IMG/VR virus record: IMGVR_UViG_3300029309_000273
Location: 1-28,121 of that record
Length of the DNA stretch: 28,121 nucleotides
Strand: one strand, 5' to 3'
DNA from: a virus
Below the pieces are notes generated by a model. That model was not told where the DNA came from, ran no database searches, and was given only the letters and a program-made list of their open reading frames with translations. The number at the start of each line of letters is the position of its first letter. Positions within the stretch are counted from its first letter, which is position 1. Position numbers and translations under genes: made by a program. Positions 1 to 28,121 of the stretch are shown here, piece after piece.

Positions 1-17
1 AACAAGGAGATAAAACA

Positions 18-338
18 ATGAAAAGAACAATAAATGAACACGACTTTGTAGACGGCTTTAAAGGTAGCTATGCAGATAGTTTTAGCTACGAAGGAATGAA
101 AGCACTCTATGAATATTTTACGGAGCTAGAAGAAGATACTAGTTTTGAGATAGAATACGATCCGATTGCAATAATTAGTGAATTTACAGAATACGATGAT
201 TTTACAGAATTTCTAGAAGATTATGAGGACTATGCCAAAGAGCACAATATAAAAGAGATAGACGATATTGCAGAGCATACACAATTAATAAGGTACGATG
301 GTGGACTAGACCATAAATTTATAATACAACAATTTTAG
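18..338 (+). CDS. Conserved phage hypothetical protein, acidic
   Basis: The 106-residue product is strongly acidic. It carries the block FSYEGMKALYEYFTELEEDT (about residues 22-41), followed by an I-x-Y-D-P-I-A-I-I segment and an E-F-T-E-Y motif. This pattern resembles a small uncharacterised protein family met in many phages and plasmids, recognised from memory and not by search. No catalytic motif is evident and I assign no function. The start is supported by AAGGAG at 4-9 with normal spacing. It heads the visible + strand array, but the true operon start is probably left of the window. Confidence 0.85.
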   Translation: MKRTINEHDFVDGFKGSYADSFSYEGMKALYEYFTELEEDTSFEIEYDPIAIISEFTEYDDFTEFLEDYEDYAKEHNIKEIDDIAEHTQLIRYDGGLDHKFIIQQF

Positions 339-350
339 AAAGGATATAGC

Positions 351-479
351 ATGAGAGAGGGACATAGAAAAACATTAAAGTTATATATCAAATTTGTAAT
401 AAGAGATATATTAACGACTAAAGAACTACAAAAATTGCAGAGAATCATTCAAGAAGAAATACAAGAAAGGGAATACTAA
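351..479 (+). CDS. Small basic hypothetical protein, 42 aa
   Basis: This short frame begins MREGHRKTLKLYIKF and ends in a charged, Gln/Glu-rich predicted helix (KELQKLQRIIQEEIQEREY). It is mostly helical and slightly basic, unlike its acidic neighbours. An AAAGGA-type site lies just upstream of the ATG at 351, and the stop codon shares one base with the ATG of the next gene (TAATG at 477-481). That coupling, and the otherwise unexplained 140-base gap, are the main arguments that it is real. Function unknown. Confidence 0.7.
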   Translation: MREGHRKTLKLYIKFVIRDILTTKELQKLQRIIQEEIQEREY

Positions 480-799
480 TGGACATAATACAATTATCAT
501 ATCATAGGAACGGAGTTTGTGGAGATGGATTCTATACGGGAATCATTAAGACAGAAGACAATGAAAGAAAGGTGTTTACTCACTTTCCTGATTGTAACGA
601 AGAAGGAGAAATAATACATGGGGATAATTGCAGAACGGCAATACTAGACCTAGATATATTAAAAGAGAAAGAGGATACTAGATTCTTCCATAACTCATGG
701 AGAGGCGACCACTACCATGACTTTATTGTAGATGCGATTATAGACTACAACAAAGAAATTGTAAAAAGTTGGGAACAAAACAATAAAGAATTAGTATAA
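479..799 (+). CDS. Conserved phage hypothetical protein
   Basis: The 106-residue protein begins MDIIQLSYHRNGVCGDGFYT, a Y-H-R-N-G-V-x-G-x-G-F-Y signature shared by a small uncharacterised family that I recall from phage genomes. A C-terminal segment (FHNSWRGDHYHDFIVDAI) is rich in His and aromatic residues. It may be a compact beta-rich domain, but no active site can be named. It is translationally coupled to the upstream 42-residue gene through TAATG. Net charge is acidic, as for most neighbours. Confidence 0.85.
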   Translation: MDIIQLSYHRNGVCGDGFYTGIIKTEDNERKVFTHFPDCNEEGEIIHGDNCRTAILDLDILKEKEDTRFFHNSWRGDHYHDFIVDAIIDYNKEIVKSWEQNNKELV

Positions 800-819
800 G
801 AGTAAAGAAAGGAAATAAT

Positions 820-1113
820 ATGTATAACGAGATTAAATTAACAAGTGAGGATAAAAAGAAAATAGTATCCGAACTATTACCCATATATGAGAAAGTAAAA
901 AAGAAAACTCATATTGAGGAGTATCATCATATTACTTTAGATAATGGACTAGTAGTTGATGGATGGATTAGAAACGCTAGTGGCTGGGAATTAGAAGAGG
1001 ATGATGGAAAAGTTATATGTGCAATATTCCCTACTCATCTTGAAGATGACTTGCATGTTACCGATTCTTGCGATACTCTTTGGGACTTTGACATAAACGA
1101 AGAAAGGAAATAA
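820..1113 (+). CDS. Hypothetical protein, 97 aa
   Basis: An unrecognised protein. The N-terminal third is charged and helical (LTSEDKKKIVSELLPIYEKV), followed by a probable beta domain with a His-rich turn (EEYHHITLDNGLVVDGWI) and Trp residues near positions 49, 56 and 88. The ribosome site GAAAGGAAATAAT before the ATG is repeated almost exactly before the next gene at 1115, a local duplication of the leader. No domain can be assigned. Confidence 0.8.
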   Translation: MYNEIKLTSEDKKKIVSELLPIYEKVKKKTHIEEYHHITLDNGLVVDGWIRNASGWELEEDDGKVICAIFPTHLEDDLHVTDSCDTLWDFDINEERK

Positions 1114-1114
1114 T

Positions 1115-1318
1115 ATGAAAGTAAGTGAATTAATAAGTAGAATGTTAGTTATTTGTGAAAGAGAAAATGTATCACCTGATAGTGTTGATATATTATTTAG
1201 AAGGACATACGATTCTGATGTATGGGAAATAAATCATGCACATGAAGATTTGTATGATGAAGAAACAAATAATGTATTAACTAGTATTGTGCTATTAAAT
1301 AATGATATGGAGGTATAA
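1115..1318 (+). CDS. Hypothetical protein with MKVSELI N-terminus, 67 aa
   Basis: A small acidic protein that starts MKVSELISRMLVICERENV. The start resembles that of the gene at 1499-1825 (MKVIELIEYLNGI), and both fit a loose class of small phage proteins in which an N-terminal helix is followed by beta strands. This suggests, weakly, two diverged copies. The gene sits one base after the preceding stop and has a clear GAAAGGA site. Function unknown. Confidence 0.75.
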   Translation: MKVSELISRMLVICERENVSPDSVDILFRRTYDSDVWEINHAHEDLYDEETNNVLTSIVLLNNDMEV

Positions 1319-1319
1319 T

Positions 1320-1496
1320 ATGAGAATAGAAGATAAAATAAGTAAGATAGCTGATTGGATTTCTAATGAATCACAAAACACATACCTAGAAGTAGAATGG
1401 CTTTTGTATTCTGTTTACCAACCTAAAAAATCAGGTCTGACACGAGATATAGATGATGATTATGAATCTGTATTGAACTACAAAAGAGAGGAGTGA
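1320..1496 (+). CDS. Hypothetical protein, 58 aa
   Basis: I place the start at the ATG at 1320 because a full GGAGG site lies at 1309-1313, six bases upstream. An earlier in-frame start at 1302 would add six residues inside the previous gene and has no site. The product (MRIEDKISKIADWISNES...) is acidic with an N-terminal amphipathic helix and three Trp/Tyr-rich turns. No motif is recognised. The end overlaps the ribosome site of the next gene. Confidence 0.7.
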   Translation: MRIEDKISKIADWISNESQNTYLEVEWLLYSVYQPKKSGLTRDIDDDYESVLNYKREE

Positions 1497-1498
1497 TT

Positions 1499-1825
1499 AT
1501 GAAAGTTATTGAATTGATAGAATATCTAAATGGTATTGAGAATAAGGAATTACAAGTAGATATTAAATTAGACGAAGTTTGCGAAGGTGAAGAGGAACAA
1601 ATATTTTTAGATATTTATAGCGAGTATATACTTGATGTCCCCTCAGTATTAAGATATGAAGTTCCTAGTGTGTCTGAAGATGGAGCAAAACAACTTATTT
1701 TCAGTGAATATTATATTGATGATATGGTAGTAAAGGAAATAGATAAATTAAACGCTAAAGTAATATCAAAGAAAGAGTATAAGGTAGTAATAACTAATAA
1801 ACCTAGGGTAAAAAATTATGAATAG
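1499..1825 (+). CDS. Hypothetical protein, acidic, 108 aa
   Basis: The ATG at 1499 is preceded by AGAGGAG with good spacing, so it is preferred over the in-frame GTG at 1493. The product begins MKVIELIEYLNGIENKELQV, similar in style to the gene at 1115. It continues with an acidic, probably beta-rich middle (DEVCEGEEEQIFLDIYSEYI) and a lysine-rich end. It overlaps the next gene by eight bases. Function unknown; small phage proteins with this opening are usually unannotated. Confidence 0.8.
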   Translation: MKVIELIEYLNGIENKELQVDIKLDEVCEGEEEQIFLDIYSEYILDVPSVLRYEVPSVSEDGAKQLIFSEYYIDDMVVKEIDKLNAKVISKKEYKVVITNKPRVKNYE

Positions 1826-2108
1826 TGAAATAATATCAATGATACAAAAGAGATTGGAAAAAGGTAAAAGGCAATACGGAGAAGTAATAGATATATATGA
1901 TGGTAGAGATTGGATACAAGAAACATTAGAAGAACTATTGGATGCACAAGTTTATTTGACGGCAGAACTACTAAAGCTTAGAGACTCTAGGAAACGAAAA
2001 AAGATTGAAGTGCCCGTATACTACCATGAAGATGAGAACGGAGCATTTACCTATGATTTTGAAGCTATGGTGGAGTTTTTTAATGAAAGGTTGGATGAAC
2101 TAAGATGA
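1818..2108 (+). CDS. MazG-like NTP pyrophosphatase-type helical protein
   Basis: Residues 10-53 fit the short all-alpha NTP-pyrophosphatase (MazG-like) pattern found in phages: a K-R-L-E-K-G-K-R-Q-Y-G helix, then D31-W32, then E35, E38, E39 and D42 (an ExxEExxD metal-binding-like motif), then a hydrophobic helix VYLTAELLKL. Full MazG domains have a second acidic helix, which I do not see. If active, such enzymes hydrolyse nucleoside triphosphates to monophosphate and pyrophosphate. The C-terminal 33 residues (VPVYYHEDENGAFTYDFEAM...) look like a different small module fused on. The function is inferred from motif only. Confidence 0.55.
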   Translation: MNSEIISMIQKRLEKGKRQYGEVIDIYDGRDWIQETLEELLDAQVYLTAELLKLRDSRKRKKIEVPVYYHEDENGAFTYDFEAMVEFFNERLDELR

Positions 2109-2293
2109 GTACACATGAAAACGATATAATATTTGATAATTTATATGAAGAGTTTAGGGATACTATAGATGGAGAGAAAATAATAAACCTTATTGATTAT
2201 ATGGAAGATCGAAATATAGATGAAAGTATAATGATACAAATGTGGGAAGCATATATATTAGAGGTTAGTAAAAGAAATGAGTTAAAGAAATGA
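2105..2293 (+). CDS. Hypothetical acidic protein, 62 aa
   Basis: A small acidic protein, predicted largely helical (NLIDYMEDRNIDESIMIQMWEA...). No motif is recognised. It starts at an ATGA overlap with the preceding stop and ends at an ATGA overlap with the next start, so translation of the three genes is probably coupled. Function unknown. Confidence 0.75.
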   Translation: MSTHENDIIFDNLYEEFRDTIDGEKIINLIDYMEDRNIDESIMIQMWEAYILEVSKRNELKK

Positions 2294-2604
2294 GTAGAAT
2301 TAAGAAAGAAGTAACGGAGAGTCCATTTAAAGATATGATAGAGAGAACGGATATATTCTCTGATATAGTGTTAGGCAATCTGATGAAGCAACATGAGATA
2401 CAAAGAAACTTAAATAGAAAGAAAAAGTATATACACGATACAGACAAAGCAATCAAGGCTTGTCCTAAATGTAATAGATGCTGGGAGAGAACTAGATTAA
2501 CAGGTAATCATAAAGAGAAGAAAACAATCTATTATGATAACTTTCCTAAGTTTGGTAAAGAGATTAAATCGTGTAATAAATGTAAGGCACAAAAGGAGTT
2601 ATAA
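2290..2604 (+). CDS. Zinc-ribbon protein
   Basis: The 104-residue protein has a basic helical N-terminal half and a C-terminal four-cysteine zinc site: C58-P-K-C61 and C95-N-K-C98, with an extra C64. The 33-residue spacer contains YYDNFPKFGKEIKS. This spacing fits a small zinc ribbon of the sort found in phage accessory proteins that bind nucleic acid or protein. The start lies at an ATGA overlap with the upstream gene. No specific role can be deduced. Confidence 0.7.
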   Translation: MSRIKKEVTESPFKDMIERTDIFSDIVLGNLMKQHEIQRNLNRKKKYIHDTDKAIKACPKCNRCWERTRLTGNHKEKKTIYYDNFPKFGKEIKSCNKCKAQKEL

Positions 2605-2838
2605 TTGTACAATAATGATAAAGATAGCATTTTTTTAGTGCATAAAACTGGAGAAGCAGTAAAGGTTAAATTAAATTTAGCTAAAAATTATATTAAAAGC
2701 TTGCAAAGAGGAGGTATACCCTTTCTAAGAAAGATTGGATGGGATATATCAAAGCAAGATAAAAGAAAGTATAGGAATTGGAAAGATTTAAAAAGAGAAA
2801 GGATATTTGGAAGTGGAAAAGAAAAAGGGAATATGTAA
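2605..2838 (+). CDS. Small basic protein, TTG start
   Basis: A TTG start codon follows the preceding stop directly. It is supported by AAAGGAG at 2591-2597, seven bases upstream. The 77-residue product is very basic, especially in the last third (KQDKRKYRNWKDLKRERIF), which suggests binding to nucleic acid, although no named domain is seen. It overlaps the next gene by about 26 bases in another frame. Confidence 0.65.
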   Translation: MYNNDKDSIFLVHKTGEAVKVKLNLAKNYIKSLQRGGIPFLRKIGWDISKQDKRKYRNWKDLKRERIFGSGKEKGNM

Positions 2839-3118
2839 AATATCATTTAGTGGGGATTTTCCTGATAAAAAAAATATAGATATAGAATTTTATAAGCATA
2901 AAGGATTACTGAAATTCAATGACTTTGATAAGTGTACTATATTACAGAATATGATCGATGTACTGACAGAAGTGCAAGAATCTTACGCTGATAAATATTA
3001 TAATGAGTTAGTTGAAAGGGGGGAATCTTTAGGTGGTGGAATGTTTGAGGCAGATGAAACATATTTAAAAAATTCTAAGAGGTGGCAAGGTGAAGTTTTT
3101 GTTAAGACGGAAAATTAA
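2813..3118 (+). CDS. Hypothetical protein, 101 aa
   Basis: I choose the GTG at 2813 because AAAGGA at 2798-2803 sits nine bases upstream. A TTG at 2807 would be only three bases from the site. The product starts with a beta-rich segment (KGICKISFSGDFPDKKNIDI), followed by a helix (QNMIDVLTEVQESYADKYYN) and a glycine turn (ESLGGGMF). No function is recognised. The start lies inside the previous gene. Confidence 0.7.
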   Translation: MEKKKGICKISFSGDFPDKKNIDIEFYKHKGLLKFNDFDKCTILQNMIDVLTEVQESYADKYYNELVERGESLGGGMFEADETYLKNSKRWQGEVFVKTEN

Positions 3119-3194
3119 TTTGGAACTTTTTGAAACTTGGTGCGTATAAGAAGTAAGCACGAAGCTTAAAATAAATAAAAACGAAGGAGTCAAC

Positions 3195-3341
3195 ATGACT
3201 GACATAATGAGATTAGAAAGAGCAAAAACACTAGTAGAAAATCTTTTGAATACTAGGAAGATAAATGATATATCACTAAATCAAGTAGTGAGTGATGTAG
3301 AGTTTGTATTAGATAACTTAAAAGAAAAAACAAGGAGTTAA
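3195..3341 (+). CDS. Small helical protein, 48 aa
   Basis: A 48-residue frame with a strong GAAGGAG site just before the ATG, ending one base before the next start. The product (MTDIMRLERAKTLVENLLNT... LDNLKEKTRS) is predicted as two or three amphipathic helices. It fills a gap of about 220 bases. The 76 bases before it (3119-3194) contain no gene and only weak promoter-like patches. Function unknown. Confidence 0.65.
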   Translation: MTDIMRLERAKTLVENLLNTRKINDISLNQVVSDVEFVLDNLKEKTRS

Positions 3342-3342
3342 A

Positions 3343-3549
3343 ATGAATAACACAAATTGTATTTTTAATTGGTCAGATAATCCTGAACCTTGTAAAAATA
3401 AGCCAAAATACAAAGGTGATGTATATGGTGAGCCTGATGAAAGAGGTGTAAGTGTAGTACCGATGATTGGTTTTCACTTTTGTGAGGAACATTACAAAGC
3501 TCGATTAAATCAAACTGATTATAAATTCAAGAACGTAGAAAAGCTATAA
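3343..3549 (+). CDS. Cys/His-rich small protein, possible zinc-binding
   Basis: A 68-residue protein with C6, C17, H45, C47 and H50, the last in the segment GFHFCEEHY. The arrangement suggests a small treble-clef or knuckle-like zinc site. Similar short proteins with a C-terminal F-C-x-x-H motif are frequent in phage early regions, but their roles are unknown. AAGGAG lies before the ATG. A very stable hairpin follows the stop codon. Confidence 0.7.
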   Translation: MNNTNCIFNWSDNPEPCKNKPKYKGDVYGEPDERGVSVVPMIGFHFCEEHYKARLNQTDYKFKNVEKL

Positions 3550-3556
3550 CTAACTA

Positions 3557-3576
3557 GGGGTGGGGCAACCCACCCC
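3557..3576 (+). other. RNA hairpin with GNRA tetraloop
   Basis: A perfect 8-bp GC-rich stem (GGGGTGGG at 3557-3564 with CCCACCCC at 3569-3576) is closed by a GCAA loop, which belongs to the hyper-stable GNRA class. No U-tract follows, so it is not a standard intrinsic terminator. It lies between the stop at 3549 and the ribosome site of the gene at 3594. It could act as a processing site, a 3' end stabiliser or a pause site. Confidence 0.75.
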
Positions 3577-3593
3577 ATAAACAAGGAGAGATT

Positions 3594-3824
3594 ATGAATA
3601 TAGCTACATGGAAACAAGGACAAGGAGCAAGGTATTCTAAAACACTTGCTAAGATAGCAAAAGAACACAAAGGCATTGAGCAATACTATTTTGAAGATGG
3701 TAGTCATTGGGTAATACTACACGATGATTATAATTGTGATATGGGTTGTCAAACTATTAGTGAACCAAATGTTAAATATGCCTTACAACAAATAAGCAGT
3801 ATTTACAAAGAAGGAGAGGAGTAG
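3594..3824 (+). CDS. Hypothetical protein, 76 aa
   Basis: The product begins MNIATWKQGQGARYSKTLAK and has an aromatic/acidic middle (YYFEDGSHWVILHDDYNCDM). The composition suggests a small alpha/beta fold, but no known motif is recognised. AAGGAG with normal spacing precedes the ATG, and the gene begins 17 bases after the GNRA hairpin, so its translation may depend on processing there. Confidence 0.75.
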   Translation: MNIATWKQGQGARYSKTLAKIAKEHKGIEQYYFEDGSHWVILHDDYNCDMGCQTISEPNVKYALQQISSIYKEGEE

Positions 3825-3825
3825 A

Positions 3826-3969
3826 ATGAAAGAATTTTATTACACAATAAAAGTAACTGGCTACATAGAAGCCAAGAGCAAAAAGAAAGCACTCAAAGAA
3901 GTGAAGGAATACAAAGAGCATTTTATGTGCGATGATCCATATCCCACAATAAAAGTAGAGGAGTTGTAA
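3826..3969 (+). CDS. Small protein, 47 aa
   Basis: This short frame has the ribosome site GAAGGAGAGGAG upstream and ends in a TAATG overlap (3967-3971) with the next gene. The product opens with a beta strand rich in aromatics (MKEFYYTIKVTGYIEA) and continues with a lysine-rich helix. This beta-then-helix style is common among small phage proteins of unknown role. Confidence 0.65.
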   Translation: MKEFYYTIKVTGYIEAKSKKKALKEVKEYKEHFMCDDPYPTIKVEEL

Positions 3970-4211
3970 TGAAGAAGGTAAATATAAAAACAATGGTAGT
4001 TGGTAAGGATAGTACCCGAGGTCTACAAACCCCAAGGTTTAGATTGCATAGTGGAGATACTAATCCAAGTGAGTTAATGGTAGCACATTATGGATTAGCA
4101 CCTAGGTTTGTCAATGAGCAACCAGAAGTAGAAGTAACTAATGTTTACAAAATAGTAGACATTTTAAATGAATGTATTGACGATTATCACGAGAGGCACA
4201 AAGACGATTAG
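3969..4211 (+). CDS. Hypothetical protein, 80 aa
   Basis: An unrecognised protein starting MKKVNIKTMVVGKDSTRGLQ, with a conserved-looking middle (PSELMVAHYGLAPRFV) and a C-terminal acidic helix. The start is fixed by the TAATG overlap with the preceding gene. After it come 56 bases without a gene (4212-4267) that hold only an AAGGATATAAT element before the next start. Confidence 0.75.
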   Translation: MKKVNIKTMVVGKDSTRGLQTPRFRLHSGDTNPSELMVAHYGLAPRFVNEQPEVEVTNVYKIVDILNECIDDYHERHKDD

Positions 4212-4267
4212 GTTGGATTTGAACCACCTTTAGTATTATATTAAACGAAGGATATAATAAAAACAAG

Positions 4268-4525
4268 ATGGGAATCAGAGAAGAACTAGCAGAAAGAAGT
4301 GGTAATGACGAGATGTTATTTGCAGATGGATATGATGATGCTTTAATAGGATATACTGATGGTGGTATTGCCGTTTATTCTATTGAAAGTATCATACGAA
4401 TAATGATTACACAAGAAGAGATGACAGAAGAAGATGCCTTAGATCATTTTTATTACAATGTATCAGGAGCTTACGTTGGAGAGTATACACCAATCTTTGT
4501 ACATGATGTAGAATGGGGCGTATGA
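4268..4525 (+). CDS. Conserved phage hypothetical protein (ADGYDDA family)
   Basis: The 85-residue protein contains MLFADGYDDALIGY, then IAVYSIESIIRIM, then EEDALDHFYYNVSGAYVGE and a C-terminal TPIF. I recognise this order (L-A-D-G-F/Y-D-x-A, A-V-Y-x-x-E-x-x-I, E-A-x-x-x-F-x-x-N-V-x-G-A-Y-V-G-E-x-T-P-I-F) as a widespread uncharacterised family in phages and some large viruses. It is not known to be catalytic. The nearest AAGGA is about 16 bases before the ATG, so initiation may be weak or leader-dependent. Confidence 0.8.
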   Translation: MGIREELAERSGNDEMLFADGYDDALIGYTDGGIAVYSIESIIRIMITQEEMTEEDALDHFYYNVSGAYVGEYTPIFVHDVEWGV

Positions 4526-5029
4526 TTGATAAAAAGATGCAGTAAGTGTAAGAAATATAAATTTAAATGGAAGTACAATAAAAATAGGAGAAAGAAAGAC
4601 GGACTACAACATCAATGCAGACCTTGCCAACATGAATACCATAATAAGAAATGGTATCCAAAGAATAAAGATAAAAGAGTAAAAGCTGTAAAAGATTATA
4701 AGTGGAGAAAAAGAGAAGAGAATTATAGGAGAGTAGTAAAAGAATATTTTGTTAAGGGTTGTGTTGATTGTGGCGAAAATAATGTAAGAGTATTAGAGTT
4801 TGACCATGTTAGAGGTAGGAAAAGAAAGGTAGGTAAACGAGGATTAGAAGGGGTTTCTTACATGATTAGACATGGATACAAATGGAGCACAATTAAAAGA
4901 GAGATAGATAAATGTGAGGTTAGATGTCGTAACTGCCACAAAGAAAAAACATGGAAAGAAAACAATTATTGGAAAGGTTTTGAAGATATTACAAAAAATA
5001 ATGGAACAAATAGAAAGGATAATAGTTAG
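4526..5029 (+). CDS. HNH endonuclease with N-terminal zinc ribbon
   Basis: This 167-residue, very basic protein has an N-terminal zinc ribbon (C5-x2-C8, C31-x2-C34) and a C-terminal HNH domain. The HNH domain has C79-x2-C82, the catalytic-type E91-F-D93-H94, then C130, C134 and C137-H138. The family cuts DNA, often as a free-standing homing endonuclease in phages; which target it cuts cannot be read from the sequence. It begins with a TTG immediately after the upstream stop. Its basic composition contrasts with its acidic neighbours, in keeping with insertion as a mobile intronless homing gene. Confidence 0.85.
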   Translation: MIKRCSKCKKYKFKWKYNKNRRKKDGLQHQCRPCQHEYHNKKWYPKNKDKRVKAVKDYKWRKREENYRRVVKEYFVKGCVDCGENNVRVLEFDHVRGRKRKVGKRGLEGVSYMIRHGYKWSTIKREIDKCEVRCRNCHKEKTWKENNYWKGFEDITKNNGTNRKDNS

Positions 5030-5036
5030 AAAGGAT

Positions 5037-5186
5037 ATGAAGTTAGTAACAATAAAAGAAAATCAAGGTCATAATGGAGAGCGTGAGGTAGTAACATACA
5101 TCACTTATGATCCAAATACTGGTAAAGAATATGACGTAGCTGATATATATGATATGGAGAGTGAAGATGTTTTCAGTACTAAATAA
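5037..5186 (+). CDS. Hypothetical protein, 49 aa
   Basis: The likely product begins MKLVTIKENQGHNGEREVVT and continues with a beta-hairpin-like segment (YITYDPNTGKEYDVADIYDM). The ATG at 5037 follows AAAGGAT closely. An in-frame ATG at 5001 would overlap the end of the HNH gene and has no site. The reading frame is open further upstream, inside the HNH gene, where I judge it to be incidental. Function unknown. Confidence 0.55.
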   Translation: MKLVTIKENQGHNGEREVVTYITYDPNTGKEYDVADIYDMESEDVFSTK

Positions 5187-5394
5187 TATTAAAAGTGATA
5201 TTCGCAAAGATATTAAATCTGTAGAAAAAGCTTGGAAAGATAATCCTAGTAATGACTATTACTTTGCAGAGATATCAGGATTAAGAAGAGCACTTAATTA
5301 TGTAACTAGAGCAGAGTCTAGGGAATACACTGCCTTAGATAGATGGGCACAATCAATAAATGAAAGGGAATTAAATGAATCTAACATTGGGTAA
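5167..5394 (+). CDS. Hypothetical helical protein, 75 aa
   Basis: The ATG at 5167 is preferred because GGAG lies seven bases upstream; an in-frame ATG at 5149 has no clear site. The product (MFSVLNNIKSDIRKDIKSVEKAW...) is predicted mostly helical, with an Arg/Glu-rich second half. It overlaps both neighbours by about 20 bases in different frames, as is usual in this array. Function unknown. Confidence 0.65.
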   Translation: MFSVLNNIKSDIRKDIKSVEKAWKDNPSNDYYFAEISGLRRALNYVTRAESREYTALDRWAQSINERELNESNIG

Positions 5395-5551
5395 TGGGCA
5401 AGAGATTAGTATCCACGATATTAAATCTATTGAAGTTGAGCAAACAGAAAAAGCATATAAGCAATATTATAAGACTTTGATAATTACCACTCAAGATAAT
5501 CAGGAAGTGCAGATAAATCTTTTTTCTAAGCACAAAGAAGTATTATTATAA
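5375..5551 (+). CDS. Hypothetical protein, 58 aa
   Basis: A GAAAGGGAATTAA leader precedes the ATG at 5375, and the frame ends in a TAATG overlap with the membrane peptide at 5551. The product (MNLTLGNGQEISIHDIKSIE... TLIITTQDNQEVQINLF) reads as a small beta-sheet protein, with strands alternating hydrophobic and polar residues. The pattern resembles small domains that display a short loop, but no family is recognised. Confidence 0.65.
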   Translation: MNLTLGNGQEISIHDIKSIEVEQTEKAYKQYYKTLIITTQDNQEVQINLFSKHKEVLL

Positions 5552-5670
5552 TGATAACGAAGGGGATAGTTTTGGTTGGTTTTATTGTCCTTCTTGTTTA
5601 CCAACCTCTCTTAAACAACGTCATGTATAGGCTATCCCCTTCTCCTCACATACCAAAGGATAAAACATAG
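5551..5670 (+). CDS. Small single-span membrane peptide, 39 aa
   Basis: The frame starts at ATG 5551 in a TAATG overlap and ends in a TAGTG overlap with the GTG start of the Cas4-like nuclease. The product has one hydrophobic span, GIVLVGFIVLLVYQPLL (residues 5-21), after a single N-terminal Lys, then a Pro/Ser-rich tail (YRLSPSPHIPKDKT). Its coding DNA is bracketed by a perfect 11-bp inverted repeat. That could mean the peptide is a by-product of a conserved RNA fold, but the double coupling argues for translation. Function unknown. Confidence 0.55.
   Translation: MITKGIVLVGFIVLLVYQPLLNNVMYRLSPSPHIPKDKT
5559..5642 (+). repeat. Nested inverted repeat / long RNA stem-loop
   Basis: GAAGGGGATAG (5559-5569) is exactly complementary to CTATCCCCTTC (5632-5642). 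Inside it, GGTTGGT (5574-5580) is complementary to ACCAACC (5600-5606). The transcript could therefore form an outer 11-bp stem with an inner 7-bp stem just ahead of the nuclease start at 5670. No U-tract follows, so it is not a simple terminator. Confidence 0.7.
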
Positions 5671-6395
5671 TGGATATACAAAAAGTTTATGATGAATGGT
5701 TGCGTTCTGAGAATGACTTACATTACAGAAAAAGATATGAGGGTAAAGAAGAATGGTTTCATGCTTCAGCATCAGGAATGTGTATGCGTAAACATTATTT
5801 TCAACATATAGCAGGTATAAAACCTAAGCCAGTTAGTGATGATACTATGAGATTATTTAGACTAGGAGATTTGGTTCATGGAGATATACAAGATGCAGTA
5901 AGAGAATATGCAGATAAAAATGGTGCACAAGTAATGATAGAAAAAGAAATAACTATACCTGAAGTAAATGTCAGGGGTTTTTTTGATTTACTTTTAGTAG
6001 AAAATGGTGCAATGATTGATATAAAGACTTGCAATGCTTGGAAGTGGAGAGGGTTGTTTGGTAGAAATCCTGATCCAAATCCTGCTATTAATTACTTTTT
6101 ACAATTAGGAACTTATGCTTGGTGGTATGAAGAAGAATCAGGGAACAAAATAAAAAAGCTTGCGTTATTATATTATAACAAAGACAATAGTAGAATGAGA
6201 GAAAAAAGAATACCGATATCATATATAGACAAAGCAAAAGAATATTGGTATGATGTTAAACAACGCTTCAAGAGAGGCAATCCACCTATACAACTTGGTA
6301 TTGCACCAGTATATAAATGGGAATGTAATATTAAATACTGCAACTTTTATGAGGTATGTGGTGGTGGATTAAAAGAGAAAGGAACAGACCTATGA
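5670..6395 (+). CDS. Cas4/RecB-like PD-(D/E)XK nuclease, probable Fe-S exonuclease
   Basis: The 241-residue protein has the RecB/Cas4 nuclease layout. SASGMCMRKHYF contains C38. H70 lies in RLGDLVHGDI (motif I). D106 lies in GFFD, and D117-I-K119 forms the D-x-K motif. Q145-x3-Y149 is the QxxxY motif. A C-terminal cluster C219, C224, C230 follows. Together with C38 this gives four cysteines placed as in Cas4 and AddB, where they bind a 4Fe-4S cluster. Such enzymes resect DNA ends for recombination. Here it heads a recombination cassette. The start is GTG with CAAAGGA upstream. Whether it relates to CRISPR Cas4 functionally is unknown; no CRISPR array is present. Confidence 0.85.
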   Translation: MDIQKVYDEWLRSENDLHYRKRYEGKEEWFHASASGMCMRKHYFQHIAGIKPKPVSDDTMRLFRLGDLVHGDIQDAVREYADKNGAQVMIEKEITIPEVNVRGFFDLLLVENGAMIDIKTCNAWKWRGLFGRNPDPNPAINYFLQLGTYAWWYEEESGNKIKKLALLYYNKDNSRMREKRIPISYIDKAKEYWYDVKQRFKRGNPPIQLGIAPVYKWECNIKYCNFYEVCGGGLKEKGTDL

Positions 6396-6799
6396 GTGAA
6401 AAGAAACCCGATTGGGATAAAATAACTGAGGGGAAAATAAGGCATGGTATAGCCGTAGAAGCTTTCAGTAAGGGCATGGAGCTCAATGCTGATAACATGA
6501 AGACTATGGAGAAGTGGGTGCAGTTTGTGATACATGGTTACGATGGTATAAAAGATATACTAGATGACCATAAGACTAGAGCTATGAGCAATGGACAGAT
6601 AGTAGAAAAAGTAAAAGATACATTTGATGGGGAAGAAGTAGATACTGATAAATACATTGCAGATACAATAGAAAAAGCATCTATTGGTCTTGATAGAAAG
6701 AACAAGAACATCGTTATGGCTAGACTTAGGGATGGTAAAATCAATACAGATAATCTGCAAGCATGCCTAGACAGAATAGAAGTACTAAAGAAGGGATAG
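6392..6799 (+). CDS. Hypothetical protein in recombination cassette, 135 aa
   Basis: The start at 6392 is set by an ATGA overlap with the nuclease stop and by AAAGGA eight bases upstream. The product is helical, with the segment KIRHGIAVEAFSKGMELNAD, a central acidic stretch and a repeated helix-turn pattern at the end. Its place between an exonuclease and a probable ssDNA-binding protein makes a DNA-handling or loading role plausible, but this rests on position only. No domain is recognised. Confidence 0.75.
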   Translation: MSEKKPDWDKITEGKIRHGIAVEAFSKGMELNADNMKTMEKWVQFVIHGYDGIKDILDDHKTRAMSNGQIVEKVKDTFDGEEVDTDKYIADTIEKASIGLDRKNKNIVMARLRDGKINTDNLQACLDRIEVLKKG

Positions 6800-6800
6800 T

Positions 6801-7277
6801 ATGGTTGACATTGGGGATGCTTACTATCCAAGTGATTTGGATGATAATAGACTTTCTGTACCAAAAGGTAGATATACTGCTGTGATAACAGATCTTTCTA
6901 TATCTGAGAATGTCAGGTTCGGCAAACATATTGCTGATGTATTTAAACCAGTGTATGCTATTAACAAAGAAAGTCATCCCCAATATGATGGTTGCTCTGT
7001 GATAGATAATGGCATTTTCAGATATAAGAAGGTGGGGGATTCACCATACGACCACAGTAAGAACTGGGGCTTTGCAAAATTCTTGTCCGTAATGGGACTT
7101 CGCAAAAAGGATAGGGAAGGTGGGCAACTGCCTTTCCTATACCTGAATGATATAAAAGGTGCTGTTGTATTGATAGATGTATTTATAAAACGTTTTATAA
7201 ATGATTTGGATTCTGAGATAGCATACCCAGTATGTAGAACAATTCAATTACAGAAACCTGCGGAAGTACCATTCTAA
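6801..7277 (+). CDS. Probable single-stranded DNA-binding protein
   Basis: The 158-residue protein opens with a beta-rich segment (GRYTAVITDLSISENVRF, HIADVFKPVYAI), has an aromatic middle (NWGFAKFLSVMGL) and ends in KPAEVPF. An acidic residue plus a terminal Pro-Phe is the tip by which bacterial SSB proteins bind partner enzymes. Fold and tip together suggest an OB-fold ssDNA-binding protein used in replication or recombination. It does not match the canonical Ssb sequence, so the call is inference. GAAGGGATAGT precedes the ATG, and the stop overlaps the next start (TAATG). Confidence 0.6.
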   Translation: MVDIGDAYYPSDLDDNRLSVPKGRYTAVITDLSISENVRFGKHIADVFKPVYAINKESHPQYDGCSVIDNGIFRYKKVGDSPYDHSKNWGFAKFLSVMGLRKKDREGGQLPFLYLNDIKGAVVLIDVFIKRFINDLDSEIAYPVCRTIQLQKPAEVPF

Positions 7278-7729
7278 TGAAGTTCAATGAGTCCTTATTA
7301 AGTGGTAAACAATCCGAAAATATTATACTAAAAATAGTGCAGAATAAATATCCTAAAGCATATATCAAAGAAGGTTATCACAAAGAGTATGATATAATGA
7401 TACCTGAGATAGATAAAACAATAGAGGTAAAGAAAGATTTTAAATCACAATATACTGGTAATGTAGTTATAGAAATGGAAATGAATAACAGACCATCGGG
7501 ATTACAAACTACTACTGCTGATTGGTGGGTATTTCATTTAGACGAAACAGAAATAGTATGGATCACATTAGAAAGACTAAAAGAAATGGTTGAATTTGAA
7601 GATTATAATCTAGTAGAATTTATTGGTGAGGGAGATGATATAAGTAAACTTGCTTACCTAGCACCTAAAAAAGATTTATATATGTATAGTAATAAAATAA
7701 AAGAATTAGTTAAGGATAGTACATTATGA
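7277..7729 (+). CDS. PD-(D/E)XK family nuclease
   Basis: The 150-residue protein shows the compact PD-(D/E)XK core: an N-terminal helix with E14 (KQSENIILKIV), D39 in HKEYDIMIP, then the E50-V-K52 pair in KTIEVKKDF, followed by strand NVVIEME and a WWVFH segment that ends the core. This matches phage and restriction-like endonucleases that cut structured or specific DNA. The exact substrate is unknown. It is translationally coupled to the ssDNA-binding-like gene before it and overlaps the next gene by four bases. Confidence 0.7.
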   Translation: MKFNESLLSGKQSENIILKIVQNKYPKAYIKEGYHKEYDIMIPEIDKTIEVKKDFKSQYTGNVVIEMEMNNRPSGLQTTTADWWVFHLDETEIVWITLERLKEMVEFEDYNLVEFIGEGDDISKLAYLAPKKDLYMYSNKIKELVKDSTL

Positions 7730-7977
7730 AAAAACAAAAATGCATAGCAAGTATTAAGTTTTCACAGCAAGAAGTAGAGCTTATGATAAACGCATTAGAG
7801 AATCTAATTAAATTAGAAATACCATTTCAAGATAGTGCTGATTGGAGAAAGCCTTACGAAATGTTATTAAAAGACCTTAAAAAAATTAAATCAGACATGA
7901 ATAACAAGATAGAAGAAGCAATGCTAAATAGAGAGCATGAAGAGACTTCTACAATATATGGTGAGGTATGTGAATGA
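7726..7977 (+). CDS. Hypothetical helical protein, 83 aa
   Basis: A small protein predicted almost wholly helical, with the segment QEVELMINALENLIKLEIPF and a lysine-rich second helix (KDLKKIKSDMNNKI). It lies between two nuclease genes and overlaps both by four bases (ATGA), so it belongs to the same translated unit and may be an accessory subunit. No known domain is recognised. Confidence 0.75.
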   Translation: MKKQKCIASIKFSQQEVELMINALENLIKLEIPFQDSADWRKPYEMLLKDLKKIKSDMNNKIEEAMLNREHEETSTIYGEVCE

Positions 7978-8300
7978 AGAATAAAGAAAATGTAAGAAGA
8001 GGTAGAAGAGCGAGACAGCGTGGAGCAGAACTACAAAGGCAAGCTGTACGCATGGCAAAAGATTTAGGACTAGAGGCATTTAATCGTGATAGGGGTGGTG
8101 CACAACATGAGCAAGGCGATATAGAGATTGAAGGTCATTGGTATGGGTGCAAAAGAAGAACTCGTATTGCTCAATGGCTCAAACCTGAAAAAGAAGAAGA
8201 AGGAGTTGTAGTTAGAGAAGATAGGGGTAAGCCTTATATCGTATTAGACTATGAATACTTTTTAAATATGCTATCTATAATGAAAGAGATGGCAGACTAA
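7974..8300 (+). CDS. Holliday-junction-resolvase-like PD-(D/E)XK protein
   Basis: The 108-residue basic protein has the layout of small archaeal-type/phage resolvases: RRGRRARQRGAELQ with E19, a NRDRGGAQHEQGDI loop with D49, then a strand ending in G58-C59-K60, and a C-terminal GKPYIVLDYEYFLNML. The residue usually found as Glu two before the catalytic Lys is Gly here, so activity might be altered or a different acid may serve. If active, it would resolve or cut branched DNA before packaging. The position at the end of the nuclease cassette agrees with that. Confidence 0.6.
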   Translation: MKNKENVRRGRRARQRGAELQRQAVRMAKDLGLEAFNRDRGGAQHEQGDIEIEGHWYGCKRRTRIAQWLKPEKEEEGVVVREDRGKPYIVLDYEYFLNMLSIMKEMAD

Positions 8301-8303
8301 TTG

Positions 8304-8332
8304 TTAACAAACGAGGTGGTCTGCTTTATAAA
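8304..8332 (+). promoter_or_regulatory. Sigma70-type promoter for the 8414 gene
   Basis: TTAACA at 8304-8309 (five of six to TTGACA) is separated by 17 bases from TATAAA at 8327-8332 (five of six to TATAAT). Transcription would start near 8339. The -35 lies in the perfect palindrome TTGTTAACAA (8301-8310), a possible operator. It is the best promoter match I see in the window, and a terminator closes the unit at 8652. Confidence 0.6.
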
Positions 8333-8394
8333 TTTAAAGGAAGAGACTTTTAAATGAAATTGGTTGGCGAACTAAAAATAAAGTAGACCATCTT
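8313..8394 (+). repeat. 17-bp inverted repeat flanking the leader of the 8414 gene
   Basis: Bases 8313-8329 can pair with 8378-8394 over 17 consecutive positions, three of them G-U. The left arm lies in the promoter spacer, and the right arm ends about six bases before the AAGGAG site of the gene at 8414. Only transcripts reading through from upstream would contain both arms. The loop holds a 10-codon frame (8354-8386) of doubtful meaning. Confidence 0.65.
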
Positions 8395-8413
8395 ATAATA
8401 AGGAGAAAACAGC

Positions 8414-8626
8414 ATGGCTGAATACAAACAAAAAGATCAGTCTTTCAAGCTTTGGAAGAATGATTACAAAAAGGAAGGCGATAAGAAGCCTGATTACACT
8501 GGTACTGGATTAATCAATGGAGAAGAAAAACAAGTCTCTATGTGGATTAATGAAGATAAGAACGGAAAAAGATACTTATCTGGGTCTATCAGTGAGCCTT
8601 ACAAGAAAAAAGACAGCCCTTTCTAG
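8414..8626 (+). CDS. Small OB-fold-like protein with SSB-type tip
   Basis: The 70-residue protein begins MAEYKQKDQSFKLWKND and has the strand pattern TGTGLINGEEKQVSMWIN, then KRYLSGSISEP, and ends KKKDSPF. The style resembles small phage OB-like proteins (DUF736-type), and the terminal D-S-P-F echoes the SSB tip, as does the E-V-P-F end of the product of 6801-7277. AAGGAG precedes the ATG. With its own promoter and terminator it is likely made in larger amounts than its neighbours. A role in binding ssDNA is inference. Confidence 0.65.
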   Translation: MAEYKQKDQSFKLWKNDYKKEGDKKPDYTGTGLINGEEKQVSMWINEDKNGKRYLSGSISEPYKKKDSPF

Positions 8627-8651
8627 GGTTTTCAGTCTTGTTTAATAATGA

Positions 8652-8672
8652 GGGGGCTAGTGCCCCCTTTTT
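8652..8672 (+). terminator. Intrinsic terminator
   Basis: GGGGGC (8652-8657), loop TAGT, GCCCCC (8662-8667), then five T residues. This is a classic rho-independent terminator on the + strand, 26 bases after the stop of the small OB-like gene. It is the only clear one in the window. Confidence 0.9.
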
Positions 8673-8673
8673 A

Positions 8674-8703
8674 TTGATAAAATAATTAAGCGATACTTAT
8701 ATC
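8674..8703 (+). promoter_or_regulatory. Possible promoter for the last two + strand genes
   Basis: TTGATA (8674-8679, five of six) is followed after 18 bases by TATATC (8698-8703, four of six). It lies directly after the terminator and before the genes at 8758 and 8999, which would otherwise lack a promoter. The match is only moderate and the region is AT-rich, so chance is possible. Confidence 0.3.
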
Positions 8704-8757
8704 AAAAAACTTTTTTTATGGCTAAATACGGCATCCTAGGGGCACTTTTTTTCTTTA

Positions 8758-8997
8758 ATGTTTGAATTTTGTACGATGTTAAAGAAAGTATGTGCTTTTT
8801 GCACTAAATCTAAGTGGAATCCATATATTGAGGATTATGATGATGAAGATAAATTGTTTTGTGGTGTGTCATCAGGGTTTGATACTAGGGTAGAAGCATT
8901 AGATGAGTGCTGGATGAAGATGTCTAAAGGTAAAAAAAATAATTTTACCAAAGCTAAAAGAGAAGAATATCAAATATTAAAAACAAATAGGAGCTAG
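8758..8997 (+). CDS. Cysteine-containing hypothetical protein
   Basis: A 79-residue protein with C5, C12, C15, C35 and C51; the pair C12-A-F-C15 and later C35 could form an incomplete zinc site. The C-terminal third is lysine-rich. No ribosome site is visible before the ATG at 8758 nor before the in-frame ATG at 8776, so the start is uncertain. It may be read from a leaderless or upstream-coupled start. Function unknown. Confidence 0.6.
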   Translation: MFEFCTMLKKVCAFCTKSKWNPYIEDYDDEDKLFCGVSSGFDTRVEALDECWMKMSKGKKNNFTKAKREEYQILKTNRS

Positions 8998-8998
8998 A

Positions 8999-9259
8999 AT
9001 GGATATATTAGATGATTACCCTCAAGAAAGAAAAAGTATAAAGTGGAATTACTTTAGTGATGATACAATCATACCTGATAGTGAGCAACTTAAAGACCAT
9101 GAAAGAAAAGAACTTACTAAGCTAGTTGGTATGTGTATGAATAGAGTGATAAGTACTAATGAATATTACAGAAGACTAGCTGAGTTTTGGAGAAGTGTTG
9201 GTGAAGATAGTTATGCTGAAGAAGCGTTACAAATGATGGATGATAAGTATGATGATTAA
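8999..9259 (+). CDS. Hypothetical acidic helical protein, 86 aa
   Basis: Preceded by a good TAGGAG site and one base from the upstream stop. The product is acidic (MDILDDYPQERKSIKWNYF...) with helices DHERKELTKLVGMCMNRVIS and EYYRRLAEFWRSVGEDS. No function is recognised. Its last codons overlap the end of the opposing 1304-residue gene: TTAA at 9256-9259 gives both stop codons. Confidence 0.75.
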   Translation: MDILDDYPQERKSIKWNYFSDDTIIPDSEQLKDHERKELTKLVGMCMNRVISTNEYYRRLAEFWRSVGEDSYAEEALQMMDDKYDD

Positions 9260-12200
9260 GGGTTAGCTTTTTTCTTAGCTTTCTTTAATAGTCTATCTGT
9301 TATCTCTGATACTCCAATGTCATCATACAATATTGGATTTTGTGGGAATGATCTATTCCAATTCTTTATAAGTCTTGTAGCTCTAATAGAATCACCTTCA
9401 ATTAAAAAGTCTAATATTTTAGATCTAGTCAAACCTTTTCTATACTTAACGTAACTTTCTTTCTGACCCGCTGGTTCTATTCTTTGAGCTAATCTTCTAG
9501 GAACTGTACCTAAAATAGGTGCAATGTATTTAGGCATACGTTGTAAAGCACCAAGTCCACCATACTCTTCTAGGTTTACCCAAGTCCTAGTCATTGCATC
9601 CCATATCTTATCAAAGTCCTGAACAACAGCAGGCTTACCTGCAAACTCTATAGCTCTTATTGTATTCTCAGCGGCTACTATATCCATGGCAATACCCATA
9701 CCACCAACTGCCGCAAATCTATCAAGTACATCACCCCAAGTCATTCTATCTGTATTGACTAATGAATCAATTTTTTTATGACCAAAGGCTACATCTTTTA
9801 AATTACCATAATTAAGAAACTTCTCATTCTCACTATACACTTCTTCACCAGCGTAAAAACTAGCTAATTTATCCCTAGCAAGTGATACAAACTCACCACC
9901 AAGAAGACCAGCAGATGCTAACCTTAACATAGGAAATATATTACCTCTTTTTAATTCAGCACCAAGTTGACCTCGTATCCAATTAAACTGCTTATAACCA
10001 AACTTTTTAAATAAAAATAATGGTCTAAATCTAGGGTCATTGAAGACTAGTGGTTCTTCTAATATATTTCTTTGAAGCTGTGTATCTCTAGCAAACTTAT
10101 ACATAGCTTCTGCTTTTTGCCTATCCGTTATTTTATTTATGTTATTTATATCGAAATCAGCTAAGTTTTTTCTAGCCCATTCTTGCCTTAATTTAAACTT
10201 ACCAGTACCCTTACCCTGAGCTATTGGCTGTAGCATATTTATAAACTCTCTTGCAGAAGCCGCAGAAACTAAAGAGTTTATTTGGTTTATCTTTTTAAAA
10301 CCAGATAACCATGTAGCACCCTCTGCAAACCTACCCATAAAAGAATCATTAGGATTAAGACCAGCTAATGATTGATATATAGATATGTTACTAACACCAG
10401 ATTTAGCTACTTGATCTCTGTATTCTTTTGATGTAGAAAGTTTATATATACCTTTTATAACAGGGTAGTAACCTGTCTTTACGGCAGTTGATATTGATAT
10501 CTGGGTTAAGTTTGGTATTGTAGCAAACCCTAAGCCAATCTTTGTACCAATTTGAAAATCTACTACATCACTCCAAAGTTTTCTAGCTTTAGGGCTCTTC
10601 CAATTATAAGAGGAATCTAATTCTATTCTATTAGTAGATATTTTATATAGCCTATCTATAACATCATGCTCTTCTTTAAGTATCCTTTGTTTTTTACTAC
10701 CAGTTCTTTCTTTCTGTGCAGATTTTTTTAAAACATCTAAAGATGCATTCCAAAATTCTCCTCTCCTACCAAAGTTTTCTACCTCAGCAACTCTCCTAGC
10801 AAATTGATGAGCATATTTAGATAATACAATTCTAGCATCTGTTTCTAATATAGATTCAGGTAAATTCTTTGCTTTTCTAGCTATCTCTAAATTTTTTGCT
10901 ATATTATAAAATTGTGTATTAGTAGTATTATTTATAGTTTTAAATGCTGATGATATTCTAACATCAAAATCTGGCACTTGCTCCCTTGTAAGTTCTTTAC
11001 TAATTCCCGCCATTTCATACAAAGCATCCTTAGTTTCTCTAGATAACTTACCCTTACTTACAATCTCACCAATAACTTTTTGGAACGCTGATTTATTATA
11101 ATTAGAACTTTCAGTAAAAAGTTGAGGCTCTTTTTCTCTTAATTTACCTAAGTCATTTGCAAATATTTTTAATATATCTTGTTTTATAATTCTAGGAAAA
11201 TAAAACTCTTCTCTCTTACCTAAATCAACACCAGCTTTTTGTGCAATATTCCACATATCATCTAATATTTCTCGATACTTTCTAACTTCTGGATCGCTAG
11301 CAAACTTAGGGTCTTGTAACTTCCTACCTAATTCAATAGCATTTTGAGATGCTTTATTTTTTTGTTTAGCAGATACAGCTTCTTTAAACTCTGCCATACC
11401 TTCAGGAAATAATCCTGCATCCGTATATCTTTTATTTAAATCAGCCATTAAAGTCATATATCTTTTATCAAAATTATCTATTCTCTTTTGCAATTCTGGA
11501 CTTAAAGATGTTTGCAATCTTTTACCAGATCGATCTAATAATTTAACACCATGATAATCTGATAAAGGTTTATTGGGAATCATGTTTGTTTCCCACCCTT
11601 TGGCTTTTAGTGTTTTATGAAGATTAACAACAATAGCTTCTTTTCTTAACGACTCTAAAAACTTTAATTGTTGAACAGGAGTCATTGATTTAACTATTTT
11701 ATTAGGGCTACCTGATTTGACTTCAGCTTCTACAATTTTTCCAGCTTCTTTTCTAAATCTATTATTATCTAAATTTAATTCTTTTTGAATACTAAATATT
11801 GCATTGACTCTTTTTTTCTGTAGTGCTTCAGGAGTATATTTGCCACCACTTCTGGTAAAACCCCTGCTTTGAAACTCTGCAAATGTAATTGGTTTTAACT
11901 GCTCGTTTGTTTTAACATCTTTAAATTTAACTATATCTTGCTCTAATACTTTTCTTTCTATACCACCTTGAATATTTGTTTTTTGTGTAGTTGTTTTTTG
12001 TTTATCAAATACTACATCTTTTACTTTTACACCATTTATATCGGTGTATACTTCTTTATATTTATCTTGAGAAAACTGATACTCTCCAAATATTTTAGCA
12101 CCTTCTTCTACTGATAAAGCTACTTCTTTCTTAGCATCTCTTATTTTTTTATACCCTTTTGTTATCTTACTAGTAGCGTATCTTTGTGCTCCCAACGCTC

Positions 12201-13170
12201 CAATAACACCAGCCGCATGAGCATAATCTTCAGGTGTTGGTAGCTCACCTTCTAGTAAAGGAGCTATTGTACCAAACTCCGCTGTCTCTACTGCCTTCAC
12301 TGCTATTTCTTGTGTAGCCTTACTAAGGTTGGGTTTAAGTATTGACCTGACTACTGGTGCACTACCTGCTGTAACAGCACCTAGAACCGCACCTTTAGAT
12401 GCGTTCTTTATATTCATTAGTAAATCAAACTCTTGCTCTGGATCGCCTATCTGACCAAGGCTAGATTGTAACCCACTATAAAATCCAAGATTTAAACCAC
12501 CTACTGCACCAGCTTGAATTGCCTGATGAACTACTCTAGGTGCAACCTTTTCTATAATCTCATCAGCTTTTTTAAAACCAATGCCACCATAAACACCTAA
12601 TCTTGTTTTTGCTTGTTCTCTTGTTTCTTTGGATATTATCTGCTTTACAAGGTCATCACTAACACGAGCACCTTTACCTAGGTTTGATTGCAACGCTTTT
12701 TTAACTGCTGATTTTGTTGCAGATTTAGCCGCTAATCCACCTACACCACCAGTAGCAATCATCAGTCCTATATCTGCTGGTTGTAAAAAAGAAACTAAAG
12801 TAGAACCTATGTCTTCTAATAAGTTGGGATTATAATTTTTTAAATCAAACTTCTCATTACCAGTTAGTATTCTTTCTGATAACCCTTGTATACTTTGATT
12901 GTACCCAGCTTTTACCCAGTCCGGTAACCAATCTCCGGGTATAAAACCATAAAGATTCTCATCTTCTTTAGATGTTCTATATAAATTATTTTGATCTGAT
13001 AATGCTTTAGAGTAAGACTCTATATCGAATAGATTATTATCAAAGCTAGACTTCTCGTTTAAATAATCGCCAGTTGTTTGCAGTTTGGCAATAGTAGATT
13101 CACTAGCGTTATCATCTAGTCCTTCTATCGTATCGCTAAATGAACTATATATCCTAGTTGATTCAGGCAT
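9256..13170 (-). CDS. Large polyvalent / internal virion (ejection)-like protein
   Basis: The 1304-residue protein is the largest in the window. It has Gly/Ala-rich hydrophobic stretches near residues 132-150, 217-240, 258-275 and 316-330, and long charged helical regions. Its C-terminal half shows features I associate with the large polyvalent proteins carried in phage heads: KREEFYFPRI near 652, a hydrophobic GTKIGLGFATIPNLTQISIS near 875, FRPLFLFKKFGYKQFNWI near 1048, and a basic end. Such proteins are thought to enter the host with the DNA. No lytic transglycosylase or polymerase motif is seen. It is the last gene of the late operon. The exact role is inference. Confidence 0.6.
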   Translation of the reverse strand: MPESTRIYSSFSDTIEGLDDNASESTIAKLQTTGDYLNEKSSFDNNLFDIESYSKALSDQNNLYRTSKEDENLYGFIPGDWLPDWVKAGYNQSIQGLSERILTGNEKFDLKNYNPNLLEDIGSTLVSFLQPADIGLMIATGGVGGLAAKSATKSAVKKALQSNLGKGARVSDDLVKQIISKETREQAKTRLGVYGGIGFKKADEIIEKVAPRVVHQAIQAGAVGGLNLGFYSGLQSSLGQIGDPEQEFDLLMNIKNASKGAVLGAVTAGSAPVVRSILKPNLSKATQEIAVKAVETAEFGTIAPLLEGELPTPEDYAHAAGVIGALGAQRYATSKITKGYKKIRDAKKEVALSVEEGAKIFGEYQFSQDKYKEVYTDINGVKVKDVVFDKQKTTTQKTNIQGGIERKVLEQDIVKFKDVKTNEQLKPITFAEFQSRGFTRSGGKYTPEALQKKRVNAIFSIQKELNLDNNRFRKEAGKIVEAEVKSGSPNKIVKSMTPVQQLKFLESLRKEAIVVNLHKTLKAKGWETNMIPNKPLSDYHGVKLLDRSGKRLQTSLSPELQKRIDNFDKRYMTLMADLNKRYTDAGLFPEGMAEFKEAVSAKQKNKASQNAIELGRKLQDPKFASDPEVRKYREILDDMWNIAQKAGVDLGKREEFYFPRIIKQDILKIFANDLGKLREKEPQLFTESSNYNKSAFQKVIGEIVSKGKLSRETKDALYEMAGISKELTREQVPDFDVRISSAFKTINNTTNTQFYNIAKNLEIARKAKNLPESILETDARIVLSKYAHQFARRVAEVENFGRRGEFWNASLDVLKKSAQKERTGSKKQRILKEEHDVIDRLYKISTNRIELDSSYNWKSPKARKLWSDVVDFQIGTKIGLGFATIPNLTQISISTAVKTGYYPVIKGIYKLSTSKEYRDQVAKSGVSNISIYQSLAGLNPNDSFMGRFAEGATWLSGFKKINQINSLVSAASAREFINMLQPIAQGKGTGKFKLRQEWARKNLADFDINNINKITDRQKAEAMYKFARDTQLQRNILEEPLVFNDPRFRPLFLFKKFGYKQFNWIRGQLGAELKRGNIFPMLRLASAGLLGGEFVSLARDKLASFYAGEEVYSENEKFLNYGNLKDVAFGHKKIDSLVNTDRMTWGDVLDRFAAVGGMGIAMDIVAAENTIRAIEFAGKPAVVQDFDKIWDAMTRTWVNLEEYGGLGALQRMPKYIAPILGTVPRRLAQRIEPAGQKESYVKYRKGLTRSKILDFLIEGDSIRATRLIKNWNRSFPQNPILYDDIGVSEITDRLLKKAKKKANP

Positions 13171-13176
13171 ACCATA

Positions 13177-14871
13177 TTAATCTTGTGGTACTCTAATGCC
13201 AGATGGGGCATCAGCTCTTATAGGTGCTATCGCTTTTATTAAATTTTCTACAGCAGATTCTGCTTGCTCTTCTTCAGGCTTAGTTTCAAAACTAGCTAAT
13301 ATGCTACGACTAATCTCGTCTATCTTTTCTACATCATCAGACTGTTTTATAAGCCTAGCACCACCTTTTGCTCTAACCCATCTTTGATTTAATGGATTGT
13401 CTTTTATAAGTTTAGTTAATCTTTTTATTTGCTCTGCATAAGACTTAGTTTTAGGCATTGCCTTCAAAGCTGTTTGTGCATCTTTTATAGTCTGATCTCT
13501 GTCTGCAAGTTTACTATTTTCAGCCGCAATAGCTACATCAATGTTACCGCCATAGTAAAACTGAGTATCTTTTGGGTTTTGCATACCACCAACAGTTGCC
13601 CTTTGTTCAGCACCTGATTTAGATATAGCTTCTTCAGCTTGATCAGTAACTCTTTCAAAATATTCTGGAGTAAAATCTTGTTTAGGTGGTAGTTTAAATG
13701 CTTTAGCACCGGGATCTATACCAAATCCAGTCTCTCCTGTTTGTTCTCTTTCTTGACCTGCAACACTAAGTCTTTCTCTTAGCCCAGCAAATATACCAGA
13801 TGGAGGCTTAGGAGTTCCTATATCAGTTTCTTTTAATTGCTCAAAAGCGTTTAATTTTTCTTGTGCTTTTTTATATTCATCTGAATCAGGTGTAGCAAAT
13901 GCTACAGTGTATAAAGCATCATATTGTTCCTCTTGATTTAAAGCAGAGGCAGGACTATCAGGTAATTTATTATTTAATATTTGATCAGATGTCATAGCAC
14001 CTTGACTATCTAAGTTGCCAACACCAGTGTCTTGATCGCCATACATAACTGGCACTTCTTGACCCGGTAAATTAATTTCTTGAGTTGGTTGATTTATCTT
14101 ATATTTATTATCTAATTCTGCAATCAAACCTTTAAATCTATCAACATCTTGAGTAAAACTTCTTATTTTATCAGTAGGATTAATACCACTTTCAGATAAA
14201 GTTTTTAACAAACCTGAACTATCTTCAAAACTTCTACCTCTAATATCAACACCTAACTCTGCATAAGCTTTTACTAATGCGTTCTCAGATTGTAAATATA
14301 ACTTATTATAATTTTCATATTTAGTTTTATCAGATTGACTCATTGTTCTCATGCCAGTTCTTCTTTGAGTGTCAAATCTTTTTTTAGCATTTACCAATGT
14401 GTCGTAGCCAAACTTATCTCTCTCTGATAACATTTCAATATCTTGGGGGCTAATGTCTTTTGCTATTTTATCATAGTCAAAATAAGTTGCTTCCGCATCT
14501 AAGTTTTGAACTTGATTTATTTTATCTCTTAAACTAGATAAGGTATTGTTTTGATCATCTATCATAGAAGCAAATGACATTGAATCATCTTCATAGCCAT
14601 ATTGATCTGCAACTTTTTTCATATTTGCATAATCAAACTTACCTAACCTAGATAATATTCTTTCGTAGTCAGCTCTATTATCTCTCTCTTGTTGTCTTTT
14701 TACAGAGTCTTCATATCTCTTATCAGCAAGATTTTGTCTCTGTATTTGTAATTGATTTTGTTGATATTGATTAAAATAATCTGGTAAAGCATCAAGAAAG
14801 TCAGCTAAGGGATTATCATAACTACCCGGAGCTAATGATTGTCTTCTACTAAATATACTTCTTCTAGACAT
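13177..14871 (-). CDS. Coiled-coil virion-associated protein
   Basis: The 564-residue protein starts MSRRSIFSRRQSLAPGSYDN, then has a Gln/Arg/Asp-rich coiled-coil region (QQNQLQIQRQNLADKRYEDS and onward to about residue 130) and lower-complexity Pro/Gly-rich linkers. The start at 14871 is chosen because the preceding gene's stop shares a base with it (TAATG); a TTG at 14892 would add seven residues. It sits between a glycine-rich virion protein and the polyvalent protein, so it is probably an internal or tail-associated structural component. No named family is recognised. Confidence 0.6.
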   Translation of the reverse strand: MSRRSIFSRRQSLAPGSYDNPLADFLDALPDYFNQYQQNQLQIQRQNLADKRYEDSVKRQQERDNRADYERILSRLGKFDYANMKKVADQYGYEDDSMSFASMIDDQNNTLSSLRDKINQVQNLDAEATYFDYDKIAKDISPQDIEMLSERDKFGYDTLVNAKKRFDTQRRTGMRTMSQSDKTKYENYNKLYLQSENALVKAYAELGVDIRGRSFEDSSGLLKTLSESGINPTDKIRSFTQDVDRFKGLIAELDNKYKINQPTQEINLPGQEVPVMYGDQDTGVGNLDSQGAMTSDQILNNKLPDSPASALNQEEQYDALYTVAFATPDSDEYKKAQEKLNAFEQLKETDIGTPKPPSGIFAGLRERLSVAGQEREQTGETGFGIDPGAKAFKLPPKQDFTPEYFERVTDQAEEAISKSGAEQRATVGGMQNPKDTQFYYGGNIDVAIAAENSKLADRDQTIKDAQTALKAMPKTKSYAEQIKRLTKLIKDNPLNQRWVRAKGGARLIKQSDDVEKIDEISRSILASFETKPEEEQAESAVENLIKAIAPIRADAPSGIRVPQD

Positions 14872-16082
14872 TATCCTTGCACCAATAGCCAAACTGGATT
14901 ACTAGCAGGAGGAGGATTTAAAACAACCTGCCATTGACCTCCAAATGAATCAGTATGAGTAGTACCAACTGATGGATTACTGCCACCAGTCCAACCACTA
15001 GGAGGATTACCCAATGGTTGACTTACTGAATTTTCAACATCAACACCAGAAGTAAAGTCATCAGGGTTTGTACCCGGATTTTCTCCAAACTCTGCTCCTC
15101 CAGCTACAAGATCAGCCATAGTTCCTAATGTCTGAGATTCAAAATCTCTTTGTGCTTGTTCAGCAGTATCGCCAATTAGATCTTCACCTTTACCTATAGC
15201 TGATGTAGCGGCTCTTTGTCTTGAACCAAAGCCTCCACCTACACTAGAAAGACCCATACCACCTGTCATAGATAATAAACCTTGTTCGGTTTTTTCTTTT
15301 GCTCTTTCTATAGAGCCCGGATCAAATTGTTGGAAAAGACCAAGTTGCTGTTCTGTTGGTTCAAAGCCAGCTTCTTGCAATACTCTTTTTGCTGTAAAAC
15401 CACCATCTTGAAAATTTTGAACTATAGGTTGATTATACCCTATTAAAGAAGATCCACCTGCAAAAGGCATAGATCTAGGATCATAAGAAGAAGTAGACAA
15501 GGAAAGTCTAGGAGAAAAACTATCTTTTAATAAAGAATCCATTAAGGAAGTATCAGCAACAGGGGCAACAGTAGGAGCTATGCCAGTAGATATACCAAGA
15601 CCACTTTGAAGGTCTTTCCCTGCTTTCTCAAAAAATCCACCACCGGGACTTAGATAAGTTTTTAAGGCTGTTTGAGCACCAGATAATAAAGCTCTTTCTG
15701 TCATACCTTTTGTATAATCACTACTAGCTCTTTGAATATCTCTAAAAGATTGCTGATCAAATACAGTTCCAGAACTATCATATCTTTTAGTTCTTCCAGC
15801 ACCTAAACCTTCACCTACTCTCCTACCTAAACCAGCACCAAGCCCAGCTCCTATTGCCGTTCCAACTCCGGGAATAATTGAACCTAAAATTCCACCAGCA
15901 AGACTACCAATACTACCAAATAAGCCACCTCTTTTTTGTCTTTCAGCTTCTGACCTTGCTTGCTGTTCTAATTTCTTTCTATCTGATTGCATTTGTAAGG
16001 CTCTAGCAAGAGCAGTACCACCAGCAGTACTAGTTAAACCACCAGTCTGCATCATGTTAAATAAATTATTTGGATTGTTCAT
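14871..16082 (-). CDS. Virion protein with glycine-rich membrane-active segment
   Basis: The 403-residue protein has a Gly-zipper-like hydrophobic stretch at residues 52-96 (GGLFGSIGSLAGGILGSIIP followed by repeated G-A-G-L-G units). Segments of this type insert in or cross membranes in phage ejection and tail-tip proteins. The rest is polar and repeat-poor, with Pro/Gly/Asn-rich end sequences. AAAGGA lies well placed before the ATG. The 53 bases upstream (16083-16135) contain no gene. Position among tail and ejection-like genes supports a role in DNA delivery, which is inference. Confidence 0.6.
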   Translation of the reverse strand: MNNPNNLFNMMQTGGLTSTAGGTALARALQMQSDRKKLEQQARSEAERQKRGGLFGSIGSLAGGILGSIIPGVGTAIGAGLGAGLGRRVGEGLGAGRTKRYDSSGTVFDQQSFRDIQRASSDYTKGMTERALLSGAQTALKTYLSPGGGFFEKAGKDLQSGLGISTGIAPTVAPVADTSLMDSLLKDSFSPRLSLSTSSYDPRSMPFAGGSSLIGYNQPIVQNFQDGGFTAKRVLQEAGFEPTEQQLGLFQQFDPGSIERAKEKTEQGLLSMTGGMGLSSVGGGFGSRQRAATSAIGKGEDLIGDTAEQAQRDFESQTLGTMADLVAGGAEFGENPGTNPDDFTSGVDVENSVSQPLGNPPSGWTGGSNPSVGTTHTDSFGGQWQVVLNPPPASNPVWLLVQG

Positions 16083-16135
16083 GGTAAAAGTCCTTTGAAT
16101 TTAATAATAAATATGTTATAACGCACATACTATTG

Positions 16136-16489
16136 TTACCCAGCACTAACTTTTAACGTTCCAGAATCGTTCCATAATTGACCAGCATTAGTTGGATCAC
16201 TTGTAGGTAAATTACTTAGTTTTACAGTACCGCCACTAACATCTAATGTACCTTTTACATTTAAATTACCACCTACAGATAAATTTTTATTTACCCTATA
16301 ACTATTATCTGTATCCATAAAAGATACCCATAGCCTGCCTTGCTCTTTTCTATATCTTTCTAATCTATTAGACTTAGATATGTATATAACTTCTTGACCT
16401 TCTCTAAGTGAGTTAACAGATGGTTGTGATCTTACTACCTGTATCTTGTCTTGTTTAGAATTTTGTGTTCTTCTTGTTTCTCTAATCAT
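16136..16489 (-). CDS. Small fibre-like structural protein with beta-repeat
   Basis: The 117-residue protein has a basic N-terminal region (MIRETRRTQNSKQDKIQVVR), a central beta segment (EGQEVIYISKSNRLERYRKE) and, at residues 66-92, a short-period repeat (NKNLSVGGNLNVKGTLDVSG) of the kind that forms beta-helices in tail fibres and spikes. The end (DPTNAGQLWNDSGTLKVSAG) is typical of phage fibre tips in marine viruses. It is coupled to the preceding 825-residue gene by TAATG. A minor tail appendage is likely. Confidence 0.6.
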   Translation of the reverse strand: MIRETRRTQNSKQDKIQVVRSQPSVNSLREGQEVIYISKSNRLERYRKEQGRLWVSFMDTDNSYRVNKNLSVGGNLNVKGTLDVSGGTVKLSNLPTSDPTNAGQLWNDSGTLKVSAG

Positions 16490-18966
16490 TATCCAGATCT
16501 TTTGTATATTTCTCTGTACTCAATAGTTATATCATTTATTTGAACTATAGTTGCACTACTAATTACCATCTTAACAGAAACTTTATTACAAATAACTGGA
16601 GAAGATGGAGTTAATTTTACTGTATTGTAAGTACCGTCTGAGTTTTGTGGTATAGCCCCTGATAAACTATGAGACGTTCCATCGTCTTCAACAAGTGTAA
16701 AAGTACCATCTATCTGATCGTCTTCTTCTTGATAAGTTAAATATACAGCGTATATCTTTTTTACTCTAGCAGGATTTCCAAAATCAAAATCTTTTGTTTG
16801 AAAAGAAACATTACTTGCTAATTGAAAACTCCTATGTAATTTATAAAACCTAGTAGAAGAGCCAGCATCAGTACCCACTAAAGCATTAGTACTATCTGAA
16901 AAATTAGTATGTACTACATTAGTAATACCATCATGTGTAAAATCTTTTAAGAATGTAAAGTTACCCTTCTTTAAATCGCATACATAAGCATCACCGTCAC
17001 TAGCACAATTCTTAATTACATATACTAAGCTAGTAGCTTCATCGTATATTATCATAGAATTTATTGTTACAAAGTTATACCAAGTGTCATCATCTATTTT
17101 ATTTTCAGATAGATCTCTTATCTGTGAGCCATCATAGAAATACAATCCTTGTTTATTTACCCATATTATACCATACTGAGTTTTAGCAACTGCACCATGA
17201 AACTCTACACCCATATAATTCTTACTATCTTCTAAAAACCAGTTAGTATCACTAGGACTAGATATATTTATAATATCCAAACTATACTGCTTATATGCTA
17301 GTATTCTATCTGCAAATGATTCTATAGCTGTATAATAATCAGCATCTCCTTTAGCCGCTTCTATAAAATTAAACGATGGAAATGTGTCAAATCTATTTGG
17401 CATAGAATACATAATCCTATCAGGATAATTCTTAACAGCGGCTGTAGCTTTAGTTGAACCAGAACCTTCATCTTTCATCGTTATATTAGATATAAACACT
17501 CTATTATTAGACACAGTAGAATCTTTCCAAAATTCACCTTCATCACCCAAAGCGTTACTAAATATACTAGATGGATATCCATTTATAGTTTCATAAGTAA
17601 TAAAATTTAAATCTTTAACAATAAAATTATTTGAAGCTGAAGCATCGTCAGGGCAATTATAATCAACTGAAGTACCAGTATCTAGATGCCAAGTTGAGTA
17701 CTCATCTGACAGATTTGTCCTACATCCTTTGGTTAAATTAATATCTACAAGTAATAAATATTCAGAATCAGAATCTTTTTCTTTTATATATATTCTACCA
17801 CCAGATATTCTAGGATCATAAGGAGATTTAGCACCTACATTTATAGAAAAACATTTAAAATCGTCAGCATCAGCCACATTAACTTCAGTACTATATTCAG
17901 TCAATAAACTTTCTTGATTATCATCATAAATAAAACTTTGTGCAAATACATAATCCCCAGACCTAATTAATCCTTCTTTACTAGTGTCTGTAGATATATT
18001 AAAATCAAATCCATTACCAGCAGTTGGATATGTAGATACAGCAGGTGTAGTACCACCATCTACACAATCTCCATCAGTAGGTTTAGCTAAATCATTATCT
18101 TTAGCATGATAACCCATATATATATCATTGCTAAAATGTTTTCTGTCTATCCATCCATACCATTGAACTTTACTAAAATTTTTATCAGTAGTATCAAAAC
18201 ACCTAATTGAATCTTCTATTTTATGGTATAATACTTTAGAATTTACACCAGTAACAGATGAGCGAAGTGTAATGCTATCTTCTTCCCAATTCGTACCTGC
18301 TGTATTTGTAGAATACACATCTATCTTATGTTCATCAGGATGTGCTAAAAGCAGTATTTTATCACCGCTTGAAAATCCAGTAATAGTAGCATGCCAAAAA
18401 TCTTGTGGTGGTGTTTCTATAGTAATCGGTATAGCCCTATCTAAAATTAAATTTTTTGAATCAGTCTGTCCAACACCTACTACATTATATATTCCCTGAC
18501 CACTAGCAAGTAGTCCATTTGCCGCAAAGCTATTTGCTGTCAACAGTATTTTAGTACCAACTGGATAAGAACCTATTAGATTTTGAACAGTACCACTAAC
18601 CTTATATTCAAGCTCAGTCCTGACACTATTAACAAGCCTACCTATAAAACCTGTAGCCGAGCCTTCGTTATTATCATCACCAGATTTACCACTTTCCTGA
18701 GCTGTTACAACACCATCACGAACAAAGTCTGTCTCAAAATATCCTAGTCCGTAACCAGCTTCTATATGATCTATATGTGATGTATCATAAGCAGATAATA
18801 AATTATTAGTGTTATTCTTCATACTAAATGCACCACCAATCGCACCTTGTTTAGTAAAGGTTAGATTAGATACATCTGCAACTTCATTATCTGCTATGTC
18901 GGCAGGGTCTTTTAGATTATTCAGCCCCCCTGAAAAATCTTTTATTTGATATAATCTCTTTGGCAC
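16489..18966 (-). CDS. Tail/stabilisation protein, beta-propeller-like
   Basis: The 825-residue protein begins MPKRLYQIKDFSGGLNNLKD. The I-x-D-F-S-G-G-L-N opening followed by D-P-A-D-I-x-D-N-E is typical of phage tail-nozzle or stabilisation proteins that close short tails, as in the T7 gp12-type group (recalled, not searched). Long beta-rich stretches follow, with propeller-like units such as FADRILAYKQYSLDIINISS and YGIIWVNKQGLYFYDGSQIR. The C-terminus has a jelly-roll-like segment. The start codon is GTG at 18966. The large size and position next to connector and appendage genes support a tail role. Confidence 0.65.
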   Translation of the reverse strand: MPKRLYQIKDFSGGLNNLKDPADIADNEVADVSNLTFTKQGAIGGAFSMKNNTNNLLSAYDTSHIDHIEAGYGLGYFETDFVRDGVVTAQESGKSGDDNNEGSATGFIGRLVNSVRTELEYKVSGTVQNLIGSYPVGTKILLTANSFAANGLLASGQGIYNVVGVGQTDSKNLILDRAIPITIETPPQDFWHATITGFSSGDKILLLAHPDEHKIDVYSTNTAGTNWEEDSITLRSSVTGVNSKVLYHKIEDSIRCFDTTDKNFSKVQWYGWIDRKHFSNDIYMGYHAKDNDLAKPTDGDCVDGGTTPAVSTYPTAGNGFDFNISTDTSKEGLIRSGDYVFAQSFIYDDNQESLLTEYSTEVNVADADDFKCFSINVGAKSPYDPRISGGRIYIKEKDSDSEYLLLVDINLTKGCRTNLSDEYSTWHLDTGTSVDYNCPDDASASNNFIVKDLNFITYETINGYPSSIFSNALGDEGEFWKDSTVSNNRVFISNITMKDEGSGSTKATAAVKNYPDRIMYSMPNRFDTFPSFNFIEAAKGDADYYTAIESFADRILAYKQYSLDIINISSPSDTNWFLEDSKNYMGVEFHGAVAKTQYGIIWVNKQGLYFYDGSQIRDLSENKIDDDTWYNFVTINSMIIYDEATSLVYVIKNCASDGDAYVCDLKKGNFTFLKDFTHDGITNVVHTNFSDSTNALVGTDAGSSTRFYKLHRSFQLASNVSFQTKDFDFGNPARVKKIYAVYLTYQEEDDQIDGTFTLVEDDGTSHSLSGAIPQNSDGTYNTVKLTPSSPVICNKVSVKMVISSATIVQINDITIEYREIYKRSG

Positions 18967-18969
18967 TGA

Positions 18970-19203
18970 TTACTTTTTTATCAATCCTTCTATAACATCA
19001 GTAACAAGATCAACACACTTCTCAAAGAATATCTGTTCTTTCTCTTCACTAACAAAAGGGATATCAATTTTTTTATTTATTTTAGTAGCAAGTTTTTCTT
19101 TAAAGTCATCAGACTGCACATGCTCAACCATACCATCTGCATACTTTTCTACAATTTGATCTTTAGCCTTATCTATAATTTCTGCTAATATTATTTTACT
19201 CAT
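18970..19203 (-). CDS. Hypothetical helical protein, 77 aa
   Basis: A charged, helical protein (MSKIILAEIIDKAKDQIVEK...) with a Pro-Phe turn in the middle and no membrane span. It is coupled by TAATG to the membrane protein gene before it and ends three bases before the start of the tail gene. The acid/base alternation suggests a coiled coil. Function unknown; it may partner the upstream membrane protein. Confidence 0.7.
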   Translation of the reverse strand: MSKIILAEIIDKAKDQIVEKYADGMVEHVQSDDFKEKLATKINKKIDIPFVSEEKEQIFFEKCVDLVTDVIEGLIKK

Positions 19204-19418
19204 TATTTTTTCTCCTTTAGTATTTCTTTTATTTCTGCGATGTCTTCCATCATTACATCTAACTTATATGTTATTAATTCTTTATCTGCCTTTTTATCTA
19301 GCTGACTCTTTAATGCATTTATATCATATTTCATAAAACCAAAAGCTAATGTCACTGCACATACCATTGTTAGTATTGTAACAATATTTTCAATAGATAT
19401 ATTTGTGTTCAATTTCAC
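19203..19418 (-). CDS. Membrane-anchored coiled-coil protein, 71 aa
   Basis: A GTG start at 19418 overlaps the preceding stop (GTGA). Residues 11-29 form one hydrophobic span (NIVTILTMVCAVTLAFGFM), and the rest is a charged helix likely to coil (KSQLDKKADKELITYKLDVM). This layout is shared by several small phage lysis or lysis-control proteins and by membrane anchors. I cannot tell which. It is one of three or four such proteins between 19203 and 21335. Confidence 0.7.
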   Translation of the reverse strand: MKLNTNISIENIVTILTMVCAVTLAFGFMKYDINALKSQLDKKADKELITYKLDVMMEDIAEIKEILKEKK

Positions 19419-19813
19419 GCTCTTCTTACTTTTCTAGCTACCTTTTTACTGTATTTAGCTCTTTGCTTACCCTTGGCAGAAGCTTGTCTTTTCTTCCTAT
19501 TGGTAGCCGCACGCTCTGAGGCACTGAGACTTTTCCTAACTGATTCAGGTAAATAACGACCTCTCTTAGCTCTTGGTTTTTTTTCATCTCCCTTGCTGAC
19601 ATAATCCCATTTCTGTTTTGACCATTTAGATAATCTATTACTAGATGATTTAGCACCTTTGTACCCACCACCTCTTTTTTTATAACGCTTTGTAGCAATT
19701 TGAGCTTTACGAGCACTCCACTGCCCCGGTCTTCCTCCAGAGCTACCAGCTTTTACAGAAGCTACAATGCTCTTCCACATTTTCTCGTTAGTCTTTTTTG
19801 CTGTCTTAGCCAT
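19415..19813 (-). CDS. Basic DUF5872-like protein
   Basis: The 132-residue protein is very basic. Residues 26-53 read GGRPGQWSARKAQIATKRYK and then G-G-G-Y-K-G. Later come LSKWSKQKWD and RYLPESVRKSLSASERAATN. This order matches my recollection of the DUF5872 family found in phages and large DNA viruses, whose role is not established. The high Lys/Arg content and tryptophans suggest contact with nucleic acid. It starts at a TAATG overlap with a 40-residue basic gene. Confidence 0.7.
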   Translation of the reverse strand: MAKTAKKTNEKMWKSIVASVKAGSSGGRPGQWSARKAQIATKRYKKRGGGYKGAKSSSNRLSKWSKQKWDYVSKGDEKKPRAKRGRYLPESVRKSLSASERAATNRKKRQASAKGKQRAKYSKKVARKVRRA

Positions 19814-19935
19814 TACTTCTTTATCTTTTTTACTTTACCGTTTTTTGTTCTAGCAAACTTATGCGTTTTAGTTTCTCTTATTAGTGTGCCGTAGTGTTTT
19901 TTACCACCCCACATCCAACTAACTTTCCTAGCCAT
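19813..19935 (-). CDS. Very small basic protein, 40 aa
   Basis: This frame fills the gap between two genes exactly: its ATG shares a base with the preceding stop (TAATG, 19933-19937), and its stop shares a base with the next ATG (19811-19815). The product starts MARKVSWMWGGKKHYGTLIR and has 14 Lys/Arg against a single acidic residue. The tight coupling and the composition like its neighbours make it a confident call despite the length. Function unknown; nucleic-acid binding is a reasonable guess. Confidence 0.75.
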   Translation of the reverse strand: MARKVSWMWGGKKHYGTLIRETKTHKFARTKNGKVKKIKK

Positions 19936-20189
19936 TACTTTCCAACTTTTTTCTGAGCCATTTTATGAGACTGACCAAAAGTTTTACCTTTTTTCATGGC
20001 TGTAGCCATAGCTCTAATATGTTTAGCTGTATGATGTTGCGAATGCCTTTTCATAGCATTTGCTTGTCTAGCTGTTAGACCAGCCATTGAAACACCTTTA
20101 ACTGATTTAGGTGCTTTTGAACTCATTGCTTTTGATTTCATTGGTGGTCTACCTTTTTTTGAACCGTATGTTCCTTTTCCTCTTGGCAT
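19935..20189 (-). CDS. Very basic protein lacking acidic residues, 84 aa
   Basis: The protein contains no Asp or Glu at all, with 17 Lys and 5 Arg and several His residues. It begins MPRGKGTYGSKKGRPPMKSK, has a central helix (GLTARQANAMKRHSQHHTAK) and ends in a lysine-rich tail. I recall similar MPRGKGTYGxKxGRP proteins in marine phage genomes, without a known role. Histone-like or DNA-condensing activity in the virion is a hypothesis. AAAAAGGAG precedes the ATG. Confidence 0.75.
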   Translation of the reverse strand: MPRGKGTYGSKKGRPPMKSKAMSSKAPKSVKGVSMAGLTARQANAMKRHSQHHTAKHIRAMATAMKKGKTFGQSHKMAQKKVGK

Positions 20190-20208
20190 AATATACTCCT
20201 TTTTTATT

Positions 20209-20499
20209 TTACCATTTTACTCTGTTTGCCCAGTAAGCCGCACTCATTTTACCTTTAGCAATATTTTTAGCATGTCTAGCCTTAAATGACTTTCTTTTCA
20301 TTTTCATTCTTTTAGACTCACCTGCTTTTGGCTTTCCTGCTGTGCTAGCTCCTTGCTGACCAAAACGTATTGTTTTTACTTTGTCCCCTACTTTGGCTAC
20401 AACTATATGAGATTTTTTAGGATGATTTGGAGTTCGCTTTGGTTTATTAAAAGCTGACACTCCTGCTCTAGCTAATCTTGGATCTTTCTTTTTTGGCAT
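20209..20499 (-). CDS. Very basic protein, 96 aa
   Basis: The product starts MPKKKDPRLARAGVSAFNKP and carries about 29 Lys/Arg against 3 acidic residues. A short beta segment (SHIVVAKVGDKVKTIRFGQQ) suggests a small folded core, followed by a basic helix (KRMKMKRKSFKARHAKNIAK) and a conserved-looking AAYWANRVKW end. The family is common, by memory, in marine phages and uncharacterised. It is the first gene of the basic cluster, and a TAGGAG-type site precedes it. Confidence 0.75.
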   Translation of the reverse strand: MPKKKDPRLARAGVSAFNKPKRTPNHPKKSHIVVAKVGDKVKTIRFGQQGASTAGKPKAGESKRMKMKRKSFKARHAKNIAKGKMSAAYWANRVKW

Positions 20500-20507
20500 A
20501 TTATCTC

Positions 20508-20825
20508 CTAATGTTTTCCATTTAATCTACTAATAACACCTTTTATTTCCGATATTTGATTATCCAAATCATTAATTTCCTTCGTAATTGAATCAAACTT
20601 TCTGTCCAACTTGTCGTCACTTTGATTCCAACGGCTAATAAGTTTAATAACCATACCCTCCATATTTTCGAGTGTTTCACTTTGACCTCTATTCTCTGTT
20701 TTTAGGTCTGCTAAACTTTCTGCCTGCTCCGACCCTCTTTTGTTCATAGAGAAGACCATATACACTAGCAAAAGCCCTGCGACAGCGATCATACCCCCTT
20801 CTGCGTATACTTCCATGAATTCCAT
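20508..20825 (-). CDS. Membrane-anchored coiled-coil protein, holin-like
   Basis: The 105-residue protein has a hydrophobic span at residues 11-27 after an acidic N-terminus (MEFMEVYAEG), with positive residues just after it (NKRGSE). By the positive-inside rule the C-terminus would be cytoplasmic. A long charged helix follows (residues 33-100, heptad-like). The layout recalls BhlA/UviB-type small holins but is not specific. It is coupled to a short upstream frame by TAATG. A lysis role is a guess from layout and position. Confidence 0.7.
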   Translation of the reverse strand: MEFMEVYAEGGMIAVAGLLLVYMVFSMNKRGSEQAESLADLKTENRGQSETLENMEGMVIKLISRWNQSDDKLDRKFDSITKEINDLDNQISEIKGVISRLNGKH

Positions 20826-20956
20826 TATCTTTTTCTCCGCACTTCACGATTTATAAAATAGTTATGATGAAAGTCTTCTTCAGTTAAGATTACTTTCTTT
20901 TTCTTTTTTTCTTTCCCCAACTTAAAGGGTTTAAATTTAATTCTGTTTCGTACCAT
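20825..20956 (-). CDS. Small basic protein overlapping the preceding gene, 43 aa
   Basis: The frame starts at an ATG inside the 3' end of the 109-residue gene, in another frame, and ends in a TAATG overlap with the 105-residue gene. It accounts for a 64-base gap. The product (MVRNRIKFKPFKLGKEKKKK... DFHHNYFINREVRRKR) is very basic. No good ribosome site lies before the ATG, so it would depend on coupling. The poly-Lys part could be a by-product of the A-rich end of the overlapping gene, so I keep the call tentative. Confidence 0.45.
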   Translation of the reverse strand: MVRNRIKFKPFKLGKEKKKKKVILTEEDFHHNYFINREVRRKR

Positions 20957-21219
20957 TCTAATTGTTCTTGCATTTTACTTATTTTTACTTCTTCTTCTGC
21001 TATATGCTTATTGACAAGTTCTTCAATGTTAGTATCAGCGAGCTCCACTCTTCGCTCAAGTTCTTTAATTCTATTTTCAACTTGTAAGTACGAATAAACA
21101 AGTCCAGCGATAACCACAACTGCTTGAATAAGCCACTTAATATTAATAGATATAATAGCGTTGTCATCGACCATAGCTCCACGATACGACCTTGCCGTTT
21201 TAGGTTTGGCATTACTCAT
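20890..21219 (-). CDS. Membrane-anchored coiled-coil protein, possible i-spanin
   Basis: The 109-residue protein has a basic N-terminus, one hydrophobic span at residues 27-46 (IKWLIQAVVVIAGLVYSYLQ), then a long charged coiled-coil helix to about residue 92 and a basic tail. With the positive N-terminus inside, the coiled coil would face the periplasm, the topology of inner-membrane spanins (Rz type). The gene just upstream encodes a tiny lipobox-bearing protein. Both features fit a spanin pair, but topology alone cannot prove it. The start lies in an ATGA overlap. Confidence 0.65.
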   Translation of the reverse strand: MSNAKPKTARSYRGAMVDDNAIISINIKWLIQAVVVIAGLVYSYLQVENRIKELERRVELADTNIEELVNKHIAEEEVKISKMQEQLEWYETELNLNPLSWGKKKRKRK

Positions 21220-21335
21220 ACCTCATAACCAGCTATACTCCAACCACCATCACAACTTCCAAGGATTACTAGCCCTCCAAGTATAACTATTAAGAATAAT
21301 ATTATACTAAGATAATCTTTCCAATCTTCATTCAA
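21216..21335 (-). CDS. Small membrane protein / candidate lipoprotein, TTG start
   Basis: A 39-residue frame with a TTG start at 21335, overlapping the end of the 142-residue gene, and with an ATGA overlap with the next start. The product has a hydrophobic span (SIILFLIVILGGLVILGSC) and the sequence L-G-S-C at residues 25-28, which fits a lipobox, followed by Asp and an 11-residue tail. The N-terminus lacks the usual positive charge, which weakens a signal-peptide reading. Coupling and the hydrophobic pattern support it as real; function unknown. Confidence 0.5.
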   Translation of the reverse strand: MNEDWKDYLSIILFLIVILGGLVILGSCDGGWSIAGYEV

Positions 21336-21756
21336 TGTCTGATGTCCATTCTGTTCCAGAAAGTTCAGTCATTATCTGACTATGTGAATATTTATCATAA
21401 GAACTAAACATGGCAGGATCATTATCGGGATCATTATCACAAGCAAACTTTAGTAATGCTTTTGAACTATCTCCAGTTTCACCATTGTTTTTTCTAAGTG
21501 TTTCTTTGCTTGATTGTATTGCATTAGCTATAAAAGCATTAGATACAGGAATAGCTCCTAATAGCTCTGATTTATTCATATCTGAGGTATATTCATAGCC
21601 ATAGCTATCCATCCATGCTTTTATCTGCACTACTGTATTTGAGTCTGTAGGTGCATCTGCTGAATCAATATCAGCTACAGGCACAATCATATATGCCCTG
21701 TGCGACCATCTACCACTATAGTCATCTGACCATCTGTTTGTTACTTCTTCACTCAT
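21328..21756 (-). CDS. HeH-motif protein next to the adhesin
   Basis: Residues about 43-69 (VQIKAWMDSYGYEYTSDMNK, then S-E-L-L-G-A-I) fit the short helix-extension-helix (HeH/LEM-like) pattern I-K-x-W-L-x-x-x-G-I/Y-x-Y-x-x-x-x-x-K-x-E-L-L, known from phage structural genes, where it often sits in head or tail accessory proteins. The rest is acidic and unrecognised. It lies between the LamG adhesin and the small membrane proteins. Its function may be attachment or assembly; I cannot decide. Confidence 0.6.
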   Translation of the reverse strand: MSEEVTNRWSDDYSGRWSHRAYMIVPVADIDSADAPTDSNTVVQIKAWMDSYGYEYTSDMNKSELLGAIPVSNAFIANAIQSSKETLRKNNGETGDSSKALLKFACDNDPDNDPAMFSSYDKYSHSQIMTELSGTEWTSDIE

Positions 21757-21767
21757 AATTAATTCCT

Positions 21768-24700
21768 TTAAGGTGTTGTTGTTGAACGATTAATATCACC
21801 TTTTGCATAACCCTCTGGTTCTGCGTTTGGTGGTGATTGTAAAGTTGTACCAGATACTGTTCCATGATTTGAGTTACCACTTCTGTCATATATTGTAGAA
21901 CTTGTATCTTCAAATCCACTTGTAGCATCTAAATTACCAAATGCTAAATATGTTATTAAATTATCACTAAAATCTGTATATAGATTAGAATGCCTACCAT
22001 TATTATATATGCTTAATATTTGAGCATCCGTTAAAGATTTATTCCAAAATGCGACTCCTGTCATATCGCCATCAAAAGGAATATCACCAGTATTACCAGT
22101 ACCAATTTTGATATTTCTATTAGTATGAAGTCCTACATGACCAGTACCTGATGTTGTAACAGTTTGGGGTTGACCATTATAATATATCACATATTTTGAA
22201 CCATCCCATACAAATGCTATATGTGTCCAAGAATCATTTGGTATTGTTTCACCTCCTGTTGGAATCCAACCTGTAAATACTGTACCACTTCCTTGATTGT
22301 CTACCATTGTAATCAATTCATTGGTTAAAGAACCTGTAGCAGTTCCTAAAGTAATAGAACCAAAATCCCAACTACCAAAAAACATAATTTGTTTACCAGA
22401 ACTTGCAGTTGTAAATGTTGTAGTTGGTTTCATCCAAAATGAAACAGATTTATAATCTGTGTTTACTGCATTTGCTGTAACTACATCGTTTGTACCATCA
22501 AAGCTACCAAATCCATAACTTGAATTAGCCCCTGTGAGAAAGGATTGGTCTGGTAGAACTGAGGAGTAGACTAAATCAGCAGAGTCTTGATTTGTCATTG
22601 TGCCGAAATTGCCTTTTACCTCTTTGATACTTATACTTGATAAAGTACCTATAAATGATTGTGAACGAAGCATAATAAGACCATCTTGATTTGGAACTGC
22701 ATAATTAGTAAATGTGCCTACACCACCTATTGATGATGATATACCAAAATTAATTCCAAATGTAGCAGAACCACCTGCGTGAGTTAATGAACCACTTGTA
22801 TACGCAGAACACACTACTACTATTTTATATAATTTTGATGTATCCCAAGTAACATTATCTGCTATAACATAAAAATCACTACTAACACTACCACCATTAA
22901 CAACCATTTCTCCATTAAATGTAGTAAGTGAAGATAAACTACTTGGTACTGTTACTCCTGTTCCATTACTAAAATCATGTGTTAATGTTTCTACTCCCAA
23001 CACAGGCTCATTTACATCTATGATGGCAGGGTGGGTGTCACTTAGGTCTGATTGTAAGACTTCTTTAAAAGATATATCTGTTAGAGTAAATGAGTTACCA
23101 CTACCAGAGGCTTGTATTTGAAATACACTACCATCACCAACCGCATACAAAGTGTGTGTACCATTTGCATAATTAACAAAAGAGCTATTTACAAAATCAA
23201 GATTTAATAACGCATTTCCACTTGATACTATTGTTAATTGCAATTTGTATAATCTACCACTTACAAAAGTATATTGAGTGGAGGCATCTTGCATAACTGT
23301 TAATCTTCCAACACCACCACCAGATGTAAATGACCAAGCTCCGCCCGTAATTTCTCCAACACCAGATAACTTAAAGTTTGCATTAGTAGCCCCATTTGCT
23401 AATGCAGTATCAAATGATGAATCATTAACTATCTCTCCACCCAACTCTTCTGAACTACTCTCAAATGCCCCCATGTCATAACCTGCTACCATCTGCTGTA
23501 CTATGTCATCTGATGCACCATTTGTGATCGTACCATCGTTTGAGTTAGAACTTGAATCTGCTATGGTAGGATATGCTTTACTTGTGTCATCGCCCATTCT
23601 GTAGTATGCTACAAGCCCACTAAGTGAAGATTCATCATATGTAATACCTTGCTGATAAATAGCATAGACTTCCTCGGCTAATTTGGCTGTGTTGTAAATA
23701 CTTACACTTGATATAGAACCATCATAAGTAAAACTACTACTATAAAATGCACCTATAATAGTTTTCATACCATCAAAGTTTAAACTTGATGGAAAACTAC
23801 TTGAATTATCAGCATGAGTAGTTACACCATCTACATATAGTTTTGTTTTAGTATAATCACTTGAATCCCATACTGCCATAATATGATGCCAACCACTTGT
23901 AAGTGTTTCTGTTACACTCCAAGTAGTTCCATTTAATCTAAATATTATATTATTTGATAAAGATACAATCGTTATTACACCATGATTATTACTAAAATCA
24001 CCAATGTGAACAAGAGCATCATTAATAGCTGAAACATCTGTTAAATTTGCCCATATAGAAAAACTTAAATCTCCTGTGTAACTATCACCTAATGATGTTC
24101 CTAATCCTGTGCCTGTATCGATATAATCATTAGCACCATCAAAATCCACGACAGAAAATCTGTTGTCTCTCATGGGGGTGAATCTGCTCTTTGCAAACTG
24201 TGAAATGGTTTGAGCATCGAGTTGAGTCTTATAAAGAGCAAGATTTGATATTTTACCATTTGCATAAGTAGAGCTAATTCTTCCAATTTCTAACTCCCCA
24301 CCTAGATTTTCCATAGCTACATAAGTACCACCACCAATTAGTGTTGTTGATTTTTCAACACCATCTATATATAATTTTACACCTGCATTAGCACTTGTTC
24401 CACCTACACCATTATATGTAGCACATACATGAAACCAAGAATCTTGAAGGCTTGTTAAAGCAGTATTAAAATATGCACCTTCAAAAGTATTATTTACACT
24501 TTCATCATACAAAGAGAAAAATAATTTATCATCACCATCTAATTGAAATATATATTCAGCATCTGTATTAAAGACACCCTTTGATACTATTGTAAAGTTT
24601 GTAGCATCGACAGGGTTTATCCATGCAGATATACTAAATGGCGAATCACTTGAGCCATCTCCAAATGATAAATCATCATTATCTGCAACACTCACAAAAT

Positions 24701-25406
24701 CATCCGTACCATCAAAGTCTGTATAGAAGTCCTGTCTTGCGATTGCAGTATTTGATTCTGGTTCTGCTTTGTCTCCACAGCGTAACCAGAGTTTAAGGTT
24801 GCCTGTCCTGTCTGTAGCATACTTAGATGCTTTAGAGAAATCAACTGGCTTTGAGGCGATCTTTGCGACATCTGAGGCACTTAAAGCAGTATCCCAGATA
24901 GCAACTTCGTCAATGAGTGATTTTATTGCTCTTGGAGTACTGTAATCTTGATTGCCTATGTGTAAATTAGGAACATGCTCTGTTAAATCTGTTCCTGTAG
25001 AATTACTCGCAACTAAACTTCCATTTTTATATAATTTATTACCAACTCCAGATTCATGTACAGCTACAACATGATGCCAATTTCCATCATTTGATGCACT
25101 TCCAGAATCTGTAATTAATATAGAACCACCTCTATAAATTTCAAATTCTAATTTTCTACTACTATTTAATCTTATTAACCAACCATCATTATCGCCATCA
25201 TTTGCTTTAGATACAAATATTTCATTAGTTGCAGTTGCGTCTGTTGTGTTAAACCAAAAAGAAACTGAAAAACTACCACTAAACTGTATTCCTGTTGAAT
25301 TACCACAGTCTAAATAATCATTAGAACCATCGAAATTGAAGGAAAAGTCGTTGGGAAACTTTTTTATTACCCCACTCTTTGTTAGTAGGTTGCCTAAGCC
25401 AAGCAT
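21768..25406 (-). CDS. Multi-LamG-domain adhesin, probable receptor-binding protein
   Basis: The 1212-residue protein contains four concanavalin A/LamG-like domains, each opening with an F-D-G-x-x-D-Y/F/V signature (near residues 25, 231, 422 and 969) and with a W-H/F/T-H-V/I-strand (near 110, 324, 506 and 1060), and each ending in an L/V-x-x-Y/W-x-x-x-L/A-x-x-x-x-I helix. Between the third and fourth lie two carbohydrate-binding-like beta domains (about 657-785 and 805-930). Such domains bind glycans or cell-surface proteins. The size, repeats and position in the late operon suggest the host-attachment fibre or a head/tail decoration. No enzymatic residue is seen. Confidence 0.8.
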   Translation of the reverse strand: MLGLGNLLTKSGVIKKFPNDFSFNFDGSNDYLDCGNSTGIQFSGSFSVSFWFNTTDATATNEIFVSKANDGDNDGWLIRLNSSRKLEFEIYRGGSILITDSGSASNDGNWHHVVAVHESGVGNKLYKNGSLVASNSTGTDLTEHVPNLHIGNQDYSTPRAIKSLIDEVAIWDTALSASDVAKIASKPVDFSKASKYATDRTGNLKLWLRCGDKAEPESNTAIARQDFYTDFDGTDDFVSVADNDDLSFGDGSSDSPFSISAWINPVDATNFTIVSKGVFNTDAEYIFQLDGDDKLFFSLYDESVNNTFEGAYFNTALTSLQDSWFHVCATYNGVGGTSANAGVKLYIDGVEKSTTLIGGGTYVAMENLGGELEIGRISSTYANGKISNLALYKTQLDAQTISQFAKSRFTPMRDNRFSVVDFDGANDYIDTGTGLGTSLGDSYTGDLSFSIWANLTDVSAINDALVHIGDFSNNHGVITIVSLSNNIIFRLNGTTWSVTETLTSGWHHIMAVWDSSDYTKTKLYVDGVTTHADNSSSFPSSLNFDGMKTIIGAFYSSSFTYDGSISSVSIYNTAKLAEEVYAIYQQGITYDESSLSGLVAYYRMGDDTSKAYPTIADSSSNSNDGTITNGASDDIVQQMVAGYDMGAFESSSEELGGEIVNDSSFDTALANGATNANFKLSGVGEITGGAWSFTSGGGVGRLTVMQDASTQYTFVSGRLYKLQLTIVSSGNALLNLDFVNSSFVNYANGTHTLYAVGDGSVFQIQASGSGNSFTLTDISFKEVLQSDLSDTHPAIIDVNEPVLGVETLTHDFSNGTGVTVPSSLSSLTTFNGEMVVNGGSVSSDFYVIADNVTWDTSKLYKIVVVCSAYTSGSLTHAGGSATFGINFGISSSIGGVGTFTNYAVPNQDGLIMLRSQSFIGTLSSISIKEVKGNFGTMTNQDSADLVYSSVLPDQSFLTGANSSYGFGSFDGTNDVVTANAVNTDYKSVSFWMKPTTTFTTASSGKQIMFFGSWDFGSITLGTATGSLTNELITMVDNQGSGTVFTGWIPTGGETIPNDSWTHIAFVWDGSKYVIYYNGQPQTVTTSGTGHVGLHTNRNIKIGTGNTGDIPFDGDMTGVAFWNKSLTDAQILSIYNNGRHSNLYTDFSDNLITYLAFGNLDATSGFEDTSSTIYDRSGNSNHGTVSGTTLQSPPNAEPEGYAKGDINRSTTTP

Positions 25407-25410
25407 TGAC

Positions 25411-25707
25411 TTAGCCTATGTAAGCTATTACAAGTCCAGATGTAAGGTCAATAGTATTCCACCTACCATAGATAGTAACACCCTGTGGTATTGTTTCAGA
25501 TGCCATTGTATTACCATTGTAACTACCCACACCATAACCATTGGTAGTATCTGTAGGTGTTAGTGCATTGAATACAGTATCCTCTAACATTGTAATTGCT
25601 ACAAATGTACCTGAGTGAACTGCTGTATCTGAAATAAATTTAGCACCTGCTTGACCTAGTGCTACATTGCTGGATTCATTAACCGTATATTTATTTATAC
25701 TTGCCAT
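25411..25707 (-). CDS. Small structural (decoration/fibre-base-like) protein
   Basis: The 98-residue protein (MASINKYTVNESSNVALGQA...) has HSGTFVAITMLEDTVFNALT and ends IDLTSGLVIAYIG. A pattern of S-G-x-F-V-A-I, then a G-x-T-I-Y-G turn, then a final S-G-L-V-I-A-Y strand is common, as I recall, in a minor structural protein of marine phages. AGGAGAAAC lies before the ATG. It may connect the adhesin downstream to the virion. Confidence 0.6.
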   Translation of the reverse strand: MASINKYTVNESSNVALGQAGAKFISDTAVHSGTFVAITMLEDTVFNALTPTDTTNGYGVGSYNGNTMASETIPQGVTIYGRWNTIDLTSGLVIAYIG

Positions 25708-25763
25708 TTTGTTTCTCCTATCTTATGCCTTACCGAGCGTGGCAACTCTCATGGGCATATTGG

Positions 25764-26591
25764 TTATTTAAAATCTGCTGGGACTACTGCCCTAGTTCCA
25801 CCAGTTTTACTTCTCTTTTTTGTTCCGTATTTCTTTACGGCATTATTAAAACTTCTTTCATGTTGTGCCATTAGTCCCATAGAAACCTGTGCTATATTAC
25901 CGTCACTTGCCGTTCCAGCCCTATCCATATATAAGCATTTTTTCACATAATCTACAATAGCAGAATGAAATAAATTATCCACATCTGGAGTATCTGTAAT
26001 TGCAGTTACTCTTTTAGGGTTTCCATAGTAATGTATTAAAAGACCATTAACTATATTATGATCTATTGCAGTGTAAGATTTCCTAGCTGTTCTCGTTTCA
26101 CTTTCTGAATCATAGTTTGTAATGATACCCATGTGATCACCACGAATAAAATAATTAACACTAGCTTCAGGATACTTTATATTACCAGCTAGTTGACCAG
26201 TACCTTGTGTAGTTATAGATATTGTATGTGTACTATTAAAATCAGAAGCATCTGTAACACTACCTCTATTTGTGTTTGTCACTGTAACTTCATTGCTAGA
26301 AATAGATGCTGAAAAATTAGACAAAGCATCTAATGCATTTTTTACCGCTGTCGCAACTGTAGCCGCATTATCATCTGTAGATATATTTACTTCTATACCT
26401 GTTTTACCAGATAGCGATGGATCTGAGCCTCCACTAGAAACATCAAACCAAACATAATATTCTACTGTTTTAAATCCTACGTCTGTGGTTGCATCTACCT
26501 CGATAGCATTAATAAAAAAATATGTACTTTGTTTATTCCCACCCTCATCAGGTCTGCATATTATTTTTGTTACTTCTTGTGCTAATGCCAT
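25764..26591 (-). CDS. Structural protein with Ig-like insert
   Basis: The 275-residue protein has a middle domain YYVWFDVSSGGSDPSLSGKT, then GIEVNISTDDNAATVATAVK, then VTVTNTNRGSVTDASD. I recognise this as a recurring beta-rich module in phage and bacterial surface proteins. The C-terminal third is helical and basic (DYVKKCLYMDRAG, FNNAVKKYGTKKRSKTGGTR). The arrangement is that of a neck or tail-associated structural protein carrying a display domain. It is coupled to the preceding connector gene by TAATG. The assignment as structural is firm by context; the exact role is not. Confidence 0.65.
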   Translation of the reverse strand: MALAQEVTKIICRPDEGGNKQSTYFFINAIEVDATTDVGFKTVEYYVWFDVSSGGSDPSLSGKTGIEVNISTDDNAATVATAVKNALDALSNFSASISSNEVTVTNTNRGSVTDASDFNSTHTISITTQGTGQLAGNIKYPEASVNYFIRGDHMGIITNYDSESETRTARKSYTAIDHNIVNGLLIHYYGNPKRVTAITDTPDVDNLFHSAIVDYVKKCLYMDRAGTASDGNIAQVSMGLMAQHERSFNNAVKKYGTKKRSKTGGTRAVVPADFK

Positions 26592-26947
26592 TATTCTGGT
26601 ACGTTTATTGCACTTTCAGATGCAATGTCAAATTGTAAAGGTTCACCATCTAATACTCTAGGTATTCTTATATAGTCACCAGCATCATCAAGAATATCTA
26701 CTCTATAAATTTTATTGACTCCCAGTTTTTCATTAGAAGAATCAGAGTCACTATCGCCAATACCATAAAACATCTTACCTGATTCTAGATCTATCTTAGC
26801 AGATATAGACTTTTGAGAGTACTGACCTATCTCATTAATAGCATCATTAATAAGTGACATAATGTATGCTTCGGGTGCATCTGGAAATACTTGCCTAACT
26901 CTACTTATAATTTGTTTTACTGTTAATGTATGTATTGAGTGTGACAT
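26591..26947 (-). CDS. Connector-like (neck) protein
   Basis: The 118-residue protein has an N-terminal helical part, TVKQIISRVRQVFPDAPEAY then I-M-S-L-I-N-D-A-I-N-E-I, and a C-terminal beta part including KMFYGIGD and KIYRVDILDDAGDYIRI. The I-N-x-A-x-x-E-I helix followed by a beta half is what head-tail connector/adaptor proteins look like. It lies next to the second connector-like gene. AT-rich flanks and TAATG coupling fit the operon. The exact ring position in the neck is unknown. Confidence 0.6.
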   Translation of the reverse strand: MSHSIHTLTVKQIISRVRQVFPDAPEAYIMSLINDAINEIGQYSQKSISAKIDLESGKMFYGIGDSDSDSSNEKLGVNKIYRVDILDDAGDYIRIPRVLDGEPLQFDIASESAINVPE

Positions 26948-26948
26948 A

Positions 26949-27557
26949 CTACCTCACTAGTTGGGCTAACCCAGATTTATAATCTTCTTTTAACTGATTT
27001 ATAATCGGAATATACAACTCTATATCTTCTTCTCCACTATATAATGCTTCTAAACTTTTTATTGTAGCGTATATAACTATTAAATATTCTGCCTCACTTG
27101 GAAAGTTTGCTATTGCACTATCTCCAAAAGCTACAGATGGAAATATAACATGAAGAACTTTAGCATTTTCTGATGCAGTAGGTGTTGGATATACCTCTAA
27201 TATATTATCATATATTAAATAAGCTGGATCTGTTTTAGTTGCAAAATCCATTTCACTACTATCTTGAATTTTACCTCTTAAATAATTTGAAACAAATCTA
27301 CAAGGCTGATCTATTGTTTGATCATTTCTAAGTACAGATAATACTAAACCTTTTTGATTTACATTAGTCATAGTAGGAGTAGAATTATTTAATGTAGTTA
27401 CATCAGCACAATCTTCTAATAAGCTTTTAGGCAAAGAATTTATAATCTCTTTAGCACCATCTGTTAAGAACTGTGTAAGCTCTGCTTGAGTAGGTGTGCT
27501 ACTACCATCTATAGAAATAGAAGCTAATGATTCTACCTGTGCCTCAAATGTTGCCAT
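26949..27557 (-). CDS. Connector/adaptor-like protein
   Basis: The 202-residue protein begins MATFEAQVESLASISIDGSS, then TPTQAELTQFLTDGAKEIIN, a pattern seen in phage head-tail adaptor or gp11-like neck proteins of marine viruses (memory, not search). The middle is beta-rich (DPAYLIYDNILEVYPTP), and the end is helical (YLIVIYATIKSLEALYSGEE). It starts 14 bases inside the preceding zinc-ribbon gene. It would join the portal to the tail. Confidence 0.6.
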   Translation of the reverse strand: MATFEAQVESLASISIDGSSTPTQAELTQFLTDGAKEIINSLPKSLLEDCADVTTLNNSTPTMTNVNQKGLVLSVLRNDQTIDQPCRFVSNYLRGKIQDSSEMDFATKTDPAYLIYDNILEVYPTPTASENAKVLHVIFPSVAFGDSAIANFPSEAEYLIVIYATIKSLEALYSGEEDIELYIPIINQLKEDYKSGLAQLVR

Positions 27558-27768
27558 AAAGTCTTTCTCTCATCTCTTTTGCATTTTGATCCATGCTTTG
27601 TGCGGATATTTCTACATCTGTACGTTTACCCATATCAGACATCATATACATATTAGTAGTAAATATACTTTCTGAAGCTTTCTTACCGCACTTCTTACAA
27701 TAAAACCACCCTTCTTTATTAGGATGGTTACAATGTATACATTTCTTTTTCATAATTAATTCTTTCAT
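27544..27768 (-). CDS. Zinc-ribbon protein in the virion operon
   Basis: The 74-residue protein carries one zinc ribbon, C10-x2-C13 and C24-x2-C27, at its N-terminus, followed by a Met-rich and then charged helical region. Such genes recur between capsid and connector genes in marine phage genomes; whether the protein is in the virion is unknown. The start may be the ATG at 27768 or, giving a product five residues shorter, the ATG at 27753. Neither has a good ribosome site. A hairpin lies just upstream. Confidence 0.7.
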   Translation of the reverse strand: MKELIMKKKCIHCNHPNKEGWFYCKKCGKKASESIFTTNMYMMSDMGKRTDVEISAQSMDQNAKEMRERLYGNI

Positions 27769-27774
27769 AGTTTT

Positions 27775-27801
27775 GGGGAGGAACTTTTATTGAACCTCCC
27801 C
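27775..27801 (-). other. Hairpin between capsid-region and zinc-ribbon genes
   Basis: GGGGAGG (27775-27781 on the + strand) pairs with CCTCCCC (27795-27801) around a 13-base loop. In the - strand transcript it lies between the stop at 27837 and the next start. No U-tract follows in the reading direction, so termination would be incomplete at most. Processing or stability control of the abundant capsid message is possible. Confidence 0.6.
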
Positions 27802-27836
27802 ACAGTACTATAAACTGTTATCCTTATGTATTCGGA

Positions 27837-28121
27837 TTAAGACTCTATAGATACATTGCCTGAACTAGAAAGGTGAGTAACGTACCAACCATGTGTACCA
27901 TCTGCTACAACCTGAACACAATCACCTTCTTTACCATTAGAGTAAATTAAGTCTTTGTTATCAGCTTGAGCCGCTAAACCGCAACCACCTAAGAACTTAT
28001 CACTAGCATTTGGACTGAGTGTTATTTCAACATCGTCAGCACCAGCAATGCAAGTGTAAACATAACCAACAGAAGTTGCTGGTAAGGTGATAACACAATC
28101 AACACTTAAAATGTGATCTGA
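27837..28121 (-). CDS. C-terminal part of a capsid-proximal structural protein (partial)
   Basis: An open frame enters from the right edge and stops at 27837; 94 residues are visible. It is beta-rich and low in charge, with segments ILSVDCVITLPATSVGYVYT, GADDVEITLSPNASDKFLGG and GDCVQVVADGTHGWYVTHLS, and ends SGNVSIES. The style fits capsid decoration or major structural proteins of marine phages, and the position directly upstream of connector genes supports this. The N-terminus and true identity lie outside the window. Confidence 0.7.
   Translation of the reverse strand, partial: SDHILSVDCVITLPATSVGYVYTCIAGADDVEITLSPNASDKFLGGCGLAAQADNKDLIYSNGKEGDCVQVVADGTHGWYVTHLSSSGNVSIES

What the first reader, a model, noticed from the sequence alone, without database searches (positions are those of the whole stretch)
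21768..25406. 1212-residue adhesin with four LamG-like and two carbohydrate-binding-like domains
Four diverged LamG units with F-D-G-x-x-D openings make up most of the protein. Units one, three and four are each followed by a short recurring extension (N-L-K-L-W-L-R-C-G-D, G-L-V-A-Y-Y-R-M-G-D, L-I-T-Y-L-A-F-G-N). Tandem LamG domains of this size are unusual in a tailed phage and suggest modular change of receptor or adhesion to particles or mucus-like glycans.
Basis: partly seen in the sequence, partly recalled or inferred. Interest (0 to 1): 0.6.

Follow-up and report, generated by a model that had tools for sequence, protein, structure and literature searches.

The report
Phage adhesin with swappable lectin cores
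An uncultured phage carries a six-domain sugar-binding-type adhesin gene in which the middle of each domain is replaced, one slot at a time, by unrelated versions shared with other phages, while the segments between slots stay nearly constant; this would be a way to build many adhesin combinations from one frame.

Summary
Window 21768-25406, minus strand, encodes a 1212-aa protein with four Laminin_G_3 domains, two CBM_4_9-like domains and the described extensions. It lies among head/tail genes of a podovirus-like phage with an SU10-type adaptor.

Comparing 76 gene records (34 complete) from viral contigs gave an unexpected pattern. Seven scaffold blocks (N-terminus, first and last strands of each LamG domain, the "extensions", linkers, C-terminus) are conserved and keep one order. 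The six domain cores between them are nearly unrelated (about 28% identity, the level of random core pairs), yet single cores are 86-100% identical in genes whose other cores are unrelated. Near-identical phages (99.4-99.8% nucleotide identity over 2.4-6.1 kb) differ by a whole core, with the break at the core's edge. LamG cores also move between LamG slots and into other genes. Slot combinations fit independent assortment.

Best reading: a virion adhesin diversified by recombination of domain cores into a fixed scaffold. No reverse transcriptase was found in 20 records. Assembly chimeras do not explain the slot-to-slot moves. Virion location, ligand and host are unknown. Phage domain shuffling and marine "metaviromic islands" are known; this six-slot form was not found described in the papers searched.

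The parts
21768..25406 (-). LamG/CBM adhesin gene, 1212 aa, ATG at 25406
25308..25406 (-). scaffold block J0 (res 1-33): N-terminus and first strand FDGSNDY of LamG1
   Evidence: conserved block in the relatives
24921..25307 (-). variable core of slot L1 (res 34-162), LamG
   Evidence: 87-96% identical in L004 and L018, about 24-31% in other relatives
24699..24920 (-). scaffold block J1 (res 163-236): last strands of LamG1, extension NLKLWLRCGD, first strand of LamG2
   Evidence: strand 204-208 in the model
24252..24698 (-). variable core of slot L2 (res 237-385), LamG
   Evidence: 90% identical in L036, 56-68% in L009, L008 and L066, unrelated in most
24129..24251 (-). scaffold block J2 (res 386-426)
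   Evidence: identity with L005 ends here
23712..24128 (-). variable core of slot L3 (res 427-565), LamG; 22% identical in L005 although the upstream 3.2 kb is 99.4% identical
   Evidence: the core recurs at 87% in another gene in L044
23442..23711 (-). scaffold block J3 (res 566-655): end of LamG3, extension GLVAYYRMGD and linker
23070..23441 (-). variable core of slot CA (res 656-779), CBM_4_9-like
22992..23069 (-). scaffold block J4 (res 780-805), linker
22620..22991 (-). variable core of slot CB (res 806-929), CBM_4_9-like; 93% identical in L006, and 88.6% identical in DNA to part of a different gene in L053
22491..22619 (-). scaffold block J5 (res 930-972)
22044..22490 (-). variable core of slot L4 (res 973-1121), LamG
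21771..22043 (-). scaffold block J6 (res 1122-1212): end of LamG4, extension LITYLAFGN, C-terminus
25411..25707 (-). 98-aa gene directly upstream, often kept beside the adhesin gene
21328..21756 (-). 142-aa gene directly downstream, 55-91% identical beside most complete adhesin genes, also in phages with unrelated tail genes
25764..26591 (-). SU10-type adaptor protein (places the gene in the structural module)
   Evidence: Pfam PF24175 E 9e-7
5670..6395 (+). PD-(D/E)XK / Cas4-like exonuclease (possible recombination function)
7974..8300 (+). RusA-like Holliday junction resolvase (possible recombination function)

Best explanation
The gene encodes a virion adhesin (tail or head fibre; inferred) built as a fixed scaffold with six sockets: LamG, LamG, LamG, CBM, CBM, LamG. 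In the LamG slots the scaffold supplies the first strand and the last strands of the jelly roll plus the linkers; each socket takes an interchangeable core of about 110-160 aa that forms the rest of the domain (shown by comparison and consistent with the models). Cores are replaced individually by recombination between co-infecting phages, at the conserved scaffold DNA or at short shared motifs such as the F-D-G strand (breakpoints shown; enzymes and co-infection inferred). The result is combinatorial variation of binding domains under selection to change receptors or glycan targets (inferred).
For: 1) Seven scaffold blocks in constant order in complete relatives, with sharp borders to variable cores. 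2) Single cores 86-100% identical between genes whose other cores sit at ~28%, the level of random pairs. 3) Near-identical phages differ in a core with the break at its edge: L007/L027 99.8% over 6108 nt, L039/L097 99.6% over 5714 nt, window/L005 99.4% over 3180 nt, L090/L091 99.6% over 2438 nt; the L005 replacement core is 22% identical to the window's. 4) Reassortant trio: L089 shares CB with L090 (98%) and L4 with L091 (99%). 5) LamG cores move between LamG slots at up to 98% identity, outside sequence falling to 24-55%; no LamG/CBM mixing among 174-236 core families. 6) Cores recur in other genes of other architecture. 7) Slot sharing fits independent assortment: 517/40/3/0/1 gene pairs sharing 0-4 slots against 513/46.5/1.7/0.03/0 expected. 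8) Silent sites in scaffold blocks are not saturated (0.57-0.80 against 0.39). 9) The phage encodes an exonuclease and a RusA-like resolvase.
Against: No recombination event was observed directly; everything is inferred from metagenome contigs. Virion membership is inferred from gene position; no proteomics. No ligand, host or receptor is known. A few pairs share more slots than independence predicts, as expected for close kin. The structure models are of moderate confidence (mean pLDDT 71 and 60), and the extensions in particular are low to moderate.
Confidence: 0.8

Rival explanations
1. Assembly artefact: short-read assemblers joined variants at the conserved blocks, so the combinations are chimeric contigs.
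For: All relatives are metagenome contigs; 46 contig ends fall inside these genes, 22 of them in or within 10 aa of a scaffold block against about 31% expected, so assembly does struggle here.
Against: Cores move between slots, and into other genes, with dissimilar sequence immediately outside them, which a join at identical sequence cannot make. Linker J4 is only 78 nt. Near-identical genes recur in separate metagenome records (L012/L109 99.9% over 6.5 kb; L021/L022). Even if some joins are wrong, the variant cores themselves coexist beside the same scaffold.
Confidence: 0.07
2. Ordinary fast divergence: the cores simply evolve faster than the scaffold under relaxed or diversifying selection, without exchange.
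For: Conserved strands at domain ends and variable centres could in principle arise by point mutation.
Against: One core at 86-100% identity beside five at about 28% in the same pair of genes, and 99% identical phages with an unrelated core, cannot be produced by gradual divergence.
Confidence: 0.03
3. A dedicated diversifying system (diversity-generating retroelement, invertase or cassette array) swaps the cores.
For: Breaks lie repeatedly at the core edges.
Against: No reverse transcriptase in 20 records; most records hold four LamG_3 domains and no spare cassettes; only short, weak repeats in the gene region of the window; the change is whole-core replacement, not point mutation.
Confidence: 0.1
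4. The protein is a general adhesion or decoration protein (particles, mucus-like glycans) rather than the receptor-binding protein that sets host range. This concerns function only and is compatible with the exchange reading.
For: LamG and CBM-type domains are often carbohydrate-binding folds (general knowledge; folds); a separate 117-aa protein that looks like a short fibre is encoded at 16136-16489.
Against: Extreme, ongoing replacement is typical of host-recognition genes in marine phages (PMC3909814), but this does not exclude it.
Confidence: 0.3

Closest known systems
Domain mosaicism of phage receptor-binding proteins (PMC10684548)
   Same: Protein fragments are shared between otherwise unrelated tail fibres and spikes; recent shuffling is found in receptor-binding proteins.
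   Different: Here six slots sit in one conserved frame, cores fit inside conserved terminal strands, all LamG slots draw on one pool, and combinations are near random. That paper's main text does not mention LamG, laminin, lectin or concanavalin.
Metaviromic islands in marine phages (PMC3909814)
   Same: Lectin-like and carbohydrate-binding genes are among the parts that vary between nearly identical marine phages; some islands cover barely one domain.
   Different: That work rests on under-recruitment of reads; its text does not mention recombination or laminin G, nor did I find a multi-slot scaffold in the passages read.
T-even phage adhesin Gp38 (T2: four hypervariable segments between five glycine-rich motifs, PMC12529663)
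   Same: Conserved motifs alternate with hypervariable segments in a fibre-tip adhesin.
   Different: No sequence or fold relation was tested; here the variable units are whole domain cores of about 110-160 aa, of two fold classes.
Shared host-recognition modules of Alteromonas phages A5 and V22 (PMC10579305)
   Same: A host-recognition module is exchanged between distantly related phages; here too the gene and its 142-aa neighbour occur with unrelated tail genes.
   Different: Whole-module transfer there, single-core replacement here.

Membership tests
Laminin_G_3 / concanavalin A-like LamG domains (PF13385) | Profile match above the curated cut-off | tested here: met
   four matches over the cut-off
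Laminin_G_3 / concanavalin A-like LamG domains (PF13385) | Pentraxin/LamG jelly-roll fold | tested here: met
   models match laminin LG, neurexin, PAPP-A and pentraxins, Z up to 23 for LamG1 and 18 for LamG4; moderate model confidence
CBM_4_9 (PF02018) for slots CA and CB | Profile match | tested here: inconclusive
   window copy has no match; 8 of 39 relatives match in this region, best 2.5e-9
CBM_4_9 (PF02018) for slots CA and CB | Carbohydrate binding | not testable with these tools
   needs a binding assay
Phage receptor-binding protein | Encoded in the structural module | tested here: met
   between SU10-type adaptor gene and the 825-aa tail-type gene; relative G009 has SU10-type capsid, P22-like portal and terminase
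Phage receptor-binding protein | Presence in the virion and binding to host | not testable with these tools
   no proteomics, host unknown
Mosaic receptor-binding protein (domain shuffling) | Highly similar fragment in otherwise dissimilar proteins | tested here: met
Diversity-generating retroelement target | Linked reverse transcriptase | tested here: not met
   none in 20 records, though records may be fragments

The most novel reading that the evidence does not exclude
The scaffold is an evolved cassette-exchange platform: conserved DNA at the domain ends is kept as recombination handles, so that phages sharing this gene draw binding cores from a common, open pool into any LamG socket, possibly helped by a dedicated enzyme, giving an adhesin repertoire by reassortment.
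Probability: 0.2. Interest if true: 0.85.

Novelty: new variant of a known kind. Interest (0 to 1): 0.66.

Why it matters
If right, these phages change adhesins the way a kit is reassembled: one frame, six sockets, an open pool of cores. It makes the exchange of binding domains in uncultured phages measurable from sequence (slot by slot, with known breakpoints), may explain why such genes break metagenome assemblies, and supplies hundreds of natural scaffold/core pairs for the study of lectin-fold tolerance and of how phages keep up with changing hosts.

Tried and rejected
DGR: no reverse transcriptase in 20 records. Silent cassette archive: most records have four LamG_3 domains, all in the one gene. 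Invertible or site-specific repeats: only short, weak repeats in the gene region. RNA element: no Rfam match in the window. tRNA: none. Relatives among 84,980 bacterial and archaeal genomes: none confirmed with the scaffold patterns. Relatives in 50,697 phage records: none at 1e-5, only weak LamG matches at lax limits; the upstream 98-aa protein has none. Contig ends at scaffold blocks as a sign of coexisting variants: suggestive but weak. PDB matches to many unrelated proteins with lectin-like folds reflect a common fold and were not read as function. The VIA-align rows barely cover the CBM-like part, so they say nothing about it; one weak Foldseek row pairs the model with a CBM22 tandem (rank 50).

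Full report
Observation. The ORF 21768-25406 lies on the minus strand and gives a 1212-aa protein. Four Laminin_G_3 domains pass the Pfam cut-off. The two units between LamG3 and LamG4 match no family in this copy, but the same region matches CBM_4_9 in 8 of 39 relatives. The F-D-G-x-x-D openings and the extensions after units 1, 3 and 4 are present as described.

Setting. The gene lies in a block of minus-strand structural genes, downstream of an SU10-type adaptor gene (25764-26591) and upstream of an 825-aa tail-type gene. The window is a 28,121-base virus record, 33.5% GC. A relative record of 42,844 bases (G009, of locus L024) has a 141-base terminal repeat, an SU10-type major capsid protein, a P22-like portal, and small and large terminase subunits. 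Its terminase has only 24-26% identity to those of described phages in the rows listed, among them Roseobacter and Lentibacter phages. So this is an uncultured podovirus-like group; the host is unknown. No close relative of the adhesin exists in the phage collection, and none was confirmed in bacterial or archaeal genomes.

Relatives. Scans of viral contigs returned 59 loci with the protein and 75 and 56 with its two halves as profiles. After removal of duplicates, 76 gene records remain, 34 of them complete.

Pattern. Aligning complete genes shows seven conserved blocks (residues 1-33, 163-236, 386-426, 566-655, 780-805, 930-972, 1122-1212) separated by six variable cores. The blocks occur in the same order in the complete relatives. 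Median identity of the blocks among complete genes is 69-81%. Cores are 108-160 aa. Random pairs of LamG cores are 28% identical (95th percentile 36%), and pairs from the same slot are hardly more alike (29%) than pairs from different slots (28%). Silent sites in the blocks are not saturated (four-fold identity 0.57-0.80 against 0.39 expected), so the scaffold is of fairly recent common descent while the cores are not.

Exchange. Against this background, single cores are nearly identical between genes that otherwise differ: the window's L1 with L018 (96%) and L004 (89%), L2 with L036 (90%), CB with L006 (93%). Most pairs of genes that share a core share only one. Phages that are 99.4-99.8% identical over 2.4-6.1 kb diverge abruptly at a core edge: L007/L027, L039/L097, window/L005, L090/L091. 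The core that replaces L3 in L005 is 22% identical to the window's. L089, L090 and L091 form a reassortant trio. In 34 complete genes the number of gene pairs sharing 0, 1, 2, 3 and 4 slots is 517, 40, 3, 0, 1, against 513, 46.5, 1.7, 0.03, 0 for shuffled slots.

Movement between slots and genes. LamG cores pass between LamG slots at up to 98% identity (L039 slot 2 and L099 slot 1; L010 slot 4 and L050 slot 1, and others). Just outside such cores the sequences fall to 24-55% identity, with only short shared motifs such as the DNA of F-D-G. Among 174-236 core families none mixes LamG and CBM types. Cores also recur in genes of other architecture: L053, whose structural genes are close to the window's, carries two such genes with a CB core 91% identical to that of L006 (and 88.6% identical in DNA to the window's), and L044 carries the window's L3 core at 87%.

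Horizontal movement of the whole gene. In L004, L006, L007, L036 and others the adaptor and tail genes have no detectable relation to the window's, yet the scaffold blocks are up to 96% identical in DNA, and the 142-aa downstream gene is kept in most.

Structure. The two half models are mostly beta, of moderate confidence (mean pLDDT 71 and 60). They match tandem LamG proteins, PAPP-A and pentraxins. One alignment to PAPP-A covers residues 19-214 (LamG1 with its extension), and the model puts a strand at 204-208, so the extension after unit 1 is probably the last strand of its domain; the same is likely for units 3 and 4. This is consistent with the models, not proven.

Mechanism. Shown: replacement of cores at their edges in nearly identical phages. 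Inferred: recombination between co-infecting phages, through the conserved scaffold DNA for same-slot exchange and through short shared motifs for slot-to-slot moves, with help of phage enzymes. The window encodes a Cas4-like/PD-(D/E)XK exonuclease, a RusA-like resolvase and an HNH endonuclease. Inferred: selection for new receptors or glycans. No reverse transcriptase was found in 20 records, and no spare cassettes in most records.

Artefact check. Chimeric assembly is the main rival. It cannot explain slot-to-slot moves or cores in other genes, where the outside sequence differs, and near-identical genes recur in separate records. Contig ends cluster only weakly at scaffold blocks (22 of 46 against 31% expected).

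Comparison with what is known. Shuffling of receptor-binding protein fragments is established (PMC10684548), lectin-like and carbohydrate-binding genes are known variable islands in marine phages (PMC3909814), T-even Gp38 alternates conserved and hypervariable segments (PMC12529663), and host-recognition modules pass between distant phages (PMC10579305). The searches found no description of a fixed six-socket scaffold with exchangeable lectin-fold cores. The library holds only open-licence papers, so absence is not proof. I rate it a new variant of a known kind.

Noticed in passing
L053 2518-8700 (structural genes close to the window's): In place of the single adhesin gene there are two genes (892 and 1160 aa) with more LamG and CBM-like units that share single cores with the scaffold type; L044 and L048 carry genes of similar architecture.
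   Followed up: partly
record G015 (50,454 bases, locus L026): Ten LamG_3 matches in three genes (1388, 972, 788 aa) near the two ends of the record, perhaps one adhesin cluster if the genome is circular.
   Followed up: no
record G007 (73,241 bases, loci L017 and L042): Two genes of the scaffold type about 45 kb apart, the second cut by the contig end; two adhesins or a misjoined contig.
   Followed up: no
contigs IMGVR_UViG_3300010153_000056 and IMGVR_UViG_3300030330_001508: Each has the start of the adhesin gene at one end and its end at the other, as if a circular genome had been broken inside this gene.
   Followed up: no
window 16136-16489, minus strand: 117-aa protein with a repeat-like NLSVGGNLNVKGTLDVSGG and a tail-tip-like ending; a possible second, short fibre.
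   Followed up: no
window 19415-20499, minus strand: Three small, very basic proteins (132, 84, 96 aa) encoded among the structural genes.
   Followed up: no
window 4526-5029, plus strand: HNH endonuclease-like gene (TTG start) in the plus-strand region.
   Followed up: partly
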